Positions 1-64,000 of a stretch of 64,000 bases of DNA are shown piece by piece; position 1 is the stretch's first letter, and the number at the start of each line of letters is the position of its first letter. This stretch comes from Desulfobotulus pelophilus (GTDB taxonomy: Bacteria > Desulfobacterota > Desulfobacteria > Desulfobacterales > ASO4-4), in assembly GCF_026155325.1 (NCBI RefSeq), contig NZ_JAPFPW010000001.1, forward strand, positions 310,001-374,000, written 5' to 3'. The notes beneath the pieces were generated by a model that was given only the letters and a program-made list of their open reading frames with translations, made no database searches and was not told where the DNA came from. A program made the position numbers and the translations under genes.

Positions 1-29
1 GTATCCCTTGGGATCATCAGGAGTTGACG

Positions 30-248
30 ATGAAAGAAGGTATTCACCCCGCATACGAGATGACAACCATTACCTGTGCCTGCGGTAATGTTTTTGAGAC
101 CGGTTCTACCAAAAAAGAGATCCGAGTGGAAATCTGTTCTGCCTGCCATCCGTTCTTTACGGGCAAGCAAAAGCTTGTGGATACGGAAGGCCGTATCGAC
201 CGTTTCCGTAAAAAGTATGGTAACTATCAGCAGCAGATGGGCAAATAG
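30..248 (+). CDS. rpmE: 50S ribosomal protein L31
   Basis: Ribosomal protein L31 of the large subunit, 72 residues, which is the usual length. It is the zinc-binding form: Cys16, Cys18, Cys36 and Cys39 form the CxC...CxxC zinc ribbon. The start is the ATG at 30, which has AGGAG at 19-23 with six bases of spacing; a TTG six bases further upstream lies too close to that site. A strong intrinsic terminator follows at once, so the gene can be expressed on its own even though prfA comes next. In many proteobacteria rho lies upstream, but that side is outside the window. Confidence 0.97.
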
Positions 249-260
249 CTTGTCAGTATA

Positions 261-293
261 AAAAACCCCGCGATGTTTTGCGGGGTTTTTTTC
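261..293 (+). terminator. Intrinsic terminator after rpmE
   Basis: CCCCGC at 266-271 pairs with GCGGGG at 280-285 around an eight-base loop. An A run precedes the stem and seven T residues follow it. This is a textbook rho-independent terminator, 18 bases after the rpmE stop codon. Confidence 0.92.
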
Positions 294-362
294 TTGGGAA
301 GGACTACCGGCATGGGCCGGTTTTCTTTTGGGGAAAAATGGAAGAAAAGACAGGGTGCGGGG

Positions 363-1430
363 ATGTTTGAAAAGCTTGCGGGAGTGGAAGACCGTTTTGT
401 GGAGTTGGAGCGCCTGATGAGCGATCCGGCGGTTCTGGCGGACCGCGAACGGTATCAGAAGTATCTGCGGGAACATGCGGAAATTTCTGATCTTGTGGAG
501 GGATTCCGGCACTATCGGGAAGTTGTTCAGGAACGGCATGAAAACGAGTCTCTCCTCCGGGATCGGGACCCGGAAATTCGGGAGATGGCAGAGGAGGAGT
601 CGCGCCGTCTGGAGTCTCTGGAAAAATCCCTTGCGGACACCCTGCGTATGCTGCTTATTCCCAAAGATCCCAATGACGGTAAAAACATTATTCTGGAAAT
701 CCGTGCCGGAACGGGCGGGGACGAAGCCGCTCTTTTTGCGGGAGATCTGTTCCGCATGTATGCCCGTTATGCGGAAAGTGCCGGTTGGAAAATAGAAATA
801 CTTGACTCCAATGAGCCGGACGTTGGCGGTTTCAAGGAGGTTGTGGCTATGGTTCAGGGCCGCGGGGTTTACTCCGTTATGAAGTATGAATCCGGAATCC
901 ACAGGGTTCAGAGGGTTCCGGCAACGGAAACCCAAGGCCGGATTCATACATCCGCTGTCACTGTTGCTGTTCTGCCTGAGGCGGAAGAGGTGGATGTGCA
1001 TGTGGATGAAAAGGACCTGAGAATTGATACTTACCGGTCCCAGGGGGCGGGTGGGCAGCACGTCAATACAACGGATTCTGCGGTCCGTATTACCCATATC
1101 CCCACAGGGATTGTGGTGCAGTGCCAGGATGAAAAGTCTCAGCATAAAAACCGGCTCAAGGCCATGCAGGTCCTGAGGGCGAGAATGTATGATGCCATGG
1201 CTCAGGAACAGGCGGCAAAGCGATCGGCAGACCGGAAGGAACAGGTGGGGACCGGAGACCGTTCCGGCCGGATCCGAACCTATAATTATCCTCAGGGGCG
1301 TGTGACAGATCATCGTATCGGTCTGACCCTTTATCGTTTGGAATCCATACTTCAGGGTGATATGGCGCAGCTGGTGGACGCTCTGAGAACCCATTATCAG
1401 GCGGAGGCCCTGCAGCATGGCGGGGCATGA
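363..1430 (+). CDS. prfA: Peptide chain release factor 1
   Basis: Release factor that recognises UAA and UAG and triggers peptidyl-tRNA hydrolysis on the ribosome. The protein has 355 residues, normal for RF1. The anticodon-mimic PxT tripeptide is present as Pro-Ala-Thr near residues 186-188, which marks RF1 rather than RF2. The catalytic GGQ lies near residues 230-232 within GAGGQHVN. An open frame extends 30 codons upstream of the chosen ATG at 363 but overlaps the rpmE terminator; the conserved N-terminus begins at this ATG. The 3' end overlaps prmC, whose product methylates the GGQ glutamine, so the two genes are coupled in function and probably in translation. Confidence 0.97.
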
Positions 1431-2316
1431 ACCGGGAAAAACAGATGTGTGGACCATTGGCCGGATTCTGCGATGGACTACGGAATATTTGGCAACCCAC
1501 GGCATTGACAGTCCCCGCCTGACCTCAGAAATGCTGCTTGCCCATTGTCTGAAGGCCTCCCGTATCGATTTGTACATGCGATTTGATGAGCCTTTGAATC
1601 AGGAAGAGCGAGCCGTTTTCCGGGATCTTGTCCGCCGTCGTACGGGACGCGAGCCCGTGGCCCATATTGTCGGTGAGCGCAGCTTCTGGACGCTGGATCT
1701 TGCCTCCGGTCCAGAGGCTCTGGTGCCGAGACCGGATACGGAAACCCTTGTAACGGAAGCGCTGAAGTACCTGCCTGAAAACCATAGGGCGAAGGTGCTG
1801 GATCTGGGTACAGGTACCGGTTGCATTGCTCTGGCTCTCGCGACGGAAAGACCTCTGTGTCAGGTAGTGGCAGCCGATCTTTCCCTTGCTGCATGCGGTC
1901 TTGCCATGCGTAATATTCGAAGGGTTGGTTTGGAAGGACGTGTTCTGCCTGTTGTTTCGGACTGGTGCGCTTCGTTCCGGCAAGAGCCTGTTTTTGATCT
2001 GGTGGTGTCCAATCCCCCCTATATTCCAACGGCTCATATGGAGGCTTTATCTCCTGAGGTAAGGGATTATGAGCCGCCCCTTGCACTGGATGGCGGAGCG
2101 GATGGCCTTTTGGCATACAGACGGCTTGCAGCAGAGGTCGGATCTGTTCTCAAACCATCAGGTATTTTGGTTCTGGAAATTGGCTATGATCAGTGCAGGG
2201 CGGTGACCACGCTGTTTGTGGATAGCGGGGATTATGAAGTTTTTCCCTGTGTGAAAGATCTGGGCGGGCATGACAGGGTGGTGGTCCTGAGGAAAATGCT
2301 TGCCCGGACGGGATGA
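1417..2316 (+). CDS. prmC: Release factor glutamine methyltransferase
   Basis: SAM-dependent N5-glutamine methyltransferase (HemK/PrmC) that modifies the GGQ glutamine of release factors. It has 299 residues. A helical N-terminal substrate-binding part covers about 1-90. The Rossmann SAM site [13 protein letters not shown] lies near 128-140, and the NPPY catalytic motif is at about 199-202. The start lies 14 bases inside prfA, in the classic prfA-prmC arrangement. Confidence 0.96.
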
Positions 2317-2392
2317 AGTCTGATATTTATATGAGGTTTACAGGACTCTTTTTGTAAAGGGTTTTTTTGATGTACTCTTACACGCTTTTGGA

Positions 2393-2427
2393 TCTGGATC
2401 CCGGTGCCGCATGCGGTTGGATCCGGA
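2393..2427 (+). promoter_or_regulatory. Hairpin in the rpsB leader
   Basis: The 171 bases between prmC and rpsB hold a stem with arms at 2393-2401 and 2419-2427 (eight of nine pairs, built on GGATCC), with a small palindromic GC-rich core between them. There is no T run behind it. In many bacteria rpsB is autoregulated by S2 through its leader. That role here is inference from position only. Confidence 0.4.
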
Positions 2428-2487
2428 AAGGAAGAAGGCGGAAGATCAACCAAATGAGGCGGGTTTTTCCCGCAGGAGAACTGGTAC

Positions 2488-3336
2488 ATGGCGTATGTTA
2501 CAATGAAGGAGCTGTTGGAAGCGGGGGTGCATTTCGGGCATCAGACCAAACGATGGAACCCTAAAATGAAACCCTATATTTTTGGAGCGCGAAACGGAAT
2601 TTATATTCTGGATCTCCAGAAGACCGTGAGAATGTTCCGCAAAGCCTATGATTTCGTGGCTGATGTGGCGGCAGCAGGAGATTCTATTCTGTTTGTCGGC
2701 ACAAAAAAGCAGGCACGCGAAGCGATCTATGAAGAAGCCAACCGGGCTGAGACCTACTATGTGCAGAATCGATGGCTTGGAGGGATGCTGACCAACTTCC
2801 AGACCGTAAAGCAGAGTATTGAACGCCTGAAGTACCTGAAAGATATACAGAATGATGGCTCCATAGAGCTCTTTCCGAAAAAGGAAAGGCTTTCCATGAT
2901 TAAGGATCAGGAAAAGCTGGAAGCGACCCTTGGCGGCATCCAGAACATGACCCGTCTTCCGGGCTGCATGTTTATTGTGGATCCTAAAAATGAAACCATA
3001 GCCGTCAAGGAAGCCAAGCGTCTGGGGATTCCCACCGTTGCTGTGGTGGATACCAACTGCGATCCAGATGATATCGATTATCCCATCCCCGGTAATGACG
3101 ATGCCATTCGTGCCATTCGGCTGATTGCCTCCCGCATCGCTGATGCCTACATCGAGGGTCGCGGTCGCTATGAGGAAAAGATGCATGCCGTTACGGATAA
3201 AGAAGAGGGCGAAGTGTCTGTCTCTGCCGACATGAAACCAGGTGAACGCAAGGTGATTGCCGATGGCAGTGATGGTCCTGTGGTTGAGGTCATCAAAAAA
3301 AGTACCGCTCCCGTGGATGGGCAAGCCAGCGAATAA
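2488..3336 (+). CDS. rpsB: 30S ribosomal protein S2
   Basis: Ribosomal protein S2, needed for late small-subunit assembly and for docking of S1. The N-terminus [20 protein letters not shown] and the segment [12 protein letters not shown] are family signatures. AGGAG stands upstream of the ATG at 2488. At 282 residues it is longer than the usual 230-260; the extra part is an acidic C-terminal tail after about residue 230, including [11 protein letters not shown]. It heads the conserved rpsB-tsf-pyrH-frr block. A short open frame at 2367-2564 overlapping the start is judged spurious. Confidence 0.97.
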
Positions 3337-3372
3337 ACTGGAAAATTCCTGTGGAGTATTTGTGAGAATAAT

Positions 3373-3410
3373 GCAGCTCCTGCATGGCCGGTGGGTATGC
3401 AGGGGGCTGC
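3373..3410 (+). repeat. Stem-loop between rpsB and tsf
   Basis: Arms GCAGCTCCTGCAT (3373-3385) and ATGCAGGGGGCTGC (3397-3410) pair along nearly their whole length with one small bulge. No T run follows, so this is more likely a pause, processing or attenuation element that sets the S2 to EF-Ts ratio than a full terminator. The role is inferred. Confidence 0.5.
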
Positions 3411-3440
3411 AGTACATAGAGGAAAGGAAAAGTCTCTCCC

Positions 3441-4037
3441 ATGGCGGAAATCAGCGCAGAGATGGTAAAGGAGCTTCGGGCAAAAACCGGGGCCGGTATT
3501 ATGGATTGCAAGGCAGCCTTGAAAGAAACGGACGGTGATCTTGAAAAAGCCGTCGATTTCCTTCGTAAGAAAGGCCTGGCTACAGCCAAGAAAAAGTCGG
3601 GCAGAGAAGCCTCAGAAGGTCGAGTGGAGGCTTATATTCATATGGGCGGTAAAATCGGTGTGCTTGTGGAAGTGGGTTGTGAGACCGATTTTGTGGCTAA
3701 AAATGATGATTTTATTGAGTTTTGTCGGAATATTGCCATGCATATTGCAGCGGCGGCTCCCATGGGGCTGTCTTCGGAAGATATTCCAGCGGACGTCATT
3801 GCACGGGAGAAAGATGTTTACCGGGGCCAGCTCCTTGAGGAAGGCAAGCCGGAAAATATGGTTGATAAAATTGTTGAGGGAAAAATCAGCAAGTTTTTCA
3901 AAGAATCCTGTCTGCTTTCACAGCCCTATATCAAAGAGCCCAAGTTGACTGTGCAGGATGTTGTTAATGAGACTGTGGGTAAAATTGGTGAGAATATTGT
4001 GATTAAACGGTTCAGCCGTTTCCAGATTGGAGCCTGA
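3441..4037 (+). CDS. tsf: Elongation factor Ts
   Basis: Guanine nucleotide exchange factor for EF-Tu. It has 198 residues, the short form that lacks the second half of the core found in the E. coli protein of about 283 residues. The UBA-like N-terminus (residues about 1-50, with [16 protein letters not shown]) and the EF-Tu-contacting TDFVAKN motif near residue 80 are intact. The gene follows rpsB after a 104-base spacer holding a hairpin, and is followed five bases later by pyrH. Confidence 0.97.
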
Positions 4038-4041
4038 TACT

Positions 4042-4755
4042 TTGGAGCCCAGATATAAGCGGATATTGTTGAAGTTGAGTGGAGAAGCTCTCATGGGAGA
4101 CCAGGGCTTCGGCATACGGCCGGATATTCTGCAGTATGTGGCGGAAGAAATCCGCTCGATACATGATCTGGGCGTGGAGGTTGCGGTAGTGGTCGGCGGG
4201 GGGAATATTTTCCGTGGCATCGCCGCAAGCTCCTACGGCATGGACCGGGCTGCCGCAGATCATATGGGTATGCTGGCAACGGTGATCAATTCCCTTGCCC
4301 TTCAGGGTACTCTGGAAGGTAAGGGAATGCAGACCCGTGTTCAGTCGGCCATCTCCATGCATGAGGTTTGTGAACCTTTTATTCTGCGCCGGGCTGTCCG
4401 GCACCTGGAAAAGGGTCGTATCGTGATTTTTGCAGCAGGAACGGGAAGCCCTTATTTTACAACCGATACGGCAGCCGTTTTGCGTGCCCAGGAAATCCAT
4501 GCGGAAATTCTTCTGAAGGCCACAAAGGTCAATGGCGTATATGATTCCGATCCTGCAAAGAATCGGGAGGCTGTTTTCATACGGAATCTGAGCTATATGG
4601 AAGTGCTGGAGCGTCAGCTTCAAGTTATGGATATGACAGCTATTTCGCTTGCCATGGACAATGGCCTGCCGTTAAGTGTCTTTGACCTTCTGGGTAAGGG
4701 GAATGCGGTGAAGGTTGTATGCGGTGATGAAGAGATCGGTACGCTGATCCGCTGA
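4042..4755 (+). CDS. pyrH: Uridylate kinase
   Basis: UMP kinase of the amino-acid-kinase fold; it phosphorylates UMP to UDP for pyrimidine nucleotide synthesis. The glycine-rich N-terminal motif KLSGEALMG, the [11 protein letters not shown] loop and the TDTAA segment are all present. A TTG start is needed. I prefer TTG at 4042 (237 residues) because GGAG at 4029-4032 sits nine bases before it and the product then starts just before [15 protein letters not shown] at 4027 (242 residues) would overlap tsf and lacks a ribosome site. Confidence 0.93.
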
Positions 4756-4894
4756 CCGGAATCGGAGGGGTGTGCTGGGAATACCCCGTCCCCATCCTAG
4801 TAAGGTGGTCTCTGAAAATTCCTGCGGGTAGAGTAGTGTGGTACTGCCCGTACACCATCAGACAACTGATCCCAAAGTAAAGAGGATAGTGAAG

Positions 4895-5452
4895 ATGCTG
4901 GATACCGTTTTTCAGGAAACCAAAGAAAAAATGGGAAAGGCAGTTGATACTCTGAAGGGCGAGTTGCAGAAAGTCCGTACGGGGAGAGCCTCTGCCAATA
5001 TGCTGGATGCTGTTCGCGTGGATTATTATGGAACGTTGACACCCTTGAGCCAGATGGCTTCCATTTCCACACCAGAAAGCCGCCTCCTTGTGATTCAGCC
5101 CTGGGATGCAACGGCCATGAAGGAAATAGAAAAAGGGATATTGAAAGCCAATGTCGGTCTTACTCCATCGAATGATGGCAAAGTGATACGGATTTCCATT
5201 CCTCCCCTGACGGAGGAAAGACGCAAGGATATAGTTAAGCAGATTGGAAAGTCCTGCGAGGACTACAAGGTGGGTATCCGTAATCTGCGCAGAGACAGTA
5301 ACGAAACCCTGAAGGCATTGAAAAAAGATGGGGATATCTCTGAAGATGATATGTTTAAGGGGCAGGAGTATATTCAGAAAATGACGGATGAGCACATCCG
5401 CCAGATGGAAGACATACAGAAAGCCAAGGAGAAAGAAATCCTTGAGTTCTGA
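4895..5452 (+). CDS. frr: Ribosome recycling factor
   Basis: Ribosome recycling factor, which together with EF-G splits post-termination ribosomes. It has 185 residues, the family norm. The start is the ATG at 4895 with AGAGGA eight bases upstream; the open frame extends further upstream without family similarity. KVRTGRASANMLD near residues 25-37 and the ending KAKEKEILEF are typical of the long coiled-coil domain. The gene is 139 bases after pyrH and overlaps uppS. Confidence 0.97.
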   Translation: MLDTVFQETKEKMGKAVDTLKGELQKVRTGRASANMLDAVRVDYYGTLTPLSQMASISTPESRLLVIQPWDATAMKEIEKGILKANVGLTPSNDGKVIRISIPPLTEERRKDIVKQIGKSCEDYKVGIRNLRRDSNETLKALKKDGDISEDDMFKGQEYIQKMTDEHIRQMEDIQKAKEKEILEF

Positions 5453-6182
5453 TCTCCCCACAGGCTTTCAGACCGAACTTCTGCCCGTCCATGTGGCAAT
5501 TATTATGGACGGCAACGGCCGTTGGGCAAAAAAACGCCTGATGAATCGGGTTAAGGGCCATGAAAGAGGTTCTGAGACAGTGCGGAGTGTTGTACGAACA
5601 ACCCGTAAGCTTGGCATTCCCTATCTCAGCCTTTATGCCTTTTCCACGGAAAACTGGGAGAGGCCTAAAACGGAGGTTGCCACTCTAATGTCTCTCCTCC
5701 GTCGGTTTCTGGCTTCCGAGCGGGAGGAAATGCTTGGTAATAACATACGGCTTAATGCCATTGGTGAGCTGGACAGGCTTCCTGCGACTGTTCGTTCTGA
5801 CCTCGAAGCCATGATGGTGGAAACTGCAGGCAACAACGGCATGGTACTGACTCTCTGCCTCAGTTACGGGTCCAGGGATGAATTGACGGAAGCCATGCGG
5901 GCCGTAGCCATCAAGGTTACCCAAGGGCTTCTGGATCCGGCCTCCCTTTCCAGTGATGATATTGCCCGCCATCTGTACACGGCAGATTTGCCTGATCCGG
6001 ATCTGCTGATCCGCACCAGTGGTGAGCTTCGCCTGTCTAACTTCATGCTCTGGCAGCTGGCCTATACGGAGTTTGTTTTTTCACCCACCCTCTGGCCCGA
6101 TTTTACAAAAGAGGAATATCTCGAAATACTGAAAATGTTTCAGGAACGGGACCGGCGCTTTGGCAGGGTAAACGATACTTGA
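5442..6182 (+). CDS. uppS: Undecaprenyl diphosphate synthase
   Basis: Cis-prenyltransferase that extends farnesyl diphosphate to C55 undecaprenyl diphosphate, the carrier for peptidoglycan and polysaccharide units. It has 246 residues. The catalytic motif HVAIIMDGNGRWA is close to the N-terminus, and RTSGELRLSNFMLWQ plus FVFSPTLWPDF are near the end. The chosen start is TTG 5442, with AAGGAG at 5426-5431; it overlaps frr by 11 bases. An ATG at 5388 would add 18 unrelated residues encoded inside frr. Confidence 0.95.
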   Translation: MSSDLPTGFQTELLPVHVAIIMDGNGRWAKKRLMNRVKGHERGSETVRSVVRTTRKLGIPYLSLYAFSTENWERPKTEVATLMSLLRRFLASEREEMLGNNIRLNAIGELDRLPATVRSDLEAMMVETAGNNGMVLTLCLSYGSRDELTEAMRAVAIKVTQGLLDPASLSSDDIARHLYTADLPDPDLLIRTSGELRLSNFMLWQLAYTEFVFSPTLWPDFTKEEYLEILKMFQERDRRFGRVNDT

Positions 6183-6283
6183 TTCCATGGGAATTCTGCC
6201 CATGGCAGCCTGTGGGATCTTCCGATGAGGGAGATCCTTTTTTTTCATCAAACCGGCAGGCCCGGTTGAAACGGAGACCGCAC

Positions 6284-7090
6284 ATGCATGGAACACGGTG
6301 GCTAACGGCCATACTGGCCCTTCCTGTTCTGGTCTGGCTGATTGCGGCCGGAGGGCCTTTCTTTTTTTTCCTTCTTCTGCTTGGTGTGGCTTTCATAGCC
6401 CAGTCGGAGTACCATCGTATCGTGGACGCAAGGGCCAGTGGAAGCAGTGATTCGGATCTGCGCTGGATTGCAAGACTTGCCATGGCACTTCTGGTACTGC
6501 TGGCTTTCTGGGGAATGACAGGTGTGCTGGCTGGCCTTATTGTGGCCTTTCTTATCCTGACAGGTCTTTGTATGGCCTGCTTCCGGAGACGGCCCGATTT
6601 GCTTACGGCCCTTCCGCTGGAGCTCCAGGGACTTTTGTGGATAGGATTTCCCCTGGCCTGCCTGGGTGCTCTGCGGGTATCGGACCATGGGGTAGCCTGG
6701 GTCTTTTTCACGCTGTTTCTCGTGGCTTCCGGGGATACGGGAGCCTACTATGCCGGCCGTTTTTGGGGCAGAAACAAGCTGGCTCCTGCCATCAGTCCGG
6801 CAAAGACCCGGGAGGGTTTTGTGGGTGGTGTGGTTCTGACACTGGTCCTGGCAGTACTGTTTAAATTGTTGTTTCTGCCCTCTTTTGCCCTTTTACCGGT
6901 TCTTTTTACGGCTCTGCTTACTTCCCTTGTGGCACCTGTGGGAGATCTCTTTGAATCCATGCAGAAAAGAATTTCCGCAATCAAGGATTCAGGCCGCCTC
7001 CTGCCCGGACACGGGGGTATGCTGGATCGCATTGACGCTTTGCTTTTTGCTGCACCTGTGGTCTTTGTCATGCGAACATGGCTGTGCTGA
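6284..7090 (+). CDS. cdsA: Phosphatidate cytidylyltransferase
   Basis: Membrane enzyme that makes CDP-diacylglycerol from phosphatidate and CTP, the branch point of phospholipid synthesis. It has 268 residues with about eight hydrophobic segments. The C-terminal CDS signature is clear: SPAKTREGFVGG, then VAPVGDLFESMQKR, then KDSGRLLPGHGGMLDRID. The start is ATG 6284 with ACGGAG seven bases before it. The open frame extends upstream to 6179, but that stretch resembles spacer sequence rather than a CDS-family N-terminus. Confidence 0.95.
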   Translation: MHGTRWLTAILALPVLVWLIAAGGPFFFFLLLLGVAFIAQSEYHRIVDARASGSSDSDLRWIARLAMALLVLLAFWGMTGVLAGLIVAFLILTGLCMACFRRRPDLLTALPLELQGLLWIGFPLACLGALRVSDHGVAWVFFTLFLVASGDTGAYYAGRFWGRNKLAPAISPAKTREGFVGGVVLTLVLAVLFKLLFLPSFALLPVLFTALLTSLVAPVGDLFESMQKRISAIKDSGRLLPGHGGMLDRIDALLFAAPVVFVMRTWLC

Positions 7091-7091
7091 A

Positions 7092-8246
7092 ATGAAAAAA
7101 AATATTTGTGTGCTTGGGTGTACCGGCTCCATTGGCCGGAATGTGGTGGAGATAGTTCAGCGGTTTCCAGACCGCTACCGCACGTTGGTTCTTGCGGCAG
7201 GGGACAATGTATCTCTTCTTGCAGAGCAGATAAAACGGCTGGAACCTGAGGTCGTTGTCGTCCGTACCGAAGCCCATGCCATGCAGCTCATGGCTATGGA
7301 CTGTGCCCGCAAAGTCACGGTTCTTTTCGGAGAAAAGGGGTATGAGGCTGCGGCAACTCACCCTGATGTGGACATGGTGGTGGCTGCTATTGTGGGGGCA
7401 GCAGGCCTTCTTCCAACGGTAGCGGCTGTCAAGGCAGGGAAAGCTCTGGCCCTTGCCAATAAGGAATCCCTGGTAATGGGTGGGAAGCTACTGATGTCAC
7501 TGGCGAGGGAAAAGGGTGTGGACATTCTGCCGGTGGACAGCGAGCACTCGGCTATCTTTCAGTGTCTTGCCGGTCAGCGGAAAAAGGACGTGGCTAAACT
7601 GCTGCTGACGGCTTCCGGTGGCCCTTTCCGGACCCTTGATAAAAAAAGTTTTTCTACTATTCGTCCCGAAGATGCATTGGCCCATCCTACCTGGAGTATG
7701 GGACGAAAAATTTCCATTGATTCCGCAACGCTTATGAACAAAGGTCTGGAAGTGATTGAGGCCATGCATCTTTTTTCTGTCCCCGTGGAAAAAATCGATG
7801 TGGTGGTGCACCCTCAGAGTATTGTGCACTCCATGGTGGCCTTCTGTGATGGCAGTGTAATGGCCCAGATGGGGGTGCCAGACATGAAAGGTGCCATCTC
7901 TCTTGCTCTTTCATGGCCGGAGCGCCTGCCCCTTGATTTACCGCTGCCCGATTTTTCTCGCATGAATCTGCATATGGAAAAACCGGATCTGGAACGTTTT
8001 CCCTGCCTGAGACTGGCTTTTGAAGCGGCGCAGGAGGGAGGCATTTTCCCTGCAGTCCTCAATGCGGCCAATGAGGTGGCTGTGGAAGCTTTTCTGCAGA
8101 GTCGTGTGAGTTTTACGGAAATTCCGGAGCTGATTACGGAAACTCTCTTACAGACAGAAAACCGTTTTGTCGATGATATGGCTGAACTCATAGAGGCGGA
8201 TGCAGCGGCAAGGGTTCTTGCACGGTCTTTTGTTGAACGGTCCTGA
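7092..8246 (+). CDS. dxr: 1-deoxy-D-xylulose 5-phosphate reductoisomerase
   Basis: Second enzyme of the MEP isoprenoid pathway; it converts DXP to MEP with NADPH. It has 384 residues. The NADPH site GCTGSIGRNVVEIV is at the N-terminus. The metal and substrate residues lie in PVDSEHSAIFQCL, SGGPFR and the catalytic loop HPTWSMGRKISIDSATLMNK. It begins one base after the cdsA stop. Placed with uppS and cdsA, it supplies precursor for the C55 carrier. Confidence 0.97.
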   Translation: MKKNICVLGCTGSIGRNVVEIVQRFPDRYRTLVLAAGDNVSLLAEQIKRLEPEVVVVRTEAHAMQLMAMDCARKVTVLFGEKGYEAAATHPDVDMVVAAIVGAAGLLPTVAAVKAGKALALANKESLVMGGKLLMSLAREKGVDILPVDSEHSAIFQCLAGQRKKDVAKLLLTASGGPFRTLDKKSFSTIRPEDALAHPTWSMGRKISIDSATLMNKGLEVIEAMHLFSVPVEKIDVVVHPQSIVHSMVAFCDGSVMAQMGVPDMKGAISLALSWPERLPLDLPLPDFSRMNLHMEKPDLERFPCLRLAFEAAQEGGIFPAVLNAANEVAVEAFLQSRVSFTEIPELITETLLQTENRFVDDMAELIEADAAARVLARSFVERS

Positions 8247-8261
8247 GTAGGGTGCTCCTGA

Positions 8262-8329
8262 ACCATAGTTTTGTCTTGAACCCTGTGCACCCGGTTTGAG
8301 TTGCTGGACAACAGACATGAAACTATGGT
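8262..8329 (+). repeat. Long stem-loop upstream of rseP
   Basis: Ten-base perfect arms ACCATAGTTT (8262-8271) and AAACTATGGT (8320-8329) lie in the 110-base dxr-rseP spacer. Five further pairs become possible after a two-base bulge. The loop of about 48 bases is G/C mixed and no T run follows. It could be a leader structure in the rseP mRNA. Confidence 0.5.
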
Positions 8330-8356
8330 GACAACGGTTTGCAATCCGGAGGTGGC

Positions 8357-9697
8357 ATGACCAGCCTTTTTTCTTTTCTTGTCGTTTTGAGTGTTCTTAT
8401 CTTTATCCATGAGCTGGGCCATTATCTGCTCGCGCGACTGCTGGGAGTGGGAGTGGAACGTTTTTCCATAGGATTTGGTCCAAGGCTTGCAGGATGGACT
8501 TCCGGCCGAACGGATTTTCGTATTTCAGCCATACCCTTGGGAGGGTATGTGAAAATGGTGGGCGATGAGCCCGATGCAGAACTGCCGGAAGAAGACATTC
8601 CTCTTTCTTTTACCCATAAGCCTGTTTGGAAGCGAATGCTGATTGTGGCTGCGGGTCCTTTTTTTAATCTTTTACTGGCGGTGTTTTTTTTGTGGGGGCT
8701 TGTCTTCTGGTATGGACTTCCCGTTATGGATCCCGTTGTGGGAGATGTAAAGGCTGGCTCACCAGCAGCCTCGGCGGGCTTACGGGTCGGCGATCTGGTC
8801 GTGCGCGTGGATGACAGGAGTGTTGACTCCTGGGAAGAAATTCAGAAGTTGATACGCAGGGCTTCTGAAGATCAAGCCATGGTTTTTGAGGTTGACAGAG
8901 GTGATGGCATCCGGCAGGTGCGGATTTTCCCGGAACTCATGCCCACGCCCGATGCTCTGGGAGCCATGGTTATGCGTATGGGGATTGGAGCGGATCCCTT
9001 TATTCCCCCCACCATTGGATTCGTTAGTCCCGGATTTCCGGCTGCAGAAGCTGGCCTGAAATCCGGAGACCGTGTTATCAAGGTGAACGGAGCAGATTCG
9101 CCTACCTGGATGGTCATGGCCAGGAAAATTCAGGAGTCCAGCGGAGAACGTCTGATTTTGGATGTGGAAAGGGAAGGGATCCGGCTTTCCCTTGAGATGC
9201 AGACCCGCGAAGAAGTTATGGAGGATGGCCTGGGTGGAAAAATAACCCGCCATGTGGTGGGGATTGCTCCTGAGCCCTATACCCGGGCGGAAAAACTGGG
9301 CTTTCTGGGCTCTATGCTGGAGGGAACACGCCAGACCGGAGAAATTGTTACAGTTACAGGTATTGCTCTGGCACGTATGGTAAAAGGAAGTCTTTCCAGA
9401 GACAATCTGGGAGGCCCCATTCTGATTGCACAGATGGCTGGCAGTGAGGCCCGCAAGGGACTTGCCAATCTGCTGGCCTTTATTGCGGTCATCAGTGTCA
9501 ATTTAGCCCTTTTGAATCTTTTGCCCATCCCCGTTCTGGACGGGGGGCATCTGATGTTTTACACCATAGAACTGCTGCGCGGTAAACCGGTGAGTGTGCG
9601 GGGGCGGGAAGTGGCCCAGCAGGTGGGGATTTTTCTGCTGTTAAGCCTGATGGTGTTTGCTTTTTATAATGATATTCTTCGTCTGTTCCGGGGCTGA
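8357..9697 (+). CDS. rseP: Site-2 intramembrane zinc protease RseP
   Basis: Inner-membrane M50 metalloprotease that cleaves anti-sigma factors and leftover signal peptides within the membrane. It has 446 residues. The HELGH zinc motif lies in the first transmembrane helix near residues 19-23. Two PDZ domains occupy about 110-275, and the third zinc ligand motif LDGGHL sits near residue 394. The start is ATG 8357 with CCGGAGG four bases before it; a TTG 18 bases upstream is less likely. The position after cdsA-dxr is typical in proteobacteria. Confidence 0.95.
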   Translation: MTSLFSFLVVLSVLIFIHELGHYLLARLLGVGVERFSIGFGPRLAGWTSGRTDFRISAIPLGGYVKMVGDEPDAELPEEDIPLSFTHKPVWKRMLIVAAGPFFNLLLAVFFLWGLVFWYGLPVMDPVVGDVKAGSPAASAGLRVGDLVVRVDDRSVDSWEEIQKLIRRASEDQAMVFEVDRGDGIRQVRIFPELMPTPDALGAMVMRMGIGADPFIPPTIGFVSPGFPAAEAGLKSGDRVIKVNGADSPTWMVMARKIQESSGERLILDVEREGIRLSLEMQTREEVMEDGLGGKITRHVVGIAPEPYTRAEKLGFLGSMLEGTRQTGEIVTVTGIALARMVKGSLSRDNLGGPILIAQMAGSEARKGLANLLAFIAVISVNLALLNLLPIPVLDGGHLMFYTIELLRGKPVSVRGREVAQQVGIFLLLSLMVFAFYNDILRLFRG

Positions 9698-9812
9698 AGA
9701 CAGGTGGCCCGGTGGGAGGCGGCGGTGTAACTGGTAACCTTGCAGTATCTTTGTATTGCGGGTTCATTTGCCAAGACAGGATGCTGTTTTGTGAACAAGG
9801 AAGTGATAAAGC

Positions 9813-12800
9813 ATGCAGGCAAGACTTGAAATCGCTCTGAAGCCGGATCTGGCGGATGCAGAAGGGCTGGGTGTACAGAAAAAGATAGCGGAGGTGTTCG
9901 GGATCGAACTGGATTCCGTTCGCTGCATACAGATTCTTACCTTTAATGCGGAGTTGACGGAAGCAGAGAGTACTCTGGTTATGGAGAGAATTTTTTGCAA
10001 TCCTGTGAGTCAGGTGGCTTCATATACTCCCCTGGATGTGGATTTTGACGGGTGCATTTGGGTTGGATTCAGACCTGGTGTCCGAGATAATGCAGGGGCC
10101 ACAGCCATGGAGGCTTTATCGGATGTTCTTGGTCGTTCCTTTGGGCCTGAGGATGTCGTTTACACATCCAAACGTTACTGCCTGAAGGGCAGGGGACTCA
10201 GTACGGAACTGATGGACCGCATGGCAGGTGAACTTTTAGCCAATGATATCATCCAGCAGTGGCGGGTGTTTATGCCCGGAAGCTGGGATAAGACGGAAGG
10301 AGTTGGCTTTGTCATACCCAGAGTGATACTGAACCATGAGCCTGAGGTTGCCCGGATTCCCATTGACAATGATGCGGCCCTGCAGTCGGTGAGTCATGCA
10401 AGAAACCTTGCCCTGAATCCCAATGATATTCCAGTGATCCGGGAATATTTTCTCCGGGAGGACGTCCAGAAGATACGTAAGCAAAAGGGTCTTGACCTGC
10501 CAACGGACATCGAGATTGAATATATTGCTCAGGGCCGCAGTGACCATTGCAACCATAATACTTTCCGGGGACTTTTCCGGTACAGGGATATGGAAACCGG
10601 AGAAACGGAAACCATAGATAATCTTTTTAAGACCTGTATTCAGAAACCTACCCTTGCCATGCAGGAAGAAAAGGACTGGGTTGTCTCCGTACTGTGGGAT
10701 AACGCTGGTGCGGCACGGTTTGATGAGAGCTGGAACTATGTGATCACAGGAGAAACCCACAATTCTCCCTCCAATATGGAGGCTTATGGCGGTGCCATTA
10801 CGGGGATTGTTGGTGTCTACCGGGACCCTTTGGGTACGGGTAGAGGAGCACGGCTGATCATGGGCAGTTATGGTTTCTGCGTGGGGCCTCTTGATTATGA
10901 AGGCCCCCTGAAGCCCAGGCTGCATCCCAAGCGTATCCTTGACGGTGTGGTGGAAGGGGTCAGGGATGGCGGCAACAAGTCCGGAGTTCCCACGCCCTTC
11001 GGCCAGGTGACCTTTCATCCGGGCTATATGGGGAAATGTCTGGTTTTTGTTACGGCTCTGGGAATTATGCCACGGACCGTGGCCGGAACACCGGGCCATG
11101 AGAAGACCACCTGTCCCGGAGATCTGATTATCATGTGCGGCGGACGTGTGGGAAAGGACGGTATTCACGGAGTGACCGCATCTTCGGAGACCTTCAGTGC
11201 GCACACTCCCGCAGGCCATGTACAGATCGGAGATCCCTATACGCAGAAAAAAATGCATGATTTTCTTCTGGAAGCGAGGGATGCAGGACTGATTGCCTTC
11301 ATGACGGATAACGGGGGAGGGGGTCTTTCATCATCCGTGGGTGAGTCCGCTCGTTTTGCCGGTGGGTGTACTGTTGCGCTGGATCAGGTTCCTCTGAAAT
11401 ATGAAGGGCTTGACCAGTGGGAAATCTGGGTTTCCGAGTCTCAGGAGCGAATGACTGTGGCCATTCGTCCGGAATCTCTGGATACTTTCATGGCGCTTTC
11501 CGCAAAACATGCGGTGGAAAGCACGGTCATCGGAAGCTATACGGATACAGGATACCTTGAGATCACCTGGAAGGGCAGGTCTGTAGCCTGGATTCATATG
11601 GATTTCCTGGAAGAAGGTTTTCCCCAATGGGAGTTTGACTGTGAATGGGTTCCGCCGGGACTGCGGGGGCTCTGTGAGCCTGTGGTTGGTGTCCCTTCCG
11701 ATTATGCCGGACTTTTACAAACTATTTTGGCGCGGCCCAATATGGCTTCCAAAGAATGGATTGGCAGACAGTACGATCATGAGGTTCAGGCGGGATCCGT
11801 CATTAAGCCCTTTGTAGGGAAGGGAAGGGATATCCCTTCGGATGCGGCTGTTATCCGTCCGGTGCTCAGCTCGGAGAGAGGTCTTGCTTTTACCCAGACA
11901 CTATTGCCTTTTTATTCGAAAATTGACGCATGGCACATGACCACGGCGGTGATCGATGAGGCTGTGCGCAGGCTTCTTGCCGTGGGCGGAGGGCTGTCCG
12001 AGATGGGCGGAGTGGATAATTTCTGCTGGCCCGATATTCAGTTCCATCCCAGCAAGAATCCTGACGGGAAATTTAAGGCGGCTCAGTTGGTACGATCCTG
12101 TAAAGCCCTTCAGTCCATGTGTGCGGCTTATGGCATTCCTCTGCTTTCCGGGAAGGATTCCATGTACGTGGATGGCCATCTCCAGGGACCCTTTGGAGAA
12201 ACCCGGAAAGTTTCCGGCCTGGAGACCCTGCAGTTTTCCGCCACAGCCATTGTAGACAATGTGAGGCGCTGCCAGACTCTGGATGTAAAGAAACCCGGTG
12301 ACAGGGTATTTTTACTGGGAATTACCCGAAATGAGCTTGGTGGATCGGAATATTACGATCTTTTGGGCTACACAGGTCTGAACGTGCCGGAGGTGGATGC
12401 AGAGGCCTTTCTTGGTATGTACAGAAATTTTGAAAAGGCGATGGAGCTGGAGCTTATGAACAGTGCCCATGCGGTGGCACGCGGCGGGCTCGGAGTGCAC
12501 CTTGCCTTCATTGCCATGGGGGGAGAGCTGGGTTTGGACATTGATCTTGCCAAGGCCGGGACGGACTCGGGCTTTCCTGATGGCAGGGATGATCTGCTGC
12601 TGTTTTCGGAGTCCTGCGGCCGCATGCTGGTAACGGTGGCTCCGGAAAAGGAGGAAGCCTTCCGTTTTCTTTTTGAGGGGCAGCCTTATTTCTGTCTGGG
12701 ACAGGTCAGGGAAGACAACCTTTTATGCATAAAAGGGCTTGGGGGAGACAGTATCCTTTGTATTTCCACTGCCGACCTTAAACAAAGTTTCAAAAAGCCT

Positions 12801-12818
12801 TTCGGAGATCGGATATGA
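9813..12818 (+). CDS. purL: Phosphoribosylformylglycinamidine synthase, PurS-PurL fused form
   Basis: Fourth step of purine synthesis: ATP-dependent amidation of FGAR to FGAM, with ammonia from the partner PurQ. At 1001 residues it is between the small PurL (about 740) and the large form with built-in glutaminase (about 1300). The first 160 residues look like two PurS-type repeats. The linker segment with RSDHCNHNTFRG follows, then two AIRS-type ATP-binding halves, the first carrying GETHNSPSNMEAYGGAITG near residue 312. AAGGAAG stands before the ATG. Its stop overlaps the purQ start by four bases. Confidence 0.95.
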   Translation: MQARLEIALKPDLADAEGLGVQKKIAEVFGIELDSVRCIQILTFNAELTEAESTLVMERIFCNPVSQVASYTPLDVDFDGCIWVGFRPGVRDNAGATAMEALSDVLGRSFGPEDVVYTSKRYCLKGRGLSTELMDRMAGELLANDIIQQWRVFMPGSWDKTEGVGFVIPRVILNHEPEVARIPIDNDAALQSVSHARNLALNPNDIPVIREYFLREDVQKIRKQKGLDLPTDIEIEYIAQGRSDHCNHNTFRGLFRYRDMETGETETIDNLFKTCIQKPTLAMQEEKDWVVSVLWDNAGAARFDESWNYVITGETHNSPSNMEAYGGAITGIVGVYRDPLGTGRGARLIMGSYGFCVGPLDYEGPLKPRLHPKRILDGVVEGVRDGGNKSGVPTPFGQVTFHPGYMGKCLVFVTALGIMPRTVAGTPGHEKTTCPGDLIIMCGGRVGKDGIHGVTASSETFSAHTPAGHVQIGDPYTQKKMHDFLLEARDAGLIAFMTDNGGGGLSSSVGESARFAGGCTVALDQVPLKYEGLDQWEIWVSESQERMTVAIRPESLDTFMALSAKHAVESTVIGSYTDTGYLEITWKGRSVAWIHMDFLEEGFPQWEFDCEWVPPGLRGLCEPVVGVPSDYAGLLQTILARPNMASKEWIGRQYDHEVQAGSVIKPFVGKGRDIPSDAAVIRPVLSSERGLAFTQTLLPFYSKIDAWHMTTAVIDEAVRRLLAVGGGLSEMGGVDNFCWPDIQFHPSKNPDGKFKAAQLVRSCKALQSMCAAYGIPLLSGKDSMYVDGHLQGPFGETRKVSGLETLQFSATAIVDNVRRCQTLDVKKPGDRVFLLGITRNELGGSEYYDLLGYTGLNVPEVDAEAFLGMYRNFEKAMELELMNSAHAVARGGLGVHLAFIAMGGELGLDIDLAKAGTDSGFPDGRDDLLLFSESCGRMLVTVAPEKEEAFRFLFEGQPYFCLGQVREDNLLCIKGLGGDSILCISTADLKQSFKKPFGDRI

Positions 12819-13618
12819 CAAGGCAAGTAAAGGTTCTGGTACTCACGGGTTATGGCCTGAACTGTGATATGGAAACGGCCCATGCCTTTGAAATGGCAGG
12901 GGCTGTAGCAGACAGGGTGCACATCAATACCCTTATCAGTGGAGACGTGAAGCTCAGTGCTTATCAGATTCTTGTATTTGGGGGGGGGTTCAGCTGGGGG
13001 GATGATCATGGGGCCGGTGTCGTTCAGGCCGTACGCATTATGACGGGACTGGGTGATGCCATCCGCGATTTTATTGCTGGAGGACGTCTTGTCATGGGAA
13101 TATGCAATGGTTTCCAGACCCTCGTGAATACAGGCCTTCTACCTGGATTTGATGAGAATTATACCCAGAGAGAAGTGGCGCTTCTGCACAATGACTGCGG
13201 AAATTTCAGGGATCAGTGGGTGGATCTTTGCGTTAATTCTCACAGTCCCTGTGTTTTTACGGAAGGCATGGACTCACTGCCGCTTCCCGTTCGTCACGGT
13301 GAGGGGAAATTTTATGCCGCTTCGGCTGTCATTGAAAAACTGGAAAACAGCGGGCAGGTGGTCCTTCGGTATGCACGGCCGGACGGAAAACCGGCCGAAG
13401 GGGTTTTCCCTATGAATCCAAATGGTTCAATTAATGATATTGCGGGTATCTGTGATGCATCAGGGCGGGTGTTTGGCCTGATGCCCCATCCGGAAGCCTT
13501 TACTCACCTTACCCATCATCCAGACTGGACGCGGATGAAAGCGGAGGAGAGAGCTTTTTTTGATGACCTTACACCTGGATTGCGTATTTTTCAGAATGCT
13601 GTCCGCCATTTCAGGTGA
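12815..13618 (+). CDS. purQ: Phosphoribosylformylglycinamidine synthase, glutaminase subunit
   Basis: Class I glutamine amidotransferase subunit that supplies ammonia to PurL. It has 267 residues. The nucleophile Cys lies in GICNGFQTLV near residue 97, and the His-Glu pair is in GLMPHPEAF near the C-terminus. The ATG lies within the purL stop (ATGA overlap), so the subunits are translationally coupled and probably made in equal amounts. Confidence 0.95.
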   Translation: MTRQVKVLVLTGYGLNCDMETAHAFEMAGAVADRVHINTLISGDVKLSAYQILVFGGGFSWGDDHGAGVVQAVRIMTGLGDAIRDFIAGGRLVMGICNGFQTLVNTGLLPGFDENYTQREVALLHNDCGNFRDQWVDLCVNSHSPCVFTEGMDSLPLPVRHGEGKFYAASAVIEKLENSGQVVLRYARPDGKPAEGVFPMNPNGSINDIAGICDASGRVFGLMPHPEAFTHLTHHPDWTRMKAEERAFFDDLTPGLRIFQNAVRHFR

Positions 13619-13722
13619 TAAGTAAATTTTTTTTGTCCGGCATTGACAAAAGACCTGAAAATTGGTTCAAAATAACAAATCATAAGAATTATAACCCCCA
13701 TCAGAAACAAAGGAGAAAAACT

Positions 13723-13920
13723 ATGGAGTTCCTTCCCATCAAACCCAGTGTCCTGAATGCCCTTGTGTGGGTGGCCCTGGTCCTTGCTGTTTTGGGTTTT
13801 AATGCGGGTATCGGTACAGCGGAAGGTGCACGATATCTTATGGGTAGTGTTTTTCTTGGATTTCCTGCCTATTTTGCCAACATTCTCTGGATAGAAGGGT
13901 TTGCCCGGGGTCATCATTGA
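13723..13920 (+). CDS. Small two-helix membrane protein, unknown
   Basis: A 65-residue protein I do not recognise. AGGAG at 13711-13715 gives seven bases of spacing to the ATG at 13723. Two hydrophobic stretches (about residues 10-26 and 37-53) are joined by GIGTAEGARYLM, and the end is short and basic/histidine-rich. It lies 104 bases after purQ and is followed by a good terminator, so it is likely a real short transcript or the tail of the pur operon. No function can be assigned. Confidence 0.7.
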   Translation: MEFLPIKPSVLNALVWVALVLAVLGFNAGIGTAEGARYLMGSVFLGFPAYFANILWIEGFARGHH

Positions 13921-13942
13921 TCCTTGTTCTGTGTATGCATCC

Positions 13943-13985
13943 AAAGAGGCCTTGCCGTATGATTGCGGAAAGGCCTCTTTATATT
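13943..13985 (+). terminator. Intrinsic terminator
   Basis: Perfect 11-base arms AAAGAGGCCTT (13943-13953) and AAGGCCTCTTT (13970-13980) follow the small membrane protein gene. The T-rich end of the right arm provides the U tract; the A-rich left arm would serve the other strand. Confidence 0.8.
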
Positions 13986-14014
13986 TGTGTGTTCAGAAAT
14001 TACAGGACTATATG

Positions 14015-14061
14015 TTGACAAAAAATGGCAAAAAACGAAGGGTTTTGCCATTTTTTGTCAA
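14015..14061. repeat. Perfect 19-base inverted repeat
   Basis: Positions 14015-14033 (starting TTGACAAAAAATGGC) are an exact reverse complement of 14043-14061, with a nine-base loop. The arms are A/T-rich on one strand, and no T run follows the right arm. It lies between two transcription units. It could be a second terminator, a small stable RNA hairpin or a remnant of a small mobile repeat. Confidence 0.75.
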
Positions 14062-14315
14062 AAAGGGTGTTTTGTAAGTCTTCCGTCTCTGACCATATCT
14101 TGAAAGAAGGGGAGAACTTACGGGAAAAAGTTTGGCCGTCAGAGGTTCTTCCGAAGAAAGCCGGAAGCCGATATGTTTGGAATTGATACTATATGATAGT
14201 AAAATGGTTTTTTATGGGAAACAGGTACTTTTATTGCAAGAGTGGCAATCCATGATTGCTGTAGCGCAATTACGGGGCATGGAATGGCCCATGCGATTTT
14301 GGGGGACTACGCGGT

Positions 14316-15272
14316 ATGACAGCATTTACTCAGCGGCTGGCGGGCATCTTTGTCATGATATGGCTCATGGCCTGTACCGGCAGGAGTTCTCTGCCCGGAT
14401 ATGATGGCCTGCTGCCGGGTGATGCAGGCGAAGTAAAAGAAGAGACCGTGGTTCGGCAGGCTGGTTCGGAGCAGCGGCCTGACTCCCCCGGAGAGTCTAC
14501 GCAAAGCATTTCTGATGTTGGTGAGGCTGCGGATTCCCACCAGGGTTACTTGACGAATGCGCTGGGTATGGATTTTGTATGGATTCCGCCGGGTATCTTC
14601 CATATGGGATCCCATATGGATGACCCGGACCGCTACGACGATGAGACCCGGAGAAAGGTCACCATCTCAAGGGGTTTTTTTTTGATGGCAACGGAAGTTA
14701 CCCAAGGTCAGTGGGAAAAAGTGATGGGCAACAATCCCTCTGGCTTCCGTCACTGCGGATCGTACTGCCCCGTGGAAAGGGTTTCATGGAATGATGTTCA
14801 GGTGTTCATCCAAAAGCTTCAGGCCATGGATAAGGCATTGATCTATCGTTTACCTACGGAGGCGGAGTGGGAATATGCGGCTCGCGGGGGAAGTCAAACC
14901 GCCTTTGCCTTTGGCAGATGTCTCGACGCTGATGCGGCCAATTATAATGGTAGACAGCCTCTGGCCCATTGTTCCGAAGGCAGGTACAGGGAAGGCCCCA
15001 CTCCTGTGGGAAGTTTTTCGCCCAATGCTTTTGGATTGCATGATATGCATGGCAACGTATGGGAATGGTGCCAGGATGTCTATGCTCCCTATGACAGTGA
15101 AAAAAGCGTGGTGGACCCCTTGTATGAAGGGCCGGGTGATGAGCGGGTGATTCGGGGCGGGTCCTGGTATGGCAGTGCCCGAAGCTGTCGTTCGGCAGGC
15201 CGGGGGCGGTATGCCCCGGACAGGGGCTTTAACAGTATCGGCTTCCGTCTTGCAGCAGAGAAGCCGGATTGA
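14316..15272 (+). CDS. SUMF1-domain (FGE-fold) lipoprotein
   Basis: Secreted lipoprotein of 318 residues. The signal peptide ends at the lipobox LMAC with Cys20, followed by a low-complexity acidic linker to about residue 75. The rest is a formylglycine-generating-enzyme-sulfatase domain: FVWIPPGIFHMGS, TEVTQGQWEKVMGNNPS, YRLPTEAEWEYAARGG, MHGNVWEWCQD and RVIRGGSWYGSARSC. True FGE enzymes carry two active-site cysteines after the GGS motif. Only one is seen here, so it probably does not make formylglycine and may be a binding or structural member of the fold. It stands alone, with no sulfatase nearby. Confidence 0.85.
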   Translation: MTAFTQRLAGIFVMIWLMACTGRSSLPGYDGLLPGDAGEVKEETVVRQAGSEQRPDSPGESTQSISDVGEAADSHQGYLTNALGMDFVWIPPGIFHMGSHMDDPDRYDDETRRKVTISRGFFLMATEVTQGQWEKVMGNNPSGFRHCGSYCPVERVSWNDVQVFIQKLQAMDKALIYRLPTEAEWEYAARGGSQTAFAFGRCLDADAANYNGRQPLAHCSEGRYREGPTPVGSFSPNAFGLHDMHGNVWEWCQDVYAPYDSEKSVVDPLYEGPGDERVIRGGSWYGSARSCRSAGRGRYAPDRGFNSIGFRLAAEKPD

Positions 15273-15373
15273 TGAAGGATGGCTGCCTGTCATCGCGGCA
15301 CAGAATTGGCCGTTGCCCAGGGTATAAACGGTTTTGAACTGCAGCATCCATGAAGACAAGGAAGGAAAGATCC

Positions 15374-16738
15374 ATGTCCGGGGTTCGTTTTGATGTGGTA
15401 TTTCAAGGTGTACTGGTACCGGGTTCCGATCCGGATGAAGTGGCTGATCGGCTTGCCCGCATGTTTGGTCTTGATAAAGAGGCTGCGGAGCGTCTTTTAT
15501 CCAGCCGAAGGGCAGTGTTGAAAAAAGGTGTCAGTGCTGAAGCAGCTGAAACCTATGCCAATGCCTTGAAAAAAGCAGGGGTGGAGGTTTCCATTGAACC
15601 CCTTATTGAGGAGGGAGAGGCTGTTCTGCCACTTCAGTCCGTTTCAAGGGAGGCAAGTGAGGGGCACGATAACACCATAGGAGGCGGAGAAAGGACGGAC
15701 AGGCCGGAGGAACGTCAGCGTCTTCCTTTTTCTTTTCATGGTACAGGGGGGGAATATTTTCGTATCTGGATTGTGAATATGCTCCTGTCCATTCTCACTC
15801 TGGGCATATATTCCGCATGGGCCAAGGTACGACGGAAACGGTACTTTTACATGAATACCCATCTGGATAAAAGAGGATTTGCTTATCTTGCGGATCCTGT
15901 CAAAATACTGATAGGCCGTATTGTGGTTGTGATTGTTTTTGCCATCTATTCCTTTGCCGGCAGTCTGCACCCCTTTTTGTCCATTGGATTTTCCATTGTT
16001 TTTCTGTTTTTTTTCCCATGGATTCTTGTCCGGTCTCTGGCGTTTAATGCCAGAAATTCAAGCTACCGCAATATCCGTTTTGCCTTCCACGGTACAGTTT
16101 GGGGTGCCGCGAAGGTGTATATTCTCCTGCCTTTCCTGAGTCTGTTCACTCTGGGGCTGTTATGGCCCTATACCCTTTACTGTCAGCATCGTTATGTTAT
16201 TTCCGGTGGGGCTTACGGAGGCTCCCGTTTTTCCTTCCATGCCGGAGCTCGTGGATATTACAGAATGTTTGCCAGTATTGTACTGCCCATGCTGGCGGCT
16301 TTGGGTTTGGCTGCCGGGCTTGCTTTTCTCTTTGTCTTCATGATGGATACGGTTCTCATAAAAAGTGGACTGATAGCAATGGTTCCTTTGTTACTGTTCG
16401 TGTTTATGGCAACCTTCTATCTTTTTTTCATGGCCTGGTATGCGGTGAAAACGACTAATATTTTTTATTCTGCTGCACGACTCCGTTCCCATTGCTTAGA
16501 GGCTAATCTGAAGGTGCTGGCGTATCTCCGCATCCTTTTTGTCAATACTCTGCTGACCATGCTGACACTGGGTTTTTATCACCCTTGGGCAAAGGTTCGG
16601 ATTGTTCGATACAAGGCAGAAAAAATGGCTTTTATTTCGGCAGGTTCGCTGGATGTTTTTGTGGCAGGAGAAGAAAACCGGGTCGCCTCTCTTGGGGAAG
16701 AAGCGGCGGATTTTCTGGACTTTGATTTTGGATTCTGA
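15374..16738 (+). CDS. DUF898 (YjgN-like) membrane protein
   Basis: Inner-membrane protein of 454 residues. The N-terminal 80 residues form an alpha/beta module (FDVVFQGVLVPGSDPDEVAD...) also seen at the front of other membrane proteins and resembling the C-terminal domain of ribosomal L7/L12. After a hydrophilic linker the DUF898 part begins near 125 with PFSFHGTGGEYFRIWIVNML. It contains internally repeated units with LTLGIYSAWAKVRRKRYFY and LTLGFYHPWAKVRIVRYKA. ATG 15374 is preferred over ATG 15350 because of the AAGGAAGGAAAG purine block before it. Its stop overlaps the next start by one base. The role of the family is unknown. Confidence 0.85.
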   Translation: MSGVRFDVVFQGVLVPGSDPDEVADRLARMFGLDKEAAERLLSSRRAVLKKGVSAEAAETYANALKKAGVEVSIEPLIEEGEAVLPLQSVSREASEGHDNTIGGGERTDRPEERQRLPFSFHGTGGEYFRIWIVNMLLSILTLGIYSAWAKVRRKRYFYMNTHLDKRGFAYLADPVKILIGRIVVVIVFAIYSFAGSLHPFLSIGFSIVFLFFFPWILVRSLAFNARNSSYRNIRFAFHGTVWGAAKVYILLPFLSLFTLGLLWPYTLYCQHRYVISGGAYGGSRFSFHAGARGYYRMFASIVLPMLAALGLAAGLAFLFVFMMDTVLIKSGLIAMVPLLLFVFMATFYLFFMAWYAVKTTNIFYSAARLRSHCLEANLKVLAYLRILFVNTLLTMLTLGFYHPWAKVRIVRYKAEKMAFISAGSLDVFVAGEENRVASLGEEAADFLDFDFGF

Positions 16739-17769
16739 TGAAAATTACCGGTTTTTTTTATGATGGCAGAACATCGGGCGCCAAAGAGGTCTGTCTTTTT
16801 TTTCAGGTAGACACAAAGCGTATCAGGGTTGAAAATAGCGATGGAGTTCTCCTTGCTGAGGCAGAGGCTGGGCACGTCCGCTTTTCGGAGCCCATGGGGA
16901 ATACGGCCCGTAGCGTTTTTTTCCCTTGCGGCGGTGTTTTTGAAACCCGCGACAACAGGGCGGTGGAAACCTTGCAGGTCTTTTTGAAAAGTGGAGGCTT
17001 CTGGCGTTTGGTTCACTGTCTTGAATCCCGCTGGCACTGGGTATTGCTGTCGCTGGTGCTGGTTTCTTCCATTGTGTTTTTGGCATTTTGCTACGGAGCT
17101 CCTCTCGCCTCCAGAGAAATTGCCCTTCGGTTGCCTCCGGCTCTCCTTGAAAAGGTGGGAGAGCATACCCTGCATTCACTGGATACCATGTTTTTTTCTC
17201 CCTCAAAGCTTTCTCTTGAGGCTCAGAAGGAAATTTATGTAACGTTTCAGCCTCTATGGGATGCCCATCCGGATTTCCGTCTGCAGTTTCGGCGGGGAGG
17301 TCTTCTGGGAGCCAATGCTCTGGCTCTTCCGGGTAATATCATTGTTGTCACGGATGAGTTGCTGGTCCTTGCCAAAGAGAACCCGGATGGACTGGAAGGG
17401 GTGCTCGCCCATGAAGTTGGTCATGGTGTCCACAGACATGCGGCACGCCGGGTTATCCAGGACAGCTTTCTGGCCTTTTTGATTATGGGACTCACAGGAG
17501 ACGGAAGCGGTGTGGCAGAGCTCTTTATGGGACTTCCCGTACTGATGACCGAACTGGCTTATTCAAGGGGTTTTGAAAGGGAGGCGGATGCCTATGCGCT
17601 GGAATGGCTGGCCCATCGGGGTAAAAGCCCTGACGGACTGGCACAATTGCTCATTCGTCTGCATGAAAATGAAAAGAGAGCAGAGACCAGGGAGGGGGCT
17701 TGGCGCGGTTATCTTTCTACCCATCCCCTTCTTGAAGAAAGACTGGAGGCACTTGGGTCAGGGCCATGA
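16738..17769 (+). CDS. M48-family metallopeptidase
   Basis: Membrane-anchored zinc metallopeptidase of 343 residues. A long N-terminal part (about 1-95) precedes one transmembrane helix at about 101-122. The peptidase domain carries HEVGH near residues 224-228, and the downstream Glu ligand is in RGFEREADAYALEWL. It overlaps the DUF898 gene by one base (TGATG), so the two are translationally coupled. DUF898 and M48 genes are known to be neighbours in other proteobacteria, suggesting that the protease acts with or on the membrane partner; that link is inference. Confidence 0.88.
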   Translation: MKITGFFYDGRTSGAKEVCLFFQVDTKRIRVENSDGVLLAEAEAGHVRFSEPMGNTARSVFFPCGGVFETRDNRAVETLQVFLKSGGFWRLVHCLESRWHWVLLSLVLVSSIVFLAFCYGAPLASREIALRLPPALLEKVGEHTLHSLDTMFFSPSKLSLEAQKEIYVTFQPLWDAHPDFRLQFRRGGLLGANALALPGNIIVVTDELLVLAKENPDGLEGVLAHEVGHGVHRHAARRVIQDSFLAFLIMGLTGDGSGVAELFMGLPVLMTELAYSRGFEREADAYALEWLAHRGKSPDGLAQLLIRLHENEKRAETREGAWRGYLSTHPLLEERLEALGSGP

Positions 17770-18189
17770 GTAATAATGAATTCTTTTACTTGATTTTTTT
17801 TTGAAGATACAGGTATCATTACTAATATTCCATCTGCAACCGGTTGCCGCTACCTGATTTTCAGGACAAAGCACAAACGTTGATTTTGATCTGTTGCCTT
17901 GCCCCCGGTGGTTTTGCGTCATCTGGTGGAAATTATTCCTGCCTTCGGTTTTTGGAAACTTTCCCATGAATGAGGGCCGGAAAAGGGTGTTGTGGTTTGG
18001 AAATCCGCTTGATCCCATTGCTGAATGGATGGCTGTTTGTGGTGAAAGTATCCGGTTTATTTTTGCTTATTTGAAAAAACTATAGAAATATTTTTTTGTG
18101 ACAAGGGTATGCCATTTAATAGTAATCGCAAATTAAACAGGGCTAAAGAGCATTTTGCACGAAGGAAACCTGAGCAAAGGAGCAGGGCA
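17770..18189. other. Gap without a recognised gene
   Basis: A 420-base spacer, A/T-richer than its flanks, especially the stretch 18050-18110, which may act as an UP-element-like promoter region for the gene at 18190. Open frames at 17894-18085 and the 27 codons before 18190 show no protein-like pattern. No clear terminator is seen after the protease gene. Confidence 0.5.
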
Positions 18190-18660
18190 ATGAAAAAAAT
18201 TGTATGGGCAGGATTGATGATTGTAATCAGCGCCATGTTTATGGCATCGGCTGCGATGGCAGAATCTTTAAATAAGGAAGCCCTTCAGAATCTGTATATG
18301 GAGTATTTGAAAGGAGAAGGCTACCGACCTGAAGTGGATGAAGATGGTGATGTGATGTTCAGGCGGGAGGGGAAAATTTACTTTCTGTTTGTAACGGAAG
18401 ATGACTCGGATTTTTTCAGGCTGGTTTTGCCTAACATCTGGCCGATTGAAAGCATTGAGGAGAACCTTCAGGTACTTGCTGCTGCAGATTTTTCCAATGC
18501 CCTGTCCAAAGTATCCAAGGTCTATACGGTAAATGATGATGTTTGGGTGAGCATTGAAATGTTTTTGCCTTCACAGAAGGACTTCAGTCAGATATTCAGA
18601 AGGTCGATGGAAGCACTGGACAATGGCGTGGCAAATTTTGTGAGGAAGATGCAGGGCTGA
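18190..18660 (+). CDS. Secreted YbjN-like protein
   Basis: Protein of 156 residues with a clear Sec signal peptide (basic MKK, hydrophobic core, cleavage after AMA near residue 24). The mature part of about 130 residues has the pattern of the YbjN/type III chaperone-like fold: a helix, a short beta meander (VDEDGDVMFRREGKIYFLFV), then helices. The ATG at 18190 has an AAAGGAGC site; the open frame begins 81 bases earlier but would bury the signal peptide. Its periplasmic role is unknown. It appears monocistronic. Confidence 0.75.
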   Translation: MKKIVWAGLMIVISAMFMASAAMAESLNKEALQNLYMEYLKGEGYRPEVDEDGDVMFRREGKIYFLFVTEDDSDFFRLVLPNIWPIESIEENLQVLAAADFSNALSKVSKVYTVNDDVWVSIEMFLPSQKDFSQIFRRSMEALDNGVANFVRKMQG

Positions 18661-18738
18661 GACAGGCAACAATGGTAAGGTGTTTGTGGCGTGATGCCCT
18701 GGGTCTGTCACTGAATGCAGGGAGGGTAGAAACAACAC

Positions 18739-19206
18739 ATGACGCCGGCAGTACACCGGATCCGGAAAGCTGGGGTGGCTTTCCGGATCCATGAGTATAG
18801 ACACGACCCATCCTGGTCTTCCTATGGCATGGAGGCCGCGGCGAAGCTCGGTGTGGACGCAGGCCGGGTTTTCAAAACACTGCTTGTTCGTTTGGATCCA
18901 TTCGGTTTTGCGCTGGCTGTTATTCCCGTAGAAGCCATGCTCAGCATGAAGTCCGTGGCAAAAGCGGCAGGATCGAAAAAAGCAGAGATGGCCCGCCCGG
19001 AGGATGTACAGCGGATAACGGGCTATGTCCTGGGAGGGGTTAGCCCCATTGGTCAGAAAACGGATCTTGTGACCGTAATTGATGCCTCGGCTGAAAACTT
19101 TGCCAGTATTTTTGTGAGTGCAGGTCGGCGTGGGCTTGATCTGGAGCTGAGTCCCGAAGATCTGAAGGCACTGACCAGTGGTACATTTGCAGGCCTTTGC
19201 CAGTAA
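18739..19206 (+). CDS. ybaK: Cys-tRNA(Pro)/aminoacyl-tRNA deacylase, YbaK type
   Basis: Trans-editing enzyme of the YbaK/EbsC family that clears mischarged Cys-tRNA(Pro). It has 155 residues, the usual length. The core SYGMEAAAKLGVDAGRVFKTLL with its conserved lysine, and GYVLGGVSPIGQK, are characteristic. The ribosome site (GGAGG) is rather far from the ATG. The first codons contain a perfect 13-base hairpin (separate entry), which may dampen translation. Confidence 0.93.
   Translation: MTPAVHRIRKAGVAFRIHEYRHDPSWSSYGMEAAAKLGVDAGRVFKTLLVRLDPFGFALAVIPVEAMLSMKSVAKAAGSKKAEMARPEDVQRITGYVLGGVSPIGQKTDLVTVIDASAENFASIFVSAGRRGLDLELSPEDLKALTSGTFAGLCQ
18758..18790 (+). repeat. Perfect 13-base hairpin inside the start of ybaK
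   Basis: GGATCCGGAAAGC at 18758-18770 is the exact reverse complement of 18778-18790, with a seven-base loop. It begins 19 bases after the A of the start codon, within the footprint of an initiating ribosome. Confidence 0.75.
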
Positions 19207-19221
19207 AAGGTTTTACGGCAT

Positions 19222-19266
19222 AAAAAAATCTGATCCCACAGATAATGCGGGAATCAGGTTTTTTTA
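19222..19266. terminator. Bidirectional terminator
   Basis: AAAAAATCTGATCCC pairs with GGGAATCAGGTTTTTTT around about eleven bases (arms roughly 19222-19237 and 19249-19265). A runs on one side and T runs on the other allow it to end both ybaK and the convergent GIDE-LemA gene, whose last codons it overlaps. Confidence 0.88.
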
Positions 19267-21491
19267 TATAGTACATCCTGTTCTCCCAAGGTCTTTTCTC
19301 TTTGCTGCGAGAATGTCTTTATGGGTTTGATTCTGAACATTTTAGCAAGAAAAAAATCCGGAAAGGACTGAATGCGGGTATTGAATATTTCGACACTGTC
19401 TGCGTAACCTTTTCGGAGGAGGGAGAGATAGTTTTCTGTTCGGATGATTTCATGGGTAATTTCCTGTACCAGAGACTGTGCCTTTAATTGGGGGTAACTT
19501 TCCATTCTTGCGTGGAAGCTGTTGCATACGGCCCTTTCTTTTTGAACGATTTCTTCTGCTTTTTCCGTTTCTCCCGGTGGAAGGGACGCTTCTGTGCGGA
19601 GGCTGCTGAGGGCGGTAAGCAGCTCTTTTTCATGGGCAAGATAGGTTTTGGCAATCTTTTCAAGCTGAGGCCACAGGTCAAATCGCCTCTGCAAGATGGT
19701 ATGGATGTCACTCCATGCTTTATGACATCGGTTCCTGAGAAAAATAATATCATTAAAATGCAGAATCAGAGTGTAGAGCAGAAGGAACAGGGGGATGATG
19801 AGGGCCGTTTGAAAGAGTGCGGAAGGGGTAAACCATCCCAGACCTGCCCATAATACGCTGGCAGCAAAGAGAAAGGCGGCCAGACTGAAAGACGTGGCAA
19901 GAAAACCTTTTGCTCCTTTGCTTCGAAGAATATCTTCCTCCCTGCGTGGACTGATGAAGAAGAAGTTGTGCCTGTCGGTACCTTTCTGCAGGCTCAGTCG
20001 ATCGCTTTTTTCAGGATCCAGCCCGGCAAAGCCTATGGTGTAGATGGCGAGTCCCGGTTCCAGCAGCCATTCCGTGTAGATCCGTCCTCCTTTTGATTCT
20101 TTGCTGCGGCCAGAGTATTCGATGATGGCGTCTTTGGGAAGGACCCTGATTTTTCCTTCTTCATCTTCCAGCCAGAAAGGAGTACGGCGGATATCTTCTT
20201 CAATGGTGACCCACTTTGTTTTATTACCGGATTTTCTTTTTTCTTCTACTTTGTAGTGATAGGCTACGCAGTCTTTGCCTTTGAGCCTGCTCTGCATGCA
20301 GGGCAGCTCCTCGCCGACAAGTATCTTCCCTTTGAGCTCGGCAAGTCCGTAGCTTAAGCCGGAGCTGCTGGCTGTGGGTATATGCTCCATGAGGCGTTTT
20401 TGTTTGATGGATAGAATGCCGGCCAAAAAAGCCATGAGGCCGAGAACCAATCCTCCCGCAGAGAGAAGGCTTACCATAAGGGGGCTCTGAAAGGAGCTGG
20501 GGCGAATGGAGTCCGTAAGTTTTTTTGCCTGCTGTATTTCGGTTTCCGTAAGCCCATAGGGTAAGGGAAACTGCCGTTCTGCGACATGGTTAAAAAGGGG
20601 GCGATCCGGCCATTTCTGAGCACCTCTTTCAATAAGGAGCCGCATTGCATACAGATCGCTTCGTTGTTCAGGCATAGGTGTGGGATAGGTGGCCTTATAA
20701 CGCTCCTGGTAGAGGATGGCGGCTTCACTCCAGTCTTTTTTCAGGTTGGTAAGCCCCGTGTACCAGAGAAATCCCATACCACCGCAGATCATGAAAAGCA
20801 CGTAAATCCAGAACCGATGGATTTGCAAGGCAATGAGAAGGAGGGCAATGCCAAAGGCAATGAGTCCGGAAGCGATGGAAACCAGAACACCGGATTGCAG
20901 GAGGCTTTTCCCGCCCTCCGCTTGAAGCGTTCCAACACTCAGGATTGCTGGAATCTGCCAGTTACGGGTATCAAAGTGAATCCATTTTGTTTCCGGGTCG
21001 TAGGCTCCCAGGATGTTTATGGACTGACCCGGTCGGATGATCCACTCACTGTAGATACGGTCTCCCCTCTTTACCCTGTAGGTTCGGGAAAGGGACGTCT
21101 GCATGGAGCTTTGGTCTGAAGGATTGATCCTTACCTCTCCGCTGGTGTCCTTCAGCAGGAAGGGGGCTCTTCTTTCCCCGGAATCCAGGGTGCGGGTCCG
21201 GATGTTATTGTCCGAATCTCTATACTCTTCTTCCAGTCTGTAACGAAGAAAGACAGCTTTTTCTCCGGAATAGGGAGCTGTGAGTACTTGATTCCCGGCG
21301 AGAACTTCTCCGTGAACGGCATAAGGGCCTTGAGCCAGGGCTGCTATGGGCGTGGGCGGCAGACGGTCGATCTGCCGGGCATCACGCATGGACAGAAAGC
21401 CCCAGTTAAAACAGGCAAGGGCTGTGGCAAAGCAGGCCAGCCCCAAAGCTGCTGCAAGAAGGGCTTTCAGGAAGCGTTTGATATGGCGCAT
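19254..21491 (-). CDS. Membrane protein with two GIDE-like domains and a C-terminal LemA domain
   Basis: A 745-residue membrane protein. In order: a transmembrane helix (about 8-27); a GIDE/BAM-like region (about 50-190, with LTAPYSGEKAVFLRYRLEE and IYSEWIIRPGQSINILGAYD); two helices (about 205-250); a helix near 340; a second GIDE-like region (about 370-500, with MQSRLKGKDCVAYHYKVEE and IYTEWLLEPGLAIYTIGFAG); two more helices; then a LemA-type helical domain from about 585 (FLRNRCHKAWSDIHTILQRR, LAHEKELLTALSSLR). GIDE names the membrane domain of the mitochondrial E3 ligase MUL1. LemA proteins are membrane proteins of unclear role. No RING is present. It begins an apparent reverse group with the NYN gene upstream. 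Confidence 0.8.
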   Translation of the reverse strand: MRHIKRFLKALLAAALGLACFATALACFNWGFLSMRDARQIDRLPPTPIAALAQGPYAVHGEVLAGNQVLTAPYSGEKAVFLRYRLEEEYRDSDNNIRTRTLDSGERRAPFLLKDTSGEVRINPSDQSSMQTSLSRTYRVKRGDRIYSEWIIRPGQSINILGAYDPETKWIHFDTRNWQIPAILSVGTLQAEGGKSLLQSGVLVSIASGLIAFGIALLLIALQIHRFWIYVLFMICGGMGFLWYTGLTNLKKDWSEAAILYQERYKATYPTPMPEQRSDLYAMRLLIERGAQKWPDRPLFNHVAERQFPLPYGLTETEIQQAKKLTDSIRPSSFQSPLMVSLLSAGGLVLGLMAFLAGILSIKQKRLMEHIPTASSSGLSYGLAELKGKILVGEELPCMQSRLKGKDCVAYHYKVEEKRKSGNKTKWVTIEEDIRRTPFWLEDEEGKIRVLPKDAIIEYSGRSKESKGGRIYTEWLLEPGLAIYTIGFAGLDPEKSDRLSLQKGTDRHNFFFISPRREEDILRSKGAKGFLATSFSLAAFLFAASVLWAGLGWFTPSALFQTALIIPLFLLLYTLILHFNDIIFLRNRCHKAWSDIHTILQRRFDLWPQLEKIAKTYLAHEKELLTALSSLRTEASLPPGETEKAEEIVQKERAVCNSFHARMESYPQLKAQSLVQEITHEIIRTENYLSLLRKGYADSVEIFNTRIQSFPDFFLAKMFRIKPIKTFSQQREKTLGEQDVLYKKT

Positions 21492-21533
21492 GCGTCCTCA
21501 CGGGGATAGTGGGGTTGTTGGCTGCCCATGGAA

Positions 21534-22307
21534 TCATCGCCACTGGAATTCACAGACATCGGTGGCTTTTGGCCCTTCGGGCGTCTGAATAAGGTCAAAT
21601 TCAAGAATAATCTGACGGTGCTTCAGTTCGGCCACATAGCGGGTGTCTACCGGTTCCTGGTCTGCGGTGATGTCGTTGATATGGCAGAAGATGTCGTGGC
21701 GCATATCCGTAGCACCAAGGCCGGTGCGCATGGTGATAAAGCCAAATCCCCGGTCTTCGTTATAGGCGTGGAGAATACCGCGTTTGCGACTGTTTCCCGT
21801 ATCATTACCAAGAATACCGGGAATAAGAAAGCCTGAAAAATGATTGTCAACTTCCCTCATCAGGTCACCGCTGGTGTTGGCAAAGGAAAGAAGATCCACC
21901 CGTTTGCCCCGGTTCTGGAGGGCGCGGACGAGCCGGAGAAAATCACCGTCTCCGGAACCTACAAGGATATAATCCAGATTTTCCGACTGAAGGATGGCAT
22001 CAACGGCAAGGTCCAGATCCGCATTGGCCTTGACTACCAGTTCACCTTCCGAGTCGTAATAGCGGCGTACCTCTTTACGGATGAGATGGAATCCATTTCG
22101 GCGGATAGCCGCTCTGTAATTTTCATTTCGTATTCTGTAGCCTGTGTCGTGGCGCTCTCTTTCCACATCTACGGCAAGATAGGCGTTGGCACGTAGAACT
22201 ATGGTACCTTGTGTTTCCACAAGCTCTTTGATGACCTCGTATCGGATGCCCCAGCCGCCGTTGCGACTTAAATTTTCCATGTCGAGAAAAATCCCTGCCT
22301 TCAGCAT
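21534..22307 (-). CDS. NYN-domain (LabA/DUF88) protein with cold-shock-like C-terminus
   Basis: Probable RNA-acting PIN-like nuclease of 257 residues. The NYN domain (about 1-160) has the acidic residues expected at the metal site: FLDMEN at the N-terminus, KANADLDLAVDA in the middle and LVGSGDGDFLRLVRAL. After about residue 175 comes a beta-barrel-like segment, KRGILHAYNEDRGFGFI then DIFCHINDI, which matches the cold-shock RNA-binding pattern. AAGGAG precedes the ATG. It is 42 bases upstream of the GIDE-LemA gene and probably co-transcribed with it. Confidence 0.85.
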   Translation of the reverse strand: MLKAGIFLDMENLSRNGGWGIRYEVIKELVETQGTIVLRANAYLAVDVERERHDTGYRIRNENYRAAIRRNGFHLIRKEVRRYYDSEGELVVKANADLDLAVDAILQSENLDYILVGSGDGDFLRLVRALQNRGKRVDLLSFANTSGDLMREVDNHFSGFLIPGILGNDTGNSRKRGILHAYNEDRGFGFITMRTGLGATDMRHDIFCHINDITADQEPVDTRYVAELKHRQIILEFDLIQTPEGPKATDVCEFQWR

Positions 22308-22449
22308 GATAGCTCCTTGTAATGGTTTGCTGTGGTCCTGTTTTTTCCGGTCTGTTTCCTGTGTCCGCAGAATAAGGGCTGCGGGATTTCAGCAGGAGCT
22401 CCACAGAAACATTTTATCCTGTTTTTATCCAGCATAAAATTGGGAGTAA

Positions 22450-22482
22450 ATGGAATCCGGCAAGTTGGCTGCCGGATTCCAT
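22450..22482 (-). terminator. Probable terminator after the universal stress gene
   Basis: ATGGAATCCGGCA (22450-22462) and TGCCGGATTCCAT (22470-22482) form a perfect 13-base stem with a seven-base loop, about 50 bases past the stop of the reverse universal-stress gene. The T run on the reverse strand is weak. Confidence 0.65.
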
Positions 22483-22531
22483 GCAGGTTGCTGTATGGCG
22501 GGGTATGGGGCAGAAAAAGCAGGCTCCGGTC

Positions 22532-23437
22532 TCAGTGGACGGACATGACAGGGCAGGGGTTTTCCCGTATGAGTCTGTCTGTTACGGAACCCATCAGCAT
22601 GGATTCGGCAAGGGAAATGCCGCGGGAGCCCACAAGCGTGACATCAATGCCATTGGCCAGGGCATATTTGCGCAGTTCCGTATGGGCTTCTCCGAGTAAA
22701 ATCCGTGTTTCACAGTGGCACCAGGTTCTGGCCTCATCCGGTACCAGAGAATCCAGTTTTTCCTTGAGCTTTTTCATTTCTTCCTTCTGGTGACGGATAC
22801 GGTCTCCGGGTGGTCCTTCGGCAAGGAAGGCTTTGTGCTGATTTTCAGAAACCGTATGTACGATATGAAGCTCTGCCTCGAATTCCTGTGAAAGACTCAG
22901 TCCATAACGCAGGGCCATGGTGGCATGATAGGAAAAATCGTAGCCAATGAGAATGCGTTTCAGGTCCAGTATGGGGCCGTTGGGTGTAGTTTTTAGGGCT
23001 TCCGGTTCCACGTCCCTCAGAATAAGCAGGGGGACTTTGAGTGTACGGATGAGCTCTTCGGATGTGGAGCCCATGAAGAATTTTTTGAGACCGGAACCGG
23101 GGCGTGTTGTGACGACAACCAGATCGGCGTCCAGTTCTTCGGCAAGCTCAGTTATGCGGGTTGGCGGATGGCCGGTCCTTACGATGTCTTTCCATGGGAT
23201 ATGGCAGTCTGCCATGGCCGCCGCCATTTTTTCCCTGGCTCGTTTTTCCATTTTTCTCTCATACCCGTTAGGGTCCCTCATTCCTTCCGCATAGACAAGG
23301 GGAATGGGGTCAATGATGGAGCAGAGAAAAAGCTCCGCATTCAGGGTCCGGGCAAGGGCCGTGGCATAACGGATACCCTGCCGGGCATAGTCCGAAAGAT
23401 CGGTTGTGCAGAGGATGCGGTTAAAGTGAATGCGCAT
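22532..23437 (-). CDS. Tandem universal stress protein
   Basis: Cytoplasmic UspA-superfamily protein of 301 residues made of two Usp domains (about 1-150 and 160-301). Each ends with the ATP-binding glycine pattern: GSGLKKFFMGSTSEELIR in the first and GSRGISLAESMLMGSVTDRL in the second. The start is the ATG at 23437 with AAGGAGG upstream; the open frame begins 34 codons earlier without a site. Tandem Usp proteins usually act in stress survival and energy limitation. The specific role here is not known. Confidence 0.92.
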   Translation of the reverse strand: MRIHFNRILCTTDLSDYARQGIRYATALARTLNAELFLCSIIDPIPLVYAEGMRDPNGYERKMEKRAREKMAAAMADCHIPWKDIVRTGHPPTRITELAEELDADLVVVTTRPGSGLKKFFMGSTSEELIRTLKVPLLILRDVEPEALKTTPNGPILDLKRILIGYDFSYHATMALRYGLSLSQEFEAELHIVHTVSENQHKAFLAEGPPGDRIRHQKEEMKKLKEKLDSLVPDEARTWCHCETRILLGEAHTELRKYALANGIDVTLVGSRGISLAESMLMGSVTDRLIRENPCPVMSVH

Positions 23438-23572
23438 GGTCTGCCTCCTTGTGTTGGGGGGAAAGAAGTAAGGAACGTCAGACTTGTCAGTCGATACCTG
23501 AATTTTACTTATAGTAGAGCCATGCGCCATGGAAAACAAGAGTGTATAGGTTTATCCTGTCAAACCTCGTTA

Positions 23573-25822
23573 TTAACAGAGTGCCCGATGGACGCCGCGG
23601 GCGAGGCAGGAAAAGGTGTAGGGTTTTTTTACGAGCCCAACGGCACCCATGGCCAGGGCTTCTTTCATGCGGTCGTTTTCGGAAAAACCTGTAAGAATCA
23701 GAACCTTCAGATCTGGAATGAGGGTACGCATGTGAAGGAAGCAGTCCAGGCCATCCATGCCCTTATGGCCCATGATCATATCCAGCAGAACAAGGTCCGG
23801 TGTAAGGGATGGCAGCATGGCAAGGGCTTCTTCGCCGCTGGCAACGGCCGTGACTCTGTAACGGAGTTTTTCGAGAACAAGTGTTGTGATTTCTCGTTGT
23901 TCGGCGAGGTCATCAATGACAAGGATATGCTGACCGCAGCCTTCCGGGTCACGTATTGTTTCCTCAGAAGAAATGGTCAGCCCCGGAGTAACGGGCAGGT
24001 GTATGGAAAAGGTACAGCCCTTTCCCGGTTCGCTTTCCAGGTAAATCTGGCCGTGATGATCCTGTACCGTACTCCACACGACCGCCATTCCCAGCCCTGT
24101 TCCGGATCGTCCCATTACTTTTTTTGTATAAAAGGGTTCAAAAATTTTCTCTTTGTCCTCCGGAGCAATGCCCATGCCCGTATCCTGAATCTGAAGCAGA
24201 ACGGCTCCATGGGGAAAGGCGGTGGATGCCTCAGGGATTGTAAGGGTCCGGATGGATATCATACCCCCACCCGGCATGGCTTCTGCAGCATTGGAGACAA
24301 GGTTCATAAGCATTTTGCCAAGGTGCAGTCCTGACCCGAGGATGAGATCCAGGGCTGGATCCAGGCGGGTTTCAATATGGACATTGGGATGAAAGGCACA
24401 TAGTTTTTCATGCTCAGGCGTGGAGAGGTAATCCAGAATAACCGTATTGAGCTGTACGGTGTCTTCCACGCTTACTCCGCGGCGGGCGAGGGTCAGCAGA
24501 TCCTGAACGATCTGGGCTGCCCTCTGGCCTGATTTTTGGATAATGGCAATCCTGCGGCGCATGGGACTGTCTTCGGGAAGATCCTGAAGGAGCAGTTCCG
24601 GATAACTGACAAGACCCGACAGTACATTGTTAAGATCATGGGCTACTCCACCGGCGAGCATACCGACGGCTTCCATTTTCTGGGCTCTGGTAAGCTGGTC
24701 CTCCAGTCGTTTTCTTTGGCCTTCGGCGCGCACTCTGCTGGAGATATTCCGTACGATCGCCATTACGGTACCAGGTGTGGCTGCGACCATCCGGGTTTCA
24801 AAGTGTTCGATGATATTTTTTTTGATGGGCAGGGCGTATTCGAAAAGAACGGGTCTTTGAGTCCGGAGGGCCAGATGAATGTTGGTTTTGATCTGGGAGG
24901 CAATGCTGGATGGAAAAACATCCTGTGCTTTTTTGTGCAGAAATGTATTTGCATTCAGGTAGAGATGATTTTTATTGCCTTGAAAATCGAGAAATTTCCC
25001 TTCTGTATCGAATTGAAAGATCAGATCAGGGATGGCGTCCAGAAGAATTGCACGCCGCGCTTCGCTCTTGCGGGCTTCTTCCTCTGCTTTTTTTCGTTCC
25101 CGGACTTCTGCCTGCAATTCCCGGTTCATCATTTGCAGTACGTTTTCCCGTGCCCTGATGCGGGTGGCCATATCCTGAAAAGTAGTGGCGAGCACCTGCA
25201 TTTCTTTATGGCGGATGGCTGTGAAGGCATGGTCATAACGGCCTTTGCCAATACGCTCCAGTCCCTCCCCCAGAGACCGCAGCAGTGGCCGGAAAAAAAG
25301 AAGGGAGAGAAGCCATGTGCCAATGTAAATGCCAAGAAAGGAAATGCCCAGAATCCATAATGTCTGGTTGCGTAACCGCGCCAGATTTTCCCGGTAGGGA
25401 TCACTGGAAATATGAAGGTCCACAAAGCCGATGATTTCGTTTTTGTTGATAACACTTGTGGTGATGGTCTGCAGTGAGTCGCGGTGCATCCCCTCTGGTA
25501 TGGCATCAAACAGCACCCGCCCTTCCATGTCACTGATACGGATACCGGTCATGGGTTCATTGTGGGTAAAGGCAAGGGCAATGCGTTCTATTTGTTCCTT
25601 ATCCAGCTGCCAGAGGGGATCAGCGAGAATCTGGGTGAGGCGCTGGGCGTTATCTGCGGTTTGGGCATGAAAGAGTGTTGTTATCTGTCGGGCTTCCCGG
25701 GTGAAATAATAGAAAACAAGGGGTGCCTGAAGAAGCATCACCATCAGAAACACGCTTATGGAAAGATCCCTTGATATGCTGCGTTTGGGGGCAGGATGCA
25801 TACGGACCTGGCTTTCATGCAT
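23573..25822 (-). CDS. Hybrid sensor histidine kinase (HAMP-PAS-HisKA-HATPase-REC)
   Basis: Membrane kinase of 749 residues. It has a helix at about 22-42, a periplasmic sensor of about 110 residues containing LADPLWQLD, a second helix (about 152-175), HAMP, a PAS domain (about 255-375), HisKA with phospho-His in GGVAHDLNN near 392, HATPase with DTGMGIAPEDKEKIFEPF and GTGLGMAVV, and a receiver with LVLLDMIMGHKG near 679. The HisKA type (AHDLNN) resembles NtrB-like and hybrid kinases. No clear ribosome site is visible before the ATG at 25822, so the exact start is uncertain. No separate response regulator adjoins it. Confidence 0.92.
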   Translation of the reverse strand: MHESQVRMHPAPKRSISRDLSISVFLMVMLLQAPLVFYYFTREARQITTLFHAQTADNAQRLTQILADPLWQLDKEQIERIALAFTHNEPMTGIRISDMEGRVLFDAIPEGMHRDSLQTITTSVINKNEIIGFVDLHISSDPYRENLARLRNQTLWILGISFLGIYIGTWLLSLLFFRPLLRSLGEGLERIGKGRYDHAFTAIRHKEMQVLATTFQDMATRIRARENVLQMMNRELQAEVRERKKAEEEARKSEARRAILLDAIPDLIFQFDTEGKFLDFQGNKNHLYLNANTFLHKKAQDVFPSSIASQIKTNIHLALRTQRPVLFEYALPIKKNIIEHFETRMVAATPGTVMAIVRNISSRVRAEGQRKRLEDQLTRAQKMEAVGMLAGGVAHDLNNVLSGLVSYPELLLQDLPEDSPMRRRIAIIQKSGQRAAQIVQDLLTLARRGVSVEDTVQLNTVILDYLSTPEHEKLCAFHPNVHIETRLDPALDLILGSGLHLGKMLMNLVSNAAEAMPGGGMISIRTLTIPEASTAFPHGAVLLQIQDTGMGIAPEDKEKIFEPFYTKKVMGRSGTGLGMAVVWSTVQDHHGQIYLESEPGKGCTFSIHLPVTPGLTISSEETIRDPEGCGQHILVIDDLAEQREITTLVLEKLRYRVTAVASGEEALAMLPSLTPDLVLLDMIMGHKGMDGLDCFLHMRTLIPDLKVLILTGFSENDRMKEALAMGAVGLVKKPYTFSCLARGVHRALC

Positions 25823-26232
25823 GAAGAGGGGAGGAATCGGAGAATTTTATTTGGATAAGTGGACAAAAGATGAATGGAAAATAGCATTTTGGCTGTTAAA
25901 TAGCAAATATTTATTGGCAGGATTTAAAAAGGAGGGGCTTGACCGGTTTTTATCCGTTGTGTCCGGTTAGTTTTTTGTCTGAGGGTGTTCCGGATTTTAT
26001 AGGCTCAGATTTTTTTGAGGCTGTTCGGAAAATGGATAGTCAACTGTGTTCATGCCAGATTCCAGTTTCTGAATCGGATGTGCCCAGCATAGAGCCGTTT
26101 CAGTCAGCCGTTTTCGCTGACCAACCCGTTCCAGGTTTTTGGTCTGTTTTGCGGAACTGCGGTGAACAGTCTCAGCGGCATTGGCTGTGTAGATTGAGCC
26201 AGCCGGAGGAGTGCCGCTCCGGCTGGCATATC
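25823..26232. other. Gap without a recognised gene
   Basis: This 410-base spacer separates the kinase start from the thrS end. It may hold a very short forward ORF from TTG 25851 to 25970 (39 codons, GGAG eight bases before), rich in charged and aromatic residues and followed by a weak ACCGG...CCGGT stem with a T run. An open frame at 25939-26256 looks spurious. Confidence 0.4.
26198..26227 (-). terminator. Hairpin after thrS
   Basis: A perfect 11-base GC-rich stem (GCCAGCCGGAG at 26198-26208, CTCCGGCTGGC at 26217-26227) begins just past the thrS stop. A clear T run is missing, so it may act as a 3' end stabiliser rather than as a strong terminator. Confidence 0.55.
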
Positions 26233-28146
26233 TTATGCGAAAATATCAAGGGATAGAATTCGTTTGCGGATATGGTTGTTTACTTTTTCCAGAAAAAGGC
26301 TTCGTTCCATACCCATGAGGACTTTGCCATCCAGAGTGCGTACGGCAAAGGTTCCTGTTTCGATTTCTTTGGCACCGATGGTGACCATGATGGGAATCTG
26401 CAGTAACTGTGCGTCCCGGACTTTTTTCTTGAGGCTTTCAGACCGGGTATCCACCTCTGCCCTCAGACCCTGAGAGAGGAGCTCTTTCTGCAGATTTTCC
26501 GATGCTGGAATGAGATCATCATTCATGGGCAGCAGCATGATCTGTACCGGGGCCAGCCAGAGGGGGAATTTACCGGCAAAGTGTTCGGTAAGAATACCGA
26601 AAAAACGCTCAATGGAGCCGTAGATAACCCGGTGGATCATGATGGGGCGGTGTTTTTCATTGTCTTTGCCGATATAATTCAGGTCAAAACGTTCCGGCAG
26701 GGCCATGTCCAACTGAATGGTGCCGCACTGCCAGGTACGTCCGATGGCGTCTTTGATGTGGATATCAATTTTGGGGCCGTAAAAGGCACCGTCCCCCTCA
26801 TTGATATGGTAGCCTTTGCCGTAGTCATCCAGAGCGGCCCTGAGGCCGGAAGTAGCCTCTTCCCACTGGGCATCATTGCCGATGGACTTTTCCGGTCTGG
26901 TAGAAAGTTCCAGATGAAAATCCAGGCCAAAGGTGGCGTAAATACGGTCCACCAGTTCCAGTACTCCAACGATTTCCTGCTGGATCTGATCCGGTGTCAT
27001 AAATATATGGGCATCGTCCTGATGGAAGGCCCGAACCCTGAACAGGCCTGACAGAGCTCCGGACATCTCATGACGGTGAACAAGGCCGATTTCTCCGGCC
27101 CGGTGGGGAAGATCTTTGTAAGAATGGGGCTTCATGCCGAAAAGGATCATGCCACCGGGACAGTTCATGGGCTTAATGGCATATTCCGTCTCATCCACCT
27201 GGGATGTATACATGTTTTCCCGGTAGTTTTCCCAATGACCGCTTTTTTCCCAGAGAACCCGGTTGAGCATGATGGGCGTTTTGGTCTCCACATATCCGGC
27301 ATCTCTGTGGGCTTCCCGCCAGTATTCCAGCAGGGCGTTCCATACGGCCATGCCTTTTGCATGGAAAAAGGGCATGCCGGGAGCTTCATCGTGGAAGCTG
27401 AAGAGGTCCAGGTGTACGCCGAGTTTTCTGTGATCCCGCTTTCTGGCTTCTTCCAGCAGCGTAAGATAGGCTTTCAGATCTTTTTTATCAAAAAAGGCGG
27501 TACCATAGATACGCTGGAGCTGCTGGCGGCTCTGGTCCGCACGCCAGTAGGCTCCGGAAACCCGCATCAGCTTGATGGCTTTGATGTGGCCGGTGTGGGG
27601 CAGGTGGGGGCCACGACAGAGATCCATGAAGCCTCCCTGTTCATACAGGCTGAAAACATCGCCTTCAAGGGAGTCGATGATTTCCAGCTTGTATGGTTCG
27701 TTTTTAAAGCGTTCCCGTGCCTCGGATCGAGTCATTTCCCTTCGGATGAAGGGCTTTTTCTGTTTGATAATGGAAAGAATTTCCGCTTCGATTTTCGGAA
27801 AGTCTTCTTCGGAAATGCTCTGCATATCAATGTCGTAATAAAATCCGTTTTCCACAACCGGGCCTATGGTCAGGCGGGCATCGGGGTAGAGGACCAAAAC
27901 GGCCTCTGCCATGACATGGGCGGCGGAGTGTCTTAAAATTTCAATGGATTCAGGATCTTTTGGAGTAAGCAGGCGTACATTGGCATTCTCATTTACTGGG
28001 GATGCAAGATCTCTGAGTCTGCCATTCACCTCTATGGCAATGCAGTTGCGGGCCAAACCTTCGGAAATGGACAGAGCAATGTCCATACCGGTGGGGGGGC
28101 TATCAAATTCCCGGATACTGTGGTCCGGCAGGGTAATCTGTATCAT
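26233..28146 (-). CDS. thrS: Threonyl-tRNA synthetase
   Basis: Class II aminoacyl-tRNA synthetase of 637 residues, full length. A TGS domain covers about 1-62. The editing/SAD domain with HSAAHVMAEAV starts near 74. The catalytic core has the zinc ligands in MNCPGGM and HRHEMSG, motif 2 in FRVRAFHQDDAHIF and motif 3 in HRVIYGSIERFFG. The anticodon-binding domain is last. In many bacteria infC-rpmI-rplT follow thrS; here a hairpin and spacer follow instead. No T-box-like leader was recognised upstream. Confidence 0.97.
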   Translation of the reverse strand: MIQITLPDHSIREFDSPPTGMDIALSISEGLARNCIAIEVNGRLRDLASPVNENANVRLLTPKDPESIEILRHSAAHVMAEAVLVLYPDARLTIGPVVENGFYYDIDMQSISEEDFPKIEAEILSIIKQKKPFIRREMTRSEARERFKNEPYKLEIIDSLEGDVFSLYEQGGFMDLCRGPHLPHTGHIKAIKLMRVSGAYWRADQSRQQLQRIYGTAFFDKKDLKAYLTLLEEARKRDHRKLGVHLDLFSFHDEAPGMPFFHAKGMAVWNALLEYWREAHRDAGYVETKTPIMLNRVLWEKSGHWENYRENMYTSQVDETEYAIKPMNCPGGMILFGMKPHSYKDLPHRAGEIGLVHRHEMSGALSGLFRVRAFHQDDAHIFMTPDQIQQEIVGVLELVDRIYATFGLDFHLELSTRPEKSIGNDAQWEEATSGLRAALDDYGKGYHINEGDGAFYGPKIDIHIKDAIGRTWQCGTIQLDMALPERFDLNYIGKDNEKHRPIMIHRVIYGSIERFFGILTEHFAGKFPLWLAPVQIMLLPMNDDLIPASENLQKELLSQGLRAEVDTRSESLKKKVRDAQLLQIPIMVTIGAKEIETGTFAVRTLDGKVLMGMERSLFLEKVNNHIRKRILSLDIFA

Positions 28147-28474
28147 GGCACCATTCCTGGATGAGGTTGTATCAGCCGCTTTCTGTGTCTTCCATGATGG
28201 CTCAGGAAGGCTGCAGCGGGAAACGAGGGGAAAAAAATGCTTTTACAGAGAGCGCCGCAGTCAGACTTTTTTGAGATAAAAAAGAAGCTTATAGCCATAC
28301 ATTGTGCTTTGAAACAGAGGTTCGCAGGCACAATTGAAGTACCTAAGGGAAATGGTCTTGCGGGTCAAGGAAAATTATGAAACCATGGCAGGCTGCAGAA
28401 GCGGCGGGAATATTCCTGTGTCGGATGGAATATGGACCGTTTTCCTTAAGAACGCCGAACAACAACGGATAAGG
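28147..28474. other. Divergent spacer between thrS and rnd
   Basis: A 328-base divergent region that must hold the thrS promoter and probably that of rnd. The part at 28255-28320 is A/T-rich, but no convincing -35/-10 pair was found. Open frames here (28143-28331 reverse; the upstream extension of rnd from 28334) lack ribosome sites and conserved sequence. Confidence 0.5.
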
Positions 28475-29617
28475 ATGGATTCTACGTATACGCTTATTGA
28501 AACCCGGGAGGCACTGCAGGAAGTGCTCCCCCTGCTAAAGGCAGCCGATCGTGTCGGTGTGGATCTGGAAGCCGACTCCATGTTTCATTTCAAGGAGAAG
28601 GTCTGTCTCATTCAGCTGGCGATTGACACTGGGAATTTTGTGCTGGATCCTTTATCCATAGGGGATCTTTCATGTCTGGGACCTGTTTTTGCCAATCCGG
28701 GAATCTGCAAGGTGTTCCATGGCGCAGATTATGATGTCCGTTCTCTTTTTCGGGATTTTGGTTTCACTGTAGAAAATCTTTGGGATACGGAACTGGCTAC
28801 GCGTTTTCTGGGTTGCCGGGCTTCGGGCCTGAATGCTGTGCTGAAGGAACGTTTTGGCGTTTGTCTTGATAAAAAATATCAGAAAAAAGACTGGTCCCAG
28901 CGCCCTTTGAGTCCAGAAATGATAGCCTATGCCGCAGAGGATACCCGGTATCTTCTTGCTCTTTCCAGAGAGCTGGAATCTGAGCTGGCAGCAAGGGGGC
29001 GTTTGGAGTGGGTTGCGGAAGAGTGCCATCTCCTGCAGCAGGTAAGGGCGCAGGAGGGTGAAGAAAGACCGTTGTTTCTTCGGTTCAAGGGGGCTGGGCG
29101 TCTCGATAGACGGAGCCTTGCGGTTCTGGAGTCTTTTCTGGAGTTTCGCATGGAGATTGCTGAAAAAAAAGACAAGCCCCTGTTTAAGGTTCTGGGCGGA
29201 GAACCATTGCTGCGTCTGGCTCAGCTGCGCCCCCGTACCATGGAAGCCATGAGAGATACGAATTCCTTAAGCCCCAGACAGCTTTCCATGTTCGGTAGCA
29301 GCCTGCTGGACTGCATCCATGGAGCGATGGCCATACCAGACGCATCCCTTCCCGTGTATCCCAGATCAAAAGCCTTACGGATTAAACCTCAGGTAGCCCT
29401 TCGGATTAAGGTCATGAAGGAATGGCGGGACCGTCTTGCTGAAGAGCTGAGCCTGGATCCGGCGCTTTTGTGCAACAAGTCCCTGCTGACCAAGCTGGCT
29501 CAGTGCAGGCCGACTTCCATGGAGGAACTTTCAAAAATAGGCGATATGAGAAAGTGGCAGCGAGAGCTGCTCGGGGAGGGCCTGCTGAGGGTGCTCGAGG
29601 AGCCTGGCCTTTTTTAA
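28475..29617 (+). CDS. rnd: Ribonuclease D
   Basis: 3'-5' exoribonuclease of the DEDD family that trims tRNA precursors. It has 380 residues from ATG 28475, the normal size. Exo I is GVDLEADSMFHF near 31-42, Exo II is HGADYDVRSLF, and Exo III is YAAEDTRYLLAL. A first HRDC domain follows at about 210-290 and a second HRDC-like region ends the protein. The open frame extends 47 codons upstream but without similarity. The chosen ATG has AAGG very close to it, so the exact start is moderately sure. Confidence 0.92.
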   Translation: MDSTYTLIETREALQEVLPLLKAADRVGVDLEADSMFHFKEKVCLIQLAIDTGNFVLDPLSIGDLSCLGPVFANPGICKVFHGADYDVRSLFRDFGFTVENLWDTELATRFLGCRASGLNAVLKERFGVCLDKKYQKKDWSQRPLSPEMIAYAAEDTRYLLALSRELESELAARGRLEWVAEECHLLQQVRAQEGEERPLFLRFKGAGRLDRRSLAVLESFLEFRMEIAEKKDKPLFKVLGGEPLLRLAQLRPRTMEAMRDTNSLSPRQLSMFGSSLLDCIHGAMAIPDASLPVYPRSKALRIKPQVALRIKVMKEWRDRLAEELSLDPALLCNKSLLTKLAQCRPTSMEELSKIGDMRKWQRELLGEGLLRVLEEPGLF

Positions 29618-29656
29618 TCCAGGTTTGTTCCCATAATCAAAACCAAGACCAGAGCG

Positions 29657-29704
29657 CAGTCCCTTTTGGTGTCCACAGAAGGCAGGTCTGCATTAAAGGG
29701 ACTG
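29657..29704. repeat. Stem-loop between convergent genes
   Basis: Perfect ten-base arms CAGTCCCTTT (29657-29666) and AAAGGGACTG (29695-29704) lie between rnd and the convergent cytochrome gene. It may end transcription from rnd, although no long T run follows. Confidence 0.5.
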
Positions 29705-29771
29705 TGGGCTGTTTCCTTTACCCATTACCCGCCGTGCTCTCCGTCCCCCGCGTGAAGGATTAATCCCTCCT

Positions 29772-30071
29772 TTATTCCCATTGTAGAAGAATCTGTAAGT
29801 CTTCCTCACTCAGGCTTTTCAGTTTAGGCATCCTTTTGGACAGAACTGCATCCTGAATCATTTCTTTCCGTTCGCAGACATCCTGTCTCGTTGCAAAATC
29901 ACCTCTGTGGCAGAGGAAACATGTATTCTCGATTACGTCCATGGTCTGATTACCGGGTAGTAAGCTGCAGGCTTCCGGAGGATACTTCTGTAGTCGGATA
30001 CCGCTGCAGGCGGCAGAAAAAACGATGACGAGCCATATGAGCAACAGGGCAGGAAACAGTTTTGTTTTCAA
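29772..30071 (-). CDS. Small cytochrome c-type lipoprotein
   Basis: A 99-residue exported protein. The signal ends at the lipobox SAAC near residue 21. The mature part has one heme motif, CFLCH, and the distal-Met pattern KRMPKLKSLSEEDLQILLQW, which together match a class I monoheme cytochrome c. The start chosen is TTG 30071, which has AGAGG ten bases upstream and gives a proper signal peptide. An in-frame ATG at 30113 would overlap the upstream HD-GYP gene and lacks a site. It follows that regulator after 26 bases, so the two are probably one operon. The partner for electron transfer is unknown. Confidence 0.8.
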   Translation of the reverse strand: MKTKLFPALLLIWLVIVFSAACSGIRLQKYPPEACSLLPGNQTMDVIENTCFLCHRGDFATRQDVCERKEMIQDAVLSKRMPKLKSLSEEDLQILLQWE

Positions 30072-30097
30072 GGAGAAGCTACCTCTTTCAGTGGGTT

Positions 30098-31582
30098 TCA
30101 GAAATTGGGCCATTGGGAATGGATCCGGGTCAGAGAGGCCATGTCTTCCGTAAAACAGGGGACAAGATGCGGGTCGAAAAGGGTTCCTGCCTTTTGTTTG
30201 AGGAAGCGGACAGCATGGTGTAAGGGCCATGCTTTTTTGTAGCTGCGATCATGGATCAGCGCATCAAAAACATCGGCAATGGCGGTTATTCTGCCTGCAA
30301 TGTGGATATCCTTGCCGCTGAGCCCAAGGGGATATCCGTTTCCGTCCCAGCGCTCATGGTGCTCCCGTGCGGCAATGGCAGCGGTGTGGAGTTCCGGTTT
30401 CCCTCCGGTATGCAGGAGCTCGAAACCGATGTCGGGGTGAGTGCGGACGATAGCCCTTTCCTCCTCTGTCAGGGGTCCGTTTTTATTGAGAATTTTTTGA
30501 GGGATGGCCAGCTTGCCGATGTCATGGAGGGGGGATGCCCGCCGGAGTTCTTCCGCGGCATCCTTGCCAAGTCCGGCCCGCAAGGCAAGAAAATGGCAGA
30601 AAGCACCTACTCTGTGGAGATGGCCGGTATTTTCCTTCGGACCGGTATGGGCAATGGCATGGCTGAGGAGCTGGGAGAAGGAGTCCGCATCTGTGATGTC
30701 AGGCTGGTGTTCAAGGAGCGTATCCAGCACATCGGCGATGTGAACCGTAAAGATACGGAGCATGGTAATCTCTTTTTCACTCGGTGCAGGCAGAGACTGT
30801 ATGTCAATGCGGATGGTTTTTCCCGTGGCAGACCTGGCCATGAGGGGGAGTGCGGGGACGGATGGGCAGTCTCCCATTTGTCTGCGGGCCTTGCAGATGC
30901 TCATGCCGGAGGGGGCCATAGCGGAAAACCGGATGCGGAGGGCTCTTGGTCCTGATTTTTTTGGGCAGAGGAGGTGAAGCAGCTGATCTGTAACGCTATG
31001 GGCAAAACCCGATGGCGCTCTGTGGCCGGAAAGGGGAGAGGTGGCCTTGAGGATGTGATGTAGGGCGTCCCTTTCTGTCTGGATGGCGGTAAGTTCCCGG
31101 AAGTTTCTCAGGGCCGTTGTCAGGACGCTATGCAGTTTCCGTGCACTGAGATCGGATTTTTCTCTGTAATCGTTGATCTCATAGGAATCAACGGCCATAT
31201 TTTCCGGTGTTTTGCCAGATTGACCGGTTCGAAGGATAATGCGCAGGTTCCGGTTACCGAGCTCTTTCCGTATGCGATTCGCAGCGACAAGGCCGGCCAT
31301 GTCGTCTTCCATTACCGCATCCAGCAGCAGAACAGATGTGTTGCTGTTATTGGATACAAAAGCAACGGTCTCAGATCCCGAATAAACGCTGTGGATGGCA
31401 AGGGGACGGTTTTCGAACCGAAAGTCCGCAAGAACAAGGCGGGTGACCCTGTGCACCTCCGGGTCATCATCGGCAATGAGAATTTCCCATGGCAGGCCTT
31501 CGGAGTCTGAAGGCTCCGTATGGTTTTCAGGTGCAAAGCCCATGGGGCTGGTTTCAGAAGATTCAGGAACGTGGAAACGCAT
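30098..31582 (-). CDS. Response regulator with DUF3369 and HD-GYP domain
   Basis: Cytoplasmic regulator of 494 residues. The receiver domain (about 38-165) has ILIADDDPEVH and the phospho-acceptor in VLLLDAVMED. A DUF3369-like middle region spans about 170-310. The HD-GYP phosphodiesterase domain has HDIGK near 353, EHHERWDGNGYPLGLSG and DVFDALIHDRSYK, so c-di-GMP hydrolysis is expected. The start is the ATG at 31582 with GGAGG upstream; the frame opens 26 codons earlier. No kinase gene is adjacent. Confidence 0.92.
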   Translation of the reverse strand: MRFHVPESSETSPMGFAPENHTEPSDSEGLPWEILIADDDPEVHRVTRLVLADFRFENRPLAIHSVYSGSETVAFVSNNSNTSVLLLDAVMEDDMAGLVAANRIRKELGNRNLRIILRTGQSGKTPENMAVDSYEINDYREKSDLSARKLHSVLTTALRNFRELTAIQTERDALHHILKATSPLSGHRAPSGFAHSVTDQLLHLLCPKKSGPRALRIRFSAMAPSGMSICKARRQMGDCPSVPALPLMARSATGKTIRIDIQSLPAPSEKEITMLRIFTVHIADVLDTLLEHQPDITDADSFSQLLSHAIAHTGPKENTGHLHRVGAFCHFLALRAGLGKDAAEELRRASPLHDIGKLAIPQKILNKNGPLTEEERAIVRTHPDIGFELLHTGGKPELHTAAIAAREHHERWDGNGYPLGLSGKDIHIAGRITAIADVFDALIHDRSYKKAWPLHHAVRFLKQKAGTLFDPHLVPCFTEDMASLTRIHSQWPNF

Positions 31583-31747
31583 GTTGCCTCCGATTCTGTT
31601 CGGGTTTGTACAAAACAGGATGCCAGCGTAAACACGGCTATGCCAGTACCGAAGGATCATGTACTGACAATACTCTTATCCGTCATAAAGAAGAGGCCGG
31701 ACCGGAAATGATTGGATGCTTGGCAGATCGCAATTGACCATAGGGTC

Positions 31748-31787
31748 TTTGACAGGTATTGTCAAACCTCTATTGATTTTGGATACT
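31748..31787 (+). promoter_or_regulatory. Putative promoter and operator of the ArsA-type ATPase gene
   Basis: The palindrome TTTGACA-ggtat-TGTCAAA (31748-31766) has perfect seven-base arms. Its right half supplies a -35-like TTGTCA (31759-31764), and 17 bases later stands the -10-like GATACT (31782-31787), about 78 bases before the ATG. A dimeric repressor binding the palindrome would cover the -35. This is inference from pattern. Confidence 0.5.
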
Positions 31788-31864
31788 GGAATGGCCGCTG
31801 TTGTGAACGCTGCCGTCATAGCCGTATGTTGATATTGACTGGACCTATGAGGAAAGGAGCCTGA

Positions 31865-33025
31865 ATGCGTATTCTTTTATTCACGGGAAAAGGGGGCGCC
31901 GGTAAAACGACTACCGCAGCTGCAACGGCGCTTCAGGCGGCGCGTTCGGGTAGAAAGACGCTGGTGATGTCAACGGATCCTGCCCATTCTCTGGCCGATG
32001 TTCTGAATCTTCCCCTCGGCCCCGAACCTGTGGAAGTGGAGAAAAATCTGTGGGCACAGGAGCTGGATATTTATTATTCCATGCGTAAACACTGGGGTTC
32101 CCTGCGTCGCCTGATGCTGGATCTTTTTCGCTGGCAGGGTGTGGACAGAAAGGTGGCTGAAGAGCTGGCAGCCATTCCCGGCATGGAGGAAGGATCGGCA
32201 TTTTTATGGATCGAAGAATATGTCCGGGAGAATCGCTTTGATCTTATCGTCATTGATTCTGCACCCACAGGGGAAACTCTGACCCTGCTGTCTCTGCCTC
32301 AGGTGACCCAGTGGTGGACAACTCAGATGTTCCCTTTCCCGAAAATGGCACTGCGGGGCATGGGAAGGTTGATGGGCGGGATGATGCCCATGGCCGCAGG
32401 CCTGGAAGAGCTGAGCACTCTTCTGGAAAAAATGGAAAGGGTGCAGAAAATTCTTGCGGATCCTGAAATCACCAGCACGCGAATTATGGTAAACCCGGAG
32501 CGGATGGTGATTGCCGAAGCAAGGAGGGCTTACACCTATCTTCAGCTTTATGGTTATCATGTGGATGCTGTGATCACCAACAGAATTCTTCCCGAAGGGG
32601 AGACAACGGGATTTTTCTCCGCTTATGTAGCTTCGCAAAGCCGTTATCTGGCGGAAATAGAAGAAAGTTTTGCTCCTTTGCCCATGCTGCGTATTCCCCA
32701 TTTCGGGGAAGAGATTGTTGGCCTTGATCTGTTGGAAAAAACGGGGAAGGTTCTGTACGGAGACAGGCCTGGAGATGATCTTCTATTTAGGGAAAAGCCT
32801 CTGGGTATTTCCGAAGTAGACGGAGGGTATGTGCTCACCCTGCGTCTACCCTTCCTTGAAAATGGAGATGTCGGGGTAGAACGTTCCGGAGATACGGTTA
32901 CGCTGCAGGTGGGATCGCGACGGCGGCATGTCTTTTTGCCTCGTTTTCTTGCTTTTTATTCCATCTGGGAAACCTTGCATCTTCCTCCGGAGTTGAAAAT
33001 TTTTTTTGAAAAGCGTCCAGGATAG
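31865..33025 (+). CDS. ArsA/Get3-type ATPase with C-terminal HSP20-like domain
   Basis: P-loop ATPase of 386 residues. The deviant Walker A FTGKGGAGKTTTAAA is at 6-20, switch I has STDPAHSLADVL, and Walker B is LIVIDSAPTGETL near 121-133. The last 70 residues (VDGGYVLTLRLPFLE...FLPRFLAFYSI) match the HSP20-like domain found at the end of many bacterial ArsA homologues. There is a single ATPase half and no arsB, arsC or arsR near, so arsenite export is unlikely; targeting or chaperone work is possible. Ribosome site AGGAAAGGAG. A strong terminator follows. Confidence 0.88.
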   Translation: MRILLFTGKGGAGKTTTAAATALQAARSGRKTLVMSTDPAHSLADVLNLPLGPEPVEVEKNLWAQELDIYYSMRKHWGSLRRLMLDLFRWQGVDRKVAEELAAIPGMEEGSAFLWIEEYVRENRFDLIVIDSAPTGETLTLLSLPQVTQWWTTQMFPFPKMALRGMGRLMGGMMPMAAGLEELSTLLEKMERVQKILADPEITSTRIMVNPERMVIAEARRAYTYLQLYGYHVDAVITNRILPEGETTGFFSAYVASQSRYLAEIEESFAPLPMLRIPHFGEEIVGLDLLEKTGKVLYGDRPGDDLLFREKPLGISEVDGGYVLTLRLPFLENGDVGVERSGDTVTLQVGSRRRHVFLPRFLAFYSIWETLHLPPELKIFFEKRPG

Positions 33026-33460
33026 CCATGGCACACCATGGGCCTGTCTGGTATCTGTATGCTGAAACCGGTCCATGGTGGCAGGATTTCCCTGGCGGGT
33101 GTTGGGGTGGTTGGGGATTTTTCTTCTTGCAGAATAAAAAAGGTGGTGATAGTCCCTGAAATTGGTTGAACCAATTTCAGGGACTATTTTTTAGTCTCCG
33201 TACATATTTTGGCTGTGAAAGTCAGGCTTCGGTGGTAAGGGGACTTGTTGGTGAGGCTGTTGTGTAGTTTGAATGGCAGGAACGGTCTTTTAGGCTGTAA
33301 GGGTATTGACTGAGGGCAGACGCTTACCGGTGGGCTGGTTATCGGGTTTTCAATGCCGGGGGTGGGGCGGGCATTTGGAAAAAAGGGCTTCCCGGTCCTC
33401 CGGAGCAGAGGCAGGGTGCAGAAGAATCTGCTGAAACCAAACCTGTGCAAGGAAAAAAAG
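33026..33460. other. Gap with terminator and regulator upstream region
   Basis: A 435-base stretch that contains the strong terminator at 33149-33193 and then the upstream region of the GntR gene. No further gene is supported; the 36-codon upstream extension of the GntR frame lacks a ribosome site. Confidence 0.6.
33149..33193 (+). terminator. Strong intrinsic terminator
   Basis: A nearly complete palindrome: 19-base arms at 33149-33167 and 33169-33187 (left arm starting ATAGTCCCTGAAATTGG), followed by a T run. It lies 124 bases after the ATPase gene and isolates it from the GntR gene. Confidence 0.88.
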
Positions 33461-34144
33461 ATGGGTGTGTATACCTATGAACGTGTGCTGGCCCGTATCC
33501 GTGAAATGATGGAGGGGGGGGAGCTCCAGCAGGGACAGCGCCTCCCACCGGAGCGGCACCTTGCGGAACGCTTCGGTGTTTCCCGCCATGCGGTGCGACA
33601 GGCCCTGCAGTCACTGGGAGAACGGGGACTGGTGATCCGCCGTCAGGGGTCGGGGACGCTTCTGATGGCTGACAGTGCGGAGATACTGGCACGCGAGATG
33701 GCGTGTTTGCTGACGGGAACGGGATCGCGTATGGACGCCCTTCTTGAGTTCCGTCTTTTGCTGGAACCCCAGATTGCGGCAGTGGCTGCAGGAAGGATTT
33801 CCCAGGAACAACTGGAAAGGGTGGAAGAGCTTATTCGCATGCAGGAAGAAGGAAGCGGTGATTTCAGGGAGCTGGATGCCCGGTTCCACGGGCTTCTGGC
33901 GGAGGCAACCGGCAATGTGATTATCCGTGAGGTCATGACTTCTTTGGCTGTGCTTTTTGATGAAGGGCGAAGCCCCGGCTGGCTGCATCCCGCAAGGGAA
34001 GCCCATTCCCTTGCGGGACATCGGGTCATTCTTGCTACATTAAAGAAAGGGGACCGGGAAGGAGCCAGGCAGGCTATGGAAGCGCATATTCAGACTATCC
34101 GGGAGAGTCTGGTCGGGAAGGAAGATCCGTATGAAAAACCATGA
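33461..34144 (+). CDS. GntR-family (FadR type) transcriptional regulator
   Basis: DNA-binding regulator of 227 residues. The winged helix (about 5-70) has LPPERHLAERFGVSRHAVRQAL and the wing RRQGSGT. The FCD ligand domain follows, with ELDARFHGLLAEATGN, AREAHSLAGHRVILATLKKGD and AMEAHIQTI supplying acidic and histidine residues of the usual metal site. ATG 33461 has AAGGAA at nine bases. The ligand is not evident. The gene directly precedes a TauE-type permease, which it may control. Confidence 0.9.
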   Translation: MGVYTYERVLARIREMMEGGELQQGQRLPPERHLAERFGVSRHAVRQALQSLGERGLVIRRQGSGTLLMADSAEILAREMACLLTGTGSRMDALLEFRLLLEPQIAAVAAGRISQEQLERVEELIRMQEEGSGDFRELDARFHGLLAEATGNVIIREVMTSLAVLFDEGRSPGWLHPAREAHSLAGHRVILATLKKGDREGARQAMEAHIQTIRESLVGKEDPYEKP

Positions 34145-34321
34145 GGAGAACTGGTGATCCCGAGAGTTCATATTTTATTTGCAGAGGCTGGCTGAAATTT
34201 TTTTTGAACAGCGCAGTGCCACACAATATATCTTGTGAATTAAGATGATCGTAACTGTTTGTGGTGCGCTGTCAGCTGCTAAAAATAGTTTGCGGACAAG
34301 CTCTGCATCAGGGAGAGAGAA

Positions 34322-35119
34322 ATGCTTGAGACCTTTGCGTTGTATCTGCTGCTGGGGGCCATTGCCGGTGTTCTTGCCGGGCTTCTGGGAATTGGGGGCG
34401 GGCTTGTAGTGGTACCCATGCTGGTTTTTGCTCTGCCTTCTCAGGGGGTGGAAATGTCCATCCTCATGCAGCTGGCACTGGGCACCTCCATGGCTGCTAT
34501 TATTTTTACGGCCACATCCAGCCTGAAGGCCCACCATAAGCGGGGTGCCGTTCGCTGGGATGTCGTGTGGCGTATAAGCCCGGGCATTGTACTGGGTACT
34601 TTTCTGGGGGCACTTGTGGCTTCGCGTATGCCCACTATGGCCTTGAAGATTATTTTTATCGTTTTTCTTTATTACGTTGCTTTACAGATGTTTCTTAACA
34701 AAAAGCCCAAAGCCAGCCGCACCCTTCCCGGGATAACGGGTATGTTCGGTGCCGGATGCACCATCGGCGGCATGTCCAGCCTGGTTGGCATTGGTGGAGG
34801 GACCCTTTCCGTTCCTTTCATGACCTGGTGCAATCTACCCTTTCATACGGTGATCGGTACCTCCGCAGCCATAGGGCTGCCCATTGCCCTTGCAGGAACC
34901 GCTGGATATGTGGTGGGTGGTCTGGGCAATGAGCTGCTGCCTCCCCTATCTCTGGGGTTTGTTTATGGACCGGCGCTGATCGGTATTGTGGGAGCCAGTG
35001 TGCTGACGGCTCCTCTGGGGGTCAGGCTGGCCCATAGTCTGCCGGTGAATACCTTGAAAAGATTTTTTGCAGCGCTGCTGATTCTTGTGGCAACCCGTAT
35101 GCTGGTGGGACTTTTGTAG
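34322..35119 (+). CDS. TauE/SafE-family anion permease
   Basis: Inner-membrane protein of 265 residues with about eight hydrophobic segments and the two family repeats: GVLAGLLGIGGGLVVVPML near the N-terminus and GGMSSLVGIGGGTLSVPFM in the middle. The family exports sulfite, sulfoacetate or related organosulfonates and carboxylates. Its substrate here is unknown. AGGGAGAGAG precedes the ATG. It lies 177 bases after the FadR-type regulator and converges with a reverse gene only five bases past its stop. Confidence 0.9.
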   Translation: MLETFALYLLLGAIAGVLAGLLGIGGGLVVVPMLVFALPSQGVEMSILMQLALGTSMAAIIFTATSSLKAHHKRGAVRWDVVWRISPGIVLGTFLGALVASRMPTMALKIIFIVFLYYVALQMFLNKKPKASRTLPGITGMFGAGCTIGGMSSLVGIGGGTLSVPFMTWCNLPFHTVIGTSAAIGLPIALAGTAGYVVGGLGNELLPPLSLGFVYGPALIGIVGASVLTAPLGVRLAHSLPVNTLKRFFAALLILVATRMLVGLL

Positions 35120-35124
35120 GCCAG

Positions 35125-36252
35125 CTATCGAAGGCTATGGCTGCCATCCTGAAAACGCAGGGCTATCTGGCGGAAAGTTTCAGATTCTTTCATAAATGCC
35201 TGGAGGACGTGAGGGTCAAAATGATGGGGCAGGGTGCGGCCGTCCCCCTGACTTATTATGTGTACGGCCTTTTCATGGGAAAAGGCCTCCTTGTAGCTTC
35301 TTTTGGAAATAAGGGCATCGTAGATGTCGGCAATGGACATCAGGCGGCCGGAAATGGGTATATCGTCTCCCCGGAGGGCTCTGGGGTAACCGGAACCATC
35401 CCAGCGTTCATGATGGGTATGGGCGATTTCAGCGGCTACACTGAGAAAGGAATTCTGACCGGAAAGCCCTTTTTCAGCCTGACGGAGGGCATCATGCCCA
35501 TAAATTGTATGGCGTTTCATTTCCTGGAACTCCTCTTTTGTAAGAGGTCCTTCCTTCAGAAGAATACGATCCGGAACGCCTACCTTGCCGATATCATGGA
35601 GGGGGGCAGATTTAAAAAGCTGGTCGATGTAGTGTGTGCTGTCCAGCTGGTGGCGGAAACGGGGATGGTGACGAAGATGGCGGGCAAGGGTCCGGACATA
35701 GTGCTGGGACCGGCGGATATGCTCTCCTGTTTCCATGTCCCGTGTTTCTGCCAGAGAAGCCATGCACTGGATGGTGACATCCTGGGTGCGTTCCAGTTCC
35801 ATGGTACGTTCGCGTACACGGTCTTCCAGTGTGGCATTCTGCGTTGAGAGAGCTTCCTGGGCCAGCTTGAGGGCAAGATGGTTGCGGATACGCATGCGAA
35901 CGATGGGCGGGTTAAAGGGTTTGGTGATGTAATCAACGGCCCCGAGGGCCAGTCCTTTGTGTTCATCCAGGGCTTCACTCATGGCGGTAATGAAGATGAC
36001 GGGTATGTTGCGGGTTCTCGCATCCTGTTTCAGGCGTCGGCAGACCTCAAAACCGTCCATTCCGGGCATCATGATATCCAGCAGAATCAGGTCCGGAAGG
36101 CTGGTTTTCGCATGTTCCAGTGCTGTCGGTCCGTCAATGGCGACCATAACCTCGTATTCCGGCCCCAGCGTATCAAGAAGCAGGTCGATGTTGGTCTCTG
36201 TGTCATCTACTACCATAAGGGTGCAGTCTTCGGGTCTACGCATGGGTTTCAT
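35125..36252 (-). CDS. Response regulator with HD-GYP phosphodiesterase domain
   Basis: Protein of 375 residues. A receiver domain (about 12-125; VVDDTETN, LILLDIMMPGMDG, KPFNPP) is joined by a short coiled coil to an HD-GYP domain with HDIGK near 217, HTHHERWDGSGYPRALRG and DIYDALISKRSYKE. It is expected to hydrolyse c-di-GMP when phosphorylated. The start lies 17 bases inside the 3' end of the hybrid kinase gene, so the two are co-transcribed and the kinase is its probable phosphodonor. Confidence 0.94.
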   Translation of the reverse strand: MKPMRRPEDCTLMVVDDTETNIDLLLDTLGPEYEVMVAIDGPTALEHAKTSLPDLILLDIMMPGMDGFEVCRRLKQDARTRNIPVIFITAMSEALDEHKGLALGAVDYITKPFNPPIVRMRIRNHLALKLAQEALSTQNATLEDRVRERTMELERTQDVTIQCMASLAETRDMETGEHIRRSQHYVRTLARHLRHHPRFRHQLDSTHYIDQLFKSAPLHDIGKVGVPDRILLKEGPLTKEEFQEMKRHTIYGHDALRQAEKGLSGQNSFLSVAAEIAHTHHERWDGSGYPRALRGDDIPISGRLMSIADIYDALISKRSYKEAFSHEKAVHIISQGDGRTLPHHFDPHVLQAFMKESETFRQIALRFQDGSHSLR

Positions 36253-39200
36253 CCTCCAGCATCCGGATCAGTTTTTGTACTTGGATGAGTGCATCCTTAA
36301 GCTGATAGGTTCTGACCTGACGCAATATGCGGTTCACATCCGCTGCATAGGGAGATGGCCAGTTGTGTTTTTCCAGCTCTGCCATGATGGGGGCACAGCG
36401 CTTGGGTTTCAGGTTGGCAACTTCCGGTTGCAGTCGTCTGAGGCAATCCAGGAGTTCCTCACTGGTTCCGGTGAGAAGATGGATCTCTTTCGGCATAGGC
36501 TCCGTAAGACCCTTGAGTCCTTCAAGGGTGGCTGACATTGCCGCATCAAAGTCCAGCCATGTTTTTAGAAGCGTTTCTTTTTCCGTAGGTCTGCGAAGCA
36601 GCATATCGAGACTGCCTGCATGGGTAAAAACGGAATCCATTCCAAGATTACCGGAAACCCCCTTGAGGGTGTGTACGGTCATCTGCGCCTGCTGCAGATC
36701 CCCTTCTTCAAGGTTTCTTCGTATGCTGTCAGAAATATCGGCGTATTCTTCCCTGAATCTGGAAAGCAGTTCCATGTAAAGTTCGAGGTTGTCGCCAGCG
36801 CGGGTGATGCCCGATGCGGTATCAATGCCAGGGAGCAGAGTCAGATTTTCCTGTCTTTCCGGCGGACCGCTGGCAGGGAAGGAGGCTCGGGTGGTTTCCT
36901 GAAAATGACGGGGAAGCCAGCGGATGATGGTGGCAAAGAGCTGGGCAGGGTTAACGGGCTTGGGAACATGATCGTTCATGCCGGCCAGTATGGCCGCTTC
37001 ACGGTCCCCTACCATGGCATTGGCAGTCATGGCAATAATGGGGAGTTTTTCCTGCCCGGCTGTGTTGCGAATCTGACGGGTTGCCTCGTATCCGTCGAGC
37101 TCAGGCATCTGGACATCCATGAGAACCATGTCAAAATGATATTCCAGCACTTTGTGCATGGCCTCCCGCCCGTTGACCGCCGTTGTGACTCTGGCACCGG
37201 CGCCGGTTAGCAATTCTCTTGCCAGCTGCCGGTTGAGTTCGTTGTCTTCTGCAAGCAGGATATGAACACCATCCAGCCGGGGCAGGGTATTTTCTATGGA
37301 AAAATCCTTTTGAGAATGGGTTTCCTGAGGGATGCAGAGGGCTTCCAGCGTGCTGTCCATGAGATCGGAAATGGTAAAGGGCTTGAACAGAACTCCGTCA
37401 AGGAGTTGTCTGTCTTTTTCCCGCAGATCTTTGCCGAAAGCTGTGACGAGAAGGAGTTTTGGTTTGGGGTCAAGGGTATTTTCCCGTATCCAACGGGCAA
37501 GATCAATACCGCTCATGCCGGGGAGTTTCCAGTCCAGAAAAAAGAGATCATAGCATGTCTTTTCTGTCTGCAGGTGCTGGAGGGCTTTTTCACCGTCGGC
37601 AAAGGATCGGGGCCGCATGGAAAGGGTTTCCGTATATTCTGACAGAACCTGGCGGCTGGCTGCGTTGTCCTCCACAATCATTACCCGCAGATCCCGAAGA
37701 ACGGGCGCAAGGCTTGTTTCTCTTCCCGGCTGGCTGTGACATGGAGCCAGCCATACGTCAAAGGAAAAGGTGCTGCCTTTTCCAGCCTCGCTCGTTACGG
37801 AAATCTGACCGCCCATCATTTCCACAAGGCGTTTGGAGATACTCAAGCCCAGTCCGGAGCCCTCGTAACGGCGGGTCATGGAGGCATCCACCTGATTGAA
37901 AGGCCGGAACAGTTCAGCCTGCTGCTGCTCGGTCATTCCGATGCCTGTGTCCTGCACGGAAAAAAACAGCTGTATGCCCTCTGGTGTCTTTTCTCCGGGG
38001 TGGACAGAGAGGGTAATCTGGCCTTTTTCCGTAAATTTAACGGCGTTGCTGACAAGGTTGATGAGAATCTGACCGAGGCGCAGGGGATCACCTACGCATT
38101 GTGATGGTATTTCCGGATTTGTGATGAAAATAAGTTCAAGATTTTTTTCATGGGCCTTTAATGCTGTCTGGTTGGCAAGGCGGGTAAGAATTTCGTCCAT
38201 ACGGAAAGCAACAGCCTCCATTTCCATATGGCCGGCTTCAATTTTGGAAAAATCCAGGATGTCGTTGATAATGCGGAGCAGAGAGTCCGTGGCGGTTTGG
38301 ATTTTTTCAAGATAATCCTTCTGCTTTGGAGAAAGGGCCGTCTTGAGGGTAAGGTAGGTCATGCCCATGATGGCGTTCATGGGTGTTCTGATTTCGTGAC
38401 TCATGTTGGCAAGAAAACGGCTTTTCGCTTCCGTTGCCGCATCAGCCAGGTCTTTGGCACGGGCAAGTTCCTCGTTTTTAACTTCCAGCTCACGGGCAAA
38501 AAGGTTCAGAACTTCTGCATTTTTTTCTGCTTTTTCTTTAGCTGCTTTGAGTTTTTCGTTGGCCTGCTGAAGGGCGGCTGTGCGCTCCAGAACCCGGCTT
38601 TCCAACAGACGGTTGGCACTTTTCAGAGCCGCTTCCGCTTCTTTGCGTTCCGAGATGTCCTCCAGCATGCCCTCCACAAAAGGCAGCCCTGTTTCCGGGT
38701 TTTTTTCCACACGGGCCTGTATGGCCCCCCATATTTTCCTGCCGTCTTTTCTTCTCAATCGGGTTTCAAAGTTTTGAATGGTCCTGCCGGATTCAAGCTG
38801 CTGACGAATGGCAACCGGTATTTCTGGGTCCACAAAAAGCTCATTTTCAAAGTTATCCACAAGGTGCATCATTTCATCAATATGCCGATATCCGAAGATC
38901 CGGGCCATGGAGGGATTGATGTTGATGATACGTCCGGAGAATGTAATCTGAAAAATCCCTTCCAGGGCATTCTCAAAAATGGATCTGTATTTTTTTTCGG
39001 AAATAAGAAGGGCTGTTTCCGCCTGCTTCCGTTCCCGTATCTCTGCCTTGAGCTGATCCGTATGGGCAGCAATGCGGGTGGCCATGGTGTTGATTTCAGA
39101 AATAATGGCGTTGATATCTTCCTGGGGGACAGGGGGAATGGCGCTGTCAAAATTTCCTGCGGCAATGGCTTTGATATTGCGCAGCAGGGAGTCCAGGGGA

Positions 39201-39733
39201 CCTTGCAGCAGGGAAGCCATGAGAAGCTGGATGACCAGGATAACCAGTGCTGTGGAAAGAAGGACAATGATGCAGACCATACGGATAAGGGTGCTCTGCA
39301 TATCACGGATGCCTTCTCTGGAAAACCAGACTTCAACCGATCCGATGGAAAGGAGGGTGCCGTCATCCCGGATCTGTTCCATGGTGCGGGTCTTGCGGAA
39401 GGTGTGGGGGTTGTTGGGGTCAGGCATATGGGCAAAGACAACGGTATTCGGGCTGAAGATAACCCGCAGGCCTGCCATATGTTCGGTGTGCAGGTAGGCG
39501 GTGGCTATGCGTGTGGTGAGGTCGTTATCCAGCTGCCATGCCGGGCCGGACAGAACGTGGGCAATTTCCTGGCTGATGGCTTGGGCCTGTTCCTGCAGGG
39601 CTTTATTGGATTGATGGGTAAGGTAGATGTAGTAGATGGTTCCCAGAATGGAAAACAACAGACAAAGGGAAAGGGAAAGCCCTGAAATAAGGTCTCTGGA
39701 AAGGCTTCGTCTGGAAAATCCGGGAAGGGGCAT
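36236..39733 (-). CDS. Hybrid sensor histidine kinase with two receivers and Hpt domain
   Basis: Large membrane kinase of 1165 residues. In order: a helix (about 12-35), a periplasmic sensor with LSGPAWQLD, a helix (about 156-178), HAMP, PAS (about 245-365), a coiled coil, HisKA with MSHEIRTPMNAIMGM near 444, HATPase with DTGIGMTEQQQAELF and GSGLGLSI, receiver 1 (FFLDWKLPGMSG near 731), receiver 2 (VLMDVQMPELDG near 874) and an Hpt domain with HTLKGVSGN near 1021. This is a complete internal phosphorelay whose Hpt can pass phosphate to the HD-GYP regulator encoded next, overlapping by 17 bases. Confidence 0.94.
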   Translation of the reverse strand: MPLPGFSRRSLSRDLISGLSLSLCLLFSILGTIYYIYLTHQSNKALQEQAQAISQEIAHVLSGPAWQLDNDLTTRIATAYLHTEHMAGLRVIFSPNTVVFAHMPDPNNPHTFRKTRTMEQIRDDGTLLSIGSVEVWFSREGIRDMQSTLIRMVCIIVLLSTALVILVIQLLMASLLQGPLDSLLRNIKAIAAGNFDSAIPPVPQEDINAIISEINTMATRIAAHTDQLKAEIRERKQAETALLISEKKYRSIFENALEGIFQITFSGRIININPSMARIFGYRHIDEMMHLVDNFENELFVDPEIPVAIRQQLESGRTIQNFETRLRRKDGRKIWGAIQARVEKNPETGLPFVEGMLEDISERKEAEAALKSANRLLESRVLERTAALQQANEKLKAAKEKAEKNAEVLNLFARELEVKNEELARAKDLADAATEAKSRFLANMSHEIRTPMNAIMGMTYLTLKTALSPKQKDYLEKIQTATDSLLRIINDILDFSKIEAGHMEMEAVAFRMDEILTRLANQTALKAHEKNLELIFITNPEIPSQCVGDPLRLGQILINLVSNAVKFTEKGQITLSVHPGEKTPEGIQLFFSVQDTGIGMTEQQQAELFRPFNQVDASMTRRYEGSGLGLSISKRLVEMMGGQISVTSEAGKGSTFSFDVWLAPCHSQPGRETSLAPVLRDLRVMIVEDNAASRQVLSEYTETLSMRPRSFADGEKALQHLQTEKTCYDLFFLDWKLPGMSGIDLARWIRENTLDPKPKLLLVTAFGKDLREKDRQLLDGVLFKPFTISDLMDSTLEALCIPQETHSQKDFSIENTLPRLDGVHILLAEDNELNRQLARELLTGAGARVTTAVNGREAMHKVLEYHFDMVLMDVQMPELDGYEATRQIRNTAGQEKLPIIAMTANAMVGDREAAILAGMNDHVPKPVNPAQLFATIIRWLPRHFQETTRASFPASGPPERQENLTLLPGIDTASGITRAGDNLELYMELLSRFREEYADISDSIRRNLEEGDLQQAQMTVHTLKGVSGNLGMDSVFTHAGSLDMLLRRPTEKETLLKTWLDFDAAMSATLEGLKGLTEPMPKEIHLLTGTSEELLDCLRRLQPEVANLKPKRCAPIMAELEKHNWPSPYAADVNRILRQVRTYQLKDALIQVQKLIRMLEDETHA

Positions 39734-40066
39734 GGGATAAGCTCGCGGAAGGAAGTGGATGGTTCATACCACGGAAATACGAATAAACCCTGTTTTTAAG
39801 AATGTATACCAATCTTTCCATACAGGCAAACAGGAATCGTATGATTTGGATGGGGCCGTTTCCTTATGATGTGGAAAAGGCAGGATGAGAATGCGGGCTG
39901 TGTCTGTCATCTCGTGTGAGGGCGGTTTCGCCACGCCAGTGGATTTGTGTGGGGCTTTGACAATATGTTTTTTTATAACAGTGGTTTATTTGCTATTTTC
40001 CGGAATGGTGTCTGTGGCGGATTCGCCACTTTTCCAGGCCGGATCTTTGAGAAAAAAAGGACTGCT
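39734..40066. other. Gap with two related short hairpins
   Basis: A 333-base spacer. GGCGGTTTCGCCAC at 39921-39934 and GGCGGATTCGCCAC at 40016-40029 are near-identical and each folds on itself (GGCG...CGCC); the second is followed by TTTT. Open frames here (39885-40070 and the upstream part of 39947-40264) appear to be chance. Confidence 0.5.
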
Positions 40067-40264
40067 ATGAAGAAAACTCTTTTTTTATTTGAAAAAATCT
40101 TTGTTTATCAAGCCTTTATCTTTTTGAAGCTGGTGGGCTTCGGGCGTGGCATTGCCATTGCAATAGTCCTTTGGACAGACAAGCAAGCAGTCTGGTTTTT
40201 GGTGTCTCCTTTGGTGGTGTACACCGGCACACGCCTCCTGATGTGCCGGTGTACACATAAATAA
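40067..40264 (+). CDS. Small membrane protein, unknown
   Basis: A 65-residue protein not recognised. The ATG at 40067 has AAAAGGA at about six bases. It is basic at the front (MKKTLFLFEK), has two hydrophobic segments (about 11-36 and 42-57) and ends RLLMCRCTHK. A perfect 15-base hairpin lies within its last codons. It is alone between the kinase and the acyl-CoA operon. Confidence 0.6.
   Translation: MKKTLFLFEKIFVYQAFIFLKLVGFGRGIAIAIVLWTDKQAVWFLVSPLVVYTGTRLLMCRCTHK
40217..40256 (+). repeat. Perfect 15-base hairpin at the end of the small membrane protein gene
   Basis: GTGTACACCGGCACA (40217-40231) is the exact reverse complement of 40242-40256, with a ten-base loop. The right arm ends eight bases before the end of the stop codon. 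It could be a terminator without a T run or an mRNA stabiliser. Confidence 0.75.
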
Positions 40265-40378
40265 AGGAGCCCTGTTGTCGGCAGATGCCGGGTGGTCCGG
40301 TTTTGATCGGCCAAAACTCATAATAAAAACGTATGTTTATGATCGCATACCTTCAGGGGAAAGACGGGGAGTTGAGCC

Positions 40379-41551
40379 ATGAAAGAAGCGGTAATTGTGA
40401 GTGCCTGCCGGACACCGTTGGGGGCGTTTAACGGATCTCTTGCCAGCCTGGGAGCTGTGGAGCTTGGGGCCATTGCCATTCGTGAAGCTGTGAAGAGAGC
40501 AGGTATTGATGACAGGGAGGTGAATGAGGTCATTATGGGGCAGGTACTTCCCTGTGGCTGCGGGCAGAATCCAGCCAAACAGGCGGTTGTACGTGCCGGG
40601 ATGCCTTGGGAGGTGGAAGCCCTTACCATCAACAAGGTGTGCGGTTCCGCCCTGAAGGCCGTCATGCTGGCAGCCCAGGCCATTGCTTTGGGGGATGCGG
40701 ACGTGGTGGTTGCCGGTGGAATGGAGAGTATGAGCAATGCACCGTATTTTCTTCAGAAAGCCCGTTTCGGTCTGCGTATGGGGCATGGAGAAATTAAAGA
40801 TGGCATGATCCATGATGGTCTGTGGGATCATGTGAATAATTTTCATATGGGCATGAGCAATGAGATCTGTTCGGATAAATGGGGTGTTACCCGTGAAGAA
40901 CAGGACAGGTATGCCGCAGAGTCCTATCGCAGGGCCAATGAAGCGAAGAATTCGGGCCGTTTCAAGGATGAGATTGTACCTGTGGAAATCAAATCCCGTA
41001 AAGGCGTTAACGTTTTTGCCGACGATGAATCCGTGAAGGAAACTCCCTATGACATGCTGGCTGCCATGCCGGGAGCATTTAAAAAAGGTGGTGTGGGAAC
41101 GGCGGGAAATGCGTCTATCATTGCAGATGGTGCCGCAGCCTTATGTGTGATGAGCCGGGAAAAGGCCGAAGCCCTGGGGTGTGAGATACTGGCTACCATC
41201 GGCGCCCAGGCTTCCTACGGAATAGAGATGCAGTATGTACTTATGGCACCCCTTTGGTCCATCCCCAAGTGCTGCGCTAAAGAGGGAATAGGGATGGAGG
41301 CCATTGATCTTTTTGAAATCAATGAAGCTTTCAGCGGCACGTCCTTTGCCATCAACCGGGAGTTGAATCTGGATCCTGCCAGGGTCAATGTGAATGGCGG
41401 CAGTGTGGCCATCGGTCACCCCATTGGTGCTTCCGGCGCGCGGGTTCTCACAACTCTGCTGTATGAAATGAAGCGTCGGGATGCCAGAACAGGCCTCGCG
41501 TCTCTTTGTCTGGGCGGTGGAGAGGCGGTTTCCATGATAGTAAAAAGATAA
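40379..41551 (+). CDS. Acetyl-CoA C-acetyltransferase (thiolase)
   Basis: Thiolase of 390 residues that condenses two acetyl-CoA to acetoacetyl-CoA or splits 3-ketoacyl-CoA. The acylated Cys lies in NKVCGSALKAV near residue 88. The second site has NEAFSG, GGSVAIGHPIGASGAR with the catalytic His, and a Cys in SLCLGGGEAVSM near the end. It heads a forward operon of acyl-CoA genes. The tail uses GGGEAVSM where many thiolases have GGGMG, a small departure. Confidence 0.95.
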   Translation: MKEAVIVSACRTPLGAFNGSLASLGAVELGAIAIREAVKRAGIDDREVNEVIMGQVLPCGCGQNPAKQAVVRAGMPWEVEALTINKVCGSALKAVMLAAQAIALGDADVVVAGGMESMSNAPYFLQKARFGLRMGHGEIKDGMIHDGLWDHVNNFHMGMSNEICSDKWGVTREEQDRYAAESYRRANEAKNSGRFKDEIVPVEIKSRKGVNVFADDESVKETPYDMLAAMPGAFKKGGVGTAGNASIIADGAAALCVMSREKAEALGCEILATIGAQASYGIEMQYVLMAPLWSIPKCCAKEGIGMEAIDLFEINEAFSGTSFAINRELNLDPARVNVNGGSVAIGHPIGASGARVLTTLLYEMKRRDARTGLASLCLGGGEAVSMIVKR

Positions 41552-41645
41552 GCCTGATCGATTGGGTCGGAAGAAGGCCGGTACGCGTCACAGAAGATGT
41601 CTGGGAATAACCGGAGCCTGATAATTGTGAAAGGAGAGCTTGATA

Positions 41646-42497
41646 ATGGAAATCAAAACCTTTGGTGTGATCGGTTCAGGACAGATGGGGGGGGGTATCG
41701 CACAGGTGGCAGCTGCCAGCGGGCTTACTGTCATTGTGATGGATATCAATGATGCTGCACTGGAAAGAGGAATTGGGCTCATTGACAAAAATCTTTCCAG
41801 AAATGTGGAAAAGGGGAAGATCAGTGCCGGGGATAAGGATGCCATTCTGGGCCGTATGAAGACCGTAACCAGCCTTGAAGGGCTTGAGCCCTGTGACTAT
41901 GTGGTGGAGGCAGCAACGGAAAATGAAGGCCTGAAGTTTACAATCTTTGAAGATCTGGACCGCATCTGCAGGCCCGGTGCTATTTTGGGTACCAACACTT
42001 CTTCCATCCCCATCGGCCGTATTGCAGCGCGGACAAAACGCCCGGAAAAAGTTATTGGCATGCATTTCATGAACCCTGTGCCTGTAATGAAGCTTGTGGA
42101 AATTATCCGGGGAATCGCAACGGATACGGAAACCTTCCGAGTGACCTGGGATCTTTGTGTAAAATTTGGAAAAACACCTGCCGAAGCCAATGATTTCCCC
42201 GGATTCATTGCTAACCGTATCCTTATGCCCATGATCAATGAGGCTGTGTTTGCCCTGTATCACAGCGTTGGCAGTAAGGAAGACATTGATACGGTGATGA
42301 AGCTTGGCATGAATCATCCCATGGGGCCCCTTGAGCTTGCCGATCTTATCGGTCTGGATACCTGTCTTGCCATCATGGAAACTCTCTATGACGGTTTCTG
42401 TGATTCCAAATACAGGCCCTGCCCTCTTCTTCGTAAATACGTGGAAGCCGGATGGATGGGCCGGAAAACCGGAAAGGGTTTTTACGACTACCAGTAG
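41646..42497 (+). CDS. 3-hydroxybutyryl-CoA dehydrogenase
   Basis: NAD(P)-dependent dehydrogenase of 283 residues that interconverts acetoacetyl-CoA and 3-hydroxybutyryl-CoA. The Rossmann motif GVIGSGQMGGGIAQVAA is at the N-terminus. HFMNPVPVMKLVEIIRG holds the catalytic His-Glu system and GFIANRILMPMINEA the C-terminal domain start. ATG 41646 is preferred; a TTG two codons earlier is nearer the AAGGAG. It lies 94 bases after the thiolase. Confidence 0.95.
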   Translation: MEIKTFGVIGSGQMGGGIAQVAAASGLTVIVMDINDAALERGIGLIDKNLSRNVEKGKISAGDKDAILGRMKTVTSLEGLEPCDYVVEAATENEGLKFTIFEDLDRICRPGAILGTNTSSIPIGRIAARTKRPEKVIGMHFMNPVPVMKLVEIIRGIATDTETFRVTWDLCVKFGKTPAEANDFPGFIANRILMPMINEAVFALYHSVGSKEDIDTVMKLGMNHPMGPLELADLIGLDTCLAIMETLYDGFCDSKYRPCPLLRKYVEAGWMGRKTGKGFYDYQ

Positions 42498-42609
42498 CCA
42501 TGGAGCTGGCACCGGCTGGTTCGGGTGGATATGCCGGTGCCAGACTTTGGATGAGGCATCGTCCCGTATGCGATGCGTGGAAAAGAATGATCACTGAACG
42601 GGGGCAGTC

Positions 42610-43770
42610 ATGGCATTTGAAATCAGCAAAGAGCAGAAAATGATTCAGAAAATGGCTCGCGAATTTGGTCGTAAAGAGTTGGCGGAAGCGGCTATGGATC
42701 GGGATCATACCGGTGAATATCCTAAGGAAATTCTTCGTAAAATGGGGGAGCTGGGACTTCTTGGCATGCTGGTACCCGAAGAGTACGATGGAGAGGATAT
42801 GGGAACCGTGGCCTATTCCCTGGCGTTAACGGAAATTGCTTATTATGACGCTTCCGTGGCCGTTATCATGAGTGTACATAATTCCATCGGATGTGGCAGT
42901 CTTGTGCGTTTCGGCAGCAATGAGCAGAAGGAAAAATATCTCAAACCCATGGCAAAAGGTGAGATTATCGCAAGCTTCGCCCTTTCCGAGCCCGAGGCGG
43001 GCAGCGATCCTGCGGGTATGACAGCTACGGCGGAAAAAGACGGAGATTCTTATGTGCTGAACGGAACCAAGCGCTGGATCACCGGCGGTGCGACATCAGG
43101 GGTTTTCATTATTCTGGCTAAAACCGATCCGTCGGCAGGGCATAAAGGAATTTCAGCTTTTCTCATTGAACCGGATACACCGGGTTTCATCGTAGGACGC
43201 AAGGAAGAGAAGATGGGCCTGAAGGGATCGGATACCACGGATCTGATTTTTGATAACTGCCGGGTTCCGGCAAGTACCTTGCTGGGTAAGGAAGGGGAAG
43301 GTTTTCTCGTTGCCATGAGCGGCCTGGACGATGGGCGTATCGGTATCGGATCCCAGAGCCTCGGTGTGGGCATGCGAGCCCTGGATCTGGCTGTGGATTA
43401 TGCCAGACAGCGCCACCAGTTCGGTAAACCCATTGCGGCCAATCAGGGACTGCGCTGGATGATCGCAGATATGGCCACGGAAGTGGAGGCAGCGCGTCTT
43501 TTGGTCCTCAATGCGGCAGCCATGAAGGACAGGGGGGAGAAATGCTCCAAGGAAGCATCCATGGCAAAGATGTATGCCTCCGAAATGGCCAATCATGTGG
43601 CCGCCCAGAGTCTTCAGATTCATGGTGGTTACGGGTATACCAAAGAATTTGAGATCGAGCGTCTGTACAGGGACGCAAGGGTTTTTACCATTTATGAGGG
43701 AACCACGCAGGTACAGAAGATTGTTATCAGCGGTGAGGTCATAGGGGATAAGAAACGCAAGAAGAAGTAG
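42610..43770 (+). CDS. Short-chain (butyryl-type) acyl-CoA dehydrogenase
   Basis: FAD enzyme of 386 residues that interconverts butyryl-CoA and crotonyl-CoA. The flavin and substrate motifs ALSEPEAGSDPAGM and KRWITGGATSG are present. The catalytic base Glu lies in IYEGTTQVQKIVIS near residue 368. The lysine-rich end (KKRKKK) is unusual but harmless. No etfAB genes are in the operon, so electron transfer flavoprotein must come from elsewhere. Confidence 0.94.
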   Translation: MAFEISKEQKMIQKMAREFGRKELAEAAMDRDHTGEYPKEILRKMGELGLLGMLVPEEYDGEDMGTVAYSLALTEIAYYDASVAVIMSVHNSIGCGSLVRFGSNEQKEKYLKPMAKGEIIASFALSEPEAGSDPAGMTATAEKDGDSYVLNGTKRWITGGATSGVFIILAKTDPSAGHKGISAFLIEPDTPGFIVGRKEEKMGLKGSDTTDLIFDNCRVPASTLLGKEGEGFLVAMSGLDDGRIGIGSQSLGVGMRALDLAVDYARQRHQFGKPIAANQGLRWMIADMATEVEAARLLVLNAAAMKDRGEKCSKEASMAKMYASEMANHVAAQSLQIHGGYGYTKEFEIERLYRDARVFTIYEGTTQVQKIVISGEVIGDKKRKKK

Positions 43771-43918
43771 GGGGCGAAGGCGGTGCATGCGCAGAGTCCT
43801 TTTTTCTGGCGCACTGAGTAAACAGCGTTTTGCTTCTTGGCCCATGTAAATATGGCGAGGTTTTGGTTTATTGTCTTGGGCGGAATAGAAGCCAGCTTTC
43901 TTTATGAAGGAGGAGAAA

Positions 43919-44893
43919 ATGGCCAAACCCGGAAAAATGAATCTTCAGGAGGCCGTTGCGCAGATACCCGATGGTGCAATGCTGACTTTCAGCGGTTTTA
44001 CCATCTGGCGGCGCCCCATGGCGGCTGTCTACGAACTCATCAGGCAGGGGAAAAAGAATCTTCACCTTGTGGAAGTGAACGGTGGAACCCATTCCGACCT
44101 GCTGATCGGAGCCGGTTGTGTCAAGATTTGGGAAAGCTGCTGGATCGGTCATGAGCTGTTTGGGAAAATAGGTGCGAACCTGGCCCGCCGTGCGGAAGCC
44201 GGCGAGGTGATTATTGAGGACTACAGTCATGTACAGATTCTGTATCGCATGGCTGCCGGGTCCATGGGACTGCCCTATCTGCCCACCTATGCCAGCATGG
44301 GAACGGATATGCTCAATCCGGCCTATGACCATCTCAGAATTGCAGGCTTACGGGACGGCAGCAATCCCAAAATTCCTAAGAAAAAGTACGAAATTGTGTC
44401 GGATCCCTTTTACGGAGGAGAACTGCTGCATATGCCTGCAGCGAATCCGGACTGGTGCATTGCCCATGTCCAGATGGTGGGTGAGGAAGGAACGGTACGG
44501 GTGGAAGGGCAGCTCTACTCCGATTCCGAAGCCATTAAGGCTTCAGACAATGTCATCATTATCGCGGAGCAGATTGTCAGTGAGGAGTATATCCGCAGAG
44601 AACCGTCCCGTAACCTTATTGCGGGTCATCAGGTTTCCTGCATTGTGGAGCAGTCCTGGGGAGCCCATCCCACAGGATGTTTCGGCTGTTATGAAACCGA
44701 TGGCAGTTTTATTCAGAATTTTTTTAAAAAAACGCGGTCTCAGGAAGGTCTGGATGCCTGGGTCAAGGAATGGATCCATGATATTCCCAACTTTGAAGCC
44801 TACCTGGAAAAAATCGGTATCACGCGACTGGAACAGCTGCGGGCAAACCCGGCCTTTGGATATTCCACCACAATCAAAAGGGGGACACGCTGA
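43919..44893 (+). CDS. CoA-transferase family I, subunit A
   Basis: Alpha subunit of 324 residues, related to glutaconate and similar CoA-transferases. It moves CoA between acyl-CoA and free carboxylates together with subunit B. The start is ATG 43919 with AAGGAGGAG upstream; an ATG 15 bases earlier is contained in that region. Recognisable parts are GAMLTFSGFTIWRRPMA at the N-terminus and GTHSDLLIGAG. The true substrate cannot be read from sequence. It overlaps subunit B by one base. Confidence 0.9.
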   Translation: MAKPGKMNLQEAVAQIPDGAMLTFSGFTIWRRPMAAVYELIRQGKKNLHLVEVNGGTHSDLLIGAGCVKIWESCWIGHELFGKIGANLARRAEAGEVIIEDYSHVQILYRMAAGSMGLPYLPTYASMGTDMLNPAYDHLRIAGLRDGSNPKIPKKKYEIVSDPFYGGELLHMPAANPDWCIAHVQMVGEEGTVRVEGQLYSDSEAIKASDNVIIIAEQIVSEEYIRREPSRNLIAGHQVSCIVEQSWGAHPTGCFGCYETDGSFIQNFFKKTRSQEGLDAWVKEWIHDIPNFEAYLEKIGITRLEQLRANPAFGYSTTIKRGTR

Positions 44894-45705
44894 TGAATTG
44901 GGACACGACCCTTGCTAAAACAGGTGAATTCAAGCCCATCGATCTGCTGGCAGTGGCGGCGGCCCGTGAAGTGACGGATGGTGATGTGGTGTTTGCAGGT
45001 ACGGGCCTTCCCATGCTGGCCATTGGTCTGGCCCAGCGGACAGCGGCACCTACGGCAGTCTGCATTTATGAGGCGGGCAGTGTGGACGGCAGGCCTGTTT
45101 CCCTTCCCACCTCCGTGGGAGATGCCCGGTGTATCTACCAGGCTTCCGTTGCTTCCGGGCTGTTTGATGTGTTCAACCAGCTCCAGAGGGGTGTTGTGGA
45201 TCTGGCCTTTCTCGGTGGTGCGGAAGTGGACAAGTACGGAAACGTGAACACAACGGGTATGGGTAAGTACGGGATTGTTCCCGAAAAACGGCTCACCGGT
45301 TCCGGTGGGAATTCCGACATCAATGGCCTTGCTAAAAAAACCGTGTTCATCATGGTGCAGGAAAAAAGACGATTCAAGGAGCAGGTTGATTTTGTGACCT
45401 CTCCCGGATGGCGGATTCCTAAGTGGCCTTCGGGTGAAATGGTGCCCAAAAAGGAAGTGTACAACAGGGCTTTTCGGGGTGGACCTGAGGCTGTCATTTC
45501 CAACATGGGGGTGTTTCGGTTTGACGAGAACGGAGAAATGTATCTGGATACCTATCATCCCGGATGTACGCCGGAACAGATTCTGGAAAACTGCAGTTTT
45601 GATCTCAATATAAGCCGGGTTCGGGGTGAAACAAAGCCGCCGAGTCTTGGCGAGCTGGATATTCTGTATCATCAGATCGACCCGGAAGGTATTTTTCTTC
45701 CGTAA
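44893..45705 (+). CDS. CoA-transferase family I, subunit B
   Basis: Beta subunit of 270 residues, expected to carry the glutamate that forms the covalent CoA thioester; YEAGSVDGRP near residue 58 is the likely site by analogy with glutaconate CoA-transferase. DLAFLGGAEVDKYGNVNTT is a family signature. Coupled to subunit A through a TGATG overlap. In this operon it would activate an external short-chain acid using an acyl-CoA made by the other enzymes. Confidence 0.9.
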   Translation: MNWDTTLAKTGEFKPIDLLAVAAAREVTDGDVVFAGTGLPMLAIGLAQRTAAPTAVCIYEAGSVDGRPVSLPTSVGDARCIYQASVASGLFDVFNQLQRGVVDLAFLGGAEVDKYGNVNTTGMGKYGIVPEKRLTGSGGNSDINGLAKKTVFIMVQEKRRFKEQVDFVTSPGWRIPKWPSGEMVPKKEVYNRAFRGGPEAVISNMGVFRFDENGEMYLDTYHPGCTPEQILENCSFDLNISRVRGETKPPSLGELDILYHQIDPEGIFLP

Positions 45706-45819
45706 TCGATGTGCCGGTGCATCCCCCGCACCGGTTTTCTCCCCCCATGCCGGGGATTTCTGAAAGGATCCCCGGCTTTCTCCCCGATTATCAGAATAAG
45801 GGGTCTAGAGGAGGTCGGA

Positions 45820-46113
45820 ATGCATGAGGCTTTTTTTTCCACCCCCCGGTGCTGGCAGAGTTTCTGGGTACGGGATACGGCCCTGTTGTTTCGGCTGGCT
45901 TCTCCCCTTGGCCGTTTTTGTCGTTTGGGCGTGGTTGTGGTCTGGAGTTTTGGAAAAAATCCGCCATCCCTTCCCGATACCTTTGGCATGGTAAGAGATC
46001 CTGATGCCGTGGCAGCCATTCTTTGTCTCCCCGGTGATGCCAGGGTGCTGGGCTTCCTGCCCCTTGCACGGCCGGAAGAAGGAGAGGGCTTGTGTGGAGG
46101 TATGACGGCATGA
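45820..46113 (+). CDS. Small unknown protein in the acyl-CoA operon
   Basis: A 97-residue protein with no recognised family. A strong AGGAGGT stands five bases before ATG 45820, and the stop overlaps the next start as ATGA, so translation in the operon is well supported. It begins MHEAFFSTPRCWQSFWVRDT, has one hydrophobic stretch (about 31-43) and ends in an acidic, glycine-rich tail. It might bind or modulate the neighbouring enzymes; this is a guess. Confidence 0.7.
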   Translation: MHEAFFSTPRCWQSFWVRDTALLFRLASPLGRFCRLGVVVVWSFGKNPPSLPDTFGMVRDPDAVAAILCLPGDARVLGFLPLARPEEGEGLCGGMTA

Positions 46114-47231
46114 GCGATATCCACCTTGCCTTTATTCCCGTTGGAAACGGCAGAAAAATACTGTGCATCCGCATCGAGGCGGAGGAACGTCTGAATACTC
46201 TGCGCATGGAGACCACGGCAGCCATTGGCCATGCGGTACGCCGGGGCGATGAGGATGCCAGTGTTGTTCTGATCTGGCTGGAGGGTGCCGGTGAGAAAGC
46301 TTTTTGTGCGGGCGGAGATGTCAGGACGTTATCCCGTATCTATAAAGAAGGAAATCGGGAGAGCGTTCTTGCTTTTTTTGCTACGGAATACCGTACGGAT
46401 TACGGCGTTCATATGGCAAAAACCCCTGTTCTTTGTTTTGCCCATGGCATTGTGATGGGAGGCGGCATCGGTCTGCTTGCAGGAAGTCGTCACAAGGTGC
46501 TGACCAGCGGAGCAAGCCTTGCCATGCCGGAAATATCCATAGGCCTGTTCCCGGATGTGGGGGCTACCTGGTTTCTGAACCGTATGCCCAGAGGCTGCGG
46601 GCGTCTACTTGGGCTGGCTGCCTACCGAATGGATGCGGCAGATGCCTGTTTTGTTGGGTTGGGGGATCGGGTGGTCCGGGAGGAGGACAGGGATGGGATT
46701 TTTGAAACCCTGCAGGGCCTGCAATGGACGGGTAATCCCGAAAAGGATGCGGAATCCGTGGATGCGGTTCTCGCTCATTTTGCCCTGCCTCTGGAAACCG
46801 GCCTGCTTGCGGAAAAGCCGGATTGCCTCCGCAAACTGGCAGATGCTCCTGACCCTGCATCCTTCCGGGAAATACTGAAAGAGGCCGCAAAACGGGAAGC
46901 CCGTTTCATGCAGGCAGTTGAAAGCTACGATAAAGGAAGTCCCTTCAGTATACGGCTTACATGGGAACAGCTGGCAGCGGGCAGGCATCTTTCACTGAAG
47001 CAGGCATTCTGCCTGGAATTGATTCTTGCGGCCCGTTGTGTGGAACATCCGGATTTCCACGAGGGTGTTCGGACACTTCTGGTGGATAAGGATCAGAAGC
47101 CCCGCTGGAAAGATAAGGATACGGGCAGTGTGGATGTCCTTGAAATCCGGCGTTTTTTTACACCGCCCTGGTCTTCTCTGCATCCTTTGCGAGACCTGCG
47201 GGATCCCGCACTGGTATCCGGGTGGGCATGA
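46110..47231 (+). CDS. 3-hydroxyisobutyryl-CoA hydrolase-like protein
   Basis: Crotonase-superfamily protein of 373 residues (ECH_2 type). EKAFCAGGDVRTLSRIYKEG and GIVMGGGIGLLAGS form the oxyanion site. The segment SLAMPEISIGLFPDVGATWF keeps both the Glu and the Asp used by 3-hydroxyisobutyryl-CoA hydrolases. It would release a free hydroxy acid from its CoA ester, as in valine breakdown. The start is ATG 46110, inside the stop of the small upstream gene. Confidence 0.88.
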   Translation: MSDIHLAFIPVGNGRKILCIRIEAEERLNTLRMETTAAIGHAVRRGDEDASVVLIWLEGAGEKAFCAGGDVRTLSRIYKEGNRESVLAFFATEYRTDYGVHMAKTPVLCFAHGIVMGGGIGLLAGSRHKVLTSGASLAMPEISIGLFPDVGATWFLNRMPRGCGRLLGLAAYRMDAADACFVGLGDRVVREEDRDGIFETLQGLQWTGNPEKDAESVDAVLAHFALPLETGLLAEKPDCLRKLADAPDPASFREILKEAAKREARFMQAVESYDKGSPFSIRLTWEQLAAGRHLSLKQAFCLELILAARCVEHPDFHEGVRTLLVDKDQKPRWKDKDTGSVDVLEIRRFFTPPWSSLHPLRDLRDPALVSGWA

Positions 47232-47252
47232 ATCCGTAAGAGAGGAAAAAAA

Positions 47253-48038
47253 ATGGAATGGAAGAATCTTATCTACGAAAAAGATGCCGGTATCGTCCGC
47301 ATTACCCTGAACAGACCCAAAGCGCTGAATGCATTGAATGCCGATCTGATTGCAGAGTTGGATGGCCTTCTGGATGCCCTGGAAAAGGACAGGGAAGTGC
47401 GGGTCGTTTTGCTGACGGGAGCCGGTGACAAGGCCTTTGTGGCCGGTGCGGATATTTCCGAACTGGCTCATATGGACAGTTTTTCTGCGAGGATTTTTGC
47501 GGAGGCAGGACAATCCATGATGGCAAAAATTGCCCGGCTTCCCATGCCTGTCATTGCCGTTGTGAATGGCTTTGCCCTTGGAGGCGGATGTGAACTGGCC
47601 CTGGCCTGTGATTTTATTTATGCCTCGGAAAAAGCGGTTTTCGGACTTCCCGAAGAAACACTGGGACTGATACCGGGGTTCGGCGGAACCCAGCGTCTGG
47701 CGAGAAAAATTGGTGCTGCCATGGCCATGGAGCTGATTTTTACGGCAAAACGCATTAAGGCGGAAGAGGCCATGGTCTTGGGCCTGGTCAATCGTGTGGT
47801 GCCTGCGGATCATTTGATGGAAGAGGCGCAGAAGACAGCCCTGTCCATTGCATCCATGGGACCTGCCGCCATCTCACTGGCCAAGGTGGTTGTGCATAAA
47901 GGTATTGAGGTGGATCTTGTTTCGGGTTGCTACATGGAAAGAGAGGCTTTTGGTCTCTGTTTTGCCAGCCCGGATGCGGGGGAAGGGACAGGAGCTTTTT
48001 TGGAAAAGCGAAAAGCGGTTTTCAGCAAAAGTCGTTGA
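47253..48038 (+). CDS. Enoyl-CoA hydratase (crotonase)
   Basis: Enzyme of 261 residues that hydrates crotonyl-CoA to 3-hydroxybutyryl-CoA. Both catalytic glutamates are visible: one in GGGCELALACDF near residue 113 and one in FGLPEETLGLIPGFGGTQRL. It lies 21 bases after the hydrolase-like gene with an AGAGGAAA site. It completes the C4 route between acetyl-CoA and butyryl-CoA. Confidence 0.95.
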   Translation: MEWKNLIYEKDAGIVRITLNRPKALNALNADLIAELDGLLDALEKDREVRVVLLTGAGDKAFVAGADISELAHMDSFSARIFAEAGQSMMAKIARLPMPVIAVVNGFALGGGCELALACDFIYASEKAVFGLPEETLGLIPGFGGTQRLARKIGAAMAMELIFTAKRIKAEEAMVLGLVNRVVPADHLMEEAQKTALSIASMGPAAISLAKVVVHKGIEVDLVSGCYMEREAFGLCFASPDAGEGTGAFLEKRKAVFSKSR

Positions 48039-48140
48039 GAAAACGTTTTTCAACGGTTTGCAGGAATCCTGCGCATGAAAGCCGGGAGCCTGCATTGTTG
48101 GTGCAGGGCCAGAGTCATCCCGAAGAAAGGAGCATTGCTT

Positions 48141-49289
48141 ATGTCGAGCACGTTTTTTATTCCTGCTGTTAATTTAATGGGCGCTGGATGTCTGAGTGAG
48201 GCCGCTGATGCAATACAGGCCCATGGATTTAAAAAAGCCCTCATCGTGACTGACAAGGTGCTGAATCAGATTGGTGTCGTTAAACAAGTTGCCGCATTAC
48301 TTGATGATCGAGCCGTTGATTGTGTGGTGTTTGATGGTACACAACCTAACCCGACGACTGACAACGTGGCACAAGGACTACAATTGCTTCAAGGCAGCCA
48401 GTGCGACTGTGTTATTTCCCTAGGCGGTGGCTCACCACATGACTGTGCTAAAGGCATTGCGTTGGTTGCTGTCAATGGTGGTCATATTAGTGATTATGAA
48501 GGTGTTGATCAGTCTGCTAAGCCGCAGTTGCCATTAATTGCAATTAACACTACCGCGGGGACAGCCTCAGAAATGACCCGTTTTTGTATTATCACCGATG
48601 AAGTTCGCCATATTAAAATGGCTATAGTTGATAAGCATACCACGCCGATTATGTCTGTGAACGATCCTGAATTGATGCTCGCAAAACCCGCGTTATTGAC
48701 TGCCGCAACAGGGATAGACGCATTAACTCATGCTATTGAGGCGTATGTTTCGACGGCAGCCACACCGATTACCGATGCGGTTGCCTTGAAGGCGATAACC
48801 CTTATTCAGCAACACCTGCGCACTGCCGTTGCTGACGGACAAAACCTAGAGGCGCGTGAGCAAATGGCTTATGCACAGTTTATGGCTGGCATGGCGTTCA
48901 ACAACGCATCCTTGGGCTATGTGCACGCCATGGCCCATCAACTTGGCGGGTTTTATGATCTGCCACATGGTGTGTGCAACGCAGTTCTGCTCCCTCATGT
49001 TCAACGTTATAACGCACAAGTTTGTGCGGGGCGTTTGCGTGATGTGGCAACGGCTATGGGCGTAGATACAGTCGCCATGAGTGATGAGGAAGGCTCGAAG
49101 GCAGCGATTCAAGCGATTCAATTGCTTTCTGCCGATGTCGGTATTCCAGCAGGGCTTTATGAGCTGGGCGTGAGAAAAGAAGATATGGATGTATTAACAA
49201 AAAATGCCCTCAATGACGCTTGTGGCTTTACCAATCCGAAACAAGCGACACACGAAGAAATTGCTCAAATTTTTATGGAAGCCATGTAA
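48141..49289 (+). CDS. Iron-containing alcohol dehydrogenase (YiaY-like), probably transferred
   Basis: Type III alcohol dehydrogenase of 382 residues. The NAD site has [15 protein letters not shown] near 94-108; the metal ligands lie in [32 protein letters not shown] and nearby. It is very close to the E. coli YiaY/FucO type. Codon use differs sharply from neighbours: CAA for Gln, TTA/CTA for Leu and A/T third positions are common, while flanking genes use CAG and CTG. This suggests recent gain from a gammaproteobacterium. The ribosome site AAAGGAGC is host-like. It may reduce aldehydes from the acyl-CoA route, which is inference. Confidence 0.95.
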
Positions 49290-49325
49290 GGTCTCCACTT
49301 TTATAGAGGCCGATACACAAAACGA

Positions 49326-49352
49326 CGCGAGTTACTCGGGCCCTTTTTTTAT
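49326..49352 (+). terminator. Weak terminator after the alcohol dehydrogenase
   Basis: A short CGAG...CTCG stem at about 49328-49338, followed by GGGCCC and seven T residues. It lies in a stretch whose base composition matches the transferred gene rather than the host. Confidence 0.45.
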
Positions 49353-49431
49353 CGGGTTATTTAGGCCACGCTTATCGTTAATCGCTTCTGCCTTCTATTA
49401 TTGATGGCGTTGCAAGTGAAGGGGGAAAATC

Positions 49432-50673
49432 ATGCAGGATAAAGTCTTGTTCAATCGCTGGCTGGTTGTGGCTGGAGCCTGTCTGATGCAGGCCATTCTG
49501 GGTGCCGTATATACCTGGAGCCTTTTTAATTCAGCATTGGTAGAAAAGTTCGGATGGGACCGGGGGGATGTGGTGTTCACCTTTTCGGTGACCATGGTTT
49601 CTTTTACCATTGCCGTACTGGTGGCAGGCCGCGTGCAGGATAAGCTGAAGCCCAGAAATGTGGCCATCGTTGGTGGTATTGTTGCGGGTATAGGGGTTTT
49701 TCTTGCTGGAAAATCCGTTTCCATCATGGGTATGTATCTTACCTACGGTGTGATTACCGGCTTTGCCATGGGGGCGGTTTACGTTGTACCTGTGGCTACC
49801 TGTGCCAAGTGGTTCCCGGAGAAGAGGGGGCTTGTTACCGGTCTGAACCTTGCTTTTGTGGGGGTAGGCGGTATGGCATTGAAACCCATTATCGTATGGC
49901 TGATTGCCAACGTTGGCGTTTCGGAATCCTTTGCCTACCTTGGTCTTGCCTATGGTGTACTGATCATCATCGGTGCCTTTTTCATGGTTCAGCCTCCGGC
50001 TGGCTATGTGCCTCCTGGCTATACCCCGCCCAAAGAAGGTGTGGTACAGTCCGGTAAGGTAACCCAGTCTGCGAAACAGTATACCCCTTCGGAAATGATG
50101 CGCACGCCTCAGTTCTATTCTCTGACCCTGATTTATTTTTTCGGTGCGGCAGCGGGTCTGATGGTAATCAGCATTGCTGCCAATATTGGTATGGATCTGG
50201 TGGGTCTCACCCTTGCGGATGCAGGGAATGCGGTAGTCACCATTTCCCTCTTTAACGCCCTGGGACGTTTCGGCTGGGGTGCTATTTCCGACCGTATCGG
50301 CCGTATGCAGTCTTTGGCAGTGATGTCCTGTGGTTTTGTGGTGGTGATGCTTTTCATGTCCCTTGTTCCCATGAATTATGCCACCTATCTGATTTCCACC
50401 TGTATTGTCGGTTTCTGTTTTGGTGGTTATCTCTCCACCACTCCTTCCGTTGTAACGGACTGGTACGGCACGAAAAATGTTGGTAATAATTACGGTATCG
50501 TTTTTCTTTCCTATGGTGTTGCAGCCATGTTTGCTCCCAGATTTGCCGTTCAGCTGGGCTATACAGCAGCTTTTATGGTGGCCGCCGTACTCTGCGGTAT
50601 TGGTGCCTTCCTTGCCTTCACCACCCGTCCCCCCAGACAGGAGGCCGTTGCAGGGAAAACCGTACGAGCATAA
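49432..50673 (+). CDS. OFA-family MFS transporter
   Basis: Major facilitator of 413 residues with about twelve membrane segments, of the oxalate/formate antiporter family. NRWLVVAGACLMQAILGAVYTWSLF at the N-terminus and GFAMGAVYVVPVATCAKWFPEKRGLVTG are family marks (each written shortened elsewhere as needed). Members exchange or import monocarboxylates. Position after the acyl-CoA genes suggests uptake or release of a short-chain acid. It ends with a good terminator. Confidence 0.9.
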   Translation: MQDKVLFNRWLVVAGACLMQAILGAVYTWSLFNSALVEKFGWDRGDVVFTFSVTMVSFTIAVLVAGRVQDKLKPRNVAIVGGIVAGIGVFLAGKSVSIMGMYLTYGVITGFAMGAVYVVPVATCAKWFPEKRGLVTGLNLAFVGVGGMALKPIIVWLIANVGVSESFAYLGLAYGVLIIIGAFFMVQPPAGYVPPGYTPPKEGVVQSGKVTQSAKQYTPSEMMRTPQFYSLTLIYFFGAAAGLMVISIAANIGMDLVGLTLADAGNAVVTISLFNALGRFGWGAISDRIGRMQSLAVMSCGFVVVMLFMSLVPMNYATYLISTCIVGFCFGGYLSTTPSVVTDWYGTKNVGNNYGIVFLSYGVAAMFAPRFAVQLGYTAAFMVAAVLCGIGAFLAFTTRPPRQEAVAGKTVRA

Positions 50674-50724
50674 TCCCCCCATGATTCAATGAGCCGATCC
50701 GAACAGTATGTAAGAGAAGCAGGT

Positions 50725-50770
50725 AAATGACCGCAGACAGGGCTGGTTCCCTTCTGCGGTCATTTCTTAT
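50725..50770 (+). terminator. Intrinsic terminator after the OFA transporter
   Basis: Perfect 13-base arms AAATGACCGCAGA (50725-50737) and TCTGCGGTCATTT (50753-50765), followed by CTTAT. It closes the metabolic block. Confidence 0.82.
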
Positions 50771-50797
50771 GGCTTTTACCCATACCACGGCTCTGCT

Positions 50798-50810
50798 ATG
50801 ATGACATCAT
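50798..50810. promoter_or_regulatory. Operator-like palindrome before the chemoreceptor
   Basis: ATGATG-a-CATCAT, perfect six-base arms, 55 bases upstream of the chemoreceptor ATG. Short enough to be chance. Confidence 0.25.
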
Positions 50811-50865
50811 TACTGATGATTTTTTTGTGATGGTATCGGAACTTTTTATCTGGGAGAGGATTGGT

Positions 50866-53256
50866 ATGAAGGCCCTGGGGATTCGTTTGAAAATGGTGGC
50901 AGGTATTTCCCTGCTTCTCTTGCTTGTGTGTTTCATGGGAATATTCGGTTATCAGCGTCTGGTGGATGTGGTGCACTATGCGGAGATCAAGGATGCGGGG
51001 GACGAAATTTTTACGCATATTCAGGATGCAAGGCGACATGAGAAGGATTATCTGCTGTTTAACGACGAAGCCCATTATCATCTGCTGCAGGAAACCTTTG
51101 ACCAGATAGAGAGCAGGGCTCTGGCCGTTCGCCAGCTGGTGGGCGGCAGTGGTGTACTGGGCGGCGGTATCGCCGGTGTGCTGGAGAGCATTGGCGCATA
51201 CAGGGTGGCGGCGGACGAGATGCGTGCAGGTAAGGAGGCCAATCGTGAGATAACGGAGCGACTCGGTGCCATTTCCGATGAGATTGAGATGGTGGCGGAA
51301 TCCATGGCTTCGGGAGCCGCCGGAGAAATTGCGCTGGAAGTGGGAAGGACTGGCGGGCAGGAAACGGAAAATGATGCGGTAGAGGGTGTCAGGAATACGG
51401 TAGCCATCGCCCATGGTCTTTTGCAGTATTTTCATGAAACCGGTATGAGCCGGGAAAGGGCTTTTGCCGCCCTGCGAAGTCTTCGATTTGGCGATGGGCT
51501 GTATTTTTATGTGCTGGATCAAAGAGGGCGTTTTGCCGTGCATGGTACAGTTCCTGAACTGGAAGGACGGCATGCGGATATGTTTGTGGATCCTGTAACC
51601 GGCAATTCCTTTCTTGTGGAGTTGCTGGAGCATATCCGTGGGGAAGAGGAGGGTTTTGTGCGTTATTCATGGCCTGCTCCGGGAGACAAGGGGGGGATGG
51701 AGCGTAAAATAGCCTATGCCCGGTATTTTGAGCCATGGAAGGTGAGTGTGGGCAGCATTATTCTTGTGGATCAGGTGGAGGAAAGAACGGAGATTTTCCG
51801 AAATGTTGTGGCAGAGGGTATTGAGCGATATGCCAGGGCACGGGATATGGAAACCCTTACCCTGAAAGGGCGTATTGCTGCTCTTTATTACTATTTTACC
51901 AACAGTTCCGATGTGGATGATGTGGAGTGGTATCTGTTGCAGGCCCGTAATATTCCCGGTGCTGGCGAAGAAATGGCCCTGCTGGTGGATCAGTATCTTG
52001 CGGGTTTCGAGCAGTGGCAGGTTCTTCGGGAGAGGGACAGGGAACTGCAGGAGGAAATTCGTGTGGTGGCACGTTCCGGAAGAGATTCCGTACAGGCTGT
52101 GGCCGACAGGGTTCATGGCTTTTTTGATAATGCGGCTGCCGCGGGCAGAAACGGTCTTCTGGTGGCCATGTTTTCAGGCTTGATTGCCGGAGGGCTGATA
52201 GCGGCTTTTCTTCTGCGGTCGGTGACCAGGCCCATTCAGGCAACGCGGGATATGCTGCAGGATATTGCGGAGGGAGAGGGTGATCTGACCCGGCGTCTGG
52301 AAGTTGGGACCCGTGACGTGCTGGGAGAAATGGCTGCATGGTTCAATCGCTTTGCAGAACGTATTCGTTCCATGGTGGCGGATGTTGCCGGACATGCGGC
52401 CAGCCTTGGGGACTCGGCGGCGGATCTTTCCGGTCATGCCGATGCCATGGGCAGGGAAATGGAGCGCAGCCGGAGTCTGTCTGTGCGTATCGAAGAAGCG
52501 GTCGAGGAAGCCAGTGAGGATATGCAGACCGTGGCGGCAGCCATGGAGCAGGCGTCTACCAATCTGGAAATGGTAGCCGCATCCAGTGAGGAAATGACAG
52601 CTACCATTTCAGAAATTGCCATCAATGCGTCAAAGGCAAGGGAAATATCCGAAGTGGCTGTAGGGCGTGGGACTACGGCTGTGGAGCGGATGACAGGTCT
52701 GGGGCTGGCAGCCCGCAGTATTGATGCGGTGACCGAGGCCATTGAAGATATTTCTGCCCAGATCAATCTTCTGGCCTTAAATGCCACCATAGAAGCTGCC
52801 AGAGCAGGGGATGCTGGAAAGGGCTTTGCCGTTGTGGCGGGAGAAATCAAGGAGCTGGCCCGTCAGACAGGTGATTCCACCCGGGAAATCAAGGCCCGCA
52901 TTGAAGAGATTCAGACCGGTACCCGGAGTGTGGAAGAAGAGATCCGTGCTGTGGGAGAGGTACTCAATGAGGTGGAACGTATTGTCAGTACCATTGCCTC
53001 TGCCGTGGAAGAACAGTCCGTTTCCATGAGGGAAATGGCATCCAATATTTCTCAGGCTGCTCAGGGAATCGGTGGGGTGAATGAACGGGTGGCGGCATCG
53101 TCTCAGCGCACCGATCATATTGCAAGGGATATGCGAACCATGGGTGAGGCGGTTCAGTCCATGGATACTACCAGTACTCAGGTCCGTGCCCAGGCAGCTG
53201 CCCTTTCCGGGCTGGCCGGAGATCTGAGAACCATGGTAGGGCGTTTCCGTACCTGA
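50866..53256 (+). CDS. Methyl-accepting chemotaxis protein
   Basis: Chemoreceptor of 796 residues. Helix one spans about 7-29. A helical-bundle segment with ARRHEKDYLLFND near 55-67 recalls the HBM domain. A Cache-like domain covers about 195-300 (AFAALRSLRFGDGLYFYVLD, VSVGSIILVDQVEE), followed by more helical sequence to the second membrane helix at about 428-452. HAMP follows, then the signalling domain whose tip INLLALNATIEAARAGDAGK is near 633. ATG 50866 has GAGAGGA before it; GTG 50827 is less likely. No other chemotaxis gene is in the window. Confidence 0.93.
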   Translation: MKALGIRLKMVAGISLLLLLVCFMGIFGYQRLVDVVHYAEIKDAGDEIFTHIQDARRHEKDYLLFNDEAHYHLLQETFDQIESRALAVRQLVGGSGVLGGGIAGVLESIGAYRVAADEMRAGKEANREITERLGAISDEIEMVAESMASGAAGEIALEVGRTGGQETENDAVEGVRNTVAIAHGLLQYFHETGMSRERAFAALRSLRFGDGLYFYVLDQRGRFAVHGTVPELEGRHADMFVDPVTGNSFLVELLEHIRGEEEGFVRYSWPAPGDKGGMERKIAYARYFEPWKVSVGSIILVDQVEERTEIFRNVVAEGIERYARARDMETLTLKGRIAALYYYFTNSSDVDDVEWYLLQARNIPGAGEEMALLVDQYLAGFEQWQVLRERDRELQEEIRVVARSGRDSVQAVADRVHGFFDNAAAAGRNGLLVAMFSGLIAGGLIAAFLLRSVTRPIQATRDMLQDIAEGEGDLTRRLEVGTRDVLGEMAAWFNRFAERIRSMVADVAGHAASLGDSAADLSGHADAMGREMERSRSLSVRIEEAVEEASEDMQTVAAAMEQASTNLEMVAASSEEMTATISEIAINASKAREISEVAVGRGTTAVERMTGLGLAARSIDAVTEAIEDISAQINLLALNATIEAARAGDAGKGFAVVAGEIKELARQTGDSTREIKARIEEIQTGTRSVEEEIRAVGEVLNEVERIVSTIASAVEEQSVSMREMASNISQAAQGIGGVNERVAASSQRTDHIARDMRTMGEAVQSMDTTSTQVRAQAAALSGLAGDLRTMVGRFRT

Positions 53257-53257
53257 T

Positions 53258-53284
53258 CCGGGAGAGGGGGCTTTTCCCGGTTTC
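53258..53284 (+). terminator. Possible terminator after the chemoreceptor
   Basis: CCGGGA (53258-53263) pairs with TCCCGG (53275-53280), extendable by weak pairs, followed by TTTCTG. It begins at the stop codon. A second stem, TTTCCGG (53413-53419) with CCGGAAA (53434-53440), lies further on. Confidence 0.4.
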
Positions 53285-53544
53285 TGTGGAAAGGTGCCTG
53301 GATTCTGTATGAGAAGATCTTGCGGAAAATATTTTTTTTTGACTATGGTTCTTTTGGGTTTTGTGCAGGATAATTGATCAGGTTGAATGACACGGTCTGA
53401 TTTTCTTACCTTTTTCCGGTCCCTGTCTGGGGGCCGGAAAGGGGAATCGTCCAGGCGGTAAAAACATTGTTTACAAGTACAGACAGGTCTTCTTTTTGTT
53501 AGGTTTTCGTTCTGAATTTCAGGCTTATCAGCCGGGGGGGATCA

Positions 53545-55941
53545 ATGATCAGGCAAAACCAGAGGGAAGAAAGAAGAGGTCGGGGGGACTTTTCAGGAAA
53601 AGAGGGAAGAAAAAATCTTGAAGCGGAGCTGGACCGACTGAATGCGCTGGTCACCCTGCTCCGCCGGTGTAACCATGCCCTGCTGCATGCCAGTGATGAA
53701 AAGTATCTGCTGCGTGAAGTTTGCATGGCATTGGTTGCCATGGGACGCTACCGGCTCTGCTGGGTCGGTTATGCGGAAAAGGATGAAGAAAAGAGGGTCC
53801 GAACGGTTGCTTTCTGGGGGGATGAGGACTCCTATCTGGACAAGGTCTGTGTTTCATGGGGGGAAAGTGGCCCCGGTTCCGATGCGCCTACGGGCATTGC
53901 GATCCGGACAGGCAGCCCCTGCAGGCTGCAGCATCTCGACCGGCAGATGGCCGGTGATGCAGGATCGTGGCAGGCTTCTGTTCAGGGTCGGGATTTTGGA
54001 TCGGTGCTGAGTCTTCCTCTTATTCTTGCCGGTGCCGGGAGGCCCATGGGAGCTCTGACCTTGTATTCCAGGGATCCCGAAGGCTTTTCCGATGCGGAAG
54101 TACGGCTTCTGGAGGAACTTGCCGAGGATATTGCAAGCGGTATTGAACATCTGCATCGCAGGCTGGAACGGTACAGGGTGGAAGAAGCACTCCGGCTGGC
54201 GGAAGCCCGCTATGATGGTGTTTTGGAAAATACGGGGACAGGCACCATTCTTATTGAAAATGATGAAAGGATCCGTTTTTGTAACGCTACTTTTGCGAGA
54301 ATGACCGGCTATACCCGGGAGGAAATTGTCGGGAGAAAAAAGTGGAAAGATTTTGTTGTGAGAGAAGACGTCCGGCGTATGGAGAACTACCATGTCTGGA
54401 GACGGGCGGAACCTGGAAGGGCCCCGTCCGTTTATGAATGTCAGTTTTTGGACCGTAACGGAGACGTGCGGGATGTACTGATGAAAGTCGGGATGGTGGA
54501 AGGAACGCTGATGAGCGTGGCTTCTTTTATGGATATTACGGAAGCCAAAAGAGCAAGGCATCTTCTGCACGAGCGGGAAATGCAACTGGCGGCGGTTGTC
54601 AACCATCTGCCCGGTCCGGTTTTTGTGCGGGATGCAAAGGCAAGAGTTGTTTTTGCCAACCTGCGTCTCATTAATCAGACAGGCTATAATCCCGAGGGTG
54701 AATACTGTTACGCAATTTTCTATGGCAGAAAAACGCCCTGTCCGGATTGTCCCGTGGACCGTGTTTTTGCAGGTGAAACCGTGCGAAGGGAGGTTTTTTT
54801 TCCGGACGATGGGCGGTGGTATGAGGTGATTTATGCTCCCATATCCGGATTCGACGGTACGGTTGGTCGGGTGCAGGTGGTTTTTATGGATATTACGGAA
54901 CGTAAAGCAGCAGAATCTGCGCTGATGGTTCGTGAAGAAAGCCTCAGGGAGGAGAACCGGCGTTTACGTTCAGCTATTCAGGAGCGCTGGCGTTTTGGAG
55001 GACTTGTTGGGAAAAGCCAGGTGATGCAGGAAGTATATGAAAGAATACTGAAGGCAGCAGCGGGTACCAGCAGTGTGATTATCTATGGTGAATCAGGAAC
55101 GGGCAAGGAGCTGACGGCCCGGGCCATTCATGATATGAGTGAGCGGGTACGGGGGCCTTTTGTGCCGGTGAACTGTGGTGCCATCAGTGAAAATCTGGCT
55201 GAAAGTGCATTTTTTGGACACAGAAAAGGTGCTTTTACGGGTGCGGACCGGGATCGTCACGGGTATCTTGCCGCAGCGGATGGCGGTACCCTGTTTCTGG
55301 ATGAGATTGGTGAAATCCCTCTGTCCATGCAGGTAAAGTTGCTCAGAGCTCTGGATGGCGGTGGTTTTACGCCTGTGGGAGGAACGGAGGTACTTCGTCC
55401 TGATATTCGGGTAATTGCGGCAACAAACCGGAACCTTTATGATCTTTTGCGTGAAAACAGAATGAGGGATGATTTTTTTTACAGAATTCATATTGTTCCC
55501 ATACGGTTGCCCGCCCTGAGGGACCGCAAGGAAGACCTGCCCCTTCTGATGGATCATTTTTTTACCAAGTATGGTGCCGGTAGGGTACTCCCGCCCATAA
55601 CGGGAAAGTTGCTGGAAGCGTTTACCAGTCATCGCTGGCCGGGGAATGTACGGGAATTGCAGAATGCGGTTCAGCGCTATCTCTCTTTGGAAAAGCTTGA
55701 TTTTTTAGGTGAAAGGGACTCCTTTACAGGGGCTGCCGATGAACTGGCCGAAGAGGAGGCGCTGGTTCCACGGGTGGATGCCTATGAAAAAAAACTGATT
55801 GTGGACGCTTTGCACCGTCACCAGTGGCATAGGGAGAATGCGGCGGAGAGTCTTGGCATTCATCGCAAGACTCTGTTTACGAAAATGAAAAAATTCGGGC
55901 TTCTGAATGAGCATTCCTCCCATGGTGCCGCCCGTTTCTGA
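53545..55941 (+). CDS. Sigma-54-dependent transcriptional activator with GAF and two PAS domains
   Basis: Enhancer-binding protein of 798 residues. A GAF domain covers about 35-205, PAS 1 about 220-335, and PAS 2 about 345-455 with a cysteine pair in KTPCPDCPVDRVF. The AAA+ domain has Walker A GESGTGKE, the sigma-54 contact loop GAFTGA, and Walker B GGTLFLDEIGEI. A Fis-type helix-turn-helix ends it (RENAAESLGIHRKTLFTKMK). It lacks a receiver domain, so it should answer a small ligand or redox signal. The target genes are unknown; no clear -24/-12 promoter was found in the window. Confidence 0.94.
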   Translation: MIRQNQREERRGRGDFSGKEGRKNLEAELDRLNALVTLLRRCNHALLHASDEKYLLREVCMALVAMGRYRLCWVGYAEKDEEKRVRTVAFWGDEDSYLDKVCVSWGESGPGSDAPTGIAIRTGSPCRLQHLDRQMAGDAGSWQASVQGRDFGSVLSLPLILAGAGRPMGALTLYSRDPEGFSDAEVRLLEELAEDIASGIEHLHRRLERYRVEEALRLAEARYDGVLENTGTGTILIENDERIRFCNATFARMTGYTREEIVGRKKWKDFVVREDVRRMENYHVWRRAEPGRAPSVYECQFLDRNGDVRDVLMKVGMVEGTLMSVASFMDITEAKRARHLLHEREMQLAAVVNHLPGPVFVRDAKARVVFANLRLINQTGYNPEGEYCYAIFYGRKTPCPDCPVDRVFAGETVRREVFFPDDGRWYEVIYAPISGFDGTVGRVQVVFMDITERKAAESALMVREESLREENRRLRSAIQERWRFGGLVGKSQVMQEVYERILKAAAGTSSVIIYGESGTGKELTARAIHDMSERVRGPFVPVNCGAISENLAESAFFGHRKGAFTGADRDRHGYLAAADGGTLFLDEIGEIPLSMQVKLLRALDGGGFTPVGGTEVLRPDIRVIAATNRNLYDLLRENRMRDDFFYRIHIVPIRLPALRDRKEDLPLLMDHFFTKYGAGRVLPPITGKLLEAFTSHRWPGNVRELQNAVQRYLSLEKLDFLGERDSFTGAADELAEEEALVPRVDAYEKKLIVDALHRHQWHRENAAESLGIHRKTLFTKMKKFGLLNEHSSHGAARF

Positions 55942-56044
55942 AAAGGGGTGTGCTTCCGCTGAGGCTGCATACAAGATCGGAGCTGCGGTGGGCTGATTGT
56001 CGTCTGATCAGACTGACGGGCTGGGGATGTACGGAGGCATCATC

Positions 56045-56085
56045 GGGTGGCTGCCTTTGGCAGGGCTCTGGCAGCCACCCTTTGC
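56045..56085. terminator. Stem-loop between converging genes
   Basis: Perfect 11-base stem GGGTGGCTGCC (56045-56055) and GGCAGCCACCC (56070-56080), followed by TTTGCTGTTT. It probably ends the sigma-54 activator transcript about 100 bases past its stop. Confidence 0.65.
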
Positions 56086-56088
56086 TGT

Positions 56089-56235
56089 TTACTGGGAAAT
56101 GCCGGATAAAGCCCGCTCAATGAGGGCTATCTGCTCAGAATTATTGGCTGGCTGAGAGTCGTTGTCTGCTGGTTTCACCGGTCCTTTTCTTTTTTCTTCA
56201 GCCTGTTTCTGTTCCGGTATATGGGATGCACACAT
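56089..56235 (-). CDS. Very small hydrophilic protein, unknown
   Basis: A 48-codon reverse ORF starting MCASHIPEQKQAEEKRKG, rich in Glu, Lys, Gln, Asn and Pro with a helical end IALIERALSGISQ. The support is an excellent AGAGGAGGT site seven bases before the ATG at 56235 and a stem-loop just past its stop. No family is recognised and no neighbour shares its strand for 1.8 kb. Confidence 0.45.
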   Translation of the reverse strand: MCASHIPEQKQAEEKRKGPVKPADNDSQPANNSEQIALIERALSGISQ

Positions 56236-56866
56236 GGATTGAACCTCCTCTTGTTGCGACAATGGAAACACTATATGCTACCCTTTCCCCTGCGGTTGAG
56301 CAGGATGCGGCCTGTCCTTTGAACCATGACTCTGACTGGGTACCCTGGCTCACCCATGCTTACCTTTGTTCAGGAGAAGATCAGGCCAGCCATATCCTCT
56401 ACCATGGCAAAAAACATGATTCAATTCCAAATACGTATGCGTATCCATGGGTGTCCAGTTTGCCGGGTAGGGTGGATCAATATGGAGAAACACTATTCAA
56501 ACAGGGGATTACCGGATGACGTCTGCTGTTCTTATTCTGGCAAGCTCAGGTGCTGCCAGTTTAAAAAACAGGGAGGTTTTCTCTGCATGTTCATCCGACA
56601 CTCGATAAGGGCAGGTACCCTTTGTCAGGGCCTTGATTCCCATGGACAATGGCTGTTTGCCACTTGCCCCATATCGTAGCGTAAGAAGGGTATTGTATCC
56701 CAGAAACAGCCCCGCCAGTTTGTTTTTTTTTGTGAGGATGCTTGAAACAATAAGGCTTCCGGTGATATTTGTCTTGACATCTGCCGCTGCAGCTATAGTA
56801 CGCATTGCTTCAATGATGTTTTGTTTGACCATCACCCGTATGTATCAAACCTTTCTTGAGGTGGTT
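56236..56866. other. Gap without a confirmed gene
   Basis: A 631-base stretch. A reverse frame at 56509-56835 (108 codons, GTG/ATG start, no good ribosome site) has a somewhat protein-like sequence (IIEAMRTIAAAADVKTNI) but lies opposite another open frame that extends into the binding-protein gene. Two forward frames at 56226-56519 and 56326-56679 lack support. It may contain degraded coding sequence. Confidence 0.4.
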
Positions 56867-58021
56867 ATGCGCATTCTGAGATCAACGGTTCTGACCCTTT
56901 TACTGCTTGTACTTCTCATATCAGAATCATGGGCTGGGCAGTATCCCGTAACTCCTGTGACCAACAACGGTGAAAAATGGCGTATAGGCTATCTGGAAGG
57001 TGGAATGTATCCCGACTATCAGATCATTTTTTTCAGGACAGTGAAAGGACTGATGGAGCTGGGCTGGATTGGCCCCATGGACCTGCCGGAAACGTACAAC
57101 CCCAATCACAGACAGGCATGGCAGTGGCTGGCTGAAAATGTTCGTTCGGATTACCTGGAGTTTGTCGGTGATGCATTTTATACATCCGAATTTAAGGCTG
57201 ATCAGCGTGTCCGGACAAAACAGGAACTGATTGACCGGCTTAGTAAGCAGAACGATCTGGATCTGATTCTGGCCATGGGAACCTGGGCAGGACAGGATCT
57301 GGCCAATGATGAGCATTCCACTCCCACGGTGGTGGCCTCCACCAGTGATCCTTTGGGATCGGGAATCATCAAAAGCGCGGAAGATTCCGGATTCAGACAT
57401 CTGCACGCCAAGATTGAACCTGACCGATATATACGTCAGTTACGTCTCTTTCATGATATTACCCATTTCAGGACCATGGGTATAGTGTTTGAAGACACTC
57501 TGGAAGGCCGGACCTTTGCTGCTGTAGCTGACGCCGAACAAGTGGCCAGGGAGCGAGGATTTGAACTGAAAACCTGCCATGCCCGAAACAGTGACATCAC
57601 TCTGGGGCAGGCCGCCCGGGAAGCGCTTGCATGCTATGAAAATCTGGCACCTCAGGTGGAGGCCATGTATATCACTGTTCATCGGGGGGAAAGTCTGGAA
57701 AATTTGCCCAATCTTCTGAACCCATTGCTTAAAAATGGAGTGGCCACTTTTGCCATGCCGGGATCGGAGTTTGTGAAGAACGGTGTCCTTCTGAGTATAG
57801 CCCATGCTGACTTTGCCTACGTAGGCAGGTTCCACGCCGAGACCATGGCCAGAATATTCAATGGAGCCAATCCCTCAAGCTTGGAACAAAGGTGGGCCGC
57901 GCCATCAAAAATCGCTATAAATTTAAAAACAGCTGAGACCATAGGATTCGATCCTCCCTTTGATGTGCTGGCTGCAGCCGATGAAATCTATGACCATAAA
58001 ACCGGGGTAAGTCAGCGATGA
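56867..58021 (+). CDS. ABC-type substrate-binding protein (ABC_sub_bind family), orphan
   Basis: Exported binding protein of 384 residues. The start ATG 56867 has a GAGGTGG site and gives a clean signal peptide (MRILRSTVLTLLLLVLL, cleavage after SWA near 23). The two-lobed body contains DLILAMGTWAGQDLAND, PTVVASTSDPLGSGI and RTMGIVFEDTLEG, which match the TrpX-like ABC_sub_bind pattern. The open frame upstream has no site. No permease or ATPase gene is adjacent, so it may serve the converging sensor-transporter operon or a sensor. That link is inference. Confidence 0.85.
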   Translation: MRILRSTVLTLLLLVLLISESWAGQYPVTPVTNNGEKWRIGYLEGGMYPDYQIIFFRTVKGLMELGWIGPMDLPETYNPNHRQAWQWLAENVRSDYLEFVGDAFYTSEFKADQRVRTKQELIDRLSKQNDLDLILAMGTWAGQDLANDEHSTPTVVASTSDPLGSGIIKSAEDSGFRHLHAKIEPDRYIRQLRLFHDITHFRTMGIVFEDTLEGRTFAAVADAEQVARERGFELKTCHARNSDITLGQAAREALACYENLAPQVEAMYITVHRGESLENLPNLLNPLLKNGVATFAMPGSEFVKNGVLLSIAHADFAYVGRFHAETMARIFNGANPSSLEQRWAAPSKIAINLKTAETIGFDPPFDVLAAADEIYDHKTGVSQR

Positions 58022-58092
58022 TGCTTGTAATTTATAGACCTCCAGGATTTACACTGTGCCATTAGGTTCTGGCAATGGGTCTTCTAAGTCTG

Positions 58093-59601
58093 TCAGATCG
58101 GGACAATTCTTCTTTCCAGCGTAAGTTTCGCTATTCTTTCCCTGACAGACCCGGTCATGCGGCTCAGGCGATCCAGGGCACGGTCTGCGCCGGTTTTTCC
58201 GGTTTGCAATACCCATAAGGGATAATCCAGCATCCATTGGTGCTCGGAGTCGAGCCCCTGTGCAGCTGTTTCCACAACATGCATGCAAAGATCTTTAACT
58301 TTTATTCCATTGTATTCGCCGTCCAGTGCGTTTTGAACAGCTTCATTCCGTAAACCCAGAAGATCCGTCCAGCGATATTGCTTCATCAGCATGGCCGTTT
58401 GGCTAAGATTTCTTAAAAGCCCGTACTGCATGGCACATGGTGAGATAACAAGAGAGCTTGCAATAGTGGATTTGTCCAGTCCGGCCAGATCCCTGTCCGG
58501 ATAGTTGGCCCCGGCAGCCCTACCTTCCAGATAGCAGAAGCGAATAAAGGGAGCTAAAAATTCTTCCAGCTTATCCGGGTAGTTGTCCATGATATCCATG
58601 AATTTACCCAGATCAGGTCCCTTGTCATTCAGGCCGTAGCGTATCCTGCAGTCTGTGTATTGGGTGAACTGATGATCAACCAGATGACGGATGCCCGGAG
58701 TAATTCTTTTTTCGGTTTTGTGGAAAAAAGATTTGGCCTGACATGGCCCGGACTTGAGAAAATCAAGCAAGGGTGGATCACAGGGGATGAGATACATATC
58801 CGCAGGGTTTTTGAGGCTGTCAGCTTCGGAGACAAACCACATACTGGTTCCGGCACCAAACATCCATTTCAGGTAGTCTGCCAGATTCCGAAAGGGTTTG
58901 GCAGGAGCCATGTGCAGTTTCCTGTCCCCCATCATTCTGGAACAATTCATTTGCCTTGACCAGAGGGTGAGTCTGTTTTCCTTGAAGCCTGTAATCCTGC
59001 CCGCTTCAAAGGGGCTGTTGGCATAGAGGGCTATAAAGGCCGGTGCAAGACCCAGAAGACAATTGAGTCCCGTTACGGCATCTCCAAGGTCTGTTTCCGT
59101 ACTTGGGCTGTTTTGCGCTTTGGCATCGAAACCGGCCATGTGGTTCCATTTTCGATACTCCGTCTGATAGTTATAAATGGAGCGTGGTGCGCGTACAGAG
59201 GTATAAAATGCCGGGCTTATTCTGACATCAGGATGCTCGCTGAAGTTTATGACCATGGCGTTTTCCCGATCCAGGGCAGCGGAAATATCCTTCAGTTCCC
59301 GACGGATCAGTCTGTGCAGCTGGCTCAAGCTGTCTTTTTCCTGCCTGACAGGTCCAAGGGAACTCTCAAGGTTGTTGAAACCATTGTCAATGGAGTGCAG
59401 ACCCTGCGCACACTTCAGCCCATAATCCCTGCCATGATATGCAAGAAGTTCTCCCTTTTCTCCCCGCAACGCTCTGATCTGCTGCAGATTGCGAAAAAAT
59501 GGACCAACAGGATGGGTCTCTCCGGTCCGGACAAGGGCTGTGGGCATTTCAAGTTCAACACCAATGGAAGGAAAAACGGGGTGTTTTTTCAGGGTGGTCA
59601 T
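58093..59601 (-). CDS. Glutamate-cysteine ligase family protein
   Basis: ATP-dependent carboxylate-amine ligase of 502 residues. The front, FPSIGVELEMP, carries the conserved glutamates of the GCS2-type nucleotide and metal site. HSIDNGFNNLESSLGPV, INFSEHPDVRISPAFY and RMMGDRKLHMAP are further conserved-looking segments. It would join the gamma-carboxyl of glutamate to an amine such as cysteine or another amino acid. No glutathione synthetase is near. The start overlaps the MFS stop by four bases (ATGA), so it is the third gene of the racemase operon. Substrate uncertain. Confidence 0.82.
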   Translation of the reverse strand: MTTLKKHPVFPSIGVELEMPTALVRTGETHPVGPFFRNLQQIRALRGEKGELLAYHGRDYGLKCAQGLHSIDNGFNNLESSLGPVRQEKDSLSQLHRLIRRELKDISAALDRENAMVINFSEHPDVRISPAFYTSVRAPRSIYNYQTEYRKWNHMAGFDAKAQNSPSTETDLGDAVTGLNCLLGLAPAFIALYANSPFEAGRITGFKENRLTLWSRQMNCSRMMGDRKLHMAPAKPFRNLADYLKWMFGAGTSMWFVSEADSLKNPADMYLIPCDPPLLDFLKSGPCQAKSFFHKTEKRITPGIRHLVDHQFTQYTDCRIRYGLNDKGPDLGKFMDIMDNYPDKLEEFLAPFIRFCYLEGRAAGANYPDRDLAGLDKSTIASSLVISPCAMQYGLLRNLSQTAMLMKQYRWTDLLGLRNEAVQNALDGEYNGIKVKDLCMHVVETAAQGLDSEHQWMLDYPLWVLQTGKTGADRALDRLSRMTGSVRERIAKLTLERRIVPI

Positions 59602-62003
59602 GTTTTTGCCTGCAGGCCTTCTCTGGCGAAAAAAAGAAAAAGAATAGAAAGAAGCATATAGCCAAGCCCAAGAACGACCAGTCCCTGAGAAATGGAGACC
59701 CCGGACATGAGTGCGCCCAGTGTGAGAGGGCCAAGCATCTGTCCCAGTTTGTCCGCTGCCCGCTGAATGGACATGGCTTTGCCTACGCCAAAGTTTTCCG
59801 TTGACCGGAGCTTCAGGGCAAAGGCTGTCTGGGCAGAACTGCCGATGCTGCTGGCCAGACCAAGGAGAAAGATGGCTATTACGATCATCAGAAAACCCTG
59901 ATGTATGTACAGAAGGCTGAGTCCTAAGCCTCCAAGGAGTCCTCCTGCCACAATGAAAGGTTTTTTGTTTTCTCTGCGGTCTACTATTTTACTTAGCTGG
60001 GGGGCCAGATACACAACAGACAGCCCATAGATCATAAGAACCCTGCCGATATCTGACTGACTCATGCCCAGCCCGTTCAGGTAAAGTGGTGTGGCAAAAA
60101 AAAGAAGCCCGACCTGACAGATGGAAAAGGGGATGATGCAGAAAAAAGTCAGGGCAACGACATTCCGGTCCCTCATAAAAACCAGCAGGGAGCTTGCCTT
60201 TACGGCAAGCTCCGGAGGAGCCGGAGCCGTCTGTCCTTTGAAACGCTGCATGAAAACCATGAAAAATACAAGGGATGCCAGAGCGAGGAGCATACCCACC
60301 AGAAAAACCGGAGGATAGCCTGTGCGTTCGGCCAGTATGGCTCCCAGAGCAGTCCCGCAGATATGGCCGGAAAAAATTCCGGCCACAAAATGGGAGCTGC
60401 CTCTGGCCCTTGTGGTGGGGCTGCAATGGGTAAAAAGAAAGTTCTGCAGGGCCATCCATGAAAGCCCGTAGCCCAGTCCGCATACTCCCCTTGCCAGAAT
60501 GAAAGCAAGGCCGTTATCGGCCATGGCGCTGAAAAATAATCCTGCGGTTGTCATCAGTATTCCGCAGACAAAAGGTGTACGCCAGTCCCGTTTGTCTGCC
60601 ATGGCGCCCGCAACCAGCGATGCCCCCAGAGCACAGAGCATTTCCAGGGAAACAGGCAGTCCCAGGATTATATTTTTGGGTAATCCCGGAATGGGCGTGT
60701 ACAGTTCGCGCATCTGCAGCGGTACGAAAGACACGGGCATGGCAAATGCCAGTAAAAAAAGAAAAGCAGCAAATCGTGCCAGCATCAGATTGTCCAGTAC
60801 ATCCTGATCTGTATGGGGTTTGTCGGGGTTTCTTTTTTTTCTGCGGATGTGGGATATCATGAAGTAAATTTGCTCCACAATGAGCAGGGATGCAATCAGG
60901 GCAATGGTCAGGGAGTCCAGAAGCAGCTTTCTGATAAGATTTTTCATGGAAGATTTGTCCAGGACCGCCCGGATTTCTCCCAGTACAGAGTTATCGGTAT
61001 TTTTGATGAGGGGCACGGCGACCCACAGGTCATCCTGTGATTTGCCGTCTTTTTGTGCGGACATATCCTGCCGGTCATTTTTTGAAGCATAGGCCTGAAT
61101 ATTTCCGGCCTTGTCCAGAATGGTAAGGGAGGCAATTTCAGGGTTGGTTTCAATTACTTCCATCAGGTAGACATCCATGCGGCTGATTCGTTCCAGAGCA
61201 ATCCCGGATGCAAGGATACGTTCCGTGGTAGATTTCAGGAGCTGAAGCTGGGCCTGAATCTTTTCTTTATTCAACTGGACGTGGTCTCTGTGGAATTGAT
61301 ATACGCTGATGCCTGCGAAAGCAGCCTGGGTCAGAATAATTATTGTCAGAACCCTGAAGAATATGATTTGGTGCAGGTCATGTCCGTTAAGTTCCGGAAT
61401 CCTTGAAAGGAGGGTGAAGAGAGCTCCTCCTGCCAGAATGGCAATCACTGCGCCCAGTATCAGCCTTTTTCCCCAGAAATCCCGTATCTCGGCTTTTATC
61501 TCATGTTTGTGGAATGAGAAGACCAGGCTGCCAGCCATGGTACCGGCAGTTGTCCCTGTCCCCGTCCATGTTTCTGCAGGCCCGGCGAGAGGTAACATGA
61601 TCCGATACGCATCGCTGGTTTCGAGAAGCTGCATGGATGGATCGGGAGAATCAATTCTTTTGCCCTGTATTTGTGCTGAGTAAGGGTACTTTTCGGGCAG
61701 AGGCCTCATGCTGTAGACAGGGATATGGCGTGCATCATAGATTTCGATGTTGGAAAGGGTCTGGTACATGGCCGCATAGCCAGCCATTTCCTTTTCAATG
61801 CCGATAAGATTGTCCAGGGATTTCCCAAAACGCAGGGCGGCTTCTATTTTTCTTTTGAAATCCTTCTGTGGCACTGCGTATCCGGCAAGTTCCGAGGAAA
61901 CAAAGATTTTTTCAAAGGAGTTGGAGACCAGAATCACCATGAATGACAGGGATAAAAAAAGAATAATAATGGACAAGATGATGATACTCTGATTTCTTCT
62001 CAC
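59598..62003 (-). CDS. MFS transporter with two N-terminal extracytoplasmic sensor-like domains
   Basis: An 801-residue membrane protein. A helix at about 7-27 is followed by an outside region of about 150 residues and a helix near 183-205. A third helix (about 218-238) leads to a second outside region (about 240-370) with the Cache-like strand SLTILDKAGNIQAYASKND, then a fourth helix and a basic linker. From about 415 a twelve-helix MFS domain follows (LEMLCALGASLVAGAMADKR, RGVCGLGYGLSWMALQNFL). Sensor domains on an MFS carrier are unusual. It overlaps the racemase upstream and the ligase downstream by four bases each, so the three are coupled. Confidence 0.87.
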   Translation of the reverse strand: MRRNQSIIILSIIILFLSLSFMVILVSNSFEKIFVSSELAGYAVPQKDFKRKIEAALRFGKSLDNLIGIEKEMAGYAAMYQTLSNIEIYDARHIPVYSMRPLPEKYPYSAQIQGKRIDSPDPSMQLLETSDAYRIMLPLAGPAETWTGTGTTAGTMAGSLVFSFHKHEIKAEIRDFWGKRLILGAVIAILAGGALFTLLSRIPELNGHDLHQIIFFRVLTIIILTQAAFAGISVYQFHRDHVQLNKEKIQAQLQLLKSTTERILASGIALERISRMDVYLMEVIETNPEIASLTILDKAGNIQAYASKNDRQDMSAQKDGKSQDDLWVAVPLIKNTDNSVLGEIRAVLDKSSMKNLIRKLLLDSLTIALIASLLIVEQIYFMISHIRRKKRNPDKPHTDQDVLDNLMLARFAAFLFLLAFAMPVSFVPLQMRELYTPIPGLPKNIILGLPVSLEMLCALGASLVAGAMADKRDWRTPFVCGILMTTAGLFFSAMADNGLAFILARGVCGLGYGLSWMALQNFLFTHCSPTTRARGSSHFVAGIFSGHICGTALGAILAERTGYPPVFLVGMLLALASLVFFMVFMQRFKGQTAPAPPELAVKASSLLVFMRDRNVVALTFFCIIPFSICQVGLLFFATPLYLNGLGMSQSDIGRVLMIYGLSVVYLAPQLSKIVDRRENKKPFIVAGGLLGGLGLSLLYIHQGFLMIVIAIFLLGLASSIGSSAQTAFALKLRSTENFGVGKAMSIQRAADKLGQMLGPLTLGALMSGVSISQGLVVLGLGYMLLSILFLFFAREGLQAKT

Positions 62004-63133
62004 AGGGTTGTTCCATCATAAAAGTATGTTTTTTCCGTATTCTTAAGAAGAGGTAAAAGTACTTCCCAGATTCCGCTGCCCGCACTTCTGGCTGCCTGAT
62101 ATAAATTGATGTCAGGGCCTGCCAGGAAGACTTCGCTGCCTGCCACAGTTTCCGATATACCGCTGACATCCAGCATGCTCTGGGCCAGAGCAGGTTTGCC
62201 TATGAGGGAGCATTTTTTGCCATGCACCACAGGGAATAATTTCCCGGGCAGCATGCTGTGCAGGCCCTGATCAAAACCGCACTGAATGATTGCAATTCGT
62301 CCGTCCTGTTTCATCTGATGGGAGCCGTGGTAGCCGATGCAGGCATTTTGAGCGACATCCCTGATCTGAATGATTCTGGTCGAGATCTGGGCTATGGGAG
62401 AGGGTTCTCTTTCCCATCCGTGAACTCTTTCTGCATATCCGTAGAAGAGGGTGCCAATCCGCAGAGCATTCAGTCTGCCACTGCACACCATGTCCGGAAA
62501 ACCAAGAAGTCCTGTGGAACTGCCCAGATGAACCATGTCCGGCATCAGGTTTGATTGTTCCAGTCTGTCAAGAAGGCGGTTAAAAGTCTGGCACTGTTTT
62601 TCTGTAAATTCCTTGCTTTTGGTGTCGCTTTGAAAGGAGCAGGCCAGGTGGCTGTAAATTCCATCCACCTGGATATGAGGGATCGGGTCCAGCATGTCCA
62701 TAACTTCCTCAACCTGATCAGGATGAAAGCCAAATCGGCCCAGGCCGGTATCCACCTTGATATGAACCCGAAATTTTTGGGCAGCGTCCGCTTTATAGGC
62801 TGCCAGTCTCAGGGCAAAATCAGGGTCAGCCACTGTCAGGGTGAGGTTGTATTGAAGGGCAAGGCTCAGGTCGGGGTAAAGAGGGTCGTTCAGTGCTAAT
62901 ACCGGACAGTTGATTCCGGATTTTCTGAGGCGTATTCCCTCGTCCAGTTCTGAAACCACGAGGCCGTCAAGGCCTGCTTCGACCATGGTCATGGCTATCT
63001 GCAACAGGCCGTGACCATAGGCGTTGCATTTCGCAACGCCCATGATTCTGATGTGTTCAGGCACATGGCTTCGGACCAGAGCAATGTTTTTTTTCAGAAT
63101 TTCCAGATTTATACGGGCAGCCAAATGCATCAT
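62000..63133 (-). CDS. Alanine racemase family protein
   Basis: PLP-dependent fold III racemase of 377 residues. The PLP lysine lies in MGVAKCNAYGHG near 32-43, where most alanine racemases have VVKADAYGHG. The barrel continues with KVDTGLGRFGFHPDQ. The C-terminal domain contributes the second catalytic Tyr in CIGYHGSH. It is first in the reverse operon with the sensor MFS and the ligase, so it may make a D-amino acid for that pathway rather than for the cell wall; no cell-wall genes adjoin it. Start at 63133 or one codon later; ribosome site weak. Confidence 0.88.
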   Translation of the reverse strand: MMHLAARINLEILKKNIALVRSHVPEHIRIMGVAKCNAYGHGLLQIAMTMVEAGLDGLVVSELDEGIRLRKSGINCPVLALNDPLYPDLSLALQYNLTLTVADPDFALRLAAYKADAAQKFRVHIKVDTGLGRFGFHPDQVEEVMDMLDPIPHIQVDGIYSHLACSFQSDTKSKEFTEKQCQTFNRLLDRLEQSNLMPDMVHLGSSTGLLGFPDMVCSGRLNALRIGTLFYGYAERVHGWEREPSPIAQISTRIIQIRDVAQNACIGYHGSHQMKQDGRIAIIQCGFDQGLHSMLPGKLFPVVHGKKCSLIGKPALAQSMLDVSGISETVAGSEVFLAGPDINLYQAARSAGSGIWEVLLPLLKNTEKTYFYDGTTL

Positions 63134-63628
63134 AGATTTCAGACTTAGGGTTACCCCAGAACATTGAAGGGGGAGATTGGAAAAGTTACTGAAGAATGAC
63201 CCAAAAACTAAATAATGCTTGCAGCTGAATGTAGATAGAAAACGTTGAAATCAGTATCAGATTTAAACGGATTCATACAAGAAATAAATGGAAGCGCTGA
63301 AAGCGCAATTCTGAAGCTAAGGCCATAACTTCTGAGGAGAAAGGGCGTCGGCTCTGATCACATCGTCCATAGTATATAAAAAATTCTGATTATCCCACGG
63401 GTCCAGACATTGCTTTGAACGGGTTAACAACTCAGAATTTTCCTTTGCTAACCGGCATGGCTGAAAGAAGGTGCAATCAGGATGTTTTTTTGCATTTGTT
63501 TAAGGGAACTGATCGTCTGTTTTGCTGAGCGGCTTTACGGAAATTTACTTGACGCCGTGGTTGATTATGGTCACATGGGGTATGAAAAAACAGGATTGAT
63601 TTCGGAATTGACGCCATGGAGGAAAAGG
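63134..63628. other. Divergent regulatory gap
   Basis: A 495-base divergent region between the racemase operon and the thioesterase gene, A/T-rich in its middle. It holds two near-identical direct repeats, TTGACGCCGTGG (63549-63560) and TTGACGCCATGG (63608-63619), and an imperfect GGTTA/TAACC pair near 63421-63453. No gene is supported. Confidence 0.5.
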
Positions 63629-64000
63629 GTGACAGACGTAATGGAAAATCATGATATCATCCTGAAACGGCTTGCAGAAGCAGGAGGGGAACTTGGGGAC
63701 CATTTTGTCACCCCTCCCTGTTTCATCACTTCAGGAGGAATTTTTACGCAATACCAGGAGGGGTGTTTCCTGGCCTGCCGTTTCAGCCATGACAAAAGCC
63801 TGATCAATCCGGGAGGTTCTCTGCAAGGGGGCTTCCTCATGGCAGCCTTTGACAATGTGTTTGGTCCTTTTTCCATCCTGGAATCGGGAAGAGCGGCCGT
63901 TACCCTTGATTTGAACGGTACCTTCCTGCGCCCGCTGATGGAAAGCGATCGTTTTTATTCTGTACGGGCAATGATGATCGAAAGGTCCGCCAGGTTTCTT
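63629..64000 (+). CDS. Hotdog-fold thioesterase (PaaI-like), partial
   Basis: The first 124 codons of a gene that runs off the window. The sequence has the PaaI-type pattern: CFLACRFSHDKSLINPGG, then GSLQGGFLMAAFDNVFGP covering the hotdog central helix, then TLDLNGTFLRPLME and MMIERSARFL. It probably hydrolyses acyl-CoA or aryl-CoA thioesters. GTG 63629 is preferred because GGAGG stands six bases before it; ATG 63641 in the same frame is the alternative. Confidence 0.82.
   Translation, partial: MTDVMENHDIILKRLAEAGGELGDHFVTPPCFITSGGIFTQYQEGCFLACRFSHDKSLINPGGSLQGGFLMAAFDNVFGPFSILESGRAAVTLDLNGTFLRPLMESDRFYSVRAMMIERSARFL

Follow-up and report, generated by a model that had tools for sequence, protein, structure and literature searches.

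The locus considered here occupies positions 56,867-63,133 of a 64,000-nucleotide stretch of the Desulfobotulus pelophilus genome (assembly GCF_026155325.1, contig NZ_JAPFPW010000001.1, positions 310,001-374,000 of the forward strand), the whole of which is referred to below as the window. Three genes lie on the reverse strand and encode an alanine-racemase-family enzyme (62000..63133), a sensor-MFS carrier with a GTG start (59598..62003), and a carboxylate-amine ligase that forms a distinct subfamily of the GCS2 family (58093..59601). On that strand the racemase stop and carrier start share the sequence GTGA (62000..62003), and the carrier stop and ligase start share ATGA (59598..59601), so that each junction is an overlap of 4 bases; identical 4-base overlaps can be deduced from ORF coordinates in Desulfobotulus alkaliphilus. 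A gene for an exported PF04392 binding protein (56867..58021, forward strand) converges on the ligase gene. ORF coordinates, junction sequences, and Pfam matches agree with the gene order, overlaps, and motifs given in an earlier, sequence-only reading of this DNA, which was also correct in describing the binding protein as having no permease beside it: a Pfam search of the six proteins encoded in 50827-63133 found neither permease nor ATPase, and the ABC permease of Giesbergeria, used as a query, has no match in the window. The window's chemoreceptor, sigma-54 activator, and 4HBT thioesterase neighbors are absent from the other 15 ligase loci described below; the chemoreceptor query returned a single weak match (26%), to the SpoIIE gene of locus L083.

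The encoded proteins and their predicted folds

The ligase matches PF04107 at 33.8 bits (cut-off 21) over profile positions 56-183 of 291. Its predicted structure (pLDDT 89.1) aligns along the whole chain with the plant glutamate-cysteine ligase 2gwc (Z 37.3, rmsd 2.7, 400 residues aligned) and with YbdK (Z 33.0), the next families reaching at most 21.9, and by profile score and model the protein is a member of the GCS2 family with the glutamate-cysteine-ligase fold. With plant glutamate-cysteine ligase, YbdK, and EgtA it shares both the fold and an ANSPF...G...R..W motif, but identity over the structural alignments is 16-19%, the protein is ~500 residues long, and invariant motifs of its own (DN.FN.LE, R.W.H, and DAKA) distinguish it from these members of the GCS2 superfamily. 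Five NCBIfam models were matched, none above its cut-off, the best at 24.1 bits versus 176.4 and the EgtA model at 20.8 bits versus 370.8; by this measure the ligase is not the plain glutathione-type enzyme that the earlier reading had held open. To name a gamma-glutamyl or D-amino-acid compound as its product is a guess.

In the carrier, MFS_1 (PF07690) covers residues 411-733. The AlphaFold2 model (pLDDT 78.6) predicts two helix-then-strand domains (residues ~30-165 and ~237-350) ahead of a many-helix MFS part, with long helices that presumably span the membrane on both sides of each domain, and from this order of helices and domains the two are presumed to lie outside the membrane. The predicted fold of the MFS half is closest to VMAT (VMAT2, Z 40.8 over residues 401-797), with SotB (Z 37.6) and NorA (Z 37.5) near the top, all of which we take to be DHA1 antiporters. 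The likeness to DHA1 antiporters extends over ~355-390 residues at Z 37-41, whereas the ~400 N-terminal residues with their two presumed outside domains are an addition of the carrier. The match would suit export, but importers are close behind (PepTSt and the D-galactonate symporter at Z 36.3, within 5 Z of VMAT2), and the MFS fold therefore does not fix direction. The matches listed in fold searches with the whole model were all MFS proteins; in the model the outside domains appear as a long helix followed by strands. Among Cache families in Pfam, dCache_1 reaches 13.4 bits in the N-terminal 400 residues (cut-off 45), and the best match among 10 carrier relatives is sCache_3_3 at E 1.9e-4, also below cut-off; by sequence, the outside domains appear weakly Cache-like at best. 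No solved relative of the N-terminal half was convincing (best E 0.25), and a fold search against viral proteins gave no match at E <=0.001. A profile link between these domains and the Cache domain of the phosphatase described below was rejected (hhalign probability 3.7%).

The binding protein matches ABC_sub_bind (PF04392) at 40.3 bits (cut-off 25.9) and has, by eye, a signal-peptide-like start. It is the most conserved member of the set, with a mean of 55% identity between groups (0.55 versus 0.41, 0.375, and 0.374 for the other parts). The family is shared with TrpX-type aromatic amino acid binding proteins (3lft, Trp; 3lkv, Phe; 6hni, CD0873, Tyr), and the TrpX model can be aligned over residues 124-371, the score to the TrpX equivalog NF041285 being 48.3 bits versus a cut-off of 390. 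Solved relatives hold Phe, Tyr, or Trp (PMC6816091). Unlike TrpX-type proteins, the window's binding protein has no permease or ATPase partner beside it; VHRG (residues 271-274) is present in 15 of 15 ligase-linked binding proteins, where an ABC-linked relative has TDN. Giesbergeria possesses a complete ABC set (binding protein, permease, and ATPase) just upstream of the ligase; when its permease was searched against all 16 ligase stretches the match was confined to Giesbergeria, whose ABC system has its own binding protein. An HRG-signature binding protein is also found in a genome with neither ligase nor carrier (L092).

The racemase matches both Ala_racemase_N and Ala_racemase_C (PF01168/PF00842) and passes the TIGR00492 cut-off (231 bits versus 168). 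It is a second copy, and not the sole cell-wall alanine racemase that the sequence-only reading had allowed for: another Alr, at G000:C3:126950 of the same genome, scores 377.5 bits to TIGR00492. The CMD of that other copy, which we take to be an active-site motif, reads ALA in the window racemase and ALT in D. alkaliphilus. Among solved Alr and VanT-type serine racemases the window enzyme aligns best with the serine racemase 4ecl, but it scores below cut-off to the VanT-G catalytic model (237.4 bits versus 460), and differs from VanT-type enzymes in its ALA for CMD and in having no fused membrane domain.

Conservation of the gene set across phyla

A first scan recovered close relatives through six short peptide patterns, and its 11 loci are therefore a lower bound. 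The 16 ligase loci compared here are 10 of those 11, the window, and loci from G390, G787, G805, G934, and Aureimonas AU20; L018 was left out as an edge fragment of the Burkholderiaceae MAG of L012, judged to be the same gene, and L015/L047, L017/L049, and L016/G403 are the same places, each counted once. They fall into nine groups: Desulfobotulus type (3), G390, BRH_c16a, Giesbergeria type (2), Azospirillum, Tianweitania, Aureimonas (3), Tistrella type (3), and G787. In the SpoIIE tree Tistrella, G805, and G934 are near-identical, as are Giesbergeria and the Burkholderiaceae MAG.

At 15 of the 16 loci the genes for carrier, ligase, and binding protein lie next to one another, in groups that span Desulfobacterota, Alphaproteobacteria, and Betaproteobacteria, so the expectation that the set would be kept together in relatives holds for these three genes far beyond the genus. 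The exception is Azospirillum (L013), where neither carrier nor binding protein adjoins the ligase and the genome has no carrier at E 1e-60. One arrangement is carrier-ligase facing binding protein-phosphatase, and in Giesbergeria it is ligase-phosphatase-binding protein-carrier; it is thus content, not order, that is kept. Carrier, ligase, and binding-protein distances are correlated (8 loci, r 0.61-0.90, Mantel p 0.0002-0.0074). The set is distributed patchily: in the Desulfobacterota sample 2 of 395 genomes have the ligase, namely the window's own (G000) and G390 (G213, G233, G036, G190, G109, and G076 are taken as within this sample), and the other group samples gave 1 of 369 (the genome at the centre of the sample), 5 of 385 (among them the centre and Tistrella), and 1 of 297 (again the centre). 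In Aureimonas the set is found once on a plasmid.

The sequence-only reading had counted the racemase as a core member, and this part of its proposal does not stand: the gene is present in 2 of the 16 ligase stretches (4.6 to 64 kb long), both from Desulfobotulus, with the contigs of L009 and L012 ending too early on the racemase side to tell. The window racemase is an accessory, diverged in its motif. In D. alkaliphilus (L008) a DapF-like gene adjoins the binding protein gene; such a gene as a universal racemase substitute was rejected, being found in L008 and G233 (L071) alone. In the window's genome the best DapF-like match is 57.9 bits, at C8, with no remnant around the binding protein gene.

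Carrier and binding protein also occur together with other enzymes in place of the ligase. At L071 (G233, one genome) they lie beside a GNAT, a DapF-like epimerase, and SpoIIE, and in three genomes of one genus their neighbor is an NRPS, which in G190 comes with PKS domains, at loci that also hold a type II thioesterase, a phosphopantetheinyl transferase, and a cyclic-peptide-type ABC transporter (281.9 bits, just below the cut-off of 286.2). The GNAT and NRPS variants are each known from one lineage.

A Cache-SpoIIE phosphatase partner

At 10 of the 16 ligase loci, and also at L071, the set is adjoined by a gene for a dCache-HAMP-SpoIIE phosphatase. The earlier reading missed this phosphatase, which in the window's genome is located elsewhere, on another contig (G000:C10), with STAS and RsbW-like HATPase genes upstream. 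A binding protein and a membrane sensor are thus encoded side by side at these 10 ligase loci, and likewise at L071, L092, and L093, but not in the window, where the phosphatase is unlinked. In the tree the unlinked Desulfobotulus phosphatase clusters with nine of the eleven linked phosphatases at a node of 91/98, below the starred level, and it is probably their orthologue. As it lies on another contig, its link to the window's set rests on that node. The linked phosphatases of L071 and L083 belong to a sister clade, together with L053 and L054 proteins that adjoin a binding-protein/permease fusion. Distances of the phosphatase correlate weakly with those of the other parts (5 loci, r 0.57-0.75, p 0.03-0.14), and relatives of the phosphatase are widespread in the phylum, with matches at E 1e-60 in 49 of 297 genomes. 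At E 1e-40 no such SpoIIE protein was found in Tianweitania or in Desulfobulbaceae BRH_c16a, and Azospirillum gave a C-terminal match only.

RsbU/SpoIIE partner switches consist of a SpoIIE phosphatase, a STAS antagonist, and an RsbW kinase. The window's genome has STAS, RsbW-like HATPase, and Cache-SpoIIE genes in that order (L026:7929-10793), and G787 (L045) has HATPase and STAS genes before the SpoIIE gene of the cassette. A difference from known partner switches is on the input side, which at linked loci would run through dCache and the adjacent binding protein.

Possible functions of the set

The reading we favor, at a probability of about one half, is that the ligase makes an amino-acid amide, which the carrier moves out of the cell and which the binding protein, together with the Cache-SpoIIE phosphatase, reads there so as to work a partner switch. 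The GCS2-family ligase would form the amide from an amine and a carboxylate, the latter perhaps the gamma-carboxyl of glutamate, with the diverged racemase of the same operon probably supplying a D-amino acid in Desulfobotulus. The MFS half would export the product, and the two outside domains of the carrier may gate the pump by the outside level of product. The binding protein would catch the product in the periplasm and present it to the dCache domain of the HAMP-SpoIIE phosphatase, which would then dephosphorylate the STAS protein, so that the target of the RsbW-like kinase is freed or captured. We infer every chemical step in this scheme, together with the direction of export, the identity of the ligand, the proposed meeting of binding protein and phosphatase, and what the system is for, be it self-sensing or signalling. 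What was observed is gene content, co-occurrence, overlaps, folds, other synthases beside the carrier and binding-protein pair, and a close relative of the linked phosphatases that is itself unlinked and accompanied by genes for STAS and kinase proteins. The earlier proposal that the set makes, releases, and senses a small molecule fits the Cache-SpoIIE neighbor and the NRPS and GNAT/epimerase variants, but not in the form that gave the racemase a core role.

Gamma-glutamylpolyamine synthetases gamma-glutamylate amines inside the cell, and an unlikely though serious alternative is that the set serves detoxification or catabolism and involves no self-made signal: an amine or an aromatic amino acid from the environment would be sensed by the binding protein and Cache-SpoIIE and gamma-glutamylated inside by the ligase, the MFS protein moving substrate or product. 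Amine-glutamylating ligases of related fold exist (1-naphthylamine GS matches at Z ~12-13), Giesbergeria has its complete ABC set just upstream of the ligase, and the ligand in solved structures related to the binding protein is Phe, Tyr, or Trp (PMC6816091); against this, the NRPS/PKS and GNAT/epimerase variants look biosynthetic, and the binding protein of the set does not have the TDN of its ABC-linked relative. The same NRPS association tells against nutrient scavenging, in which the carrier would be an importing receptor-transporter and the ligase would trap an imported amino acid as its gamma-glutamyl derivative. Outside domains fused to a carrier of unfixed direction would suit such a role, as would the scores of the PepTSt, D-galactonate symporter, SLC37A4, and MCT structures (Z 36-40), but the top structural matches are to VMAT, presumably a DHA1-kind antiporter, and we consider scavenging improbable.

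Staphylopine clusters combine a DapF-family histidine racemase, an MFS exporter, and a binding protein, a parts list similar to that of the set, and the NRPS neighbor in three genomes would also suit a metallophore of this kind, a chelator made with a DapF-like or Alr-like racemase and a joining enzyme, exported, and recaptured. Yet the recurrent partner is a SpoIIE phosphatase, the Giesbergeria permease matched none of the other ligase stretches, and the ligands in solved binding-protein relatives are amino acids, which together make a metallophore slightly more improbable still. That an ordinary glutathione-type ligase and a housekeeping racemase are chance neighbors is very improbable indeed: the Pfam families (GCS2 and Alr), the plant glutamate-cysteine ligase as closest fold, and a racemase above the TIGR00492 cut-off speak for it, but the five matched NCBIfam ligase models are far under their cut-offs, a better-scoring Alr lies elsewhere in the genome, and a neighborhood kept across phyla already contradicts it on that point.

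Returning to the favored reading of an exported and sensed amide, the closest parallel is LuxP/LuxQ-type autoinducer sensing, in which a periplasmic binding protein acts with a membrane sensor. As there, an exported binding protein is encoded beside a membrane sensor (10 of 16 loci, the window not among them) and a small-molecule synthase, and by this analogy the set may resemble an autoinducer circuit in its working. It differs in that its output is a SpoIIE phosphatase and not a histidine kinase, its binding protein is of PF04392, its synthase is a GCS2-family ligase, and a sensor-fused MFS protein is included. A more tentative suggestion is that the set represents a new communication class, in which the sensor-gated MFS pump and the soluble receptor form an exchangeable "release and listen" module. 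Such a module would be coupled to one or another synthase that forms amides (a GCS2-like ligase, a GNAT plus epimerase, or NRPS/PKS), the residues of the receptor pocket changing with the synthase, and to a Cache-SpoIIE partner switch or a hybrid histidine kinase as output, with some genomes listening in by means of receptor and sensor only.

No published description of the set was found in the open-access literature, and this gene set, which apparently makes, pumps out, and senses a compound, may constitute a chemical signalling system not yet described. Were its product a secreted signal, then synthase, pump, receptor, and output would be brought together in one small, patchily distributed set. 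The fusion of two presumed outside domains to an MFS protein would give a pump able to read the outside concentration of its own export. Furthermore, the occurrence of this pump-receptor pair beside NRPS and GNAT/epimerase genes would offer a way of finding small-molecule systems that have gone unnoticed.

Composition and distribution of the gene set

The gene positions and junction overlaps proposed in the sequence-only reading agree with the ORF coordinates and the sequence: an Alr-family racemase (62000-63133, reverse strand), a sensor-MFS carrier (59598-62003, reverse), a GCS2-family ligase (58093-59601, reverse) and a PF04392 binding protein (56867-58021, forward), with Pfam matches to Ala_racemase_N/C, MFS_1 (in the carrier's C-terminal half), GCS2 and ABC_sub_bind, respectively. 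Among the genomes scanned, Desulfobotulus alkaliphilus comes closest, with a ligase 85% identical, and its four genes share this layout and these overlaps.

A ligase scan of a species-genome collection, covering close relatives only, gave 11 loci, a lower bound; group samples added G390, G787, G805 and G934, and a plasmid search added Aureimonas sp. AU20, for 16 loci with one edge fragment excluded. Sensor-MFS carrier and binding protein adjoin the ligase at 15 of these (at one, L009, the carrier is truncated by the contig edge), the sole exception being Azospirillum doebereinerae, in whose genome the carrier was not found at E 1e-60. The earlier expectation that the genes are kept together is thus borne out for carrier, ligase and binding protein but not for the racemase, which was found in 2 of the 16 stretches, both from Desulfobotulus. 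The window racemase is 79% identical to the D. alkaliphilus copy and 30% to the genome's other Alr, which scores better; both cassette racemases have ALA or ALT in place of the CMD motif and keep the AYGHG lysine region. In D. alkaliphilus a DapF-like protein with CGNG and CGTG motifs (91.5 vs the DapF cut-off of 114.65) adjoins the binding protein, and no DapF-like counterpart was found beside the set in the window's genome.

The loci span Desulfobacterota, Alphaproteobacteria and Betaproteobacteria, some placed by genus name, and are rare: counting the starting genome each time, 2/395 genomes in Desulfobacterota, 1/369 in the class of Giesbergeria and 5/385 in that of Aureimonas. Gene order varies, from carrier-ligase facing the binding protein to ligase-phosphatase-binding protein-carrier (Giesbergeria). 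Across eight representative loci, homologue distances are correlated for carrier and ligase (r 0.84), carrier and binding protein (0.90) and ligase and binding protein (0.61; Mantel p 0.0002-0.0074 overall), part of which could be attributable to common organism history. For the phosphatase against other members, at five loci, r was 0.57-0.75 (p 0.03-0.14).

The entire AU20 cassette lies on the 489-kb plasmid pAU20a (93678-100923), with T6SS genes nearby, and the Tianweitania cassette has an integrase-core (rve) gene some 2 kb away (L014:13049-14089). The window's own flanks (50827-55941 and 63482-64000) encode a Cache chemoreceptor, a GAF-PAS sigma-54 activator and a 4HBT thioesterase, none of which was found at the other 15 loci.

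The Cache-SpoIIE phosphatase

A dCache-SpoIIE phosphatase gene adjoins the set at 10 of the 16 loci, with a HAMP domain in the subset examined for it; in G390 it lies ~2.3 kb from the carrier, and in G787 RsbW-like HATPase and STAS genes precede it. No such phosphatase was found in Tianweitania or BRH_c16a at E 1e-40, and the Azospirillum search yielded a C-terminal match only. In the window's genome a single full-length relative (37% over 664 residues) is encoded on contig C10, directly downstream of STAS and RsbW-like genes, as in D. alkaliphilus. Because lower-similarity relatives are widespread across the phylum (in 49 of 297 genomes at E 1e-60), the probable orthology rests on a 33-row tree, in which the three Desulfobotulus-type phosphatases cluster with nine cassette-linked ones (91/98), separate from generic Desulfobacterota Cache-SpoIIE proteins. 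The phosphatases of loci L071 and L083 fall in a sister clade together with those of L053 and L054, in whose genomes the phosphatase neighbour joins a binding protein and a membrane carrier in one chain (Pfam Mem_trans in the case of L072). Such PF04392-carrier fusions directly adjoin the phosphatase at L072:6358-8370 and L073:4990-6978, with STAS and HATPase genes nearby.

Variants without the ligase and the binding-protein motif

In G233 (L071), two enzymes accompany carrier, binding protein and phosphatase: a GNAT, whose FeeM match of 19.7 bits falls short of the cut-off of 27, and a DapF-like epimerase, which at 124.2 bits exceeds its cut-off. In three Desulfobacterota genomes of one genus (G190, G109 and G076), a full-length carrier relative (27% over ~800 residues, measured in G190) and a binding protein stand at the end of an NRPS cluster (L094-L100), whose 5657-residue G190 NRPS, with PKS domains, is 82-84% identical over its first 2000 residues in the other two. 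The cluster also holds a type II thioesterase, a phosphopantetheinyl transferase, a KamA-family radical-SAM enzyme (265.1 bits vs a cut-off of 199.2), a cyclic-peptide-type ABC transporter and a band-7 protein. In G213 and G036 such a binding protein adjoins a dCache hybrid kinase or PAS kinase, and no carrier was found in either genome searched. The carrier/binding-protein pair therefore accompanies more than one kind of synthase, while membrane sensors are the companions of the binding protein. G213, which lacks ligase and carrier and pairs an HRG-signature binding protein with a dCache hybrid histidine kinase (L092:8735-13240), is a possible listener.

Conservation within the set is highest for the binding protein (mean 55% identity between groups), whose solved relatives contain Phe, Tyr or Trp (see also PMC6816091). 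All 15 ligase-linked copies carry VHRG at a position that, judging from the family alignment, may contact the ligand. That position reads TDN in the Giesbergeria copy that is linked to an ABC set and in G390's canonical second copy, SDS in the carrier-fused protein, VQQG in the GNAT variant, LNC in the NRPS variants, and IHRG and AHQG in kinase-linked proteins, the IHRG host genome lacking the ligase. The second G390 copy (L042:7627-8664, 243.4 bits) lies just upstream of the carrier.

Protein models and the function of the set

The predicted ligase structure (pLDDT 89) matches 2gwc (Z 37.3) and YbdK (33.0) ahead of bifunctional glutathione synthetases (21.9), and the single enzymes of the set depart in part from what defines named systems. 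The genome's other GCS2 gene, with NCBIfam ligase matches likewise below cut-off (59.2 vs 176.4), shares a 4-base overlap with a RimK-like ATP-grasp gene (Pfam RLAN; L001:11-2703, contig C2 about 293236-295928); the two form a separate pair of ATP-grasp and GCS2 genes. The carrier model has two presumed outside domains, the least conserved half (25% vs 48% in the MFS half), followed by an MFS part closest to VMAT, with SLC37A4, SotB, NorA, MCT and importers such as PepTSt scoring slightly lower. That the set imports a nutrient is unlikely, a metallophore system marginally more so, and that the genes are chance neighbours is very improbable. A stronger competitor, still doubtful, is that an outside amine is detoxified or catabolised.

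The most economical reading, to which we give about even odds, is that synthase, pump, receptor and output all serve a small molecule, an amide of an amino acid. It is based on composition, association, folds and phylogeny, from which we infer chemistry, export direction, binding and signalling. The set was not found described in the open-access literature searched; it would work like a binding-protein autoinducer circuit, here joined to a partner switch.
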